Below are positions 1-64,000 of a DNA stretch of 64,000 nucleotides, piece by piece. The position numbers were made by a program, and so were the translations under genes. The notes beneath the pieces are model-generated. The model saw only the letters and a program-made list of their open reading frames with translations, was not told the DNA's origin and made no database searches. The stretch is from Rhododendron vialii (taxonomy: Eukaryota > Streptophyta > Magnoliopsida > Ericales > Ericaceae). Position 1 is the stretch's first letter, and the number at the start of each line of letters is the position of its first letter. The stretch spans positions 27,044,501 to 27,108,500 of the forward strand of contig NC_080569.1 in the NCBI RefSeq assembly GCF_030253575.1. Reading direction: 5' to 3'.

Positions 1-551
1 CCATCATGTGACCTTCCATCCTCTAAATGCAAATTAATTGATAACAAGCCATTTTTCCTTTTCGGGATCATTTTTAAAGTTTTTGGGACTAGTTTTCAGT
101 CGTTACTTAACATTTTATTAGACCTCAGGTTGGGGAGGTCTTGGTTTCAGTGGGCCTGTTTAAATTTGTTTTCCCATTCTCATTTATCTTTCCCAGCATG
201 TTTGGATGTTTGCATCAGCACATGTGAGACACAGTTGACGTGAGGGAGAATGCTTTTTCTTTTCCAGTAAAACCAAACAGAACTCAAAACAGGAATCTCA
301 TGTGGCAACACAGGCAAAGGAAACTGAAATCTAGGATCTTTAACTATTCAATAGCTTAGGTTGATGTGCATTTTTGGGCCATTCTCCAACGGCTTAAGCT
401 TTTGGAACAATTGGCAATAGAGCAAAGGACCCTATGTGTAGCGCATGGGTGTGGTGAAAACAACTTGTAGATGTAAACAGGTTGAAGAGTACCTAGGGTG
501 CTTAAAAACGAATAAGACTGTTCTATGATAAAAAGAAAATTGATCCGCTAC

Positions 552-3500
552 CTTGCTTTCCATATAGGTGAGGAGTTCACACGCTTAGTAGAACCGTCCT
601 CAGCACACGATAGCACGGATTTTGAAATATCTTCCGATTCAGATGCAGGGAAATTCAAAATAAGAGAAGAAAGGAATGGATCAGTGGCGGCATTAGTTGA
701 ATTTGCATTGCTTGACCGGTATCCACTGCCTCCCAGAAGCACCTGCAGATGGGCCTCACGAAGATCCCTTCCAAGGAGGGAGAGTGCCTGACTGTTGGGA
801 ATCGCAACTCTACGTAATCTGCGACGTCTCTGCAAGTAGTATTCCATCAAAGAAAATCTAGGAGCTGAACATAGATCTAAAGCTAACTGCTATTTTATAT
901 AGACACAAATATAGGAGTTTGGTGCAAGCATATGTCCAAGTGTCTGATTCATATTATTTTAATCTCAAGGACACGGGAACATGGCTAAATATTTATTATA
1001 TTATGTGTACTTCTTGATTGTGCAGGGAAAATTTGTGTTCACAAGGTGCTAAAGAGCATGTCGGACACATCTTATAGCATCATGACGGTGGAATATCCGA
1101 TGCCAGTATTCTAAAAAAACCTGAGAAGTCTTGTAATGCTATGTTTTTAGCACTCTTTAACCCAGAATGAGGAAAGAATAAACAGAAATAACATTTCAAA
1201 GGATATCTTGAATAAATTCCCATGTTGCAGAGTGATATGACTTAGCATGTCCCTTGGAACTCTTACAGAGCAAACGGGGCAAACCTGAAAGGAAAGATGA
1301 ATGCAGTGTGAGATTCCTGTACAAGTTTGGTTTGACAAATAAACTAAATTAAATACTAAAGGCAAGCATTTTAAACAAATACACCCTATGATCAATCAAG
1401 ACATTCACTTCTCTCTCATTTTCTCTCCTTTTGTTTCAACTTTTCCCTATCGGATGAAACGCTTTCAATTCCATTTCAACCCTTTTGAACTAGTGCAACT
1501 GTATTGAAATGCTTTCGATTCCATTTCACCTTCTCCTTTGTTTCAATTTTGTACTCCTATTAGGTAACAAACAAATTGAAACAAAGGCTTCCAACCTGAT
1601 TAAGTCATCCTTTAAGAACATTGTACAAACGTGACCATCTTAGAAAAGACCACTATACAATGTAATAGAAGTTTGCCTTGGAGAAGTTAGAGACAAAGTG
1701 CCAAGACAATTTCAATCATATGCCCGTGCTTACCTCTTTATTTAGGAGAAGAAGTGATCACAAGCAACAAAAAGATGAATAAATACTCGGCAAGCCAAGA
1801 GGGAAGAAACAGGTAAGCATGAAGAATTGTTTGCCTTCAAGGATGTTGGACCAAATGCATTCCATTACCAAGAGATGCAGAGAAAATTTTACCATCAGCG
1901 TGTTCAAGAGGGGGTGGGGAACTGAGGGACGTTTGTCAGGCGATCAAGCTGAGAGATGTTGGATGACTTATGAAGTGATCACAACAAAGAAGATATGCAC
2001 ACAATATAAAGAGTCAAGTCAAGGTTGGGAGTTTGTATACTGGCCAGCCGCCAACCTCTCCGAAAATAGTTGAAAGGAAGGTTGTTGAAAGGCATTGACC
2101 GAGGAGAAAAAGTGCTCCAGACTATTTTGTTAGCAAAATAGAGCTTATGCAGCAATTACACAAGACTGGAAGTTTTTATGGCAATTTATGATATCGTTGT
2201 ATTGTCAAACGCCTATTTAGTGTTTCACCAAATAAGGCCTCTTGTTATTCCCCTGGACTTATCCATATTAAGCCACTATCATGGTCTTATTCCTACCGTT
2301 CCTTATTGTTTGTCACTTTGTCCATCTTCGGTAGTTGGGCCTTCGATCAACCAGATCAAAAAATCATGTATTTCTGTGATCAATTAGTCATTTTTCTTAC
2401 ACAATTCATAAGCCTTTTTCAAACTTGTGTACCATGATGCATGAGAACCCCACGCGAAAGACAAGGAAGTGATATTCCCTCTGTCCCTTATATGGCTTTA
2501 ATTTTCTAAAGTAAATCCTTTTGCCTATTGAACTCTCTGCTTTGAGAAAAGACTTATATCTGCAGAACTTCAACTGTTATATCTTTCAACTAGTATACTT
2601 TATTTTCAACCAATATGAGGATTTCAGTCACCACAACATCCATATTACTTCTCCATTTCATGTGGTCTGTCATGTTACCAAGTTAAATAGATATCCTCAT
2701 CTGCAACGTTGCAACCAATAGGATAGTCAAATATGATATCCATATATCCATTCAAAAACCCCCTTCTTCTTTTTTTGGTCAAGCGGAAAATACCATGCTA
2801 TTTGAAATTCACTTACTAGTCTCAGTTTTGAAAAATAAATATGTCCGAAATTCACAACCTGCTAACCTACTCCCTCTGTGATTTCTATTTTGTCCCACCA
2901 ACAAAAAGTAGTTCACATAACACCTTAATGTGAGGTCAGATTGGGAATACAAAATACATCTCCAAATGTAGTAGAGCTACCTTGTAAACCTAGGTTATAG
3001 CCTATCTTCCTATGTATGACCGACGGACCAACCAAACACAAAGATAGCGACCCCCCCCCCCCCCCCCCCCCCCCCCCCCACATACCAAACCAGGTAAAAC
3101 TATTCTTTTTCACTTAATACTTGAAATACTAGGCCAAGGGGAGCCTCAATTCACTTGGCCCAATATGGTACAAAGGATATGAATTTCTTAAACGTAAGCA
3201 AACACACAGCCGGTCACAAACGACTTGGCGGAAAAGTGAAATCAGGTTCGTGTTGATTGGTACAAGGTTTTTACTGGCTTGGTCTCAACTTGATAACCTA
3301 TACCCACTATACGGAAAATGAAAAACGTAAAAAAAGATTGACAGAATCAAGCCAGACCTAAAGGATCACTTAGCACACCAGGGTTTAGAAAATTTATTAC
3401 TAACACTTTCCACAAATAGATCGGATCAGATGAATTCAGACAATCAGCAGCACAAACAAGATCACAAATTTCCAACAAAAGATGCAAACTTGAGCATAAC

Positions 3501-4131
3501 CCAACAGGGAAAACAATGGTAAATACAAAAAATGATGAAAATCTTGTCCAATTTTTAAGTTCCCGTTTTGCGGACAGGACAAATATTTTGGGCTGGAGGT
3601 AGTAACATTTTCCACAAATAGATAAGATCAGATGCATTCAGGCAATCAGCACCAAAAAGATCACAACTTTCCATCAAATGATGCAAACTTGATCATAACC
3701 CAACAAGGAAAACAATAGTAAACACTAAAAATTGATGAAAAAACAATCACATCATTTACGACATACATCCGTGCGTTGTCGTACACCACGTTTAAAGAGA
3801 AACTCACGGCGGATTTGGACTCGAACGAGTGCTCATCCTCTAGGTGGGAGCAGAGGGACGCGATGTCGAAGTCCTCGTAACAGTACGGACACGGGAAATC
3901 GGGTCGGACCTCATCCTCAACCTCGAAATCGTCGATGTTCAGCCGATCTGAAAAAACATTAAAAAAAAAAAATACACCGCCAAATTAGTCAAACAAAAAG
4001 AAAACGTTTTGGGAAACCATTTACGGATAGATCAAAGGAAACGGACCCAGTTGGGAGGTGTTGTGGTGGCTCTGCAACGTGAATTGGCGCTTGGCGGCGG
4101 CCAGGCGGGAGGTCCAGAAATCTGAATCCAT
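552..4131 (-). CDS. Di19 (drought-induced 19) zinc-finger protein, 3' end outside the window
   Basis: Spliced minus-strand gene; coding exons 4131-4047, 3947-3808, 1284-1207 and 835-552. The start codon at 4131 opens with MDSDFWTSRLAAAKRQ, a typical Di19 N-terminus. Residues 48-68 (CPYC..CSHLEDEH) and 77-96 (CPVC..SHITLQH) form the paired atypical C2H2 zinc-binding region of Di19 proteins; exon 4 gives the Arg-rich stretch (LQRRRRLRR) and the Ser-rich C-terminal domain with LLGGSGY and DPFLSSL. Intron 1 (4046-3948) and intron 2 (3807-1285) are GT-AG; intron 3 (1206-836) is AT-AC. After exon 4 a donor AAG|GTAGCG at 551 is likely, because reading on meets a stop at once and the usual C-terminal EFVxGLLLSTI motif is absent down to position 1. 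Known of the family: nuclear zinc-finger regulators in drought, salt and ABA responses. I see about 195 residues; full members have about 200-230. Confidence 0.9.
836..1206 (-). other. U12-type AT-AC intron in Di19
   Basis: Exon 3 ends ..NLFK and is followed directly by ATATCCTTT, the U12-type 5' splice site. The next exon resumes in frame with LQRRRR directly after ..ATACTAC, so the intron ends in AC. A sequence TTCTTTGAT, one mismatch from the U12 branch consensus TTCCTTRAY, lies 11 nt before the exon. A competing reading uses TTGCAG at the exon start as a normal acceptor, but then the donor would still be ATATCC and two codons (LQ) would be lost. All three minor-spliceosome signals agree. 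Confidence 0.82.
3051..3079. repeat. homopolymer run of 29 C
   Basis: Uninterrupted C tract inside Di19 intron 2. Such runs are prone to sequencing and assembly length error, so the exact length should not be trusted. Confidence 0.95.
3402..3741. repeat. imperfect direct duplication flanking a MITE-end-like segment
   Basis: Two copies of about 140 bp (3402-3540 and 3604-3741) share the CACAAATAGAT start, GATGCAAACTTGA and the GATGAAAA end. The 60-bp spacer contains GACAAATATTTTGGG and ends in GGAGGTAGTA, resembling a worn Stowaway terminus. The period is about 202 bp. Confidence 0.8.
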
Positions 4132-5532
4132 CTAGAGAGAGAAGGAGAAGGGGAGAGAGAGTTTGGAGGTGGTTTTTTTTTTTTTTAATGTTGGGTTGTT
4201 TGTTTGGTGGTGGTTTTTTTTTTAAAGATTTTGGTTTAGATTTTCGAGAGGTTTTTTTTTTTAGACTTTTTCTTGGTTCGCCGTGTGCCAGGTTCCAGAT
4301 GACTCGATGCGGAGAGAGAGACAGTGTGTGTGTGTCACTGTGTGTGAGAGAGAGAGAGATGTGGGGGAATTTTTACAGTATGTGGCCGTGCAATGACGAC
4401 AAATGAGGTGAGAGGAGAGAGAGAGATTGTCGGATTATTTTGCTCCAGTGGTTTTTGCTTTTTTTGTGGTCTAAAATTACTCGTATACTAGTAGAAGTGC
4501 GGTGTTTTCTGTTTCATCAACGAGTATTGCTTACAGGATCCTATAAACAGACAATCAGGGACGTTGAAACGGTGGACGGAAATTTGTGTTAGCCTGCCAA
4601 GACCTGATTTTTCCATGTCGCCAATCATATGGAATATCTAGTGGTATTGGAGCATCGTCACGTATAATGTTTTGTAATTGTTTTTACTACACATTGTGCC
4701 GGAATTCTAATACAAAGTATGATCTTGGCTCAAACTAGAATGAATTGCGCTCTCAAGAAAGAAAAGAACTAAAATGAATTGAAAATGGTTTAGAACACTA
4801 CGAGATGATGCTCTTTGAGCAATGAATAATCACTCTATTCTAAGACTCATCGTGCATGTTTCTTCGGCCTGAGAGGAAATGCATGTGCTCTAGTTTGACG
4901 GATAAAGAATTAGCTTGATGCAGACGGTGATTTTTCTATTCATCTCCACAACCGGATTGATGGGCTCTAACATGAAGGCTGATTTTTCATGATTTTTTTT
5001 TTTTGTATTTTGTATTTTTTTTTTCCTTGCATTTCCTTGGATTTTTTTTTATCCAATATTTGTTTGGACTTTACATCCTTTGTATCAGTTGTTTTAGTAA
5101 TATATAACTGCATTCTACGATTTTTCAAGAAAATATTTTGTTTGTGTAATCATTGGTTCAAGTAATTGTGGTCGTAGCAAACCTCTTACGCCCAAACAGA
5201 AGGAGCTTGGTTTCACTTTTTTCTATTCTTACTGGTGATTTTTGCTCTTTTTTTCTGTCATTAACCTCTTTCACATGGTTTTCAGAATGAAACCAACAAT
5301 TCAGTAGACATGCCTTATCATTTCCTTCCCAAAGGCCACACCCTGCCCCTCTTTCCCCCGGTCATTATACGAACTTCTGTTGATTCTAAGAGCTCAATGC
5401 TTAAACCAAGAGCCATTTGAAGCCATCGCCAATGATTTTTTGAAGGTTATCCCCCACCTTCTACTTTTTCGTTGAATTGGACATGAAAAATACAAGCAAT
5501 TTGAGAGTCTGATCATTTTTTAACAATCAAGC
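4132..5532. other. Di19 5' flank and intergenic DNA
   Basis: Next to the Di19 start the plus strand shows GA-rich tracts (4136-4162, 4312-4318, 4347-4359, 4410-4424), which read as CT-rich leader or promoter DNA for the minus-strand gene. The rest is AT-rich with T runs near 4987-5060. No coding region is supported. Confidence 0.55.
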
Positions 5533-5883
5533 AATCCAAGGTTGAGACATTACTGTCGGTGGTTGCGCTGGGGTGGTGTGGTGGCTGCGGTTGGTGGCTG
5601 TTGTTGGTGGCCGGTCTTGGAGGGGGACGATGGTTCTGTTGTAATCGGTAGGTTTAGGGTTTTTTCTTTTAGGTTCTGGACTTGGCCTAATAGGTGTTCT
5701 GGGGCTTGGTCTTTTAGGTGTGGGCTTGTCCCAATGGGTGTTTCCTTGGTTGACATCTTACCAATCTCAGATTTGGGTCTCGAATTGTTAGGCACAAGAT
5801 TGTTTGTTCTCTTAGCTTTGTTTAGAGATATGATGCCGTCAAATCCTTGTTAAAAAGAAAAAAAAAAAGTAATCCAAGGTTGA
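5533..5883 (+). mobile_element. short poly(A) retroinsertion with 13-bp target duplication
   Basis: The 13-mer AATCCAAGGTTGA occurs at 5533-5545 and again at 5871-5883. The 325 bp between them ends in an A-rich tail (5852-5868) directly before the second copy. This is the signature of target-primed reverse transcription: a 5'-truncated LINE, a SINE or a reverse-transcribed transcript. The insert is G/T-rich (repeated GGTGGTG and TTTTAGGT motifs), like a LINE 3' UTR. No coding domain is visible, so the parent is unknown. Confidence 0.75.
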
Positions 5884-6119
5884 CCCTCTAGATCATCTTT
5901 ACATCAAGACCTAGTCTTAGGGAAATCAAGAACCACCATTTCATACTTCAAAGAACTTTTGTCTAGACAATTTGCCCCTCTCCATATTATTCGAAAAGCA
6001 TTCCAAGTAACAAGTGAATCACACTATGAATCAGCCATTTACAACGCATACAGGCGACAAAGTTTGTACATGAAGTATGCCTTGAACAAATGTCATCGAG
6101 ACATTACTGTCGAACTCGC

Positions 6120-8326
6120 TCACCGGCTCGAGTTGCTTCTACTTCTGGTCATCTTCATTAAGATACTAACTAGTAGAGGAACACAAATTCCCCTACTAGA
6201 CAATTCTTCAACTCGGTTCCCAGTTGCATCCGGGAACGATATCCTCTCTGATGTACTCTCATGTTGCTCAACGCTGCTTGTTCTTGGGAAGTACCCTCTG
6301 TCCTGTGGTTTAATTCCCATTAGCCGGCCCAGTGAAACGCTATGGTCTTGGAAGAAAGATGCTGTGGACTGCGCAAGCAGCAACATCATATACACTAATT
6401 AGATCGAAAGGCTTCAATATTTCAATCCTAATAAAGCAAAAATTCAAGGACAACAGAGATTTAACTTTCTTGTTGCCCACCGGAATCTACACAATGGTTA
6501 ACTACCAATGCCCTAAAAAAAGACTAGCAGAATCCTTATTTCAAAGGCTGTGTTTGGATCATGGATTTTGTGGTGAGATTCAGAGAAACGAAAAGGATAG
6601 GCCGGGGGGCCAAAGAAGGAAAATTTCTCCTTCGCTTTGTCTTTTCCTTCCCCTTCTACAAAAGTTCCTCCACAAATCAATGATCCAATCATGGCCTCAA
6701 TCTGTAAATCTCTCTAACAAATGGAAAATGGTTCTAAAATTTTCTACAGGAGACTAGCTTCAGTCTAATTAACCACCTCTAAATTGACAGATAATGCTAG
6801 AAGAGACGTTCTTTCTTGAAGTTGCCATTGACACGATTTTAGGGTGAAGGAGAAAGGGATGGAAATAAGTAGATAAGCGAAGAAACCGATAAGGTGATGA
6901 AGAACAACTTACCTCGGTTTCAAGGTTGGAGGACAAAAATGAAGAGAAACTGGATGAATGTGCATGTAAAGAGTACGGTTCTGCTTCTGCTGCAACAGGT
7001 TGTTGGCTCTCTGTCACTCTGAGTCTTAGGTTCAAGTTTCCCAATCCGAGAGGCCATCCGGTTGGCGTACCACGGTCCTGGGACAATCATCAACACATAG
7101 CAGCATGAAATTCGTCATGATCAGCTTGAACCCCCGAAAGTCACCCAAAATCCAAATCCAAAATCCTCAAAACGAACAGGCCCCAACTGGTAAAATTTAC
7201 CACTCTTTGGTAAAAAATGTAAAACCACTGCAAGGCTTTCCACTGTTCTGGCAAAGAATTTTCCTGTTTTACGAAGTACCATTCTATTGGGACTAATTTA
7301 GGCGGTACTTTTTCACCTTGCATTGGCTAATTTTGATGAAAACCTGCGCGCATTAGGTCTGTTTTGAATTGTTTTTGCTTTCTTCGTTCTCACTTTCATT
7401 GTTCCCGCAAAAAATGAATGAAAAGTTTGAAAACAATCATCGTTTCTAAAACGGTTTCCAATTCTGCGCCAAAAGCAATTTTCATCAATTCGAAACAGTA
7501 ACAAAAAGGCTACAAGGTGCAGGAGCCTCCCGTTGGCTGCTATAGGGTCTGGGAATGGGTTAGATGAACGCAATCTTACTCCCACAAGCGGAAAGGCTAT
7601 TTTCACGACTCAAATATGTGACCGCCAAGTCAATCACATTGGGACAACCTTACGGTTGCACTCGGGCCGCCCTTTGCAGCAATAGCAATACCAAATGGGT
7701 ATCAATTGCTATTCCATCTTTGTAATTGGCTTTAAGAGCAATAACATGGGTGAATGGTGATGGGTACCACAATAATTGTTGTATATGTAACAACTCCAGG
7801 GTTTCAGAAAGTAACTTTTAGAAACCTGTCCAAATTCTCTCTCTTTTTCAATCAATCAACAAACTGATTGTGGTATCACCCTCCAAAATAAAGAAAGGGG
7901 AAGGATTGGTCGCAGGTTCCCTGGTTTATTTTATCCCATTCAGTTTTATAGGACATAAAAAAACAAATCCTGGAATCGAAGTAATAAAAATTTGTGGGGT
8001 CTGAAACTTCTTAATTACTCCTAACTAATGTCACCAAACAAGAAATTTTCATAAACTACTCAAACCAAGCAAGTCGTATGAAACAATAAAACAACAGAGT
8101 AAATAACCAGAGATCATTCAATAGAATGAAACCCATGAAATTGAGGCAAGGCTGCGAGAGAAAAATCTCTTGTGAATTCCCAGTCCCAATGGTATGCCTT
8201 CAATCGGACCGGGGAAGAGAATACTCGAAGTGTGCATAAACTAGCTCGGACACCTGGCTGTCGAAAAAAGAAAGAGGAATAAAAGTACCCCGGGAAAAAA
8301 GTTGAGCTATTTACCTGTTCAACCAT
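6120..8326 (-). CDS. uncharacterised plant protein of the GWPLGL / TASFF..LGRLxGI family, 141 aa
   Basis: Three coding exons on the minus strand: 8326-8315 (12 nt, MVEQ), 7077-6913 (55 codons) and 6368-6120 (82 codons plus stop). Splice sites are CAG|GTAAAT, CCCAG|GAC, GAG|GTAAGT and GCGCAG|TCC, all phase 0. Residues 11-22 read GWPLGLGNLNLR; residues 47-59 are Ser-rich and end SSNLETE; residues 60-78 read STASFFQDHSVSLGRLMGI; the C-terminus is basic and Ser-rich. From memory this layout matches a small plant-only family including Arabidopsis At3g17950, annotated only as uncharacterised; I cannot run the alignment. No signal peptide or membrane segment is evident. The upstream part of exon 1, with a Pro-rich ORF back to about 8600, is probably 5' UTR. 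Function unknown. Confidence 0.72.
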
Positions 8327-9039
8327 GGTGTAAGGAGGGATGGATTCCGCAGAGCAAATGGATGAATGAGGAGGAGGAGGAGGAGGAGGATGAAGATGGT
8401 GATCACAGATTGATTTTTCAAAGATGGGTAGTAATTGGTTTCGGAAAGACGAAGACCAATGATGAATAGGGAAGACTCCAAACTCTGAAGAAGCACTGTA
8501 GGCCACTGGGTCTTGGTCCCACCAAAGAGTTGAAGCCTCTACATCGCCATGGATCTCCTTCGTATACCACTTTTTCACTCAACAACTGAACACTAGCTAA
8601 CAAAATTATACTTCTTTCGGTTGTGCACGATCCGGATCGGTTCGGATTCTTACGAATTCAATCCTAATTTGTGAGTCATGATTTTTAAAAAATATAATTC
8701 GTGTTCGAATCAAAAGTCTCACGGTCCGGTTTTAATCCAATCCGCGAGTTACGGATCGATTACGGTTTTAACCACGGATTAGAGTCTACCCACCTGCGTG
8801 TGGGTGTTCTTTCCTTAGAGGGCTTTTTCTTTCTTTTTTTGTCTCATAAACTCTCACAATTAATATAGTGTCCCAAATTTATATTTTATATTTTATATTT
8901 TATATCTGATGTAAAATAATCTCTTCCACCAATTTATAAAAAAAAAACCAAATAAAAAGTGAAAGTCTACTATCGGGTGATTATCAAACATCTCGTTACT
9001 GTATTTTTTCCACGCACGATATGATTGAAATTCTTACAC
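8327..9039. other. 5' flank of the GWPLGL gene and intergenic DNA
   Basis: 8327-8600 is probably the 5' leader of the gene to the left; it has a GGA trinucleotide repeat at 8371-8392. From 8625 to 8800 there is CCGGATCGGTTCGGATT-like DNA with reverse-complement echoes (CACGGTCCGG, CGGATCGATTACGG), suggesting a worn hAT-type MITE. No gene is seen. Confidence 0.45.
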
Positions 9040-9470
9040 GATGGCCGGTCAGATGTACCCAAATCGCACGGGTCAGGCTCCCATCCAGTGGGCTTTACTA
9101 TCCAGTTCAGGTCAGTCGGTCATTTTTCCGAGAACGTCAATTTCAGTCAATGATCGGATTCGTTCATATTGTAGATCTCGTTGAGACGCATAATCATGTC
9201 AATCGGATATTGTTCAATACACTATCAGAACACATTTATTTTGAACAAATGGATGAGAGGGCTTCCAATCTTGTGTGGGTGTGTATTTTTTTCCGAAATA
9301 GATGTGTTCCGATGGTGCATTGAACGATATCCATTGGATATGATTTTTGAAATCATTATTCGTCTCAACAAGATCTACAATATTAACGGATCCGATCATT
9401 GAAAAAAACTGATGTTCACCAGAAAATAGCCGACTGGCTCAAACTGGACAATAAAGCCCACTGGATGGGA
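9040..9470. repeat. long imperfect inverted repeat (foldback element 1)
   Basis: A left arm containing CTCCCATCCAGTGGGCTTTA and AATGATCGGATTCGTTCATA is repeated in reverse complement on the right (TAAAGCCCACTGGATGGGAG; ACGGATCCGATCATT). The arms are about 170-200 bp around a spacer near 9230-9290. No coding capacity. It looks like a foldback or long-TIR MITE. Confidence 0.75.
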
Positions 9471-9474
9471 GCTT

Positions 9475-9972
9475 GTTGCACATAGATGCCGTGCCAGGCG
9501 TGCAACATTCTCAAAGTCACTCAGCTTGGGAGTCGGTGGGATGCTGGGGGGCTGCTGTCCCCTTAGGGGCAGCAGCGCGCTGCTATCCCAGAATTTGGGC
9601 CCATTCCGGTCTTGATCCAATAATCGGAAGCGTTCACTTCGTAGAGCTCGTTGAGTAGAACAACTATGCAAAAAATTAGCTTAATTGGATATCATTAAGT
9701 GTCTGATTGGAACCCATATAATTCTCGGTCCATGGGTTACAATGGATTTGACCTAGTGTTTCGGATCCATTCTTTTCAAGATATAAAGGTTCCGATCAGG
9801 CACTTAATGATATCCAATTAAGCTGATTTTTTACATAGTTGTTCTACTCGATGAGCTTTACGAAGTGAACGCTTTCGATTATCAAAGCAAGACCGGAGTA
9901 GACCCCAAATTTGGGGGTTAGCAGCTCCCAGCGTCCGAGTCATATTCTTGCTGTGCTAGATTTATTGCGCAA
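9475..9972. repeat. long imperfect inverted repeat (foldback element 2), related to element 1
   Basis: The arms 9590-9715 and 9790-9910 are reverse complements (left CGTAGAGCTCGTTGAGTAG and TTAATTGGATATCATTAAGT; right CTACTCGATGAGCTTTACG and ACTTAATGATATCCAATTAA). Weaker pairing reaches GTTGCACAT / GTTGCGCAA at the edges. Inner parts resemble foldback element 1 (GATCGGA..CGTTCA..GTAGA.CTCGTTGAG), so the two are neighbours of one family. Confidence 0.75.
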
Positions 9973-10918
9973 CATTAACCCCAAATCCGAAGTTATTGAC
10001 TTCAACCACCAAACCTTTTTTCCCTTAAATGGCGGAAGAGTCCTACAGCCAAGCTATTAAATGGACCCGACTGTATGTGCAATCCAAACCTTCGAAGAGT
10101 CAGCGCGACCAGTGGCGGACCAAGAATTTACCTCACGTGGAGGCACATTATAATAATATCTTTAAGCAAAAATCGAAATTAAGCGCAAAGGCACATGCTA
10201 TGAAAAATTGAATTATAAATTTCATTCATTAGGTAAAAACTAAGTAAAGAAATGAAAGCCTAATTTTTCCAAACAATTAAGATATGTATTACGAACCTTA
10301 TAAGAAAAGAATAAAAAGTCCTAAATTATGTAGCCCCAAATTAAAAATTATTTCAATAAAATGTTACTTTTGCCGTCCGAACCTTTAAGGGTAATTTTTT
10401 TTTATTAGGTCTTAGGCACTAAAAATCTTTGAATTGGCCCCGACTTCCAAAGTCTTGATATCCGTCCGAACCATTGGGACAACCCCAGGTGTGTTGAACC
10501 ACCAAACTTGAAATCAACTTTCTGGCATCAGATCCGATATGGCTTTCATTTGGGGTTAACTAAAAAGAGTTACTAATGTTTAGTACCGATATGTAGGGTC
10601 AAGTGAGAGACAATCATTAGAGATTAAAGAATGATGGGTCCCTTGAGGGATCAGTAGTAGCAGAAGATAATTGATCGGTCAACAATTTGCTGAAAGACTG
10701 AAGTTATGGTTTTGATGTGCCCTAATTTTGGATTTATTCATTTCAAAAAAAAAAAAAAAAGGATTTATTAATGAAGGGACTAATATAATTAAGGTTGTCG
10801 GTTATTACCACCGTGGACTGCACGTAGTTTGACTCATCTTTAAATCTTGTTTTTTTGAGTTAGTTGTTGTCAGTTGAACTTTGAAATTGGCCCCTAAACA
10901 ATAAACATATATTTTATC
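9973..10918. other. intergenic, worn transposon-like DNA
   Basis: 10110-10470 begins CAGTGGCGGACCAAGAATTT, resembling the ends of a common plant nonautonomous DNA transposon, but the right end is not convincing. A 60-codon ORF at 10029 crosses this end and has no family resemblance. An A run lies at 10746-10761. No gene is supported. Confidence 0.4.
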
Positions 10919-10926
10919 CGGACATC

Positions 10927-11182
10927 AGGAGTTGCAAACGAATCAAGTCGGGTTAATTTACTTAATGCTCTCATTAAACGAGCATAATCTAGCCGATAAA
11001 AAAAAAAAACGAGCATAGGGTATACAAACGAGTCGAGCTTTTGAGTATTGAGCTCGGCTCATTTACTAAACAAGACTAAAACTCGAGTTCGACCTCAGCT
11101 CGATTTCTTAAAGAATCGAGCCAAGTCAAGCTAAGCTTTAACGAGACGAGTCACAAGCGGCTTGGTTCGTTTGCAATCCTGG
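10927..11182. mobile_element. hAT-type MITE, GAGCTCG-rich family
   Basis: Ends AGGAGTTGCAAACGA and TTCGTTTGCAATCCTGG are inverted. Flanking octamers CGGACATC (10919-10926) and CGGACACC (11183-11190) match at 7 of 8. The interior carries many GAGCTCG, CGAGCC and CTCGAG words, as in the better preserved copy at 25117. 256 bp, noncoding. Confidence 0.8.
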
Positions 11183-11417
11183 CGGACACCATTTGTTGTG
11201 TGAAAATAAGCACTTCCCTCGTGGCCTGTGGGTACTACACAATGCAGTTGGCTTTTTACGGGGCCATATAGGGTTCACGTTAACGATAGAAAACAGACCA
11301 CTGAGAAGTCGTTTTCTAATAAGTAGGATTAACTATCCTCGTCTCTACATAAGATGAGGAAATTCCTCATCTTTATGTACAAAAGTAAAAACCTGTTTTC
11401 TTTCCCTTTAAAAATAA

Positions 11418-11666
11418 GGCTCCGTTTGTTTGGGTGTAAAAATATTTTACCTATATTTTATCTATTTTTCGGTGTTTGATTGTACAAAATATGAGGAAAA
11501 TATTTTACAGGTAAAACATTTTTCATTAATTGGATAAAAATGACTTACCCTTAAATCTTTCGTAAGTTATTTTTCGAAATAAACATGCTACATCTTACTG
11601 CAATTCTCACTACTCAGTTTTCTCGATCGTTAGTCTTGACCCATGTTCAATTCCCCTATTTTCAGA

Positions 11667-11699
<33 letters not shown>

Positions 11700-11849
11700 A
11701 CTATTTTGTCGATTTCTGAAAATATTTTTCAAGTGCCAACCAAACATCAAAAAATAAAAGTTTAAAGTTTATTTTCTAAAAAAAATATTTTACATGAAAA
11801 ATATTTTACATTGAAAAACATTTTGGAGTATATCGAAACAAACGGAGCC
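11418..11849. mobile_element. Tourist-like (PIF/Harbinger) MITE with TAA target duplication
   Basis: Starts GGCTCCGTTTGTTT and ends AAACAAACGGAGCC, with TAA on each side (11415-11417 and 11850-11852). The interior pairs partly (AAAATATTTTAC repeats on both sides) and contains a TC microsatellite near 11668-11696. 432 bp, noncoding. Confidence 0.85.
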
Positions 11850-11852
11850 TAA

Positions 11853-12428
11853 AGGACACGATATCTTTGATCTGCAAATATGATTTTACAAGCGGAGAGA
11901 AATCAAAAGATTTATGCTTGAAAACGAGAATGCATTGTTGATAGATTTTTTTAGTTTAACCGGTTGGAAAGATTGCATTCAAAGGGTTATCATAACGGGG
12001 CATTAAATCAATCATGTGAAGTTCGCAACAAAAATCAAGATTTTTTTTTTTTGATCCGAACAAGAATCAAGTTCACTTCTACGAAACTCCCCGAAAAGAG
12101 CTAACCCCATACATGGACTAAATAAATGAACAGAACTGCTAGGGACAAAGAAAATTTACCCCAAAACTACCCAGAAAAAATCAACTAATGGTTGAAATTC
12201 ACTTTGATGTATGTGACACAATCAAACTAACTGGGTGTTGTGTTGCTAACGAAATACTCTTACATGTAAAAAGAGAACTAATAATCAATTCTTGCCTTTG
12301 ACGAGTGTTGACTACGTGGCCTCCGGAGGTCATTTTGGTCATTTCACATGCTCTTATGAACGTGGTGATGTGCCAACGTGTGGCAATGGATTAGCACCTT
12401 GTTTTGGCCGCAAGAACAAGAAGTGGAA
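11853..12428. other. intergenic DNA without recognisable features
   Basis: AT-rich, with a T run at 12042-12051. I see no gene, repeat boundary or RNA here. Confidence 0.5.
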
Positions 12429-12436
12429 CTCCCACC

Positions 12437-12812
12437 CAAAGTTGTCAATACCGTACCGGCTAGCGTACCGTTTTCACTACTGGAATGGTACGTACCAGTA
12501 CCGGGCTGTATCTCGGTACCGTTCTGGATTTATCGCAATTAATTATATATATATATATATCTACCATGTTGCATAATTTTAAGTATAAACATAAACAAAA
12601 TGTAAAAAAAAAAGAAAAAAAAGAGAGAGAAGGTAATTTTGTACCGGCCGGAACACTGAAAAATGTCCGAAACAGACCGGTATCGTCCGGTACATCCGGT
12701 ATTGGCCGGAACAGGCCGGTATTTTGACCGGAACGGAACTTGAATTTTTGTGTTCCGTTTAAGTGCCGGTACGGTACATACCGGGCGGTACGGAACGGAT
12801 TTTACAACTCTG
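12437..12812. mobile_element. hAT-type MITE, GGTACCG-rich family, copy 1
   Basis: Flanked by the exact octamer CTCCCACC (12429-12436 and 12813-12820). Ends CAAAGTTGTCAA and TTTACAACTCTG are inverted with mismatches. Both subterminal regions are packed with TACCGG, GGTACG, CCGGTA and GTACCG words. The middle is AT-rich with TA repeats (12543-12560) and A runs. 376 bp, nonautonomous. Confidence 0.88.
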
Positions 12813-12959
12813 CTCCCACCGATACTGCCATCTCCCCTTATTCCAAGTCCCACGTCCCAAGTGACACGGCACTTTGCACAATGCAACAAGTCAATCTCCC
12901 GCCTCCGGCTATTTCTAATCGATCACTCCTCCGGCAGCCGTATCACATGCTTATGAGTG

Positions 12960-13062
12960 AGGTGAGACGGCCCCAAGAGTGAAGAATCGAACCTGAGATC
13001 TTCTTAAGAAGAAGCAAACTCATAAGTTTTAGGCTATGACTACTAGGCCAACGGTTCATGGA
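12960..13062 (-). mobile_element. tRNA-derived SINE head (minus strand)
   Basis: Read on the minus strand, TTGGCCTAGTAGTCAT (near 13051-13037) resembles an A box and AGGTTCGATTC (12994-12984) is a good B box; the spacing fits a tRNA-derived SINE promoter. The lower boundary is not defined: the element may continue to about 12900. It does not fold as a functional tRNA. Confidence 0.6.
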
Positions 13063-13065
13063 TTT

Positions 13066-13214
13066 TGACCGGTGTAGTTGGCCAAACAGTTATGTAGATG
13101 TATTTTAGTACAGTGAGGTTGTAGATTTAATTCCTATAGAGAGGACATTGATACTCTTGTTGATTGGCTGGGGTAATACAGGTTCTTTTAGAGTATAACA
13201 ATTAAAAAAAAAGC
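13066..13214 (+). mobile_element. possible second SINE, head to head with the first
   Basis: TAGTTGGCCAAACAG near 13074 resembles an A box and GGTTGTAGATTTAATTCC a degraded B box. The segment ends in an A run at 13203-13212. It starts a few bases from the 5' end of the minus-strand SINE. Weak evidence. Confidence 0.35.
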
Positions 13215-13629
13215 CCGTTGCAAGCCCGCACTCTGAGGTCATTTCTGTGAACTATAAACCCATACATTTTGCAAGATTTTCTAGACTAACTAATCATTGT
13301 GTAAAAAATCACGTTGATTGAACATCGATAATCATCCTATCGACTTTCATTTGTTTGGAGGAAAGGTATAATTTCTAGAATAGACATTTTAATTTTTCTA
13401 AGACGAGTGAGTGTGCTTTGAAAAGGTAGTTATCAATCCTTAATCAACGTAATTTTTTTGCACAAATGTTGTATTCATAAAACCCTACAAGATAAATGGT
13501 TCGAATTATGAAGGTGACTTCAAGGTAGGCCCATAATGGATATCTCAACTCCACAGTGAAATTGAGATCTCCAACTTTAGCGAATCATGGTTAGGACTGA
13601 ATTGTTTTAAGTATATATATAAAAATAAG

Positions 13630-13770
13630 GGAAAATGACGGCCAAGGACGTGTTTGATAATTAATACCTTCCAAGGACATTTTCAGCATTAACAAATGTT
13701 CTCAAATGTTCTAAGCTTGTCCTTGGCGGGTATTAATTATCAAAATACGTCCTGGGCCGTTATTTTCCCT
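13630..13770. mobile_element. MULE-type MITE with 9-bp target duplication, copy 1
   Basis: The 9-mer AAAAATAAG lies on both sides (13621-13629 and 13771-13779). The arms GGAAAATGACGGCCAAGGAC..ATAATTAATA and TATTAATTAT..GGGCCGTTATTTTCCCT are inverted over most of the 141 bp, so it would fold into a hairpin. A relative lies at 27281. Confidence 0.85.
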
Positions 13771-13779
13771 AAAAATAAG

Positions 13780-15519
13780 CCCATTGGCATCTCAAGTTTT
13801 AAGTAAAGATCCAAAAGTTAAACCCAAAAAAAAATATGGACTTGATTGGGCTGTAATTGTCTTGGTTTTGGCCCAATAGTTAACGTGGTTAGGACTTGTT
13901 AAAAATCTGTTATGTGGACCAGATTACTTAGGAAGAAAAGAGACGCTGGCAAATTTATTCGATGAAACATTTGCCAAAATATATCTTGAAAAGTTTTTGT
14001 TACCGAAATATGAATGCCATCAAAGTCATAAAATTATATTCGCGTTTTCCAAAATTAATCTTTAATGTTTAAAATTTGGGAGTAATAGCTTGCATGTGAG
14101 TGGCAACGGGGAAACAAATCTACCCTCGTTGTGATGTTGCCTTCTTTATTTTGTCCCTATATATCATTGCATCCTTTGCATTTGATTAATAAAATTCTTT
14201 CCGCCTTCAAAAAAAACTGCGGAAAAAAATCTCGCATATATGAGTTAGTGGAAAAGCAGGGGAAATTTGAAATTCAATTTGTTGATAGCTTGGTCCATGT
14301 ATTTTCTTGCGTTGCTTAGCGAGTAACAAGAAGACAACTTTTTAATTTTCTTGTGTTGCTTTCCACTCTGTCATTCTATTCCTATTTATCATATAGTAAA
14401 ATTTACTACACCATCCGTCTCACGAAAGGGAAAATACATTGTGCACTCTCCCGGGCTCGGTGATTAGGGTTTCCTTGGAGGAGGGGCGGCGCCTTTGCTC
14501 TGTTCGCCGCCCTTGTGGCAGCGGTGGTGGCAGCAGTGAGCGTTGCGGTCTTGATCGGTTGGATTTAAGTGTGTGGGTCTGTTGTTTGCTTGTATGTACT
14601 GTTTTGGTTTTGTTATTGTTTTGCTGTTTTTTGTTGGTGTTTGTGTGTGCCTTTCTCCCATGCGCGGGACTTTTTCACCTCTTGTGGGAGTTGTTGTGGA
14701 GGATTTTCTACGTCGTCTTGATGGCTTTTTGAGGTCGGAGACGAGTCTTGTTTGTGTGAGCTTCTGAATATTCTTCTGTGAGTTTAGACCTCCTTTGTGG
14801 TTGCTTTCTGGCTGCCCGTTCCCGATGTTTATATGGGTTTCATATCAATGAAAAATTATTCTAAAGATGGACAAAAAAAGAACTCTCACTTGAGGGTCTC
14901 ACACAATTAATCCAAATTGTTCATTAATTTTAAAATAATTTTCTGAAAAGCTCCTAAAAAAATAAGCTTAATTAGATATGTGTAAGTAATTTAGGAGATA
15001 AAGCTAAGAGAGGTTCATAGCCCGTGAAATGTGAACACACATATATATATATTTATATTATACAGGAGATAGGAGATCAAATAAGTTTGGAGCAAAAACT
15101 TAAGTGGCCTTAAGCAGCATGTAGATTAAACAACAATTCTGAATACCAATAACTAGCACGAATTAAGCAAAAGCAACTGAACGGCATCGCACAATTGTTG
15201 AAAAATATTGATATTAACCCACTAAATATGGAAGACAAAATTAAAGTATGACAACAACATTAAAAGTGATTTTTTTATAAGTGAAAATCGACATTATTAG
15301 ATGAGTATATATATATAAATATAGGTGATCGATTTGGTCCGGTTTATCCCAGATTACATGGTGACGAATCGAACCAGGCTGATTTTCTTCGATTTGACTT
15401 TTGTTTCACTATAAAAGCCAAACCGTATTGAACTGTTTACAACTAAACCCAAACAAAATTATTGGTTTGGTCTAGCTTTTCTTGCAATTCGAAATGTTTT
15501 TTTTATATTGATCTGTCCA
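13780..15519. other. gene-free DNA with LINE-3'-end-like fragments
   Basis: 14120-14216 ends ATTAATAAAATTCTTTC followed by an A run, and 14440-14860 is G/T-rich with ATCAATGAAAAATTATTC near its end. Both look like 3' UTR pieces of LINEs, but I found no target duplications or domains. The rest is AT-rich with short TA repeats (15040-15055, 15306-15316). Confidence 0.4.
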
Positions 15520-16985
15520 ACAGGGTGTCCTAACCAAGAGTCGGTTAGCCAAACAGTTACCCATTTCCTTCGTGATTGCAACGTCGCCCAACAGTTGTGG
15601 AATGGTGTTGGGATTCCTTTTAATGTTAGCAACTCCTTCTTGCTTCCGTTTGAGTCATGTTCATGATAATTGTAAGTGTAAGGTCCTTCACCCGTGGTGT
15701 GTCCTGTTCCCGATTGTCTGAGATCTATTAGACTTGCCAGAAATCGTCGTATTTATGATGGTCCCAACACTCTTCCTTCTGATATTTTTGTCGTAGTCAG
15801 AAATTCTATTAATTTAGCCCTTGAATGATATCTTGCTTGTGTTAGTGGTTCTACAAACCTTGGCAATCAAACTCTCCTAATAGGTTGGAAACCCCCTCCG
15901 GTTGGGCAATTTAAGCTCAACACTGATGGCGCCTTCAATCCTCGATTGAGGTCAGGTATGGCAGTGTTGGAAATTTTTTAGGAAAATCGGATGAATAAAA
16001 TTGAGGCATACGGAGGGTCTCTCGAGGCAACCGATAGGCCTCTATTTGGTTCAACGAATCTGGACGTGTACTAGGACCAAGAGTTACAACATGGTTTACT
16101 CCTCCCCGTTATGAAGCTAATGGCAGATTTGAATTCTTAAATTCATTGCGGGAGTTACATGCAATTCAATTTCCGAATTCATTACAGGAGGTTTCCTTCC
16201 TTTGTATTGGTGTATCACGTTTTGGTAGAGATACCAGAGTTTCGTATTGCTCCATATGCTCTGAATATTGTTCTTGTGAGAGAGAGGCAGACGATTGTTT
16301 AGTTTGCCAAGGTAGTCAACGGTGCTGTTCCGATGACTTGTGGTTTAGCCGAGCCAACTCTGGGAGGAAGACGCTGACGAATCCTACAACACCCTTGGTG
16401 GGCGGCGAATCTTTCTTAAGGTGACTATAGTATCACACAGGACTCGGCTCGTGATTCAGAAAATACTGTTTGTATCTCGTTCATTACTTACAATTAATCT
16501 GTTTTGTCTATGTAATCTGTAATTACGAAAATATCAATGAAATTGTTTTTTTGGAATTCCGTTGTTGCCGAATTTTTTCCAACAGGCAGGATGTCTTATT
16601 TGTGATGGTCATGGAGATTGGGTTGTGGCCTTGTGAGTACGTTTCCCAAAAAAAATCAAGGCAGCTTCCTAAGTGTTTTATTTTCTTCTGTACTATGGTG
16701 GAGTGTTGGACACTTCATGATGGTCTAAAATTAGCTTTAGAGAGTACGTAATTTACGGGGCCTTCTTGTAAAGATAAATTTTATGGCTCTAGTTCGACTC
16801 CTTGATGAAAAAAGATTGGATACTCATGAATTAAATAATATTTTTAATAATTGCAGGTTCTTGATCGATTTAAAGGAGGAGTTCAACATGTATTTCGGGA
16901 AGCAAATCGGAATGCCGATGTGATTGACAATTCTAGAAGAGTTATATTCCCCATTACTATGTTTTACTACTAGTTTTTGTAATAT
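15520..16985 (+). pseudogene. decayed LINE 3' part (RT zinc-binding and RNase H remnants)
   Basis: Three fragments on the plus strand follow the usual order of plant LINE ORF2 C-termini. Near 15522-15668: a zinc-binding RT remnant with THFLRDCNVAQQLWNG. Near 15880-15970: an RNase H start with GWKPPPVGQFKLNTDGAF. Near 16860-16915: an RNase H end with VFREANRNAD. They are separated by stops, frameshifts and unrelated sequence. AATAAATAAACAAATAAAAA at 16993 may be a worn poly(A) tail. Not functional. Confidence 0.7.
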
Positions 16986-17256
16986 TCCAGTTAATAATAA
17001 ATAAACAAATAAAAAACCCCACTAAACTATTTCACTAGCTAGTAGAAGCTAGGCGCAACTAGTTAGTCGGTCATTCAAGGAGGTACTATAATTTATACAG
17101 TAGACTATAGGTGTCACCTTTTCTGCTCTTAATTTTTGGGCTGACCCAACCTAGCCTCCAGGCCCTCCACTGAAAGTGGTTCACCTATTTAGTGCGAATG
17201 CCGGTAGATGTGTCACCTTGCCGACAATTGACGGGGCCTCCCTGTTAAATACAGTA

Positions 17257-19506
17257 CTATTCTCTCCGTTCAAATTTGTTTGTCTAATTTCGACATATGT
17301 TTCATTTAAAAAATTATCTATATCTTACAATTCATAATATTTTATATAATTTTGAAAATGTCGTATTATAGACATAATCGAGATTTATGTAAACACTCCA
17401 ATCTGGGCTTCTAGATTAGTTTACTTTCCGTTTTTGATTCCCTAATGATGAAATGAATCCAGAACACTCCGAGAATGATAAGTGCTTGAGTTTTGAGTGT
17501 TTGAAAATTTTTTGAACTTAACCTAATCCTAAGTCACTTCAAAAAGAAAAATCAAAAAAACCCTACTGGAATGCTTTGGTTGAGAGCCTGCGCGCGCGGA
17601 TCAACTTGACAGGTGTTGGTCAATGGTCAAAGCTTGACCGCTGACCAACGCGTGAGTAGGTGGTACACGCGCGCGCTGCTCCCAAACCCGCGTGCGCGAG
17701 TCAAGCTGCCAGATGTGGTCAACAGCCAAAGCTTGACCGTTGACCCACGCGCGCCAGGGCGCAACCCTCGCGCGCCGGACTGACTCTCGCATGCGCTGGT
17801 CTCAACCTGTCCCTATCACCTTTATCAGATGGGAAGCTTAGCTACCAAGCAAACCTCAGCCAGGCTCGTGGATTGACTGAGCTCCTCTCTTTGCACCTAC
17901 TAGATTTACCACCATCCCTCCCTATATATACCCCATTTTGTTCATCTTTTAAAGGGTTCAAAAAATCTATACATCTTGAGTTAGAAAAATATACACCTTG
18001 GGTTCAAAAATTTTAAGAAAAATTACACACACCATCCTCCATTTTCACACCTCAACCAAGTAACATAGTTTGTTCTTTGCTTCTACCTTTTCAAACACCT
18101 CAATCAAGTTTCAAACCTCAAAACTCAATCTCTTTCAAACCTCAAAACTCAATCTCTTTCAAACTCAATCTAGGTATAACATACCTACTGTTCTCCGTTC
18201 GGATCCCTGAGGGGGGTTGACAGAGCCAATGCTGGTAATCAATACCAATCCTGGTCCTAAAGCCGGTAGGGTTTCAAAAACTATTATGGTAGGAACCAGT
18301 GCGCGACGGTCCCAATCTCGCGCGCGACACTCCGTGGCCGCGCGCGCAGGATTGCGTGGGGATTGATTTCCTACTGTTTTTATGTCTTTTTGTTTATATA
18401 GATCACTTTGCAAGTTTGATAAAAACTAGTTTACTGCTTTCCTTAGATCAAACTGCTAGTTTGTAGTTAATTTTGCATTTCTGCTGTTATGGAGTATCCA
18501 TGGGATCATTCTGAACCTGTCCCAGGACCCAAAAATATGTAAACCGAAGACTGGTTAAAAGGCTCAGACTCGAGCGCGCCAGGGTGCGACACTCGCGTGC
18601 CGGAGCGCCATAAGCGCGCGCTAGACTGCCTCCGACCAGTGGCTGGTCTTGCATGGGTAACTTGGCCTTAGGTCGTTATTTTGTCTCCACACTGTTTTAT
18701 GGAGTGTTTTGTTAATTTGTAGGGTTTTTTCAGCCTTTAAATTGTATATTAACTGCTTATTAACTATTTATAACTGCTTGATTTGTCCTGGGTGTGCACT
18801 GGTCCTTCTAGAGCCCAGAGGGTTTGAGAATAAGAGTTGTGGGTTTGAGCTCACTGTCGCGCGCGTGTCTTGGAGTCGCGCGTGCAGGAGTGAACAACAT
18901 GCAGTGACTTGTTCAGTGGATGCTGGTTTCTTTCTGCGCACGTCATTCCAAAACAGGGGCTTTCCAGTTTGTTTAAACTCCCACAGCAGTCTGTTCTCAT
19001 CCTATACTAACTGCACATCTATGCTATCATTCACATCCTGCAAACATATTATAGCTTTAATCCCATTAAATTGTTCCCCTTGGCTAAAGAATTGATTAAT
19101 CAAACAGAATGGCAAAAGTTTTCGCAAATGCCTAAGTAGAGACCGATCTCTGGATTGGGCGAGAAGGGTGCCTTAAAACTCATCCCCTCTTGTAACCTGG
19201 CTCCCGAACCCAGATATGATTATGACGGATTGATTCCTTCACTTTTTCAAATCAAATAGCGCAACGAGCGTTTCAAGTTCGGTTCCTTGGGTGTTTGACC
19301 TTCAAACCCAAGTGACAACTCTAAATTGAGCGTTCGTTTGCCAAAAAGCGCCCTCATCGATCCACATTTTCTTAGGACATACTGCCCACAATCTATCAAA
19401 TAAGATCCATATTGTATATACAAAATATTATAGACCGAAACATATAGACAATTTTATAGGAGATCCCAAATAATGAAAATGAACAAACAAATTAGAACGG
19501 AGGAAG
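17257..19506. mobile_element. Stowaway (Tc1/mariner) MITE split by a nested insertion
   Basis: Left end TACTATTCTCTCCGTTC (from 17255) and right end GAACGGAGGAAGTA (to 19508) are inverted and flanked by TA. Without the nested 2.0 kb the MITE would be about 240 bp, the same size as the copies at 27033 and 60099, and the sequence across the break (AGATTTA then TCAAATAAGATCC) matches their interior. Confidence 0.85.
17388..19391. mobile_element. probable solo LTR (2.0 kb) nested in the Stowaway MITE
   Basis: Begins TGTAAACACTCC and ends CTGCCCACA (TG..CA). It is flanked by ATTTA (17383-17387) and ATCTA (19392-19396), a 5-bp target duplication with one mismatch, and removal restores the MITE. 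A TATA box (TATATATA, 17923-17930) sits within it. The interior has many CGCGCGC-containing words (17590-17790, 18300-18360, 18575-18625) and no gag-pol domains. It could instead be a noncoding LTR-type element, but a recombined solo LTR from a large Gypsy-type element fits best. Confidence 0.75.
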
Positions 19507-19542
19507 TACTCACTACTACTGCCCCGCCAGTACTGATACTAC

Positions 19543-20254
19543 CAATGTTATTAATTCCGTACCATACCGGCCGGTACGTACCAGATTTCAAAGAAATCGG
19601 TACCCTAACTCCCCAATACCGTTCCGGACCAAATACCGGCCGATACCGGTCATCTTAGAAAATACCGGACTGAGATTTTGCAATTTTTTTTTTTTGCGGT
19701 CATGTTATCATTTTTGGTCAAAAAAGGAAAAAAAAAAACGTTTCAGATTTTTTTCTTTAGGTTATCTTAACCCCAAAAAAAATAAAAGAAAAGTTTTTCA
19801 GAATTTTAGCAAAACGTGGGCTTAACCATATTACGTGCGCGAGGCTCAAATCCCGGATTTGCACCCCCCCTGCGCGCGAATAACCCGTGACGCGCACCCT
19901 GTTAATTGGTTTCCGAATCAATTTTTCCAAATTGTCTTCGGCCACGGCCCATTTTCCCAAGCGCGCGAGGCCTCTCCTTAGGTCCTCATTTACAAGTCCA
20001 CTAGTGTGCAAAGTCATTTAAAGTGAAAAAGAGTTTTGTAATTAAGCAATGTGGGACTAGATTATCTCTAGTAGAGATATTTTATGATGAATTGTATGAT
20101 ATGGGGGGTTTTTTTGAATTATAATTATATATAATTATTATATATATTGTAGTTGCGGTAAATTCGAAACGGTACCCGGTACCTGATCGGTACCGGTACG
20201 TACCGTACCAGTAAAAAAATCGGTACCCTGTCCGAAACGATATTCAGAACTATG
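19543..20254. mobile_element. hAT-type element, GGTACCG-rich family, copy 2
   Basis: Flanked by the exact octamer GATACTAC (19535-19542 and 20255-20262). Ends CAATGTTATTAAT and ATTCAGAACTATG are imperfectly inverted. Subterminal regions repeat CCGGTA, GGTACC and GTACCG words. The 712-bp interior has a segment with GCGCGC words at 19835-19970 but no transposase. Same family as 12437-12812. Confidence 0.88.
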
Positions 20255-20368
20255 GATACTACTACTAATTACTAATATTCACAAGTTTGCAATTTTACCA
20301 ACCAAGAAGATTAGAGGGAATGGTAGAAACATACTATAGTATATGTTTGTTTAACAATTATTGTCTTA

Positions 20369-20779
20369 GCCCCATTTCGGAACGTGAAATAAGTACTTAT
20401 TTTTTAAGAATACAATTTCAAACTAAAAAATGATGAGTTTGTTGAAATTTAAAAATATGCAAATGGATCTTGTTTGAAAGATCTTATTGAGATTTTTAAT
20501 ACGGTGCAAAAAAAAATCAAAAAATTATTTTTTATTTACATTTTTTTTAGTTTGAAAATGTGAAATAAGTACTTATTTTTTAAGAAGGCAATTTCCAGCT
20601 AAAAAATGATGGGTTTATTGAAATTTAAAAATATGCAATATGGATATTATTTGAAAGATCTCATTGAGATTTTTAATACGGTGCAAAAAAAATTAAAAAA
20701 TTATTTTTCATTTACATTTTTTTAGTTTGAAAATATGAAATAAGTACTTATTTTTTAAGAAGGCGTTCTGGAACGGACT
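20369..20779. mobile_element. MITE with internal tandem duplication (about 176-bp unit)
   Basis: Inverted ends CCCATTTCGGAACG.. and ..TTCTGGAACGGACTC, each next to AAATAAGTACTTATTTTTTA. The unit starting GAAATAAGTACTTATTTT occurs at 20384, 20560 and 20735 (periods 176 and 175), so the interior is doubled relative to the single-unit relative at 28083. Noncoding. Confidence 0.75.
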
Positions 20780-20780
20780 C

Positions 20781-21546
20781 TAAGTATTATAAACACCGGA
20801 GAATTTCATATGGAACTTTACACATATTTATGCGCAATTTATATTTTCCTTCCGTTCAAACTAAAAAAAAAAAAAAAACACTTTCCACTATGGCTTATAG
20901 TACTACTAAAAATACCATTGGCAAATCTCTTATCTCTCTCTATTTTTTATGTTCTCTCTTCCAATATTTAGATGTACTCAATAGTCAAGAATTACCAGTC
21001 GAGTTCTCTGTAAAAAGTATTATAAAAATAAAAATTAAAACATTTAGCTGAGTTGGCTGGCGAAAGCTTTAATAAGTAATCTCGATGACATTCCATGTTC
21101 GAATTTCACGAAACCCAAAAATTCTAAACTTCTACGTCACCGGAGATTTGCCTGAAATTAGTCGAAATGAACAAACTGGATTGGACATTTGTTTTTTGTT
21201 TTTTTTGTTTTTTGAAAAAGAAACAAAAAGAAGAAGAGAGACATTTAATTTGGTTGTCCTTCTCTGTGTCAGGAGGTCCCATATAAAATTACTCCATAAG
21301 TGGATTTCCAACTGCAAAAAAAACAGGGACTTCGATCAATGCATCACACTCGATCTGGTCCCGCCACATGAGACGGTCTTTAATTACTCGTCACGTAAGT
21401 GGCAACTGCTATTCGTTTGGTGGACCCTAGTGTAGGAGAGGGACTAAGGGAGACTGTTTTTGAGACACCCACCGTACCTACTCGGTTTACTTGCAGACAG
21501 ATACTAGAACTACCTACAAGCATTTAAAACTGGCGCAGAAGGTTGT
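20781..21546. other. intergenic DNA without recognisable features
   Basis: AT-rich, with an A run near 20863-20878. The ORFs of 60-116 codons here have biased composition and no family resemblance. Confidence 0.45.
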
Positions 21547-21716
21547 CGGACATGGATGCTCCAGCGTAAGCATGCTTGGACACACATGGATGCTCTCGCG
21601 TAAGTTAGCATCGCGTAAGCTTGCTCGGACACATACATGGATCTCGCATAAGTTAGCATTGCGTAAATTTGCTCGGACACACATAAATGCTCTCGCATAA
21701 ACTTGCTCGGACACTT
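21547..21716. repeat. minisatellite, about 50-bp unit
   Basis: Three to four tandem diverged units built on GGACACACATGGATGCTC, TCGCGTAAGTTAGCAT and GCGTAAGCTTGCTC. Unit starts (GGACA..) fall near 21549, 21578, 21627 and 21675. The ORFs across it on both strands simply read the repeat. Confidence 0.8.
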
Positions 21717-21829
21717 GTGTTATTTATAAGAAAAGATGTCTCGTGGGTGGAGTGTGATGATCCTCTCGTATAACTCTAGCGTGACAAAAAACAAGACTCA
21801 CCGCTGTTCATTTGATGGACCGATGCGTT

Positions 21830-22170
21830 TATTTTGTAGATACTTTGTTCCTCTTAAGAGCTTTATGGACTTTTTGAGTATTGTTTTTGTTCAAAATTTT
21901 TACCCGTTTTTTAGTTTTGCGTCAAATTTTGGGAATTTTTGTTTTGTTTGTATCGTCTTGTCGAGGCAAATCGAAAAAGTAAAAAATTATGACTTTTACC
22001 TAAATATTTTTGAAAATATCTACGATAAAGTCCAAAAAGTATTATTATTATTTTTTAATTTTTCGATTCCATTCGTTGAGACGAGTCAATAATTCACAAA
22101 TTTTTTATGCAAAACTAAAAAATGAGAAAAAAAAATTGAATAAGGACAAAACTCAACCCAAAAAAAAACC
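21830..22170. repeat. AT-rich foldback element, family B
   Basis: Left TTTTGTTCAAAATTTTTACC..GTCAAATTTTGG..CGAAAAAGTAAAAAATTATGA pairs loosely with right AATTTTTCGATTCCATTCGT..ATGCAAAACTAAAAAATGAG. The same vocabulary recurs at 47230-47480 and 58226-58600. No target duplication found, so the edges are approximate. Confidence 0.55.
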
Positions 22171-22508
22171 TCCTAAAACTCTTAATTTTGTAATTAAGCA
22201 AACATTAGATTGTTCGGACACATAAATATTCCCGCGAGCAAAGAATACATTGTCACGGGAGAAATGAATGGGTAATGTCTAATAGCTCATTTTTCTCTTT
22301 TGAAAAATACTGCGGTATTAGATTAAGCTAGATTAAGCTTTTATCGATATCTGATCAATTTGACTTTTTGAAATAGACAAAAAACATGCATAGATTTACA
22401 AAATAAACGGATTAGGTCGTCAAATGGGACCGTATGGAGGTTTGAAATCTTAATTTGTATCACCTTATGTCACATGAGAACATCTTAATCCCTAGAAGTT
22501 CACAGGGG

Positions 22509-23262
22509 TAGGGATGGCAATTCCGGCCGCCCCGATCCAACCCGTCCCGTTCCCCGCCCCAAATGGGTAGGGGATTCGAGAATTATTTGGGAATCGGGTA
22601 GGGTATGGGGATAATTTTTTAAAAAAAAGTGGGAAACGGGTAGGGGGTGGATATGAGGTAGTACCCGCCCGATCCCCACCCCGCCCCGATCCCCGCCCCA
22701 TTAGCCTACTATATATAATACATAATTATATATATATACACACACATAAGTTAGGGACTTAGGATTCCCGATCCCCGCCCCAGCCCCACTAGCCTATTCG
22801 TCTTGTTTGTTTGAAACTGTTTTTATTTCAATTTGGTTTGTAATGCACTATGGCAGCAACTATGTGACTGTTTTAATTTAAATTTGGTTTATAATGGCAC
22901 TACGGCAGCAGATGTGACTGTTTTCATTTTGATTTGATTTATAATAACACTATGGCAGCAACTGTGGCTATTTTCCTTGGCATTTGGTTTGTAATGGCAG
23001 CGTAAATTATTATTATTATTTTTTATTTTTGAATTTAGTTTCTTGGTTCGTATTTTATGGCAAGTGACTTTTTTTTAAAAAGTTTTGGGATCTTTGGATC
23101 TCCGATTCCCCACGGGGATTCCCGTTCCCCGTTTGGGGCGGGGATTGAGGATAAAAATAAATTTCTGGTGGGGATTGGGGGGGGATGGGGAGGGATTTGA
23201 GTTCGGAAATCGGGGACGGGGATAGTGGTATCCACCCCCGACCCTCCCCATTGCCATCCCTA
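22509..23262. mobile_element. hAT-type element with exact 8-bp target duplication
   Basis: The octamer CACAGGGG flanks it (22501-22508 and 23263-23270). Ends TAGGGATGGCAA and TTGCCATCCCTA are perfect 12-bp inverted repeats. Subterminal regions are rich in CCCCGCCCC, CCCGATCC and GGGGATTCC words. No transposase in 754 bp. Confidence 0.92.
22812..23004. repeat. tandem repeat inside the hAT element (about 62-bp unit)
   Basis: Three diverged units, each with ACTGTTTT, a TTTGGTTT-like word and ACTATGGCAGCA. The repeat makes up the middle of the element and is noncoding. Confidence 0.75.
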
Positions 23263-23270
23263 CACAGGGG

Positions 23271-23720
23271 ATCTTCTATTCTCAAAATTGCTTAAATTAT
23301 CTACTGTACGAAACGCACCATAACATAATGCTCCCGCGCATTCGAACAAGGAAGAAATAGTTTTTGTGACAGCGAAAAAGTAATTAGATTTCTCACCAAC
23401 TCTTGATGGGAGACATAAAAGGAGAGGTTTTTTTTTTACAAATAATTAATTCAAAAAATTACGACAAAAAACTCAACAAAAAATTAAAATAAAGTAAGAA
23501 AATACAGACATAAAAATTTACAAGAACTCGGGCTTAATTTAGTTGAAGTGCCTTGATCATCACCAATTACAACATAATTAGCCTCTCACACTTCTCCTGT
23601 ACCAGAACATAATTAAAGACCACGAAAGCACATTTAACCCAATCCATAAAATTTAACCACAATATATAGGAAATGAAACAATTGATCAAACATCACGTGA
23701 CAAAGGTGGACCGGGGAAGC
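23271..23720. other. E6-like 3' UTR and downstream flank
   Basis: AT-rich DNA directly 3' of the minus-strand E6-like gene, with several AATTAAA-like words that could act in polyadenylation. No other feature seen. Confidence 0.4.
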
Positions 23721-24701
23721 TCAAGGCACGTACTCTGCTTCACTCTCTTGGAACTGGTCATCTTGGTTCTGGTACCCTTCCATTGAGTTCCCATTGTAAT
23801 TCCCATAATAACCCCTGTTGTTGTGATTAACTCTCCTCGAATTCTGATACCCATTTCGGTAATTTTCCTCGCTGTTGATGTCATAGTAGTACCTCCCATT
23901 CTCCAAGAACCTCGTATCGCTCATCCCCTGTTGCTGAGGATTGTAGTTTCTGCCACCGCCGTTGTTGCTTGACGTGGCGGCAGTGGTGGTGTAGCCGCGG
24001 TCCATGAACCTGGTGTCATGACTCATGCCTTCATGTGGGTCACTCACGTATGCTTCCTTGTTATAGTAATTGTTGTTGTCCTCGTTAATGGTGGTGGTGG
24101 GGTAGGATTCTCCGGACTCGGTTTTGTAAGGGAGGTTGTTGGCGGTGTAGGGTGTACCACTGGTGGCGGTAGTGGTGGTGTAGCTCCGGTCCATGAACCT
24201 TTTGTCACTTACGCCTTGTGGGTCATTCACAGCTTCATTCTTGTAGTAATTGTTGTTGCTGCTGCTTGTGGTGGTGGTGTAACGGCCGTCCATGAATCTT
24301 GTGTCACTCACCATCCCTTGGGGGTCACTCACATACGCTTCGCCTTCATTCTTGTAGTAATTGTTGTCGTTGTTGTTGTTGCTTGCGGTGGTGGTGTAGG
24401 GCTCAAAGGATTCGATTTCGGATGGCTGGTTGGTGGCGGCGGCGTGGCGGCCGCCGGAATTCTGGCCATACAGGCCATAGCCGCTTTGGGTATCTGGGAT
24501 GAAATTTGGGTCTTGCTCTCGAACATTGCTTTTGTTGGGCATGGCTTCTTCTACTATTGTTTCTTTTGCATTATTGTTGGTGGGGGTGGCGGTGGCTTTG
24601 TTAAAGAAATAGTAGCTCTCTCTGGCATGGGAATGGAGAGAGGAGGACAAGAGCGCAAAGAAGAGGAGGAAGGGGAAATGTTTGGCTGAGGGAGCCATCA
24701 A
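23721..24701 (-). CDS. E6-like secreted protein (cotton fibre E6 family), 326 aa
   Basis: Single uninterrupted minus-strand ORF. Residues 1-26 are a hydrophobic signal peptide (FPFLLFFALLSSS, likely cut after SHA), so the product is expected in the cell wall. The mature part opens RESYYFFNK and carries about four spaced modules of the form NNNYYKNEA..DPQGxSDTRFMDxxYTTT, then GMSDTRFLENGRYYYD near residues 257-272, the E6 hallmark. Asn-, Tyr-, Ser- and Thr-rich low-complexity linkers join them and the C-terminus is Gly/Asn/Tyr-rich then acidic. Two Met codons open the ORF (24701, 24698); either could start. Known of the family: abundant in cotton fibre and other growing tissues, biochemical role unresolved. 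The Tyr- and Asn-rich modules suggest a structural wall protein (inference). Confidence 0.9.
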   Translation of the reverse strand: MMAPSAKHFPFLLFFALLSSSLHSHARESYYFFNKATATPTNNNAKETIVEEAMPNKSNVREQDPNFIPDTQSGYGLYGQNSGGRHAAATNQPSEIESFEPYTTTASNNNNDNNYYKNEGEAYVSDPQGMVSDTRFMDGRYTTTTSSSNNNYYKNEAVNDPQGVSDKRFMDRSYTTTTATSGTPYTANNLPYKTESGESYPTTTINEDNNNYYNKEAYVSDPHEGMSHDTRFMDRGYTTTAATSSNNGGGRNYNPQQQGMSDTRFLENGRYYYDINSEENYRNGYQNSRRVNHNNRGYYGNYNGNSMEGYQNQDDQFQESEAEYVP

Positions 24702-24770
24702 AAGGATAGAGGAAAAGATTGTGTTAATTTGTTGTTGTGGAGAGTGTAGTGTATGTAGTGATGGATAGTC

Positions 24771-24780
24771 TCTATATAGA
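24771..24780 (-). promoter_or_regulatory. TATA box of the E6-like gene
   Basis: TCTATATAGA lies about 70 bp upstream of the E6-like start codon. A start of transcription about 30 bp downstream would give a 5' leader of roughly 40 nt. Position and match are typical of plant TATA promoters. Confidence 0.65.
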
Positions 24781-24916
24781 ACCCCCTCTCCACAAAGCTT
24801 TAATTTCTATGGATTAGGTGTAGAGCTAGACTGCTAGAGGGGTATGGGAAACCTGTTGATGGCTGTGGTCCTCGAGATAAAAGCACCTAAACAAAAGATT
24901 CCCCCCTTATTCTGAG

Positions 24917-25058
24917 CAAAAATGCTATAAGCACAATAATCTAAACACAACATCAAATATAATCTCTTACATGCACGTGGGTTCTACATATATTAGCATG
25001 TGTAAGCCCCACGTATATGTGAAAAGTTATGTTTAATGTTGTGTTCTTAGCATTTTTG
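24917..25058. mobile_element. MULE-type MITE with exact 9-bp target duplication
   Basis: TATTCTGAG flanks it (24908-24916 and 25059-25067). Ends CAAAAATGCTATAAGCACAA and TTGTGTTCTTAGCATTTTTG are inverted, and inner parts pair too (CACGTGGG / CCCCACGT). 142 bp, noncoding, about 200 bp upstream of the E6-like gene. Confidence 0.88.
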
Positions 25059-25116
25059 TATTCTGAGGCTTTTGTTTTTATTTTGTTTTTCGTTTGCATA
25101 TATAATGATTTGGGGA

Positions 25117-25506
25117 TAGGGCTGCAAACGAGCCGAGCCGAGCCGAGTTTTAGAGTGTTCGAGCTCGGCTCGGCAAAAATTTAGTTGGCTCGAGCTTGGC
25201 TCGAGCTCGTAACGAGCTGCAGGACTCGAGCTCGAGCTCGACTCGATAGGTATTTACGGAGCTCGAGCTCGGCTCGTTCGGCTCGTTTATGAAACAAATA
25301 TATATAAATATATTATATAATCAAGCTCACGAGCCAATTCGAGCCGAGTTTCGACTAGCTCGAGCTCGGCTCGTTTATGAAACGAGCCCAGGACTCGAGC
25401 TCGAGCTCGAGCTCGGCTCGTTTTTGTCTTGAACCGAGCCGAGCCGAGCCGTTATCGAGCCGAGCTCCGAGCCGCTCGCGAGCGGCTCGGATCGTTTGCA
25501 GCCCTA
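25117..25506. mobile_element. hAT-type MITE, GAGCTCG-rich family, best preserved copy
   Basis: The exact octamer TTTGGGGA lies at 25109-25116 and 25507-25514. Ends TAGGGCTGCAAACGA and ATCGTTTGCAGCCCTA are inverted. Both sides are saturated with GAGCCGAG, GAGCTCG and GGCTCG words around an AT-rich core (25298-25320). 390 bp, noncoding. Confidence 0.92.
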
Positions 25507-25654
25507 TTTGGGGATTGATAGGAAACATGGAAACTTTCCATGAAAGTAGATACGTGAAAAGTTTCATACGGCTCGGATCGTTTGCAGCCCTATTTGGGGA
25601 TTGATAGGAAACATGGAAACTTTCCATGAAAGTAGATACGTGAAAAGTTTCATA
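25483..25654. repeat. exact 86-bp tandem duplication across the MITE right end
   Basis: 25483-25568 and 25569-25654 appear identical base for base. Each unit contains the last 24 bp of the MITE, the TTTGGGGA target copy and 54 bp of flank, so it arose after the MITE inserted. It is either very recent or an assembly artefact. Confidence 0.9.
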
Positions 25655-26296
25655 AAAAGTTTTCATGTTTCATAGTAACATTTTCCTAATGTTTCGGTTC
25701 TGTCCAGGAATGATGGTCAGATGAGTCTTCTCCCTCAAAAAATTATCTATGTTTCATAATGTTGAACAAAATTAATTGAGATCTATTAAACAAAATTTTT
25801 ATTAAATATAAAAATATTATAAATTAAAAGATACAAATAATTTTTTGGGAAGTCCCAAAAAAAAAAAAATATAGGCGCAACAATTTAGGACGGGAGATTA
25901 ACAAAATCCGAAACACATTTTTAATCATGCTTTGAGAACAGTGTTATGTAGAATTTCACGCTGACAATAACTTTTTGAGTGAATTTATTTCTCTACTTTA
26001 GTGACGGTCAGTATAATATATAGTACTCCTATATAGTAGTATCATTAAACACAAATTTGTAGGAGTTCACAATATTAAGAAACTTGTCGACTTGATAACA
26101 GGTTAAACCTTAATAAACGGAAGGTTTGTTTGTGGAATTTGAGGTGTAAAAAGGGATATATTTACGTTTTTTTTGGACTGACGAGGTAATTATATATGCC
26201 GGGACTATGAAGTGATTTTGGTGTGACCAATTTTTGAAGCCACGTCACACAAGTGATTTCCGTAATTTCTTATCGAAAATTTAAGTATTTATAGTT
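25655..26296. other. intergenic DNA
   Basis: AT-rich. 25735-25910 has loose resemblance to a worn Stowaway element (CTTCTCCCTCAAAAAATTAT, then TTTAGGACGGGAGATTA) but no clean ends. No gene. Confidence 0.4.
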
Positions 26297-26660
26297 ACTT
26301 TTAATGTACCATTAACTAATTATTATGAGCAAAAGTCGATTGAAAACCACCTATTATAACCACCACTTCCCCAGTGTCTCCACCAATCCTAATTTTTTTT
26401 TAAAATGTGCAAACATATTTTGTTCGCTTTGGTTTTTCTAGAACCAACGTCTCTCTCTCAGCACGGTCTCTAGTAGTAACTTTTAATGTTCCATTAACTA
26501 ATTATTATAGGCAAAATAGTAAATTGATTAAAAACCACCTACTATAAGTCTATAATCACCACTGTCCGAGTGTCTCCACCAATCCTAATTTTCCTAAAAT
26601 TGTGCAAACATATTTTGTTTCTTTTTGGTTTTCTAACCCCCCCTCTGCAGGGTCTCTAGC
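26297..26660. repeat. imperfect tandem duplication, 182-bp period
   Basis: ACTTTTAATGT..CCATTAACTAATTATTAT starts at 26297 and again at 26479. Both copies go on through CCACCTA.TATAA, GTGTCTCCACCAATCCTAAT and AACATATTTTGTT to GGTCTCTAG. Divergence of several percent plus small indels shows it is not recent. Confidence 0.85.
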
Positions 26661-27032
26661 ACGTTTTATCTTCTATTATTACTTTAATTTCTATCTAGCT
26701 CTCCACCCGTTGCCCAAGAACCCTTGTACTAAACCTAAAACAAACAAAGTTTCGCCATCCCTCCAGCGGAAATAATGGCATTCAGTGCTTGCTGCATGTG
26801 CCCTTGAAAGCGTGTCCAATCTAAATGACAAACCTAACCTTTTCAATGTGGGCAATTGCTGGCCCCCATCTCCTGGACAATTACAGTGTGCCCCAGGGCA
26901 ATTTTTTTTGGGTGCACAAAATACAAATGCGTAATTTTTTTTATCTTTTTTGGAACGGCTCCGGCCTTTTTGTCATCATTGCCAATATTCCCACTACAAT
27001 GAGAGCGGCCTTTTTGGTCACAAAGTGTGATA

Positions 27033-27268
27033 CTCCCTCCGTCCCATATTATTTGGACTTTTTCAATATCTGTGTCAGTTTTCAATCGTTTGTATCTTCC
27101 AATGTGAATCTCCAACAATATGCAATATGGATCTTGTTTGATAGTTCTCGATTAGATCTATAATACAAAATTTTCAAAATTATAAAAAATATCATAAATT
27201 GGGAAATATAAGAGTTTAAAGAACGGCGCGAATATTGAAAAATACCAAATATTTTGGGACGGAGGGAG
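27033..27268. mobile_element. Stowaway MITE with near-perfect ends
   Basis: CTCCCTCCGTCCCATATT at the left and TTTTGGGACGGAGGGAG at the right, flanked by TA (27031-27032, 27269-27270). 236 bp, noncoding. Confidence 0.93.
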
Positions 27269-27280
27269 TATTTTTATTTT

Positions 27281-27383
27281 GGGAAAATGACGGTCAATAA
27301 CGTGTTTTGATAATTAATATCCATCAATAATATGCTCTTAACGAGTATTAATTATCAAAATACGTTCTGAGCTATCATTTTCC
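27281..27383. mobile_element. MULE-type MITE with 9-10-bp target duplication, copy 2
   Basis: TTTTTATTTT flanks it (27271-27280 and 27384-27393). Arms GGGAAAATGACGGTCAATAAC..TTGATAATTAATA and TATTAATTATCAA..GAGCTATCATTTTCC are inverted. 103 bp, same family as 13630. It begins 10 bp after the right TA of the Stowaway MITE. Confidence 0.85.
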
Positions 27384-27393
27384 TTTTTATTTT

Positions 27394-28082
27394 ACTCTTA
27401 TATTCTCTGCCAAAAATGTGACGGAGAAAAAGAGCCACACAAAGATGCAGAGGCGAGAGCGTTAGGGCCTTTGGGCCCTCATCGCTCAACCCCACCCTTG
27501 TTGCTCAACCCCGCATATGTTGATCGACTACTATTGACATAATCATGTATTCATTCCATCACAAAAAATTTAGTTCTTCTTACTAAATCATGGTATTGTT
27601 TGATCCAAACTCTCTTTTTTTGGGCCTTTTTGAAAATAATTTCCAAGATTTCAATCGATTTTTAAAATTGATGATGAAAAATTCTAAAAGTTATTCACAA
27701 AAGAAAATATGATCTTTCTTAACATTTCAAAATTTCTAAATATACAACTCACATAATTAGGAATTGACATAAATTTGTGATAAATTAAACCCGGTGACAT
27801 ATAAACATTTTTGCAACATTATATTATAGATTAAGATTGAGTTTTTTTTGGGTCCAACAATGTGACCCTCTTAGTCACAATGATATATTTTAGGTAATAT
27901 GGAAGTTATCTTAAGATGTCATTCCTCATTACTAGCATTTTCCATAAATAAAATTAAAAAAAAACAAAAACAATGGGCTGATATGGTTGAAAATGACCCT
28001 TTCTTTTGGCAACTCTGCTCTACTTTTGGTCAGTCAAAAAATGCAGAGTTTCCCTCTGTTGGGGAAAAGTAAAAATTAAGCT
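27394..28082. other. intergenic DNA without recognisable features
   Basis: AT-rich. The only ORFs are short and low in complexity. Confidence 0.45.
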
Positions 28083-28316
28083 CCGTTCCGGAATAAAAAA
28101 TAAGCATTTATTTTTTAAGAAGGCAATTTCAAGCTTAAAAATTATGGATTTACTGAAATCTAAAAATATGCAATATAGATCTTGTTTGGAAGATCTCGAT
28201 GAGATTTTTTATACGATGCAAAAAAAAATTAAAAATTTATTTTTCATTTACTTTATATTTGAGTTTAAAAATGTGAAATAAACTACTTATTTTTTAAGAA
28301 GATTTCTGGAACGGGA
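28083..28316. mobile_element. MITE, single-unit relative of the element at 20369
   Basis: Left CCGTTCCGGAATAAAAAATAAG and right CTTATTTTTTAAGAAG..TTCTGGAACGGGAC are inverted. The interior shares AAATATGCAATAT, GAAGATCTCGATGAGAT and the ATACGATGCAAAAAAAA run with 20369-20779, but in one copy. Confidence 0.75.
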
Positions 28317-29375
28317 CATTTCAGCAGTTGGATTAGTTCTGAATGCCCTGCAAAGTAATTATTCAATACTAGTACTCCATCTCGTGGTTGTGGTTAAGCT
28401 TTCATGATTAATTAATTAGCTTCCCTACTGCAACTACTTTTATTGGTACTATTATTCAGTTATGGTTGCCCTCTAGCTTCTTATATTAAATGTTGTAAAG
28501 CTGATAGATAAAGTAAGGACTAAGGAGTAGTAATTTGAAACTTTAAAAACTCAACAACCCAACATGTTGGAACTAGTACTTTGGACAGAGCAAACTACTG
28601 TCAATTTCACTAGCCTCTTTTGTTTGGTAAATTGTACGTGCCAAAATATAAACCTTGGCTAACGTTTAAATTTCAATTTTTTGAAGTAATACGGTAGCTA
28701 TAAGAATTAACAAATGCTGATCGCAGAGCTATTGTGGGGTCGAAAGCGGTCATAGCTGCACTCAATTTCATTTCATTTCATTTTGGCACACTAAATTATA
28801 GTAAGTGATACCGTGTGCATGGTGATGATACTAAGTGTAGTCGAATGGCATGATGGCAACAATAATACCCTAGATTAATTGTTCTATTGAAGAAAACCTT
28901 TTGTGAGAAATTGAATTACTGAATTTCGTCTTCAAAAATCATCGAACCAAAGTTTCTTTCATTGTTCGGCTCCCTCCGATTATTATTATTATTTTTTCCG
29001 TGACTCCGCCATTGCTTATACAATCATCATAAGTAAAACCTCTATGGCAGCATGCAACTTGGTCCACAAGGGACCGTAATACCTTTCCATGGAATTGCGG
29101 TGTATCTGTATTGATCAAGTTTTCCTTTCCGTGTTTATCTTAATTGTTAGTTCAGTTTATGAATGGTTAAAAGGGGCATTGGAATGGTCTTAAAGCTCAC
29201 TTATGTAAAGTGAGCCAGATTACATCCAAGCAAAAGTAGGCTGTTTTTCTTCTTTCTTCCAGCACCACACCTAATTCAAAGTGGTAGAGAAAACTGTTTT
29301 CGGGAATCCTTGCCAAAATATAAAAGGTCCCTTTCTCTTGTTTTTCAAAACTGGGTACTTGTTTGTCCTAATATT
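28317..29375. other. intergenic DNA without recognisable features
   Basis: AT-rich with a short TTA repeat at 28980-28995. No gene or bounded repeat recognised. Confidence 0.45.
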
Positions 29376-29717
29376 TTTATGGTCAAATTGCATGGAAACC
29401 CCCTCATTTATACATTTTGAACACAAACACCCCATAATCTTTAAAAATGCCCAAAAGCACCTCCTCATCTATAACCGTTAACCAATTAGCACCCTTTTAT
29501 CAAAAGACCATTAAGATGAAGGGGTCAGCATGAATACTTTTTTATAACGGGGGGGAGAGAGTTTTAAAGGGTAAAATCGTCATTTCTCCTCATTTTGTTA
29601 ACCAAGTTGGCCAATTTTTTATTTTATGTAGATGAGGGGGTCTGAATGGGCGATTTTAAACATTAGGGCGTCTTTGTATCCAAAATGTATAAATGAGGAG
29701 GTCTCGGTGTAATTATT
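29376..29717. repeat. foldback element, about 340 bp
   Basis: Left CCCCCTCATTTATACATTTT..AACACCCCATAATCTTTAAA pairs with right TTTAAACATTAGGGCGTCTT..AAAATGTATAAATGAGGAGG. Inner GTTAACCAATTAGCA pairs with GTTAACCAAGTTGGCCAATT only partly. No clear target duplication. Confidence 0.7.
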
Positions 29718-30084
29718 ACTACTACTTCAAAATTTAGGCTATTGTTGTGTTAATTTACTTATCTTAAAATTTTTTCTTGTTGATTAACTATCATCCTCAA
29801 TAGATTTTGGTATAAAATTTCTACCTCAAACCTCATTTGCATTGCTTCACTATATTCTCTTATCTTTTAACCTTTTACTCGAACTTCTTTTTTTTTTTTT
29901 CCAGGTAATAATGTTTTTTGTGGATGTTTCTGTGGATATTTTTGCAGCCGCACACTCTAAATTTTATGGCTGTCTTTTTAGGATGGTGACTGGTGGTATA
30001 ATGGTTTTGGTTAGGGGTGCCTGGTTGTATATCTTTTAAATTGATGTTTTTGTGGATATGTTTGACATGGTGGACTCGTTCAGT

Positions 30085-30335
30085 AATTGACCCGAGCTCA
30101 AGCTCAAGTTTTAGGTTTATGTAGTAAACAAGCCGAATTTGACACTCTAAAGTTTAGCTCTGCCCGTTTGTTTAGGCCCAAATCATTTATCTGGACTCGT
30201 TTGATGTTTAGTAAACGAACTGGGCTCAGCTCGTCTGTAAACAAGCCGAGCTCGAGTTTGAGTTTTAGATTTTTTCGGTAAGCAAAGCGAGTTCGATCAC
30301 AACAAAGCTCGGCTCGGCTCGCTTGCACCGTTGTA
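30085..30335. mobile_element. GAGCTCG-rich hAT-type MITE, degraded copy
   Basis: Starts near GACCCGAGCTCAAGCTC and ends near GGCTCGGCTCGCTTGCA. Interior words (AACGAACTGGGCTCAGCTCG, AACAAGCCGAGCTCGAG) are those of the family at 10927 and 25117. Edges approximate. Confidence 0.65.
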
Positions 30336-31371
30336 GTTGAAGTGCTCCATGAGTTACACATGGACCTCCGCTTAACTGCTCACATTTTTGTGTTGGGCTC
30401 TTGCTCTCAACTCAAGGGATATATGCTAGTATCATCCAGTCATCAAACCCCACCTTCAGCCCACCAGCCTACCTTTTATTTGAACACAAGAAGCCCACCC
30501 ATTTAGTATAAAGTTCTGTTTTTGAAAGCATATACTATTCGTTTTCATTGAAGAAGCAAGACGACCCCAACAAAACCTTCCATTACTGAAGCTATACATT
30601 CTCCACCATTTTTCATTATTCGACGCCGGCGTCGGGTTATTTCAGGTTTGATGAGCCTCTAAGTTGGATATATCTGAATATGAATGTTAATAAAGAAGCA
30701 AATATGTGAGATGATTACCTGATAATTACCTGTCCTCCAGCTGTTTGATGAAATGTCTAAGCCAAAAGCATTTTTTTATGCTTTGCAGTTGGTTGTCGAT
30801 TGGCATATATTTTGGTTTTTTTTTGTTTGTTTTTGTTTTAACAAGTGCCAACAAGTGTTTTGTTTCGAACTTGGTCTTTAGCATTATATAAGTGAGAAGT
30901 AAGCGAGTGTTTGGATCATTTGTCCCTGATGGCTTCGCTATGGTTTTAATTGGGCCCCCGCTACTGCCAGTGGATGGGGGGATTCACCCCCAGTCTAGAA
31001 CGTGGAAGATGATATTCTTTGAACTATCGTCGTACTCTCATCTTTTCGGGTTTTAAACAGGTATCCTTTTCTACTCAGGAATATGAAACATGGGTTTCTT
31101 GTTTTTTTATTTCCAGGATCAGTGAATTCCTCCTTGCCTCGAGATTGGTCCAAGTAAGTCTAGCCAAAACGTTACTGATAAAACTAAATTGGTGTGAGTT
31201 CAGTGTATCATTTTTTCCTACTTAGAAATTGGGTGAATTTTAAAGTGGCGATTGTCGGGCCAATCGTTAAGCGAGTTTTCCAATTGTGATCAAGCTTAGG
31301 AGATGGTCATGTCTTGATAAAATCTGTTCATTTTTTGGGAGAGAGGTATTGCAGAAATTGGAAGAAAGACA
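30336..31371. other. PPR gene 5' flank
   Basis: Probably promoter and leader of the PPR gene. An in-frame stop at 31318-31320 precedes the ATG with no intervening Met. I do not recognise a TATA box or leader intron with confidence. Confidence 0.4.
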
Positions 31372-32784
31372 ATGATCAAATGGCCGAAACAAATCACAGC
31401 AACTCTAGTTGAACAGTTGATTAAAGCAGAAAAAGACTTACAGAAAGCTGTACTTATATTTGATGCTGCAACGGGGGAGTACACTAATGGGTTTCGGCAT
31501 GATCTCAGCACTTTCGGTCTAATGATCTCCAGATTCGTCTCTGTGAACCAATTCAGAGCAGCTGAGGATATGCTGAATAGAATGAAGGATGAAAAATGTA
31601 ACATCACAGAAGATATTTTTCTTTCCATTTGTAGAGGTTATGGCCGGGTTCACAAACCGCTTGAGGCGATTAGGGTTTTCCAGAGGATGAAAGAATATGA
31701 TTGTGAACCTACCCACAAATCCTACATTACAGTCTTTTCCATTCTTGCTGATGAAAACCAGTTAAAGTTGGCTTTGAGATTTTATAGGTATATGAGAGAA
31801 TTGGGTATTCCTCCAAGTGTTACTTCCCTCAATGTTTTGATCAAAGCGCTTTGCAAGAACAGTGGAACAATGGATGCTGCTCTTCGAATTTTCCGCGAGA
31901 TGCCTAATCGCGGGTGTATTCCCGATTCCTACACGTATGGTACTTTGATTAATGGGTTGTGTAGATTTGAAAAGATTAGTGAGGCAAAGGAGCTTTTCAT
32001 GGAGATGTCTGATAAAGGTTGTTCACCAACTGTTGTCACCTATACTTCTTTAATTCATGGTTTATGCCAATCAAATAATCTGGACGAGGCTATGGGGCTG
32101 CTTGAAGAGATGAAGAGCAAAGGTATTGAGCCCAATGTGTTTACTTACAGCTCCCTCATGGACGGACTTTGCAAGGGTGGATGCAGTTCACAAGCCATGG
32201 CACTTTTGGAAATAATGCTTAGCAAACGCCATAAGCCTAACATGGTAACATATAGTACTTTAATTCATGGACTCTGTAAAGAGGGAAAACTTAGAGAAGC
32301 TTTAGAGATTCTTGATAGGATGAAGCTACAGGGATTGAAGCCAGATGCAGGATTATACTCCAAAATCATAAATGGCTTTTGTGATGTACACAAGTTCCAG
32401 AAAGCTGCGAATTTCCTTGATGAGATGGTGCTTGAGGGGATCTCACCAAATCGACTAACATGGAGCCTCCATGTTAGAATTCACAATACTGTGGTCCAAG
32501 GCCTTTTATCAGAAATTGATCCAAATCGGGCTTTTCAGTTGTATCTAAGCATGCGTACTAGGGGCCTTTCTGTTGAGGCCAAAACTTTTGATTCTCTTGT
32601 CCATTGTTTTTGCAAGAAAGGAGACCTTCATAAAGCAGCACGCATATTTGAAGAGATGGTGGTTGATGGGTGTATCCCTGATGAGGGAACATGGACTGCT
32701 ATTGTGAGTGGACTTTGGGATCGAAAGAAGGTGCGGGAAGCTGCTGAGTCAATACAGATTGAAGTGATTGGTAATGTTTTTTAG
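31372..32784 (+). CDS. P-class pentatricopeptide repeat protein (At5g46100-like), 470 aa
   Basis: Intronless ORF, usual for plant PPR genes; start ATG at 31372, with an in-frame stop 54 bp upstream. From about residue 45 to 460 it is filled with roughly 12 tandem 35-residue repeats of the P type: examples are TYGTLINGLCRFEKISEAKE, TYTSLIHGLCQSNNLDEAMG, TYSSLMDGLCKGGCSSQAMA and TYSTLIHGLCKEGKLREALE, each ending in a GxxP-like turn. No E, DYW or SMR domain follows. From memory the order and wording match Arabidopsis At5g46100 closely along the whole length. P-class proteins bind organellar RNA to stabilise, process or splice it; a transit peptide is not obvious here (the N-terminus is basic, MIKWPKQITA), and the RNA target is unknown. 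Confidence 0.93.
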   Translation: MIKWPKQITATLVEQLIKAEKDLQKAVLIFDAATGEYTNGFRHDLSTFGLMISRFVSVNQFRAAEDMLNRMKDEKCNITEDIFLSICRGYGRVHKPLEAIRVFQRMKEYDCEPTHKSYITVFSILADENQLKLALRFYRYMRELGIPPSVTSLNVLIKALCKNSGTMDAALRIFREMPNRGCIPDSYTYGTLINGLCRFEKISEAKELFMEMSDKGCSPTVVTYTSLIHGLCQSNNLDEAMGLLEEMKSKGIEPNVFTYSSLMDGLCKGGCSSQAMALLEIMLSKRHKPNMVTYSTLIHGLCKEGKLREALEILDRMKLQGLKPDAGLYSKIINGFCDVHKFQKAANFLDEMVLEGISPNRLTWSLHVRIHNTVVQGLLSEIDPNRAFQLYLSMRTRGLSVEAKTFDSLVHCFCKKGDLHKAARIFEEMVVDGCIPDEGTWTAIVSGLWDRKKVREAAESIQIEVIGNVF

Positions 32785-34459
32785 GCTGCAATATAAATCA
32801 TTCGCTGAGATTAAGCATGGGCTACCTTCATGGGTATGGTTATAATTACTCATTTATGATATATGAACTTAAAAACTTTCTTTTATTGTGTACTCTTCGT
32901 TGGAAGCATGCGTTCCTGGACTAGATCTCTCTTTTCTTTTGTTTGTTTGTTTCCGTTCACTGTTTACAGAATATTAACATTGACCTGCCTCATTTGGTAC
33001 CGTTCGCATGACAATAATGCACATGTTTCACATTTTGCAGGGTCAGATATATCTTGTTTGATAACTTGGCTGCAGGGTGTGAAGCAATTTTCTCAAGTGG
33101 AGATTAAAGTTGATAAAAATTCTTAAGAAAATAGACACCCCCACACACCATTATCTATTCTTGGAGCTCGTTTATCCTTTGGAAGTGTGTGATATTTACC
33201 ACTTGGTGCGTGGCACAATGTCCCCATCACTTTTGGTTTCTTCATATTAATTTAAAGGTAACGTGCGGATCCGACTGTACCAATTAGGGGCTATAGAAGG
33301 ATGTGGAGATTGGAGAATGTTCTTGCATCTCTAAAGTACATAGGAGGCACTTTCAGATAGCCACATGCATATTTAAGGTCAACAGGTGAAGATCATATCA
33401 TATCCTTGCATGTTAGGGTCTTTCTGCAATAGGTAGAGAGACAAAGGGTTCTGAAAAGAACTTTGGTTATATACAAAACTTCAGTCATGATAAACAAGAA
33501 GGATTTTGTGAGAAGTTCATCTTTGGCACTGTGATAGTACAATTGATTTAGCAGTTTAGCGGTTTTGGTTTCTCATGATATAGTTGCTATGGATGTTGCA
33601 AACTATGGGAAGAATTCTATTGATTTTTAGAGCCTTTGATAATTTCAAAATTCAAACTAATATGAAGGGAAGCATGCTTCTCTTTTTGCATGTTTCTCTG
33701 TTTGATTATTGTTTTTCAAATACTTCTCGATTTTTAATATTCTTTTCAGCATTGCCAGTTAGTGCCTGATCTGTACTTGCATTGCAACTTTTCTGGTCTT
33801 GGTTCTGTTGATAAAGATTCTCTTTCTAGAATCAATAATTTTGTGCACCTTGCACTTGCAAGTTTCAAAGTGAAACTTTGAACGGAATGACTCCCTATAA
33901 TTAAGTTAATGGTTTCACTGCAGGGGAAGATTATTGTTCAATCTCAGAGAGAACCAAAAGAGGGAGAATGAGGGGTTATCTCGGAAAAGCAGAGTTGTAC
34001 AATCAAAAGCACATAGAATTTTCTTGCACCAAGTTATGAAGATGAGATTGTTGGCAGTCAGCGAGGGGGAAGCCAATTCCATGAAGTTGGGTTGGGAAGT
34101 GAACAAATAGCATAATGCACATGAGCCCGATTCTGACTAGTAGTGCTGTGAGGAGCTCTTTGATCTTTTATGATGGTGTTTGGTGGAAGCATGTCACAAC
34201 ATTTTGATCAAGCAGTGCAACAGCTGTAAAGATCATCAATATTGAAATGAAGGCATGTGTGAAGTCTACAAAAGTTCAGCCCGTACATAGAAGCATCTTA
34301 AGTTGAGCCATCAATGACCCACGAGCCGAGGAACATTGCCAACTGGTGACAATATATTCCTTGTCATCCTTTAGGTTGTGTTTGGATCACAAATTTATGT
34401 GGGGAATGGAAAAGATGAAAAGATAACAAATTGACGAAACTATATTTTTGTCCGTGGTT
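32785..34459. other. PPR 3' flank and intergenic DNA
   Basis: Sequence after the PPR stop, probably 3' UTR first. Short ORFs (32863, 33584) have no family resemblance. No repeat boundaries recognised. Confidence 0.4.
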
Positions 34460-34467
34460 GTCATGTA

Positions 34468-34964
34468 TATAGGGGCGGATTCAGTTAAGGCACAAGAGGT
34501 CATGTGACTATCCTGAAATTATCAGGATTTTTGTGTGTGAATTAAAACAGATAGTAATATATACTGTATTAAACTGCCCAATATAGAGAAAGATTGACGT
34601 CTAGTTCACGTGGTAAGGTCTCTGGCCTCTACTTGTATGGTCGTGAGTTCGAAACTCGTTGGGGAAAAAAAACTCTTTCAAAACTTGTAGTTCGTAGGAG
34701 TTGAACTGCGTCCCTCGTGGTTCAATCAAGGTAGTGGTGCCCCAAAGGCCAACACATACAATTCTACTAATTACAAAAATAAAATTGTAATATCACCTAA
34801 AGAAAATGTAAGAAGACTAGAACATTGATTTTGTATTCTCGTTTATTTTGGCCGCATGTTCTCTTTATATTGGATTATGAGTATTTTTATTAAGTTTATG
34901 CTGGAAATGTGACCCTTCTATTTGAATTTTCTGGATCCATTTGAATTTTCTGGATCCACCACTG
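34468..34964. mobile_element. hAT-type nonautonomous element carrying a SINE
   Basis: The exact octamer GTCATGTA flanks it (34460-34467 and 34965-34972). Ends TATAGGGGCGGATTCAG and CTGGATCCACCACTG are inverted with mismatches. Near the right end ATTTGAATTTTCTGGATCCA is repeated twice (34920-34957). 497 bp. Confidence 0.75.
34585..34690 (+). mobile_element. tRNA-derived SINE fragment nested in the hAT-type element
   Basis: TCTAGTTCACGTGGTAAGG resembles an A box and GAGTTCGAAACTC (34645-34657) a perfect B box, about 40 nt apart, followed by an A run (34665-34672). Not a foldable tRNA. The 3' limit is unclear; tRNA-like wording reappears on the opposite strand near 34700-34740. Confidence 0.6.
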
Positions 34965-34972
34965 GTCATGTA

Positions 34973-35956
34973 CTTACCTTTGTTTGTGAAAATATGTGAT
35001 AGAAGTTGGGAAGCAAGAACTGACCCAGTAATTAAATATTGCCTGAATGGGTTGTGCTTTGAAGTGTCTGGCTAATTGATTTCTCTTCTATTTTAGTTGG
35101 AGTTCCTTCTGTTTTTGTGTTCAAGTTATAATTGGCTGCAGCCATGTAATATCTCTGGATTGGACGGCAAGGTTTTATACGTAGGGCCAGCTGCTATCTT
35201 TATCTCGCTTGCTGTGTATATTTTCTTCTACCGATCAAGTTAGAATGGAATAAATATATAAGTTCTAGAGATTTTCCAAATGTAAGGGTTTGATGTGAGA
35301 CAAAGGTGAATGACTAGTGATAACAACAGATAGCTCTAGTATATCGCTTATAGCCCCTTTGGATGGTGAGAAAGGGTAAGATAAGAAAGGGCTTCCCTCG
35401 CACCAAATCTCACCATTTTGTTGAGATTGGATGAGAAAGGGGACGAACCAATCAAGAAATTTCATTTCGGTACTTTTCTCTCCATTTTTTGCCAAAATAC
35501 TCCATCCAAATTACTGAATGAGTAATTTGGATAGGAACCACAACCCTTTCTTTTCGTTTCTCTCTTCTTCTTCTTTTTTTTTCCTCATGAAATCTATCCA
35601 TTCAAAGGGGCTCTTAGTTCTGCAGCAATTCGGCTCATTGGTAAATTCTGTTCTGCCCAAGATTTTTTGGTGGTTTTTCTTGTTGCATTTGTTTTGTTCT
35701 CTGCCACCTATTGAAGGCATCAAGTTGTGCGTTCATGGTGGCTAAAACGCCCAATAAGTCTCATTTGTCTAACCTATTGGAGACGTTTGCATTTAAGCTT
35801 CAGCGCTTTAGGGTTTAGCAGTTTATATTTGCTGGGGATGTATGAATGATTGGAGTCACACATAAGATACAGATACTCTAGGGATGGCAATATGCCACCT
35901 GATCCGCCCCGATGGGTGTCATCGACTCTTTGGAGTGCATTAACCCCATTTGTTCC
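34973..35956. other. intergenic DNA
   Basis: 35345-35620 shows CCCCTTTGGATGG..AGATTGGATGAGAAAGGGG and CATTCAAAGGGG, suggesting a worn MITE with CCCCTTTG-type ends. No gene. Confidence 0.4.
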
Positions 35957-36256
35957 AACTGACTTACTACTAATTTGGAGGTTGCCATGTTCCAATCCAT
36001 CTTTTCTTACAGCATCAGATTGAAACATTTACGACAGTTTGTTTTCGTGAGAAGGAAAATTTGCACCAAAACCAGCTTTAGTTTGTACTTTCTCAACAAA
36101 AAAATGGTTACTTTTGTTTATAGCGTTCGCTTTGTGACGTCAAGAGGCTTCAGTACTTGTTTTACACCTCCTTTTGGTCTGGTGGTTGAACTGACTTACT
36201 AATTTGGAGGTTGCCATGTTCCAATCAATCATTACTTACATCATCAGATTGAAATG
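35957..36256. repeat. direct repeat pair (about 68 bp, 232 bp apart)
   Basis: AACTGACTTACT..AATTTGGAGGTTGCCATG..TTCCAATC..CATCAGATTGAAA occurs at 35957-36026 and 36189-36256 with a few differences. No function evident. Confidence 0.8.
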
Positions 36257-37900
36257 AGATCAAACATGAAACTTGTTTTCATTTTAGCTAAAATTTGCAC
36301 ACATGACACATATTTGCATGCAAGCGCGCGCTCCCACACACATATATAACAATGAACTTGCTTTGTGCAAAGGTGATGAGTTTTCTAGAATTGTTTTGAG
36401 GGTAGAGTTTGTCTTAGGTCTTTTGGCCTACCAATTTTGTTTATATGATAGGGTTGTTGGTTTCGTTTAGGCCCTGTTTTGTGTTGGTCCCTTGCCAACT
36501 TCTTCCCTTCCTTTTTGGGTGGAAAGGCATGTGATTGTCGGGTAGTTAGGGTGTCAACCTGGTTTAAGATATGCTTTCTACTTGTCGTGATGCCGTCTTG
36601 TTCTTTTTTCCCTTTTAATCTTTGTAATAATTGTTCAAAGATTAATAAATTATCTTTTCTTCGCTGTTCAAAAGAAAAAATTCGTGCGTAACAAGAAAAA
36701 TTTGATAGTGTGAATGGATGTCCATGAAGAGGGAGAGAGGAGTGGGGGATGATTGTAATTTGTGGTCTGGGATATTTTTATGGGCCTGGATACTCCAAAC
36801 TACAAGGCTTTTTAGGTGGAAGAAGTACAATTTTGAATTGGGTTGTTACAACCAAACTGTTATAACAACTCATTTGACAAATTACTTTTTGTTGTATATA
36901 TCCATCTGTGCTTCCACTAGTAAATTTCACGTGAACCAAAAGAAATCATATTAGGCATAGAGGTGATAGAGATCCACAAGAAAATTAATGTGTTAAATAT
37001 ATAGAGAGCAATCACCTATAGATATTAGATACTAATTGAGTGCATTGAATAGTTAATTTTTCATGTTTCGGCCACTATTTGTTGTGAGAGATTCATATGC
37101 TGGTCAAATGGACCGTACTTGTCCCCTTATAGACAAATTACCATACGTAATGTGGTTACGATATCTGATCGTCTATGCAATCCGTCGTGAAATAACCAAT
37201 CATAGCTTATAAAAAAAGACAAGTGATATGGGTTTAGTTTCTTAGTACCGGAACCAAAGTGTCATGGGAGAATTGAATAGTGCTAAACCTAAGTGTCAAA
37301 TTTTAAGCCAAACATGGGAGGTGTCCATAAGTTTCAAAGACTTACATAGCGTAAACTTTTTTGAATACTCCATGGTAGTTATAAATTCAACATTTGGTTA
37401 GAGCTAGGGAGGGATCCGGGGATCTTGCAGGGCATCCTATAGGGCACAATCACAGTCGTCTAAAAGTGCTTCCAACGTTTGGAAGAGTTTGTTTTTAAAC
37501 CCTTGCATGAGGTCTTGGAGGTGCTCTGTAGGGTGCACTACAGGATGTTCCTGCCTGACAGAATTTCTGATTCCGAGAGGGAGGGTGTCAAATTCACATA
37601 AATCGACATCCTTAAATTTGAAGCAAGTATTGGAGATGTTCAAAAAATTCTCAACTTGACCATGTATTTTTCAAATAGAAGGGGGCAGCCAACCATGAAT
37701 TATCAAACCAACTCTATACTTTTCAAAGCGGACACATTCACGCCAACTAGCTAGCTAACTAGATACCCTTCTTTTTCTTTCACTAATTTTCTCTATAACA
37801 TCCCTTCCATTATCTCACCCATGGATGGATAAGCCAAATTCCCCTCTAGACAACCTGAAGGCCTGAAAACTAGCAAACCAATTGTTCGATTTTTCTCAAC
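36257..37900. other. kinase 5' flank and intergenic DNA, with a LINE 3'-end-like piece
   Basis: 36455-36680 (GGCCCTGTTTTGTG .. CTTTGTAATAATTGTTC .. ATTAATAAATTATC then an A-rich end) reads like a LINE 3' UTR. The rest is AT-rich and noncoding; the part next to 37900 should hold the kinase promoter. Confidence 0.4.
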
Positions 37901-38935
37901 ATGAGCTATGGGGAACACATCGGTTTCGATTCCTTCATGGCCTTCCTTTCTGTCTCCCTCATCGTCCTCGCCGCGGTCCTCTTTTTCCTCTACAAGAAAC
38001 GGCACGTTGATCAACCCGAAGAAAGTACCGTCGATGTTGCTCCGATTACCAAGCTTTGTGCATGTCCATATTCCCTGATGGACGCAGATGCGGCCACGGA
38101 TGGGTTCAACCAGAGGCGGATTATCGGGAAAGGGAGGCTCGGAACTGTCTACGCGGCCTTGTTGCCAAGCGGGGAACTAGTTGCGGTGAAGAGGATTCAT
38201 CCCCGACTAGTTCTGAGCAATGCTGGTTTCGGGTTTTCGTCGACGCTCAAATGGCTCTCTCTAGCCCATCACCCAAACCTAGTCTCCATTCTGGGGTTTT
38301 CCGAGGCGCCAGGTGAGAGGATCATCCTGATGGAGTTCGTAGGTGGCACCATGAGTCTGGACTACTTTCTGAACGATCAAGATTCCAATAAGGCGACTCT
38401 CTTGGACTGGGGCCAGCGCCTGAAGATCGTGGCGGGGGTGGCCAGAGGGGTTGAGTACTTGCATGAAGTAGTGGCACCACCTATAGTCCATGGTTGCATC
38501 AAGCCCTCAAATGTACTAATCGACGTCAAGCGTTGTGCTAGGGTTTGCGATTACGGGCTATCTTTTTTGTTTCCCTTCGATAGGAGAGGGCTCGAGGGGT
38601 ACGTGGACGACGAGTATTGGGTGGAGAGAAGAGGGGCTTCCAAGGAGTGTGATGTCTATGGACTTGGGGTGATCTTGCTTGAGCTTTTGAGTGGGAAGAG
38701 GAATGGAGATGGGAACTTGCTTGTGAGTTGGGCATTGCCTTTGATCAGAGAAATGAAGTTTTGTGAACTCTTGGATTCCAGGCTTGTGACTCCCTCTGAT
38801 GTGAAGCCTCTTGTCAGATTGGCCAAAGTTGCATCAGCTTGTGTTGGGAATTCTAGGAAGAATAGGCCTTCCATTGTTGAAGTGGCAGCAATTTTGAATA
38901 ATGTGGAGATGGGGCTGAGTTCATCTGCTACATGA
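37901..38935 (+). CDS. membrane-anchored receptor-like kinase family protein, predicted pseudokinase, 344 aa
   Basis: Single exon. Residues 12-31 form a hydrophobic transmembrane helix followed by KKR, so the kinase domain should face the cytosol; there is no ectodomain, only about 11 residues before the helix. Kinase motifs: Gly loop IIGKGRLGTVY (74-84), VAVK lysine at 97, LMEF hinge near 143, then HGCIKPSN (197-204) where kinases have HRDLKxxN, DYG (217-219) for DFG, GYVDDEYW for GYxxPEY and SKECDVYGLGVILLELLSGK. The catalytic Asp of HRD is Cys199, so normal phosphotransfer is unlikely although Lys97, Asn204 and Asp217 remain. I recall Arabidopsis At5g23170/At3g51990 as short proteins of this kind; not checked. 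Role unknown; a regulatory partner of active kinases is inference. Confidence 0.87.
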   Translation: MSYGEHIGFDSFMAFLSVSLIVLAAVLFFLYKKRHVDQPEESTVDVAPITKLCACPYSLMDADAATDGFNQRRIIGKGRLGTVYAALLPSGELVAVKRIHPRLVLSNAGFGFSSTLKWLSLAHHPNLVSILGFSEAPGERIILMEFVGGTMSLDYFLNDQDSNKATLLDWGQRLKIVAGVARGVEYLHEVVAPPIVHGCIKPSNVLIDVKRCARVCDYGLSFLFPFDRRGLEGYVDDEYWVERRGASKECDVYGLGVILLELLSGKRNGDGNLLVSWALPLIREMKFCELLDSRLVTPSDVKPLVRLAKVASACVGNSRKNRPSIVEVAAILNNVEMGLSSSAT

Positions 38936-39189
38936 GTTCCTGCGTCATGCGTACGTCATACCGGTCTTTAAGGCCGTGTTATAGATTTTAAATTTCGCTT
39001 AATTTGTTCGTCCGCACAATTCTATAGACTCGTACATCTGTATTGATTCCTAAAAAAACTGCAGCCTCAACGTGAAACAAATCGTGGTCATGTAACTTGT
39101 TCAAGAGCTAGATGAAGTACTCTAGATACCCGATTCAAGAAAGTGAAAAAAACTGGCATGATTCTAAGTCTTTGATATTTTGCAAACGT
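38936..39189. other. kinase 3' flank
   Basis: AT-rich, probably 3' UTR; nothing else recognised. Confidence 0.4.
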
Positions 39190-39420
39190 ATTCTATATGC
39201 TCAAGTGCCTTTGCTAGCAGTGTCGGATCGGATCCTGTCCATTTGGTACTGATCAATTCGGTCCATCTGGGCCGTTCAAAAGTGTTTTGGACGGCCCAGA
39301 TTCTAAGATGGCGTTTTTGTTTTTTGTTTTTCCAAAACACTCTTTTAAATTTGGGCCGTTTATAATACTTTTGGATGGCTCCGGATGCACCAAATGGACT
39401 GAACTACTTGGCAGCCAAAT
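39190..39420. repeat. foldback MITE-like element
   Basis: Left GGATCCTGTCCATTTGGTAC..GGGCCGTTCAAAAGTGTTTTGG pairs imperfectly with right CCAAAACACTC..GGGCCGTTTATAATAC..GCACCAAATGGACTG. About 230 bp. Similar vocabulary recurs around 55090-55240. Confidence 0.55.
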
Positions 39421-39471
39421 TGACGTGATCCGGCCACCCCTCAACCACCACAAGAGTATTGGGGCAATTTT

Positions 39472-39473
<2 letters not shown>

Positions 39474-39518
<45 letters not shown>
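39474..39518. repeat. AG microsatellite
   Basis: Uninterrupted AG dinucleotides, about 22 units. Confidence 0.95.
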
Positions 39519-39522
<4 letters not shown>

Positions 39523-40109
39523 TTGGGGGTGGGTTGTGCCTACCGTACACGTCAAAAAGTTACGAATTATTTCGAGGTTAGTCATGAACCATCTTAATTA
39601 GATTACGCAAATAGTAATCAAAATGTGTCGTATGTTTCTCCATAAGTATACTTTAAGAGCTAGCCGGTAGATATACCCACCAGGATGGTTGGTGGAAATA
39701 TTCTCCAGCTCTATTTACTGATTTATACAATAAGTTATCTGATTATGAGGTAGACATCAGTTCCTCCATAAGATTATGGGAATATCAAGTGCTTCAAATT
39801 TTATATTGACTTAATATTAGCGCCAACGCAAAAGTAAAACGAGAATAACTTAAATGAGGATTTTAATTAGCATGGACGATGGAGTATATTTTAATGTAGG
39901 AGTTGCGTACAAGTATAATCATCGGATTCTTTCAGATGATGTTGCTTCATAATCTAGCACAAATGGACCTTTTGTATGCAGAGAACTCTTTAAACTATTC
40001 CGGTTATCAATCCAATTACATGAAAATAAGTAGCCGGATATTGAGTTATCAACAAGAATTGAATCACAAAAAAAAAAAAAAAAACGTAGATTTGTATGGT
40101 AAATTTTTC

Positions 40110-40417
40110 TACATCAGGATCAAGGTTTGGAGGCTATGGAAGTGGAGTCGGATTCAGAGGTGGCAGTTTCAATGATCAATGGGGACTGTCCCGAACACTC
40201 CCATGACAGGGTCCTCATCAAAGAATGCAACGCTTTGATGACAGCCACTGGATGCAGTTTGAAACATATCTATAGGGAAGGCAACCAAGCTGTGGATCGT
40301 CTTGCCAACACGGGAGTCGACAACATGGGAGTTGATCAAGAGAAAAGAATGGTGTCTCACGCGATCCCGCAGGATGAGATTTTATCCCTCTGTTGGTGGG
40401 CGGACATGGTCACATGA
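40110..40417 (+). pseudogene. RNase H-like domain fragment
   Basis: An open frame reads GLEAMEVESDSEVAVSMI, then HDRVLIKECNAL and HIYREGNQAVDRLANTG, the C-terminal half of the plant RNase H fold family (Asp-rich strand, later VxREGNxxAD box), ending in a stop at 40417. ACATCAG just before GATCAAGG (near 40118) could be a splice acceptor. The N-terminal half is missing within the window. It may be an exon of a host RNase H-like gene or a LINE remnant; lack of stops favours recent origin or constraint. Confidence 0.6.
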
Positions 40418-40591
40418 GAGGAGTGTCTTTTGAGAGAATCTAGTTTCTTTTTTTCGAAAACCGAATGAGCTGGTAGTAAAAGTTGATGATTAACAAGTTT
40501 TGTAAAGTTTAGAAACGTTCATTAGTAATACTTACATCTAGACTTCAACTATGCAAGTCAAATTCCAGATGAGTGAAAACTGAAAGAGGTC

Positions 40592-40856
40592 CTACATCAA
40601 TGCCCTCTTCTGTTGCCTACCATCTGGAATAGCAAAGAGAACAATGGGATTAGAAGGCCCAACGAAGGGCACATCACATCTAAAATAGCCTTTTCTCTCC
40701 AACTGCAGTACCTCCCCATGCTGCAAGTTCCGCATGTTCGAATCCCCCAGCGCTGCAGTCTCCTTTCTCGTATTTTCGTTAAGCACGTCAAGGAAATCCT
40801 CGCCTTCATCGACCTTCTTTTTGGTAATTAGATAGTCAAACTCCACCAGAGAGAGA
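40592..40856 (-). pseudogene. GluRS fragment 3: C-terminal anticodon-domain end
   Basis: Continues fragment 2 with VEFDYLITKKK, then ETAALGDSNMRNL, LERKGYFRCDVPFVG and PIVLFAIPDGR before the stop TAG (40594-40592). These are the usual last 85 residues of plant cytosolic GluRS. Confidence 0.9.
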
Positions 40857-41186
40857 TGTTGGGAATGCCTTGTTTATGCCTTGTATTCTTTAGTCCCACA
40901 TTGGTTAACTATGTTGCTCCTATTTATGTAGCCTATTATAAATAGGGCTTTTGGGGAACTTCTATGGTATCCTTTTGGGGCTGTCATATTGGTGGCCTTT
41001 CTAGACGAGTTACGGATCATAGCCGGCTCTTTGTATCTCTTCTTCACGTTGGTTAGTGAATCCTCTCTCTCCTCGCCCGTGGACGTACCCAATTTGGGGA
41101 ACCACGTATATCTTGTGTCTTTGTGATTTCTTGTTTAGTTTTCAATTTCTCGTTCTTAGCTTGCATTCATAGCGTTCGTTACAACA
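40857..41186 (+). repeat. copia 5' LTR
   Basis: 330 bp, TG..CA. TATA box TATAAATA at 40937-40944 should start the genomic transcript about 30 bp later. Confidence 0.96.
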
Positions 41187-41189
41187 AAC

Positions 41190-41202
41190 TGGTATCAGAG
41201 CC
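41190..41202 (+). promoter_or_regulatory. primer-binding site (initiator tRNA-Met)
   Basis: TGGTATCAGAGCC, complementary to the 3' end of plant initiator tRNA-Met, 3 nt after the LTR as usual for copia elements. Confidence 0.95.
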
Positions 41203-41243
41203 TTAGGTTGCAAAAAACTAGGGTTTCGTTTCCGATTGTGGCT

Positions 41244-44200
41244 ATGGCGGCTAAATTTGAGATTGCGAAGTTTGATGGGCAGAGCAGCAGTTTCAGTCTT
41301 TGGAGAGTAAAGATGAAGGCTCTGCTAACCCAACAAGGATTGCACAAGGTTTTGTTAGGCAAGACTAGTTCTGGAATCAAAGAGGAAGATTGGGATGATA
41401 CGGATGCCAAAGCTCTGAGTTCTATTCAGTTGAGTCTGGCAGATGACGTTCTTCGCGAGGTGGAAGAAGAAACTTCAGCAGCAGGAATTTGGCTGAAGTT
41501 GGAAGGCATATATATGACGAAGTCGCTCACCAACAGGTTATATCTCAAACAACGTCTTTATACGTTTCGTATGCGAGAAGGTATACCTGTTAAAGATCAT
41601 TTAGACGAGTTCAACCGTATTATTATGGATCTGAAAAATATTGATAGTAAAATTGAGGATGAGGACCAAGCCCTAATTTTGCTATGTTCTTTACCACTTT
41701 CGTATGAGCACTTTGTTACAACCCTATTGTATGGCAAAGACACGATATCCATGGAGGATGTTAAGGCCAGCCTATATTCGAAAGAATTGAGGAAAAAAGT
41801 GTCAGGTGAGGGTGATGCCCATGCGGAGGGTTTATTTGTTAGGGGAAGAACAACAGAAAGGGTGGAGTCGAGTAATAGGGGAAGATCCAAGTCATCAGGT
41901 AAGAAGAAGGGAAAGTGTAATTATTGCAAGAAACCCGGGCACTGGAAAAGTGACTGTTTAAAACTCAAAGAGAAGGAAAAAGAAGACCAGAAAGGGGGTA
42001 AAGTAATTGCTGGAATTGCTGAAAGTTCAGATGAGTCAGATAATGTGTTATCAGTTACAGAGGGCGATTCTCGCTCTAATACCGAGTGGATTCTAGATTC
42101 TGGATGTTCATACCATATGTGTCCGCATAGAGAGTGGTTTTCTACTTATGAGGCGGTCAATGGTGGTACAGTTTTGATGGGCAACAACATGGCCTGTAAG
42201 ACTGTTGGTTCAGGAACGATTCAGCTTAGGATGCATGACGGTATTGTTAGGACTTTATCTGAGGTTCGACATGTTCCGGATTTGAAGAAAAATCTTATAT
42301 CCCTGGGTGCTCTTGATTCTCATGGTTGCAAATTCCTCGGTGAAGGTGGAGTTTTGAAAGTCTCAAGGGGTGCATTAGTACTGATGAAGGGTCAAAAGCG
42401 TGGTAACCTTTATACACTCCAGGGCAGTACAGTTTTAGGTGCTGCAGCAACGGTTGCTTCATCCAAGGTTTCAGATTCAGACTTGACTCGTTTGTGGCAT
42501 ATGCGCCTTGGGCATATGAGCGAGAGGGGGATGACGGTTTTGAGCAAACAGGGTTTGCTATGTGGCCAGAAAATTGAGAAGCTGGATTTCTGTGAGCATT
42601 GTGTTTACGGCAAGCAGTGCAGGGTAAAATTCAGTACAGCTGTTCATCGCACCAAAGGCACGGTGGATTATTTTCACTCGGATCTTTGGGGTCCCGCAGA
42701 GGTAACTTCTAAAGGTGGTTTTCGATATTTTATGAGTATTATAGATGATTTCTCTCGTAAAGTTTGGGTGTATATGTTGAAACATAAGAGTGACGCCTTT
42801 AATACATTCAAACAGTTTAAAACTTTGATTGAGAATCAGACTGGTAAGAAAATAAAACGTTTGAGAACTGACAATGGTATGGAGTTTTGTCTTGGTGAGT
42901 TTGATAGGTTCTGCAGTGATGAGGGCATTGTGAGGCATCACACAGTGAGAAAAACCCCTCAGCAGAATGGTGTGGCTGAACGAATGAACAGGACTCTTTT
43001 GGAGAAGGCACGTTGTATGTTGTCCAATTCCGGATTGGGCAAAGAATTTTGGGCTGAAGCCGTTTCCACAACATGCTATTTGGTGAACAGGTCTCCGTCG
43101 ACTGCTATTGAGTGTAAGACTCCGTTTGAGGTATGGTCAGGTCATCCGGCTGATTATTCTGTGTTGCGTGTTTTTGGGTGTCCAGCTTACGCTCATGTCA
43201 ATGAGGGTAAATTGGAGCCACGGGCCAAGAAGTGTATTTTCTTGGGTTATGCAGCAGGTGTCAAAGGGTACAGGTTGTGGTGCTCTGATGATTTGAAGTT
43301 TTTGATCAGTAGGGATGTGACTTTTGATGAAAATTATCTGATTAAGGGGTCTAAGCAGGTTGATGATACAGTTCAGGAACATAGTGTTCCAAAGCAGGTG
43401 GAGTTTATGGGTGAATCTTTCGACTCAGGGAAGAAGCATATTGAGAAGCCAATTGAAGAGGAGTTCAAGAGTTCAGACACAGAGGTTGATGCGTTAGTTG
43501 AGCAACCACGCACTATTGCTAAAGATAGGCCAAGGAGGGAGATTCGGCCTCCTGAAAGGTATTCGGCTTATTCTGAGATGGTGGCCTATGCTTTATCAGT
43601 TGCTGAGACAGTTGAGTATGAAGAGCCTTCCAGCTATACGGAAGCTATTTCGAGCACTGAGTCTGCACAGTGGTTTGTTGCTATGAATGAGGAGATTGAG
43701 TCTCTTCAGAAGAATCAGACATGGGAGTTAGTAGAACCGCTGAAAGGGAAGAGGATTGTTGGATGCAAGTGGATCTTCAAGCGCAAACCAGGTATTCCAG
43801 GGGTAGAAGACGCTCGGTTTAAAGCTCGGCTAGTGGCGAAAGGATACAGCCAGAAGGAGGGTGTTGATTACAATGAGGTATTTTCACCAGTTGTAAAACA
43901 TAGTTCCATTCGCACTATACTTGCTATTGTTGCATGTTATGATCTTGAGTTAGAGCAACTTGATGTCAAAACTGCGTTTTTGCACGGCGAGCTTGAAGAA
44001 CAGATTTATATGCGTCAGCCTGAGGGATTTGTTGTTTCTGGTAAGGAGGATCACGTTTGTTTACTTCGTAAGTCTTTGTATGGCCTCAAACAATCCCCTA
44101 GGCAGTGGTATAAGCGGTTTGATACTTTTATGATAAGCCAGTCATATTCTAGGAGTGAGTATGACAGTTGTGTGTATTTTCGAAAACTTTCAGATGGTTC

Positions 44201-45188
44201 ATTTGTTTATCTACTGTTGTATGTTGATGATATGCTTATTGCTGCCAAGAGTGTATCAGAAATCAACAGGTTGAAACAACAGTTAGGTGGTGAATTTGAG
44301 ATGAAAGATTTGGGTGCAGCAAAACGTATTTTGGGTATGGAGATTTGCAGAGATCGAGTAGCTGGCAAACTATTTTTGAATCAGAAGTCTTATGTTCTTA
44401 AAGTGCTTGAGCGCTTTGCCATGCAGAACTCGAAGCCAGTCAGTACCCCTTTGGCAGCACACTTTCGACTTTCAGCTGAGTTGTCACCACAGTCGGAGGA
44501 TGAGGAGAAGTATATGTCTCAGGTTCCATATTCGTGCGCAGTTGGGAGCCTTATGTACGCCATGGTATGTACTCGTCCTGATATTTCACATGCAGTTAGT
44601 GTCGTTAGTCGTTATATGGGGCGTCCAGGAAAGGCACATTGGGAGGCTGTGAAATGGATACTACGGTATTTGTGCGGAACTGCAGGTGTTGGTCTATTGT
44701 TTGGGATTGTCAATTCTGGTGATCATGCTGTTGGTTATGTTGATTCGGATTTTGCCGGTGACCACGATAAGAGTAGGTCTCTGACAGGTTATGTCTTTAC
44801 TCTGTCCGGAAGTGCCATTAGTTGGAAAGCTACTTTACAGGCTACAGTTGCGCTGTCTACAACAGAAGCGGAGTATATGGCCATTGCTGAAGCTGTGAAG
44901 GAGGCATTGTGGATGAGAGGTTTGCTTTGTGAGCTTGGTCTTACACAGGGTGTGAGTTCAGTATTTTGTGATTCGCAGAGTGCTATACATTTGACTAAAA
45001 ATCTGATGTATCATGAGAGGACCAAGCATATCGATGTCAGGTATCACTTCGTTCGGGATATCATCTCACAGAAGCAAGTTGAGGTGAAGAAAGTGGGTAC
45101 GGCAGATAACCCAGCAGATATGTTGACTAAACCGGTTCCGGTTGCCAAGTTCAAGCATTGCTTGGGCTTGCTTGGTATTTGCAGTTGA
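41244..45188 (+). CDS. copia Gag-Pol polyprotein, 1314 aa
   Basis: First ATG at 41244 (MAAKFEIAKFDG), 58 nt after the LTR; the frame is open slightly further upstream but without ATG. Domains in order: Gag with the YMTKSLTNRLYLKQRL motif, CCHC zinc knuckle CNYCKKPGHWKSDC (about 225-238), aspartic protease WILDSGCS (about 284), GAG pre-integrase LWHMRLGH, integrase core with HSDLWG, DDFS, RTDNGMEF and QQNGVAERMN (about 470-580), reverse transcriptase with SLYGLKQSPRQWY and YVDDM (about 993), and RNase H with VDSDFAG, ALSTTEAEY and KHIDVRYHF, ending LLGICS. All catalytic residues I can check are present and there is no frameshift, so it looks competent. Length equals that of TNT1-type polyproteins. 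Confidence 0.96.
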   Translation: MAAKFEIAKFDGQSSSFSLWRVKMKALLTQQGLHKVLLGKTSSGIKEEDWDDTDAKALSSIQLSLADDVLREVEEETSAAGIWLKLEGIYMTKSLTNRLYLKQRLYTFRMREGIPVKDHLDEFNRIIMDLKNIDSKIEDEDQALILLCSLPLSYEHFVTTLLYGKDTISMEDVKASLYSKELRKKVSGEGDAHAEGLFVRGRTTERVESSNRGRSKSSGKKKGKCNYCKKPGHWKSDCLKLKEKEKEDQKGGKVIAGIAESSDESDNVLSVTEGDSRSNTEWILDSGCSYHMCPHREWFSTYEAVNGGTVLMGNNMACKTVGSGTIQLRMHDGIVRTLSEVRHVPDLKKNLISLGALDSHGCKFLGEGGVLKVSRGALVLMKGQKRGNLYTLQGSTVLGAAATVASSKVSDSDLTRLWHMRLGHMSERGMTVLSKQGLLCGQKIEKLDFCEHCVYGKQCRVKFSTAVHRTKGTVDYFHSDLWGPAEVTSKGGFRYFMSIIDDFSRKVWVYMLKHKSDAFNTFKQFKTLIENQTGKKIKRLRTDNGMEFCLGEFDRFCSDEGIVRHHTVRKTPQQNGVAERMNRTLLEKARCMLSNSGLGKEFWAEAVSTTCYLVNRSPSTAIECKTPFEVWSGHPADYSVLRVFGCPAYAHVNEGKLEPRAKKCIFLGYAAGVKGYRLWCSDDLKFLISRDVTFDENYLIKGSKQVDDTVQEHSVPKQVEFMGESFDSGKKHIEKPIEEEFKSSDTEVDALVEQPRTIAKDRPRREIRPPERYSAYSEMVAYALSVAETVEYEEPSSYTEAISSTESAQWFVAMNEEIESLQKNQTWELVEPLKGKRIVGCKWIFKRKPGIPGVEDARFKARLVAKGYSQKEGVDYNEVFSPVVKHSSIRTILAIVACYDLELEQLDVKTAFLHGELEEQIYMRQPEGFVVSGKEDHVCLLRKSLYGLKQSPRQWYKRFDTFMISQSYSRSEYDSCVYFRKLSDGSFVYLLLYVDDMLIAAKSVSEINRLKQQLGGEFEMKDLGAAKRILGMEICRDRVAGKLFLNQKSYVLKVLERFAMQNSKPVSTPLAAHFRLSAELSPQSEDEEKYMSQVPYSCAVGSLMYAMVCTRPDISHAVSVVSRYMGRPGKAHWEAVKWILRYLCGTAGVGLLFGIVNSGDHAVGYVDSDFAGDHDKSRSLTGYVFTLSGSAISWKATLQATVALSTTEAEYMAIAEAVKEALWMRGLLCELGLTQGVSSVFCDSQSAIHLTKNLMYHERTKHIDVRYHFVRDIISQKQVEVKKVGTADNPADMLTKPVPVAKFKHCLGLLGICS

Positions 45189-45268
45189 TCGCCCCTCGGG
45201 GGCATTTGGCGAGTGAGAGGTTAGAAGGGGATAGCTATATTTGGTGATTTGGTTCGGTGGAATTCAAG

Positions 45269-45282
45269 TCAAGGTGGAGAAT
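45269..45282 (+). promoter_or_regulatory. polypurine tract
   Basis: CAAGGTGGAGAAT directly before the 3' LTR, the plus-strand primer site usual for copia elements. Confidence 0.8.
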
Positions 45283-45612
45283 TGTTGGGAATGCCTTGTT
45301 TATGCCTTGTATTCTTTAGTCCCACATTGGTTAACTATGTTGCTCCTATTTATGTAGCCTATTATAAATAGGGCTTTTGGGGAACTTCTATGGTATCCTT
45401 TTGGGGCTGTCATATTGGTGGCCTTTCTAGACGAGTTACGGATCATAGCCGGCTCTTTGTATCTCTTCTTCACGTTGGTTAGTGAATCCTCTCTCTCCTC
45501 GCCCGTGGACGTACCCAATTTGGGGAACCACGTATATCTTGTGTCTTTGTGATTTCTTGTTTAGTTTTCAATTTCTCGTTCTTAGCTTGCATTCATAGCG
45601 TTCGTTACAACA
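45283..45612 (+). repeat. copia 3' LTR
   Basis: 330 bp, no difference from the 5' LTR seen on reading through. Followed by target copy AGAGA and GluRS coding sequence. Confidence 0.96.
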
Positions 45613-46554
45613 AGAGATTCACCAGCTCGCTCGTCTCGGGTAACCAGGCGAGCTTCAACCTTGTGGTCTTGACGGATCCTTCAAGATGCAAAACCCCAGT
45701 CAACTGCACAATACAATCATTCTCATCCTTCATGATTTCTTTCACTATCGCATTGCCCCAGTCCATTAGAGTTATTTCCTCATCAATCGAGATGGATTTG
45801 GCATCAACAGAGTCGATCCATATCTGCCTTGTGTACGTCGTAGTCTTTTGTCCAGCACCTTCGAACTTCTTATGCCTGGGTATGATGCGGACAAATGGTT
45901 TCTCTGGCCCATCAGTTAGGGTTAACATGACACGTCCTTCTTCAATCACAGCAGTATGTCTGGGACAATAACGATCGATTTCTTTCTTATTTATGGTCCA
46001 GAGTTTATCCCATTCCATGAGATTCAGATTCTTTGAAGCTCCTTGATAAACAACAAACTTTATCAGCGCCTCGATGGTCAGACCTCTCCGCACGATTCCT
46101 TGAACCGTTGGGAAGCGGGGATCATCCCATCCTTCGACCGTTCCATGGTCGACGAACCAAGCAAGCTTTCGCTTGCTCAGTAGGGTATAAACAAAGTTCA
46201 ATCTACTAAACTCGTATATTTCGACATTTGCAAGTCCCATGTCTTCCTGAATCCTATGATACTGAGCATTGCGGTCATGATACTCACTAGACCGCAATGC
46301 ATGCGTCACCCCCGTCAACGCATCCACAATTGGACATGCAAAATCATAAGTTGGATATATCTTGTAACTTGAGCCAACACGGTGGTGAGGAATTGGATTA
46401 CAGCGGTAATAGACCGGATCCCGCAGTGACTTGTTTGGATCCTGCATATCCAACTTACCGCGTAGACAGCACTGCAATCCCCTTTCAGATCCAGCACTCA
46501 TTTCCTTCCACAATTTCATATTCCCCTCTGTGCTGTTATTCCTACACCTTGACT
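45613..46554 (-). pseudogene. GluRS fragment 2: catalytic core and SKRKL motif
   Basis: About 313 codons, continuing exactly where fragment 1 stops (RCRNNS.., KLWKEM). Contains GLQCCLRGK, YPTYDFACP, ALRSSEYHDRNAQY, LLSKRKLAWFV (near 46160-46180), GWDDPRFPTVQGI and the start of the anticodon-binding domain. Ends ETSELVNL at the copia 3' LTR junction. Confidence 0.9.
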
Positions 46555-46798
46555 TAGGGGTGGCAAATTGAACCCAGACCCATTAACAAATCCAGACCCA
46601 TCAACTAAAAAATAGACCCAACCCAACCCATTTATTAGTTGGGTAAGAATGGGTTCAAACCCAGTTAACCCATTATTAGTTGGGTCATAATTGAGCATTA
46701 ATTGGGTCAACTTAAATGACCCAATGGGCAATGAAAGTAACCCACCAAATTCCATCTATTAATTGGTCTCTTTTGCAATTAGAAAGTGGAAGAGTATG

Positions 46799-46990
46799 AC
46801 CCCCCTCTCTCTCTCTCCCCGCTCCCCTCCCCACCCCAGGAGCTCTCTCTCTCCCCCCACCCACCCACCCACCCACCCACCCAATCTTCACTCTCTCCCT
46901 CCCCCAGGAGCTCTCTCTCTCTCTCTCTCTCCGCCCCCCCCCCCCCCCCGCCAATCTTCACTCTCTCTCTCTCTCCCTCTCCCCGCCCCA
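46799..46990. repeat. CT-rich and CCCA-repeat low-complexity tract
   Basis: Alternating CTCTCT runs, a CCCA/CCAC tetramer array (46854-46882) and a C run (46934-46949) inside the hAT element. The long ORFs across it are composition artefacts. Confidence 0.85.
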
Positions 46991-47229
46991 CCCCAACCTC
47001 CAGGAGCATGGCCTTCTCTCTCTTTTATTCAATTGTTTTGTGCTAAATCACACGCGTCCAAAAATATTTTGAATGGTCCGAATTAAAAATCAATTGTGAC
47101 CGGTAATAATTATTTTGACCAGTCAAAATTGAAAACACATCTCATCCATTAATTACGCGAATGGACCCGTGAAATTGTGCTTCGCCGTGAATAAATTTCT
47201 CTCATGGTAGTCCCGCAAAGGGTTTGGAT

Positions 47230-47480
47230 TAAAAAATTGACTTATTTTTTTGTTCTTATTCAAATTTTTTTTTGCATTTTTTTTGTTTTGTGTCATATTT
47301 TTGTGACTTATTAATTTGTTTTGATGAGAGGAATCGGAAAAGTAAAAAAATTTGATCGAAACTTATAATTTTCTGAATAAAGACAAAAAAAAATCAATAA
47401 GACAAAAAAAATTACTTATTCTCGTCTTTTTGAAAAAATTTATGAGTTTCGATCATAATTTTTTTTTACTTTTCTAATTT
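47230..47480. repeat. AT-rich foldback, family B, nested in the hAT element
   Basis: TTGACTTATTTTTTTGTTC..TTTTGTGACTTATTAATTTG..TCGAAACTTATAATTTT and the reverse-complement part AAATTTATGAGTTTCGATCA..; same wording as 58226-58600. Edges approximate. Confidence 0.6.
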
Positions 47481-47675
47481 TCCGATCATAATTTTTAGTA
47501 TATATGTAATTGGGTTAATGGGCGGGTCGGGTTTGCTTTAAAATAAATGGGTCGGGTTGGGTATGGGTAATTAGACTCATAGTTAATGGGTCTAAATGGA
47601 TCAATGACCCATTAAAGACCCAACCCACTAACAACGTACCCAATTTGACCCAAACCCGCCCGTTTGCCACCCCTG

Positions 47676-48575
47676 GCTTGACTCAGTGCCATCCATTCTC
47701 TCTTTCTGCATTTGCTCACGCGGTGTATCATCAACATAAGCCTTCCCTTGAATAATCAACTCCTCAGCCATTTTCATTAGTTTCGGGAAGTAATCAGAAG
47801 TATAAGTTACTTCATCATACTTGATACCCAAAGTTTCTATATCCTTGAGTATATTTACCACAAAGTCATTGCTCTCTTTGGCAGGATTAGTATCATCAAA
47901 GCGCACAATCACTTTCCCTTTGAACTCTTGAGCAAAATACTGGTTTAATAAGGCTGCTTTAGAATGTCCAATGTGAAGGTAACCGCTGGGTTCTGGTGCA
48001 AAACGCAAGCGAACTTTACCGACGACGGCATTCTTGAGATCGAGCACTCCTTTTCCGTTGCCACCAACATGCCTGTTGGCTCGCTCTTTCCCTTTTACTT
48101 TAGCCGCAATCGACTTTCCCAAACCGAGATCAGTTATAGTATTGTTTTTGATCAGGACATCAGCATATTGCAATGATAATAAGTTGAACCACCGCACTAG
48201 GTTAGGGAATTTCTTTGACTTCCTCAGACTTTCCCATCTCTGCCCACTTCCTGCAAGGCCAACCCAGATTGCTATGTCTACAACAGAGATAAAATCTCCA
48301 GCCAGATAGGTACGCTTGAGCAAATACGCATCGGCGAGACTACAACACGCTGCCTCCTCAAGTGCATACCTAATAAGCAATTCATCAATCTGGCAAGCAG
48401 CAGCTGATTCCAAGTCACGCGCGTACCTACAAAAATCATCAGTCTGGCAAGCGTCAAAAGCCTTGCGTAAAGGAATCTTGAGAATGCTTGCCGTCCCAAC
48501 CGCTAGATTCTGCAGAAACTTTTGAGCTTCCAGTTCATGCCGCGCCGGACAAGGGGAGGCTTCCACCGCTACCAT
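47676..48575 (-). pseudogene. GluRS fragment 1: GST-like domain and HIGH motif
   Basis: 300 codons from ATG 48575 (MVAVEASPCP) to the hAT insertion. Residues about 75-150 hold the GST-C-like part (YLLKRTYLAGDFISVVDIAIW, RWESLRKSKK), the domain eukaryotic GluRS uses for protein contacts. RFAPEPSGYLHIGHSKAALL near residue 195 is the class I ATP-binding signature. The fragment stops within QKERMDGTES. Read through, the frame enters the hAT element and ends at once. Confidence 0.9.
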
Positions 48576-48669
48576 GTTTGGGAACGAACAAAGTCTCTTA
48601 TCGGAGATGATCGAGAGGCCGGAGAAAGAATAGAGTGATGGTTTCGGTAACTGTGTGTGTGCGCTCGCG

Positions 48670-48678
48670 TTTTATATC
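48670..48678 (-). promoter_or_regulatory. possible TATA box of the GluRS gene
   Basis: Minus strand GATATAAAA, about 95 bp before ATG 48575. It suggests a native promoter rather than a processed retrocopy. Confidence 0.5.
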
Positions 48679-48798
48679 TCGATTAGGTTAGGGTTTTGTG
48701 GCTTCTCCCCTTGGAGAAGACGCAAAGAAAGAGGCGGTTCCAACGCTGCATCGTGGCCGTTCCGAGAGAAGTTCAATTTCCAATTTATGGGTGGGTGA

Positions 48799-49135
48799 GT
48801 ATCTTGCCGTATTTGTATTCGTGTCAGAATTCTTTCAATCCTAACATGATTTGTTTAATTTTTCGTGTATTTGTATCACATCATATTCGAGTTTCGTGTC
48901 AAGAATAGCCAATCCTAACCCGCTAATTTTGTGTTGGGTTCATATCGTGTTATCCTGTCCTTTCATATATTCTCGTGTCGTGTCATCTCATGTTTGTGTC
49001 AGAATTCTTTCAACCCTAACCCAACTTGTTTAGCTTTTCGTATTATCGTGTTGTATCATATTTGTGTTTCGTATAAAAATTACATGACACTAACCCTCTA
49101 ATTTTGTGGCGTATTCGTGTCGGAAATTTCCACCT
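48799..49135. repeat. two-unit degenerate repeat, 175-bp period
   Basis: GTGTCAGAATTCTTTCAA starts at 48821 and 48996. Both units contain CTAACC, TTGTTTA and TCGTGT words, with more TCGTGTC between. Resembles the CGTGTCGTGTC-rich hAT MITEs common in plants; ends GTGTCGGAAATTTCCACCTC near 49135. Confidence 0.6.
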
Positions 49136-49760
49136 CTAATTTCCATTGTGTACCAATAAAAAACCGAAAAGAGCCATGTTGAGGTTGGGCTGAAGTTGAG
49201 TCCGAGACTTTAGCAGAGTGGGCTGATTTTGTGCTTGGGCTTGAGGCCTTTGTAAATGGCCTGGCCTGTGTCACATGCGAAAGCTATAATGGTTGAAGCT
49301 TTGTATGGGCTTTTACATGCCCTAGCTTTAATGTATTCCTAGAGATACTTACTTGATAAAAAGGGAAAACATGACCAAAACATAAAAAAAGGGAAAATAA
49401 AATTTAAATACAATAAAGATCAACCGGATTTTATTGAAGAATAACCACGGGTAGTCAAGGGGGATTGTGAAGTTACACAAATAAAATCGGGATTATTTAC
49501 GTGATATAGTAGCACAGACCTTTTTTGGTGCTTTACTTGCTGGTAGTGCTGGAGTCTTTTTTCTGTGATCGAAAGAAAATGAAATAATAAAATTGATTTT
49601 TGTGGCTGAAAAGTAATACTAGAAAAAAGGAATTCATGTTTTCCAGTAAATGAAATTTTAATTTAATTAGTCTTTAGAAAATCATTTGAAACCACCCAGT
49701 CTTAATGTAGAGACTTGTATTTAATTTATTTAATTTCAATGTTTAATTGAGGAAAATGAA
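49136..49760. other. intergenic DNA without recognisable features
   Basis: AT-rich; no gene or repeat boundaries recognised. Confidence 0.4.
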
Positions 49761-50223
49761 AAATGTGATGTGTTAAAAGGATTTGGGACTAATGTCATAA
49801 GATGGTTAGTTGAAGGGTGTAAGTGTGATTTGCGAATATATGAGTATATATAGGAGGGTGAGAGAGTAGAGGATTATATTTCTCCCCTCCATCTCTCACG
49901 CCTCACTCTCCTCTCTCTCTCTCCAAATTTCACCCAATAACTCAAAATTCACTCAAAACTACCTTCAATCTTTCACTTCTACGCATATTGTGGCTCGTAT
50001 TTTGCTGGTTTGAGCTCGATGTAGGCGTATCCCTTCCGATTTCAAGGTTCGAAGTTAGGGCTTGGAGAATCTTTTGATTTTGTTCTTCAATTTTGAAGGA
50101 GTTCTAACTTTCAATATATGTTTATGACTTGTTTCCTAGAGCTTAAACCTTGCCATTTGTTGTTATTATGGTTGATGTTGAGAAACTCATGAAAATCTGC
50201 AGAAAATCTGCTCGAATAGTCCT

Positions 50224-50385
50224 GGTATCGACATCATTTATCTTAGGTATCGATACCTTTGCATTATCAAACCAAGAAAACACATTGGTATCGATACCAT
50301 TCTTCATGGGTGTCGATACCCTTGCATCTGGAACGCTTCTTAACCCAATGGTATCGATACTATTTTGCTAGGTATCGATACCTGT
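50224..50385. repeat. cluster of TATCGATA palindromes
   Basis: Six variants of the palindrome GGTATCGATACC within about 160 bp (near 50224, 50249, 50287, 50309, 50349, 50371), spaced 20-40 bp and each in a slightly different context. The spacing suggests repeated copies of a short site rather than a simple tandem repeat. Confidence 0.85.
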
Positions 50386-50930
50386 TGCTTAGGGACAGTT
50401 TTTCAGCCTTTGATCCAAACTTCATCTTTTTGACCCCCGATCACTTCTAATTTGTTCCAAACACTTTCAAAATACCCTATTACGTGATTAACTGTATTCG
50501 ATGAGTTTGTGAAGTATCTTTGCATCTATTGTACTTGTTCGGTGGAAATTTTACATTGATTATCGTATGAACCATGATTGAATTGAAACGGCGTAATACG
50601 AGGATACGTGATGCTTGAACATTCATTGACACAACGCGAACATTCAGGACTCATCGACGGGTGAGTGCCTGGCAGAGGACATCGGGATCCTTTAATTGAC
50701 CTGGCAGGAGTTATATGCTCATATTGGATACTTCAGGACCTCCTAATGGGTAAGGTGTCTGGCAGAGGACATCAGGGTCCTTTAACTGACCCGGTAAGGG
50801 CCACGGCTCAAGACACTTGTACGAGACACATTTGGACACATGGTACTTTCAAAGGTTTCTCATCAAGTATTCGGTTGGTTCTGGAATTGGAGTGTTGGGT
50901 TATCGGTTGTTGTTACTGTCTATTTTTTAG

Positions 50931-53517
50931 TGTAACGACCCGGATTTTTGACCCAATTTTTTTTTTCTAAATATAATATTATTTAGAATTATTTTCCTTA
51001 ATGTAATTTTTTTTTAAATACAATTATGCATGTAATATATACATGTATTCTTTTTAAAATTTTCCTACACACAAATTACATGCATGCACAAATACAAACT
51101 CCTTCCATCTCTCCGTCTCCTACTCAGTCTCTACTTCCTCCCTAACCCTTAAATCAAGCCAAATTCGTCCATTCCAAATCCCATGAACCCAACCCCATTA
51201 AATTCACTCTTATCCTCTTCCATCAAAATTCTCCTATAAATACCCCATCCCATTGACTCACGAAATTTACACCACAATATTCCCCACGCCCCACCAGTCC
51301 AAAAGAGAGAGAAAAACAGAAGAAACCCAAGCTCCAATCAATGGAGTTTTAGAGAGAGAAAGAAAGAGAGAGAAAAGTGGGTTTTGTACCAAGACCCGAC
51401 CGAAATCCAATTCGATCGTTCCAAACTCTTCCCACAACTCCTAGCATCACCAAACATCGTCCAATTTGGTTCCAAAGTCTCCCGATCAAAGAACCCGAAG
51501 TTTTCTTCCTCAAAATTCAAGATTCGTTTTTAAATCAATTCGATCCGATTAAAGGTATTATAATCCTATCCAACCTCTTCTCCAAGTATATTAAGTGTTT
51601 ATATGCTTAACCCTATGTCCCGTACGGAAAAAATATAGTTCAATGCGCGTTTTCTGCCGTATTCACCAATTTGATATTATTTTTGAGCCCGACACTTTAT
51701 TTGTGAAGAAGATGACCCTTCTGATATTTATTTTACAACCTTTTTGATATTAATATTATAAAAAATTACTGACTTGATATTATATTCTTACAAAATAATA
51801 TCACCTTAGTATAAAACGTATTAATTATATCAGTTTAATTTATCTGGTAGATTGAGTTAGTTTTAAACATTTCGAAACAATTTTGTGACCTTCCAAACAT
51901 CGTTTATGACGCCCGAACTATTTTTTCTAGACTTTTCACACCTCAAAGATCATAACTTGTTAAGATCATTTTTTTATTTAATTATCTATTTATTAAATTA
52001 TTTATTAGTTATCTATCAAAGTTTACAAACGAAAAATCATTGCGACCTTCCAAACAACGTTTTAACACCCAAACTAATTTTTCCTAAACTTCTTGCATCT
52101 TAAAGATGATATTTTGTTAAATTAATATTTTTTTATTTAATTTACTATTTATTGTTATTTCTATAGCATTTCCGATCAAAAATTCTTTACGACCTTATAA
52201 ACCTTATTATAAATGCCCGAATAATTTTATTTAGACTCTCTATATTCTGAAGATGAAATTTTGTTAACTGTAACATATTTTAAATTTGTAAATTATTTAT
52301 TATCTATTTACTTCACTTTCGGCCACTTTATTTAACATCTTTATTTAAATTAATCCCGTGACCCTCCGAACCCAACTTTTGACACTCCACTGGTTGCGTA
52401 GGACCTTTAGGACTCTTATTTAGGTCATGATAAATATTTCAATATTTTTATCTAATTAATGTATTTTATTAGTTTTTAATTAATCTATTATCTTAGAATT
52501 AATTAATAAGAGCTCAGAAAATTTTCCTTTTAATTTCTTTTAAAACTCTTACTTTATTATTGACATTGTGACTATACAAGATTAAGGGCAACGGCCCGTT
52601 CATAATAAGTTGCGTGATTACATTGTTTATTAATTGTTTTAATTATTATTGATTTGTTGTATATTGCATCGATACTTGATTTGAGTGCAAGATTGGACCC
52701 TAGAGACATGGGGTGGTATGCGAATAGAATTCACTTAGACGGTGCTAAGTAATGGATGAATTGAAAAGTTTTATTTCTAGATTGCCTGCAGGCGTGATGT
52801 TGAGAATTGTGATGAAATTGAAACTGGCGAGTGTCCAGTGATGAATTGATAAACTGGCGTGTGTCCAGTGATGATGGTGAAGTGGTATATAAGATAGGCG
52901 AACCTTAGTTGTGATTCAGGCATGATAAGCTTTCCCCTTGTTGTAGTTATTGGGATGCATACTCGGTACATAACTTAGGTGTATCTGCGACAGCAAAGGG
53001 AAGTGACCTCATGGGACCGAGCATGGCTAGCGGTTGAGGGAGGAAAGATCTCGCGGAGAGATCTTAGATTTCGCATTAGGATAATGAATAGTAGTAAATT
53101 GGTGTTTGTAAATCCTTATTCTGCTCTTTCGCATTATTATTATCTTGTTGCTTGTTAGCTGCAAAGTAAGAGGGGTGGTTGGGTTGGATTATTCTACTGG
53201 GTGATTTATCACTCACGAATACGTCTGTATCCTGGCAAATCGTTTGCTTCGGCGATCAATTTACCAGAGGGCGCATGATTCACTGGAGAGGATTCAAAGA
53301 TGGTGCAGTTCGACACGAGAAGAATATCAGGAACGAAGATCGAGTGTGCTTCGGATTTGTATCAAGCCTAGAGTCAGCTCAGAAGTTAATGTATTTTGAA
53401 TCAGTAAATTTATCTTGTGACTGTAATAGCTAAACTTTATTTTGGAAAATTATTTTTATTTAGCAAATTTTCTTAAGATTTTATTTTATATTGCTTCCGG
53501 AAAGTCGGGGCGTTACA
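50931..53517. mobile_element. solo LTR (2.6 kb)
   Basis: Begins TGTAACGACCC and ends GGGGCGTTACA (TG..CA with an 11-bp imperfect inverted terminus). Flanks TTTAG (50926-50930) and TTGAG (53518-53522) match at 4 of 5. TATA box TATAAATA at 51235-51242. No gag, protease, integrase, RT or RNase H domain in 2587 bp, hence a solo LTR, probably from a Ty3/gypsy element. Confidence 0.78.
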
Positions 53518-53522
53518 TTGAG

Positions 53523-54764
53523 TATCTGTATCACTGTTCACCATGTGATCTTCCTTACAGTTCATGTGCATAAATTGTTAGATTAGAGTTTTCTACTGGA
53601 CTAGTATAGCTCAAATCTTACATTATTTTTCAGATACTAACTCTGGACAATAGTCACATGCTTGGGAGTGCCTGGATGTAGAAAATTCTTTTGAAAGCTA
53701 ATCTTTGAGAAGTTACTTGTTCATCTTTGCATGTCATCTTTTTGGAAGATGTATTAGTAACTTTAAATGTAAATCTTTTGACTATGGACGTTGTAATCCT
53801 CAACTCTTTCGATACTCTATACTTACGTTATTTGGGCCGTTGAGCCAATGATGTAATTTAATAGAAACTTGAATGGCAAAGTCCAATTATGGAGGTGAAA
53901 TGTTAAATTCTTTTGAGGTATTGTACAGATTTTTATGAGATTTTATTTGTGAAAACCTTTTATATTTATGTTGAAAATCGAGAGAATGACACTTAAGAAG
54001 TAGTAGCTATTTCTTTTGAAATTGATGGTGACTCTATTGATTTTCTTTCACTTTTCCAATTTTTTTTCTTGCTTGAATTGTTTATATTTCGCTAAAATTT
54101 GTTATTTTCTTTCAGTATTCCTATTTGTTTACTTGCTTGTTTTCCCTTAGCTATATATGACCCGTACGGCAAGAAAATTGGAATGACAACGTATCCTTCA
54201 TAATTTTGTTATTATTGATGATCTTTTTCCTTCTTCCTTTTCCCCTTCGTTTTTCTTTTTCTTTTAATAACAAATCTATGACTCAACATACTCTCTAAAG
54301 GTATTTTACTAATATTTGTTCTTTTCGATTAGTACCCATTCGTGCTTTAATTATGGCGAATTGTTGTTAAAAATTCGCTCCAGTACAGTTGTAGAATCAT
54401 TACTACTACTAATCTGTGATCATTTTTAATTTTGCAATTAATCTATGTTTGAATGGACCACGAAAAATTTCCTCGAAAATGTCATCGAAAGTAATATTAA
54501 TAATTGAGATTCATTTTAAAGTTTGAGATCCGTACATCAGAGTAATTAAATCTCAACCACTGGTTTCTCTTTCGGGAACATTTTCAAGGTAAATTTTCGA
54601 AGTCTCTAGCATTGATGTAAGATCTAGATGCCCACTAGAATTTTTATTTTCCTGAAAGATTCATGTCCATCATATGCGCGTCCTTCCTGTGCATAAGACG
54701 GGTTCATTGAATTAAAGTTTTCTATGTAATGACGCAAAAAGATCTAGGAAATCCCAATAAAATT
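53523..54764. other. gene-free DNA
   Basis: First part may belong to the outer LTR-like element. The rest is AT-rich with no recognisable feature. Confidence 0.4.
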
Positions 54765-54766
54765 TA

Positions 54767-54976
54767 CTCTCTCCGTCTCAAAATATTTGTTCATGCAAAA
54801 TGATGACGTAAAAATAATTCAAGTTTTGCAAGAAAAATTTAAATTTTTTCAACAATTTACTAGATCTCGACGAGTTTTTTTATTTATAAAAAAAGTTTGA
54901 ATTTTTTTTTAAAAGAAACGCATTATTTTTTAGTCATCGTTTTGCGGACCGGACAAACAATTTGGGACGAAAGGAG
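54767..54976. mobile_element. Stowaway MITE, diverged
   Basis: CTCTCTCCGTCTCAAAATATTTG at the left and CAATTTGGGACGAAAGGAG at the right, flanked by TA (54765-54766, 54977-54978). 210 bp. Confidence 0.85.
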
Positions 54977-54978
54977 TA

Positions 54979-55631
54979 CATTTTGGGTTCGACTTCTATG
55001 TTCGTAATGTGAATCAATGATAAAAATGAATATAGTACTCCACGAGAAATTTTCAATGCCGGGTGGGTACCACATAATGTCCGCTTGGCGCATCCGGGTC
55101 ATCCATTTCGGTTTTCGACGGCTCGGATTTGGAGAGAGAAAAAAGAGAGAAAGTGCGCTTCAATCTAGGCCATCCAATACACTTTTGAACAGTCCGAATG
55201 GACTTCTCAGACACCACGTGGTACTCATCCGGTACCGAAAAATTTCTCCAAGTCCACGTATATTTTCCGAGATTTTTTCCTCAACGCGTATAGACGAGGT
55301 GGGAAAAGACTTATTACTCCTATCTGCTTAATTTCCAGAACGGGAAACAGGAAATCGACATTATCCTAAAACCCTCATCCATACGTTTAAGTAAACCCTA
55401 GAAACGAAGCTTCCTGGCTAAGTTTTGTGTTGCGTCGCGTATCTGAGAAGCTCAACGCATGACTTTGACAGTTGGACGTTGGACCCCACCCCCTTCAATC
55501 AATAAATAAAATATCAACAACATATGGAAACACTCCACTACTATCAACTTTCTTTCCAAGCACTTTGCAATCGACTGCGTGCCAGCTGAAAAACAGCCCA
55601 CGTCAAACGATCTAGGTGATCATACGTACAC
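54979..55631. other. intergenic DNA with a possible worn MITE
   Basis: 55065-55250 repeats vocabulary of the foldback at 39190 (CACTTTTGAACAGTCCGAATG, GGCATCCGGGTCATCC). No gene seen. Confidence 0.4.
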
Positions 55632-55803
55632 ATGAGCATGCTGCGTGTTGGTCCCATCTGAACAGTCCATGCTCAGCAATGGACGGCTCAGATTTTATCT
55701 CGGCAGAACAGATCTCAGCCGTTCATTCGTCAATTGCCGAGATGAAATATGAGCCGTCTATTGCCGTCCATGGACGACACGCATGGGCCAACACGCATGC
55801 GCC
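55632..55803. repeat. compact foldback element (hairpin)
   Basis: GCATGCTGCGTGTTGGTCCC pairs with GGGCCAACACGCATGCGCC; GCAATGGACGGCTCAGATTT and TATCTCGGC pair with GCCGAGATGA and ATGAGCCGTCTATTGC. About 170 bp, strongly self-complementary on transcription. Confidence 0.8.
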
Positions 55804-56299
55804 CCCATTACTTCCATTATTTCAGTTTACCTTAATTTCTTTTAATATGCCATACTTCCTACTTGACATGGACAAACCTAGTTTATTAACGTACGGTTAA
55901 GTACTTTTTTGAACTAGCTAGCGATGCATTGATCTAAAACATATCTGCTCGAGAAGACGTGTTCATCAAACAGTTCCGGTCACAGTTATATTTGAAGTTG
56001 TGTTTTAAACTTGTTGACGGTGAGATTGATTCTTTAAAATTAGTTGAGACGCGCATAAATCTTTGTACAGAAATTTGAGTTATCAAAAACCTTTAACCAA
56101 ACCTAGAAGTTTACTCAAAGCAAATACTCCTATCATGAATTAGTGCATGATTAACACAGCCTAGTTAGATCCGAATGAGTTCACCTTATACCACACGTTT
56201 ACTCTTTTTATGAGCATTTTTAGTTATCCATCCCTGTTTTAAGAATGTACAGGTAGCAATAAAGGAACTAATTAAACTATGTATACATATGTATTGACC

Positions 56300-56301
<2 letters not shown>

Positions 56302-56356
<55 letters not shown>
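56302..56356. repeat. GA microsatellite
   Basis: About 27 uninterrupted GA units. A second shorter CT run lies at 56540-56559. Confidence 0.95.
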
Positions 56357-56359
<3 letters not shown>

Positions 56360-56747
56360 ATTGCATATGAGAACTGAGAAGTCTACGTGAAGAAATGGAT
56401 TAGTAGAAAAACATACAGCTGGTTGTTTGGTGTAAAATTCCCCGTTTGTTACTTTCTTTTTTGGTTGGTATGTACATATCTTGTAGTGGTATGTACGTAT
56501 AGCTTTAACTTCACTCCAGATTGACACTGGAGCTAAACCTCTCTCTCTCTCTCTCTCTCAAGATCAGGTGAAACGTCCAAAAAGAATCAGCTGTTTGCCC
56601 CATCTCCACTCTACCCCTTCTTTGTTTTACAGCCAGTCTTGTTTATCAAACCCCTTTTCAACAGTTTTAGTTAAAGAGAGCATCACAGGAGAGCTTAGAA
56701 AGAGTGTAAATTCTATCTGAATGAGCATAAAATGGGGGTTTTCCGTC

Positions 56748-57083
56748 ACTTTTGTGGGCCTTCTTTGTGCATTTTTTTGGATAATTCAAACTGTTCATTT
56801 TGTAGGACATGTAAAATAATGTACCCATGCAAAAAAAATCAGTTTGTTCGGATATCGATAGGTATGTTAAAAGTTGAGTTTTTAGACCGAAAAATGAACA
56901 GCTGTGGACAGTTTAACTTAAAAAAAAGTTGACAGATCCAGACTGTCTATTTTTTCGTCTAGAACTTAACTTTTGATATACCTGTCAATGTCTGAACAAG
57001 CAATTTTTTTTGTGTAGATATATTATTTTACAGACCCTACAAAATACACGATTTGGATCACCCAAAAAATACGTGAAGAGGAC
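56748..57083. repeat. long hairpin element, about 336 bp
   Basis: Arms of roughly 140 bp: left GTGGGCCTTCTTTGTGCATT .. GTACCCATGCAAAAAAAATC .. AAAAGTTGAGTTTTTAGAC; right GTCTAGAACTTAACTTTTGA .. AATTTTTTTTGTGTAGATAT .. GTGAAGAGGACCCAC. The two pair with scattered mismatches around a short centre near 56890-56940. It lies about 550 bp upstream of the NAC start. Confidence 0.8.
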
Positions 57084-57635
57084 CCACGAGGGGTGCTGGC
57101 CGCCGGACAGAATTTATTCTCGCTTAGGAAAGCAAATTACACCGAATTTTTTTGCATTTTATTCTCTCTTCCATGTGCGCACATACACACAAGCAAAACC
57201 AAACTTGACGTCCAAGCAAACTGTTATTTTACTACTAATAATAAAGTCTAAATATCTTTATCCAGTTATAAATACGTATAGGAAAATACTGATCATTCTT
57301 CTCTCTCTCTCTCCTCTCCCTGTGTATATCTGTTTGGAAGAGATAAACAAAAAGGTGGAGTGTTCAATTCCTCTGTTTCCTCCCCCATACATCAGACAAT
57401 TAGCTATAATAAAGGTTTTGTTAACCCCAAAAAAAAAAAAAAAAACGCGATATTGTTAAATACAGAAATTAATTACTACTCTTGTTCAACTAGTTTTAAT
57501 TGTTTCTCTCTTGATTTAGTTATATATAATATTTGTGAAACTATATATCTTTGTTTGTTCAGTTAGGCGGAAGTACTGGAGGAAACAAGAGAGAGAAACC
57601 AATTCTGGGATGGGCATAAGAGCAAAACAAGAGAG
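57084..57635. other. NAC gene upstream region
   Basis: Probably promoter and leader, with a CT tract (57300-57317), an A run (57430-57445) and TATATATA-like words near 57521-57548. No defined element recognised. Confidence 0.4.
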
Positions 57636-58099
57636 ATGACATGGTGCAGTGATTCCCAAGACCCAATTAGTTCCGTCCAATTATTAAATTCCAAAGAAAA
57701 TCCCATCATAACATGCCCATCCTGTGGCCACAATATCCAGCTACAAGATCATGAGGTACTATATTTGATTTTTAGCAATTCTGGACATCGTGTCTCTGCC
57801 GCTATTTAAAACCTTGATTAGAATATTCTTTTCTTGTTTCATAATTTTTTTTTTCTCCTTCCGATGAGTAATCGTGTGCGTAAATTTGTCATGTTATCGA
57901 TCGAATTAGGGGGGAATTCAAGATTTGCCGGGGCTTCCGGCGGGTGTGAAGTTCGATCCATCTGACCTAGAAATTCTTGAACATTTGGAGGCGAAGGTTT
58001 GTTTTGATCCCCGTAAGATTCATCCACTAATAGATGAATTTATTCCAACACTTGAGGGGGAAAATGGAATTTGCTACACACATCCAGAAAAGCTACCAG
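57636..58099 (+). CDS. NAC transcription factor, SND2/NAC073-like, first two exons
   Basis: Exon 1 57636-57755 (40 codons, [27 protein letters not shown]) and exon 2 57910-58099 (63 codons plus 1 nt). Splice sites GAG|GTACT, ATTAG|GGG and CCAG|GTAAAT fit. Residues 44-54 read [11 protein letters not shown], then [23 protein letters not shown] and [17 protein letters not shown] subdomains A and B in the wording of the SND2/NAC073/NAC010 branch, which also shares the MTWC start and CPSCGH box. Known of that branch: control of secondary-wall genes in fibres. Subdomains C-E, which contact DNA, are not found in the next 5.9 kb; they are either past the edge after a transposon-filled intron or lost. 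Leu in DPSDLE replaces the usual Gln/Glu. Confidence 0.85.
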
Positions 58100-58225
58100 G
58101 TAAATAATTCCTATATACCATGTACTTAGATCTATTATGTTAATTAGTGTCACGGGGCTATTTTTCGCCTAGAAATCTGCCCGTGATGGCACCAAGTTTG
58201 CCAACAACTTGGTCTCAGCCAATTA

Positions 58226-58600
58226 TGCTTGTTTTGGCTCAATAATTGATTTTTTTTCGATATTAATATTTTTTTTTGTATTTGTTTATTTTGCTTCAAA
58301 CTTTTGTGACTCATTGATTCAAAGAAATAAAAAATTATGATTGAAACTCATAATTTTTTGAATAAAAACAAAAATAAGCCAAAAAGACAGAATTTTTGAC
58401 TTATTTTTGTCTTTATTGAAAAAATGTGAGTTTTGATCATAATTTTTTACCTTGTCAATCCTCTTGACAAGACGAATTAATAAGTCACAAAAATTTGACG
58501 TAAAAGTAACAAATGCGAATGTTGTTGAATAAAGATAAGAATGTTGTTGAATAAAGATAAAAAATAAACTTATTTTAACTTACTGAGCCAAAACAAGCCT
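58226..58600. repeat. AT-rich foldback, family B, best copy
   Basis: Left GCTTGTTTTGGCTCAATAA..TTTTGTGACTCATTGATTC and right GAATTAATAAGTCACAAAA..TTACTGAGCCAAAACAAGC are inverted over about 180 bp each. Near the right end GAATGTTGTTGAATAAAGATA is duplicated (58518-58560). It begins about 125 bp after NAC exon 2. Confidence 0.75.
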
Positions 58601-58959
58601 ATAACTCAGTTTAGCAGAACAAAATTGGATACAAGGATATTTCAGAACGATTACTTTTGCTCATGCAAGCGGGTGATTTCTACTCCTACCTAATGCAGTC
58701 AGTGGTGACTCCAAAAATTCCGGAGCATGGGTTATTCATAAACGTCAATGCTTTTGCCAATTGTAAAATCGAAAAAAAAAATCATAATAATGGCAATTAA
58801 AAATCTACTTCCAACAAAAATCACATTTAAAGCTCGACAAGCGTTTCAACTAGTACACAAAAGATATCAAAATGCATATACTAATGATCTTTCTTTTCAG
58901 TTCTCGACAAAAAAAAGCTACATGAGCCTCTACAATTGCATTTGACGATGTTTCATATT

Positions 58960-59165
58960 TTGGAATTATTGCATGATAATCTCTATGTTGATAGCATCAA
59001 ATAGTTCCTTGTTAGTATATGCGACCAATTAAGCGATCATTCAGCCATTGGTCTCCCATTCGATTACACAACCTACTCTTCACATATTTCGTAGCCGAAA
59101 AAGCTCTTTCAATTCTCCGGATCCGAGGGAAGGTGATTTTAATCGATATGAATTTTCTTGGAACA
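58960..59165 (-). pseudogene. hAT transposase C-terminal relic
   Basis: Minus strand reads ITFPRIRRIERAFSATKYVK followed by SRLCNRMGDQWLNDRLIG, then an in-frame stop. This is the C-terminal dimerisation region (..ERAFSAMK..LRNRMGD..LNDCL) of plant hAT transposases of the zinc-finger MYM/TTF kind. Only about 45 residues are readable; dead. Confidence 0.7.
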
Positions 59166-59461
59166 ATATTCCTGAACAGGACTGGTGGAAGATGAACCTT
59201 GCACGGTGAATGATTTTCTTATCAGAAATTTGTCCATATTAATCTGAATAGAACACAATAACAATGGTAGACAAGATAAAATCATGCAGATTCCAATGGG
59301 CATCGTCTATAAAAAATAAAATTCCTAAAAAATCAAACAACCCATATCCTGGAGTATATACAAATTCCAAAGGGCAAAGTTTATATAATTATTCATTTCA
59401 TATTATATGTATATACTCAGAATACTCTATCCATAGTACTTATCAAGAAAAGAATACTCTA

Positions 59462-59501
<40 letters not shown>

Positions 59502-60096
59502 ACTTTGCAATCCCACTCAAGTTTTAAACATTTAAACTAACAAGCCCTAGAATATTTGAAGTGAGCGAGGGGGGAAAATAAGAGAAATATGTACTAGTGG
59601 CGAAGATGGCCACGAAGATCAAACCATCAGTCGAAGTTGATGATAACAGAGGCAGTGAGAAACAGGAGCTAAGTTTTTTTTTTTTTTGATAGTGAGAAAC
59701 GGGAGCTGAGTTGGTTTTAGCGCTTTTGCCTTTTGTTTTGTATCGAGTACACATTAACTTTTAGGGGTATGAAGTTGGGGGAATTGTCCTGTGTGATGTC
59801 GCTGTAAATATCCCATGAGGTCGTCGATTAATTTCTGAAAAATTTCAATATGGTAGTAGTAAAAGGTAAAGGCTAGTTAGCATGTGCGGCTTCAGGATTT
59901 TAGTTTATCGGTAAAAAAAAAAATATTATTGTAGTTTCGTATAAAGAGTTCTATACAAAATAAACAAATTTATATTTTGAAATTTATTAGGCATGCAATG
60001 GGCATAGTGTATTTGTTCTATTGAACTACATCATCTACTCACTCACAAACTTAGCAATTTTTCATTTACTTTTGAAACGTATAACCAATTTAGAAC
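59166..60096. other. gene-free DNA, possibly NAC intron 2
   Basis: AT-rich, with an AT microsatellite at 59465-59498 and a T run at 59677-59688. No NAC exon recognised on the plus strand. Confidence 0.4.
59465..59498. repeat. AT microsatellite
   Basis: 17 uninterrupted AT units. Confidence 0.95.
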
Positions 60097-60098
60097 TA

Positions 60099-60336
60099 CT
60101 CCCTCGTCCGTCCACCTTTGTTGGTCCGTTTTGGAGATTCGTGCTATTTTTAAATTATTTTATATTTCAATTTATAATGTTTTTCAGAATTTTGAAAACA
60201 TAGAATAATAAAACTAATTGAGATTTATCAATTAAGATCCATGTTGCATATTTTTTTGAAATTCATATCGAAAAATATAAGCAATTAAAAATGGCATAAA
60301 CTCCCAAAGTAGACTAACAAACACGGACGGAGGGAG
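60099..60336. mobile_element. Stowaway MITE abutting a LINE tail
   Basis: CTCCCTCGTCCGTCCACC at the left and ACGGACGGAGGGAG at the right, flanked by TA (60097-60098, 60337-60338). The LINE poly(T) begins at the next base. Confidence 0.92.
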
Positions 60337-60338
60337 TA

Positions 60339-63300
60339 TTTTTTTTTTTTGATCAGCAAACGAAACATTTTATATTGCTCAAAAGGGTACATTGAGAAAG
60401 GGCATCCTACCATAAAGAGCTTGGATACTCCGGAAAAGAAAGACATCCAACAGATAGTTGGATAAACACCTTAGACTACATTACAATTTTAATTTCCGGA
60501 TTCCATCTAGAAAAACCTTAAAATCCTCCACAGAATAGACTTTGATGTTGAATTTCGCCTTCATCCACATAGCTATCCTAGTTTTGACTAAATCCCCCAC
60601 CTCCCAAGGTTGTTTAGAAGAGTTGTTGAAGACGAAGTCATTTCGAACCAGCCAGATAGACCATAATGTGGCGTAGAAGCAAGACTCCCAAATGTGCTTC
60701 TCGAGGTTGCGAAACCCATTATCAAACCACCAACTAGCCAAAATCGGAACAGAGGGTGGGCATACCCACTTGACCTTCCACCAATCCAAAATTAGAGACC
60801 ACACAATCTAAGAAAAATGGCAATGGATGAACAGATGATGATGGGTTTCCAAATGCAGTAGACAAAGAGGACACAAAGCTGAGTGGATCTCACCGATAAT
60901 GTTCCTACTCAAGAGAAGTGACCTGGTTGCCACCTTCTCTTTGACAGCCATCCATGCAAAGATTTCCACTTTTGGAGAGCAACAGTTTTTCCATAGAGAA
61001 CCCAGCAAAGCATTATTAGGATAAGAGAGTTGTTCCCATTTCCCATATGCTGATTTAACGTTGAAATTACCATCTGCCGACCATCTCCATTGTAAAAAGT
61101 CAGGCCTAGTTGGGTTTAGAGTCACCCCTTGAATTCTCTGAATCAAATTATCCAACTCTTGCCGTTCCCGCCCAAAAGCCCTTCTTCGGAACAACAACTC
61201 CCAGCAACCCCCCTCAGCCTCGCTCCTCATATCACTAATCAAAGCCATCTTTTGATCTGATAGAATGAACACTCTTGGATAGACTTCTTTCAACGGGGTC
61301 TCTCCCAACCAGGAGTGTTCCCAAAACAAAGTTGCAGTACCCGAATTAACTTTGATACTAAAGCTCTCTCTGACGGAATATCCCAGATGAGAAGATGAAT
61401 CCTCCAATGAGCAAATATCCGTCCAGACTTTTGACATAGAGCCTGAACCAGGGGAGAAAGGAAGCCAGCAATTTGCATCCAGACCATACTTTCCTTTGAT
61501 AACTCTCGCCCAAAGAGAGTCTTTGTTGTTGTCGAATCTCCACCACCACTTGGCCAAGAGTGCTAGGTTTTGTTGAAGCAACCTCTTCACCCCCAAACCC
61601 CCATTGTCTTTGTTCTTTGCTATCTCATCCCATTTAACCAAGTGCATCTTCTTTTTGTCAGCCGTATCACCCAAAAAAAAATTTCTTTGTAGTTTCTCCA
61701 GTTTCTTTGCTACTGCAACAGGCATTTTAAACAATGACATAAAGTAAATAGGCACATTTCTGGTGTTGGAGATAATAAGAGTCAACTTCCCCCCCGACGA
61801 GATACATCGGCTTCTCCAAACACTCAAGAGCTTTTCAGTCCGTTCGATAACAGGATCCCAGATCTTAATCCTTCCAGGGTTTGCACCTAACGGCAATCCG
61901 AGGTACTTAATAGGGAGAAATTCCACTTTGCAACCCATTATTTCAGCCAACAATGCCACATCTTCATGAGGGACATTCACTCCACTAAGAGAACTCTTAG
62001 AGAAATTGATTTTGAGGCCTGACATCAGTTGAAAGCACCTTAGGATTCTTTTGATATTAGCCATCTCCTCCGGATCGTTGTTGCAGAAGAGAATTGTGTC
62101 ATCCGCAAACTGTAAGTGCGAGATAGAGACCCCGTTGCGCCCTAATTTAGTACCTTTGATTATGTTACTCTCCTTAGCTCTTTCTAGCATTAAGTTGAGA
62201 CCCTCAGCTGCTATATTAAAGAGAAAGGGTGATAAGGGGTCGCCTTGCCTGAGTCCCTTCTGCATATGAAATTCCTTAGAAGCTGAGCCGTTGATCAAAA
62301 TGGACATAGACCCAGAAGAGACACACTCCAAAATCCATCCACGCCACCTATCCCCAAATCCAAACCTTGCTAGCATATCAATCAAAAAGTTCCAATTGAC
62401 ACAGTCGTACGCCCTTTGGAAGTCAAGTTTTAGGATAAGACCTCCACGAGCACTGTGTTTCCAGCTATGGATAGCCTCATTGGCTATAAGAACACCATCC
62501 AGAATTTGCTTCCCTCCCACAAATGCAGCTTGAGCTTCCCCAATAATAGATGACATATGCACTTTGATTCTATTTGCCAACACTTTAAAAAGTACCTTGT
62601 AGACCCATCCCACCATACTAATAGGCCTGTAGTCATAGAAAGACACGAGGCAAGCTACCTTGGGAATCAAGGCGACAAAGGTGGAATTGATACCTTTTGT
62701 AAGCTTCCCGTTGGCGTGGAACTCCGAGAAGAATTGAACGATCGTCTCTTTCATAAAGTTCCAACCTTTATTAACAAAAGAAAAATTGAAACCGTCGGGG
62801 CCAGGAGCTCTAAGGTTGCTACATCCTTGCACAGCTGCTAGAATTTCCTTCTCCTCAAAAAAGTTCTCAAGATGTAAAGCTATCTCTGAGCTTAGTTTCC
62901 TAGGGAACAAACCTTCCAGCAATGGTCTAGTCTTCCTTTCCTCAGAAAAGTTGTTTCGGAAAAAATTTGAGGCAGCTTCCTTTATTTGTTCTGGCTCGAC
63001 TACCATCACTCCAGCAACGTTAACAGATCCCACCAAATTCCTTTTGAATCTGTTGTTTGCCGTAATTTGAAAAAACCTGGTGTTTCTATCACCCAACCGA
63101 AGCCACTTAACTCTAGATTTTTGTTTCCAGAGAGACTCCGAGAGCTTTGAGAGTCTCCAAAATTCTGACTTTGCTTGGCATCTCTGCGCCTTTTTCTCTT
63201 CATTCAATGGTCCATTTTCAGCTAGGATATCAAAATGATGAAGTTTGACTTCGGAGTCTTGAAGAGCAATATTGATATCCCCAAAAACCTCTTTATTCCA

Positions 63301-64000
63301 AACCCTCAAGCTGTCTTTGATGGCTCTCAGCTTCTGTACAATAATAAAACCAGCCCACCCATCCACTTTAAACTCCTCCCAAGCCTGTTTTGCTAGCTTC
63401 ATACAGTTTGGATCATCCAGCCATATGTCTAGAAATCTGAAAGGTTTAGGCCCCCAGTCCCTATTATCATCATGAAGCATAATAGGGCAGTGGTCTGAAA
63501 TTGGCCTTGGAAGACCCCATTGAAGGATCTTAAACCTGTCAAGAAAAGGTTGAGACAACAAAAATCTATCCAAACGACTATGAATAGCAAGGTTTTGATA
63601 GTTTGACCATGTGAACTTCCTGCCCAGCATAGGAATATCCAAAAGTTCCGAGGAATTACAGAAGTCCCTAAAATCCCTCATACCTCTCTCCACCCTCAAG
63701 CACCCAACTCTTTCATTGATCTCCAAAATTTCATTGAAATCACCCCCAATACACCACGGAACCTGGGAGCTAGTTTTAAGCACCAACAAAGCCTCCCAGA
63801 GTTCTCTACAAGAGACCACTAAGTTAGGAGCATAGATATTAACCAAAGTACAGGGGAAATCAATGATTGACCCTTATACCAAAATGAAAGATCTATGCAC
63901 GACCACCGCAGATGCTTTAAAGAAAGCATCATTCCAAACAGTAATCAGGCCCCCCGATGCACCGACAGAAATAGAACATGCAAACTCGAAATTGCTAGCC
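60339..64000 (-). mobile_element. L1-type LINE, 3' part, runs off the right edge
   Basis: On the minus strand ORF2 is followed by a roughly 130-bp 3' UTR and a tail seen as 12 T on the plus strand (60339-60350). The 5' part with ORF1 is beyond the window, so the target duplication cannot be checked. Confidence 0.93.
60481..64000 (-). pseudogene. LINE ORF2 (endonuclease, reverse transcriptase, zinc-binding domain) with two in-frame stops
   Basis: The frame reads SISVGASGGLITVWN near the right edge, a TAA at 63876-63874, then 1012 residues open (63846-60811), a TAG at 60810-60808, then about 107 more residues to the natural stop at 60481. Visible domains: APE endonuclease (GGDFNEI near residue 35, SDHCPIML near 117), RT (DYRPISMVGWVYK, AAFVGGKQILDG, KLDFQRAYD, QGDPLSPFLFN, FADD near 575-580), and a C-terminal zinc-binding RT domain (LCPLCLLHLETHHHLFIHC) just before the TAG. 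The frame is unbroken apart from the two stops, so inactivation looks recent. Confidence 0.92.

Follow-up and report, generated by a model that had tools for sequence, protein, structure and literature searches.

The 64,000-nt window analysed here comes from Rhododendron vialii (GCF_030253575.1, NC_080569.1, positions 27,044,501-27,108,500, forward strand). Its minus strand carries a copy of a glutamyl-tRNA synthetase (GluRS) gene, located on chromosome C13, that is split into three pieces by two transposable elements. The pieces, inserts and target duplications are listed below in window coordinates.

47676-48575, minus strand: GluRS copy, piece 1, with the leader, the GST-like domain and the start of the catalytic domain including HIGH
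45613-46554, minus strand: GluRS copy, piece 2, with the remaining catalytic domain including SKRKL and the first anticodon-binding domain
40592-40856, minus strand: GluRS copy, piece 3, with the C-terminal 87 whole residues, which carry the second anticodon-binding domain, and the stop codon (40592-40594)
46555-47675, no strand assigned: non-autonomous hAT-type element, 1121 bp, with 13-bp termini TAGGGGTGGCAAA and CAGGGGTGGCAAA
46547-46554, no strand assigned: hAT target duplication, low-coordinate copy, CCTTGACT
47676-47683, no strand assigned: hAT target duplication, high-coordinate copy, GCTTGACT
40857-45612, plus strand: Ty1/copia LTR retrotransposon with a gag-pol frame at 41208-45188 (1326 aa)
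40852-40856, no strand assigned: copia target duplication, low-coordinate copy, AGAGA
45613-45617, no strand assigned: copia target duplication, high-coordinate copy, AGAGA

When one target duplication copy per insert is discounted, the joined pieces form a stop-free frame of 697 codons, with HIGH at residue 201 and SKRKL at residue 424. The hAT junction falls between the two motifs, within codon 298. An earlier note on this DNA had proposed such an in-frame join, with both class I motifs present and the hAT insertion separating them, and our analysis agrees. Its claim that the copia element cuts off the C-terminal end also holds, but the loss amounts to 87 whole residues and not 86. Taken separately, the frame of piece 1 extends to 315 aa and stops within the hAT element, while piece 2 encodes 304 aa from its first ATG (46519) and ends in the copia LTR.

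All features of a cytosolic-type GluRS are present, namely the GST-like domain, the GlxRS catalytic domain with HIGH and SKRKL, and the anticodon-binding domains. The Pfam families GST_C and tRNA-synt_1c match piece 1, tRNA-synt_1c and tRNA-synt_1c_C match piece 2, and tRNA-synt_1c_C2 matches piece 3. The GST_C match starts at residue 81, and residues 1-56 match no Pfam family, even at an E-value of 1. A frame of this length in which all domains of a single known enzyme follow one another in the expected order is not a product of chance. Apart from the two transposon inserts, no further lesion was seen in it. A search with piece 2 found no relatives in the viral contigs and genome contigs collections.

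Domain order and class I motifs are as in PDB entries 7wrs and 7wai, which we take to be eukaryotic-type GluRS. Piece 1 retains 37 of the 40 positions invariant in 7wrs, 7wai and 5zdk. Piece 2 retains 54 of the 63 positions invariant in 7wrs, 7wai and 2rd2, as well as 88 of the 116 residues common to 7wrs and 7wai (28 differ). In contrast to these enzymes, the window copy is split by the inserts and does not encode a complete protein.

The smaller insert is of the hAT type, with an 8-bp target duplication (imperfect, matching at 7/8) and short terminal inverted repeats that agree at 12/13. Its interior contains no long open reading frame. Of 4291 candidate places, 40 were scored, and these included 21 further copies that align with the element from position 1 to 1120. 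The larger insert has the hallmarks of Ty1/copia: LTRs bounded by TG and CA, a 5-bp target duplication, and integrase preceding reverse transcriptase. The primer site following the 5' LTR resembles that for tRNA-Met. The two LTRs (40857-41186 and 45283-45612) show 0/330 differences. Both insertions look young, in line with the earlier suggestion that the hAT insertion is not ancient. That the hAT element may have entered before the copia element rests only on the comparison of the target duplications (7/8 versus 5/5). An assembly misjoin is an unlikely source of the split frame, as both inserts have their two ends intact and each lies between copies of a target duplication of its own.

We considered whether the inserts could be spliced out, leaving a working gene. 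Around the hAT element 210 GT..AG pairs were scored with splice-site matrices; 26 of them preserve the reading frame, and the best one has a donor in the top 4% and an acceptor in the top 7% of the window sites. For the copia element 8 of 377 pairs do so, the best of them has a poor acceptor (top 33%), and splicing would need to excise about 4.8 kb in antisense orientation. The best pairs also remove or add residues, and we regard this possibility as highly improbable.

Own-genome searches were run with pieces 1 and 2, each of which matches the window and three other loci, C5, C6 and C7. C6, on another chromosome, is an intact GluRS gene (719 aa, 6 exons, GT-AG introns), so that the second GluRS for which the earlier note had suggested searching does exist. 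C7 has an open frame of 551 aa in 4 exons and lacks the GST-like domain, while C5 is an intron-bearing copy containing stops. Exon ends of C6 and C7 were picked by hand from tblastn hits and GT-AG sites, and both products contain synthetase domains. These searches revealed no fourth intron-bearing GluRS locus.

Introns are present at C6, C7 and C5, whereas the window copy has them exactly closed at 7/7 junctions compared, representing five distinct positions (4 of 5 junctions in C6, leaving out exon-1/exon-2, and 3 of 3 in C7). Homology between the window and the family extends beyond the coding frame on both sides, over the following features.

48586-48754, minus strand: putative retrocopied 5' UTR, sharing 83% identity with the sequence that precedes the C7 gene
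48688-48696, minus strand: telo-box AAACCCTAA, common to C7
40475-40591, minus strand: putative retrocopied 3' UTR, homologous to the 3' UTRs of C6 and C5 and not to that of C7
40448-40454, minus strand: A7 tract just past the 3' UTR homology, a weak candidate for a poly(A) remnant

The homology thus runs from the 5' UTR (48754) to the 3' UTR (about 40475), with limits that look transcript-like. Beyond them no colinear match to the window was found in the flanks compared, and the remaining matches are scattered. Because the introns are exactly closed and the homology spans from UTR to UTR, the sequence strongly supports the window copy as a processed retrocopy, sister to C7. Since the 3' UTR matches C6 and C5, C7 in its present form is not a perfect parent. 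No target duplication was detected around the retrocopy: the best match was reached by 567/1000 shuffles, and an earlier test was likewise negative. Erosion may account for its absence.

We also weighed duplication at the DNA level, with recombination against a cDNA removing the introns afterwards and the copy retaining its own promoter. The homology with C7, which continues for about 180 bp ahead of the ATG, telo-box included, is compatible with such an origin, but each of the five intron positions examined is closed, and on neither side does the match continue past transcript-like limits into the C7 flanks. This origin appears improbable. An own promoter composed of the telo-box and a nearby TATAAAA was considered and dropped, as the telo-box is also present in C7 and the TATAAAA is not conserved there. 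The telo-box probably belongs to the 5' UTR or is situated close to the transcription start.

The earlier note had treated the locus as an essential cytosolic GluRS gene, and inferred that another working copy exists or that the locus is polymorphic or a haplotype-specific null. A full-length frame with enzyme domains and young inserts would suit a recent null of an essential gene. However, the window copy has none of the introns of C6, C7 and C5, and C6 retains an intact frame; we find it barely credible that this was the genuine cytosolic gene. With an intron-free retrocopy, no argument from lethality or haplotypes is needed.

The processed retrocopy bears signs of selection. With C6 as the outgroup, 537 codons (from window residue 159 on) gave 36 synonymous and 29 non-synonymous changes on the window branch, an omega of about 0.23 (binomial p 9e-9 versus neutrality). 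These counts indicate purifying selection on that branch. Requiring C5 and C6 to agree gave 30:28 (synonymous to non-synonymous). The GST-like region is more relaxed, with an omega of 0.585 versus C6. Part of the constrained branch could be that of a lost intron-bearing parent. The frame also contains a tandem duplication.

48345-48452, minus strand: in-frame tandem duplication in which a 54-nt unit occurs twice (residues 42-59 and residues 60-77), at the fused exon-2/exon-3 junction

Its score was reached by 0/2000 shuffles and by 0/1862 other CDS windows. As it crosses a fused exon junction, the duplication must have arisen after intron loss. The units differ at 8/47 aligned bases, which corresponds to 0.097 per lineage, with a 95% interval of 0.040-0.198. 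If the lower bound is taken, the probability of a neutral frame staying open is 9e-4 when stops and indels (at 5% of substitutions) are counted, and 0.034 for stops alone, in which case the survival argument is weak. Omega and the diverged in-frame duplication suggest that the copy was a selected retrogene before the insertions.

The main competing explanation is that the copy was processed from a lost or unassembled C7-like parent shortly before the insertions and was never functional, so that the selection signal is the parent's. Neither omega nor the open frame shows by itself whether the constraint acted before or after retroposition, and the mismatch of the C7 3' UTR would fit a different parent. 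Against this, the duplication postdates intron loss yet its units have diverged, and the searches with pieces 1 and 2 revealed no additional intron-bearing locus. We consider such a late origin unlikely, and it is because of the duplication that we ascribe the selection signal to the retrocopy itself.

We therefore favour, as the probable history, a processed retrocopy of the C7 lineage that was selected as an intronless gene and then split by two recent inserts. As the exact closure of the introns and the homology from UTR to UTR show, a spliced transcript of this lineage, which at that time still had the GST-like domain, was reverse transcribed, by an enzyme whose action we infer, and inserted on C13. 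Judging from omega, the open frame and the diverged duplication postdating intron loss, the intronless copy would then have been under purifying selection. The recent entries of the hAT element at codon 298 and of the copia element near codon 610 are directly visible. With two inserts, no full-length enzyme can be translated unless they are removed, and the plant is expected to depend on the intact six-exon gene at C6.

The locus is a neat example of a familiar type. PMC7935947 reports that processed pseudogenes are the minority in plants, and quotes 17.4% of Arabidopsis retrocopies as retro-pseudogenes, so that many retain open frames. As with the plant retrogenes and processed pseudogenes described there, the window copy is intronless and has a multi-exon parent on a different chromosome. 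Unlike those retrogenes, it has no detectable target duplication, only the A7 tract, and is broken by two separate, apparently recent transposon hits. Extra incomplete aminoacyl-tRNA synthetase copies are common, with 14 in Arabidopsis and 7 in rice (PMC7564348). None of these is listed as GluRS in section 3.2 of that paper, and in contrast to them the window copy shows directly what fragmented it. In Oryza minuta, PMC3890553 ascribes to an LTR insertion the silencing of a redundant gene copy, which is among nine genes silenced there; that case involves a polyploid subgenome copy and one element, ours a retrocopy and two. A literature search on plant GluRS gene structure and copy number, retrotransposon-hit synthetase genes and synthetase telo-boxes returned nothing on point beyond PMC7564348; we do not claim absence from print.

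Views on essential synthetases are unchanged, because C6 has an intact frame. The GST-less GluRS paralogue on C7 is a puzzle left for testing. A bolder and less likely reading is that the retrogene was selected for much of its life while C7, its closest intron-bearing relative, lost the GST-like domain, so that it may have been the only GST-bearing enzyme of its lineage until two independent transposons ended it, perhaps so recently that intact alleles still segregate. The locus offers a clean snapshot of gene death in one place, with its origin by retroposition, a probable life under selection and two inserts as the cause, one of them datable through its LTRs.

The window carries the pieces of one cytosolic-type glutamyl-tRNA synthetase (GluRS), separated by two inserts:

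48575-47676, minus strand: GluRS piece 1
46555-47675: hAT-type insert, 13-bp termini matched at 12/13 positions, 8-bp target duplication matched at 7/8
46554-45613, minus strand: GluRS piece 2
40857-45612: copia element, identical 330-bp LTRs, AGAGA duplications, 1326-aa gag-pol frame
40856-40592, minus strand: GluRS piece 3

When one target copy of each insert is discounted, the pieces join in one frame, as the earlier note had claimed. The rejoined frame has 697 codons and no stop, with HIGH at residue 201, SKRKL at residue 424 and the GluRS Pfam domains in order: GST_C (from residue 81), tRNA-synt_1c, tRNA-synt_1c_C and tRNA-synt_1c_C2. No Pfam family is hit by residues 1-56, even at E 1. 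Among solved structures, each piece scores best against the GluRS chains 7wrs and 7wai. Positions invariant among three solved relatives are retained at 37 of 40 in piece 1 and 54 of 63 in piece 2, which also keeps 88/116 positions common to 7wrs and 7wai alone.

In the genome (532.6 Mb, 13 contigs; window at C13:27044501-27108500), searches with piece 1 and with piece 2 hit the same four loci (E 0.001 or better): the window itself and loci on chromosomes C5, C6 and C7, named accordingly here. This count rests on genome-wide searches with pieces 1 and 2; piece 3 was compared with the three fetched loci, and its part is present by tblastn in each. The second GluRS that the earlier note called for was found in this search on C6, where six exons encode an open frame of 719 aa. 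The other two loci are:

C7:38014828-38017206 (L016 4829-7207 in the fetched surroundings), minus strand: paralogue, four exons, open 551-aa frame
L015 3711-7425 (C5 surroundings): duplicate with introns kept and in-frame stops

The C7 product lacks the whole GST-like domain and has HLGH where HIGH is expected. In the C5 duplicate, stops were counted in three exon stretches (2, 0 and 1), and the locus reads as a conventional decayed pseudogene.

The window GluRS is contiguous at sites where C6 and C7 carry introns. All seven junctions compared (4/5 in C6, 3/3 in C7; two positions are common to both, leaving five distinct) are closed in register; the C6 exon-1/exon-2 junction falls outside the comparison because the start of the window copy does not match C6 exon 1; it resembles the C7 leader exon. 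Homology ends at 48754 in the 5' UTR (83% to C7) and at about 40475 in the 3' UTR, where it matches C6 and C5, not C7. Remaining matches to the fetched surroundings are scattered and not colinear, and were taken for dispersed repeats. An A7 tract lies at 40448-40454, and no target duplication is detectable flanking the copy. Mainly because the introns are closed and homology ends at the UTR limits, the window copy is very probably RNA-derived.

Several other features lie in the window:

60808-63846, minus strand: LINE-type reverse transcriptase frame, 1012 aa (RVT_1, zf-RVT), possibly the type of source for retroposition
57922-58098: exon like a NAC domain start (E 0.00028 to PF02365, short of the curated cut-off), then GT
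40130-40414: RNase H-like domain remnant (RVT_3), just past the retrocopy 3' end on the opposite strand
37901-38935: protein kinase, 344 aa, uninterrupted open frame
31372-32784: pentatricopeptide-repeat protein, 470 aa, uninterrupted open frame
23721-24701 and 24018-24689: two long frames overlapping in antisense; one encodes a repetitive protein rich in Asn and Tyr (no Pfam match), and the Gly/Val-rich one opposite it probably mirrors the repeats

The dN/dS comparison proposed in the earlier note was made against C7, with C6 as outgroup. Over 537 codons, the two copies differ by dS 0.222 and dN 0.053. On the window branch, 36 changes are synonymous and 29 non-synonymous (p 9e-9 against neutrality; omega about 0.23); on the C7 branch the counts are 26 and 28 (p 3e-5; omega about 0.31), with 15 differences left without a branch. 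A stricter count with C5 and C6 agreeing gives 30:28 and 23:29, respectively (538 codons; 30 differences without a branch).

Residues 42-59 and 60-77 of the window copy form a 54-bp tandem duplication, whose score was reached by 0/2000 shuffles and 0/1862 other windows. Each unit aligns across the place where C6 exons 2 and 3 are fused, so the duplication postdates intron loss. The units differ at 8/47 aligned bases, or 0.097 per lineage (95% 0.040-0.198), close to the synonymous divergence of 0.10 of the window branch. A neutral frame would stay open through 0.04 with a probability of 9e-4 (indels at 5% of substitutions) or 0.034 (stops alone), and through 0.10 with 3e-8 or 2e-4. We infer that the retrocopy itself was once under selection, the caveats being the sample of 47 bases and the weaker constraint on the duplicated region (omega 0.585 vs C6, 133 codons).

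The hAT-type insert contains no frame of at least 150 aa. It belongs to an abundant family: of 4291 candidate places, 40 were scored, and these include 21 further copies aligned over positions 1-1120 (85-92%) and a partial one over 404-1120 (98%). Its foldback repeat (47337-47474) recurs at 58321-58513 (75% over 195 bp), downstream of the NAC-like exon, and is partly common to the C6 gene flank (L014 8430-8776). In the copia gag-pol frame, integrase precedes reverse transcriptase. The LTRs show 0 differences in 330 bp, giving K <= 0.009 (95%), which is at most 1.8 My at a slow substitution rate of 2.5e-9. At 1.3e-8, as quoted in PMC3890553, the limit is 0.35 My. The view that open pieces mean hits that are not ancient holds up: assuming that constraint lasted up to the first hit, the three open pieces cap later neutral divergence at about 0.009-0.017. 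The faster rate turns this into 0.7-1.3 My, the slower into 3.4-6.9 My; neither limit orders the hAT and copia hits.

At present, piece 1 reads open for 315 aa before its stop, and starting at the first ATG in piece 2 gives 304 aa ending in the LTR; neither product contains the whole catalytic domain. Removal of both inserts by splicing looks unlikely. Processed copies are described as a minority of plant pseudogenes, yet many plant retrocopies retain open frames (PMC7935947). Incomplete synthetase genes are reported as common in Arabidopsis and rice (PMC7564348), and telo-boxes of translation-related genes are noted to sit close to the transcription start (PMC3022908). In Oryza minuta, an LTR insertion is credited with silencing a redundant copy, one of nine cases (PMC3890553). 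The window GluRS is a case of a known kind and an unusually legible example. On the sequence evidence, it would be a recently dead retrogene, with the essential function expected to lie with C6.
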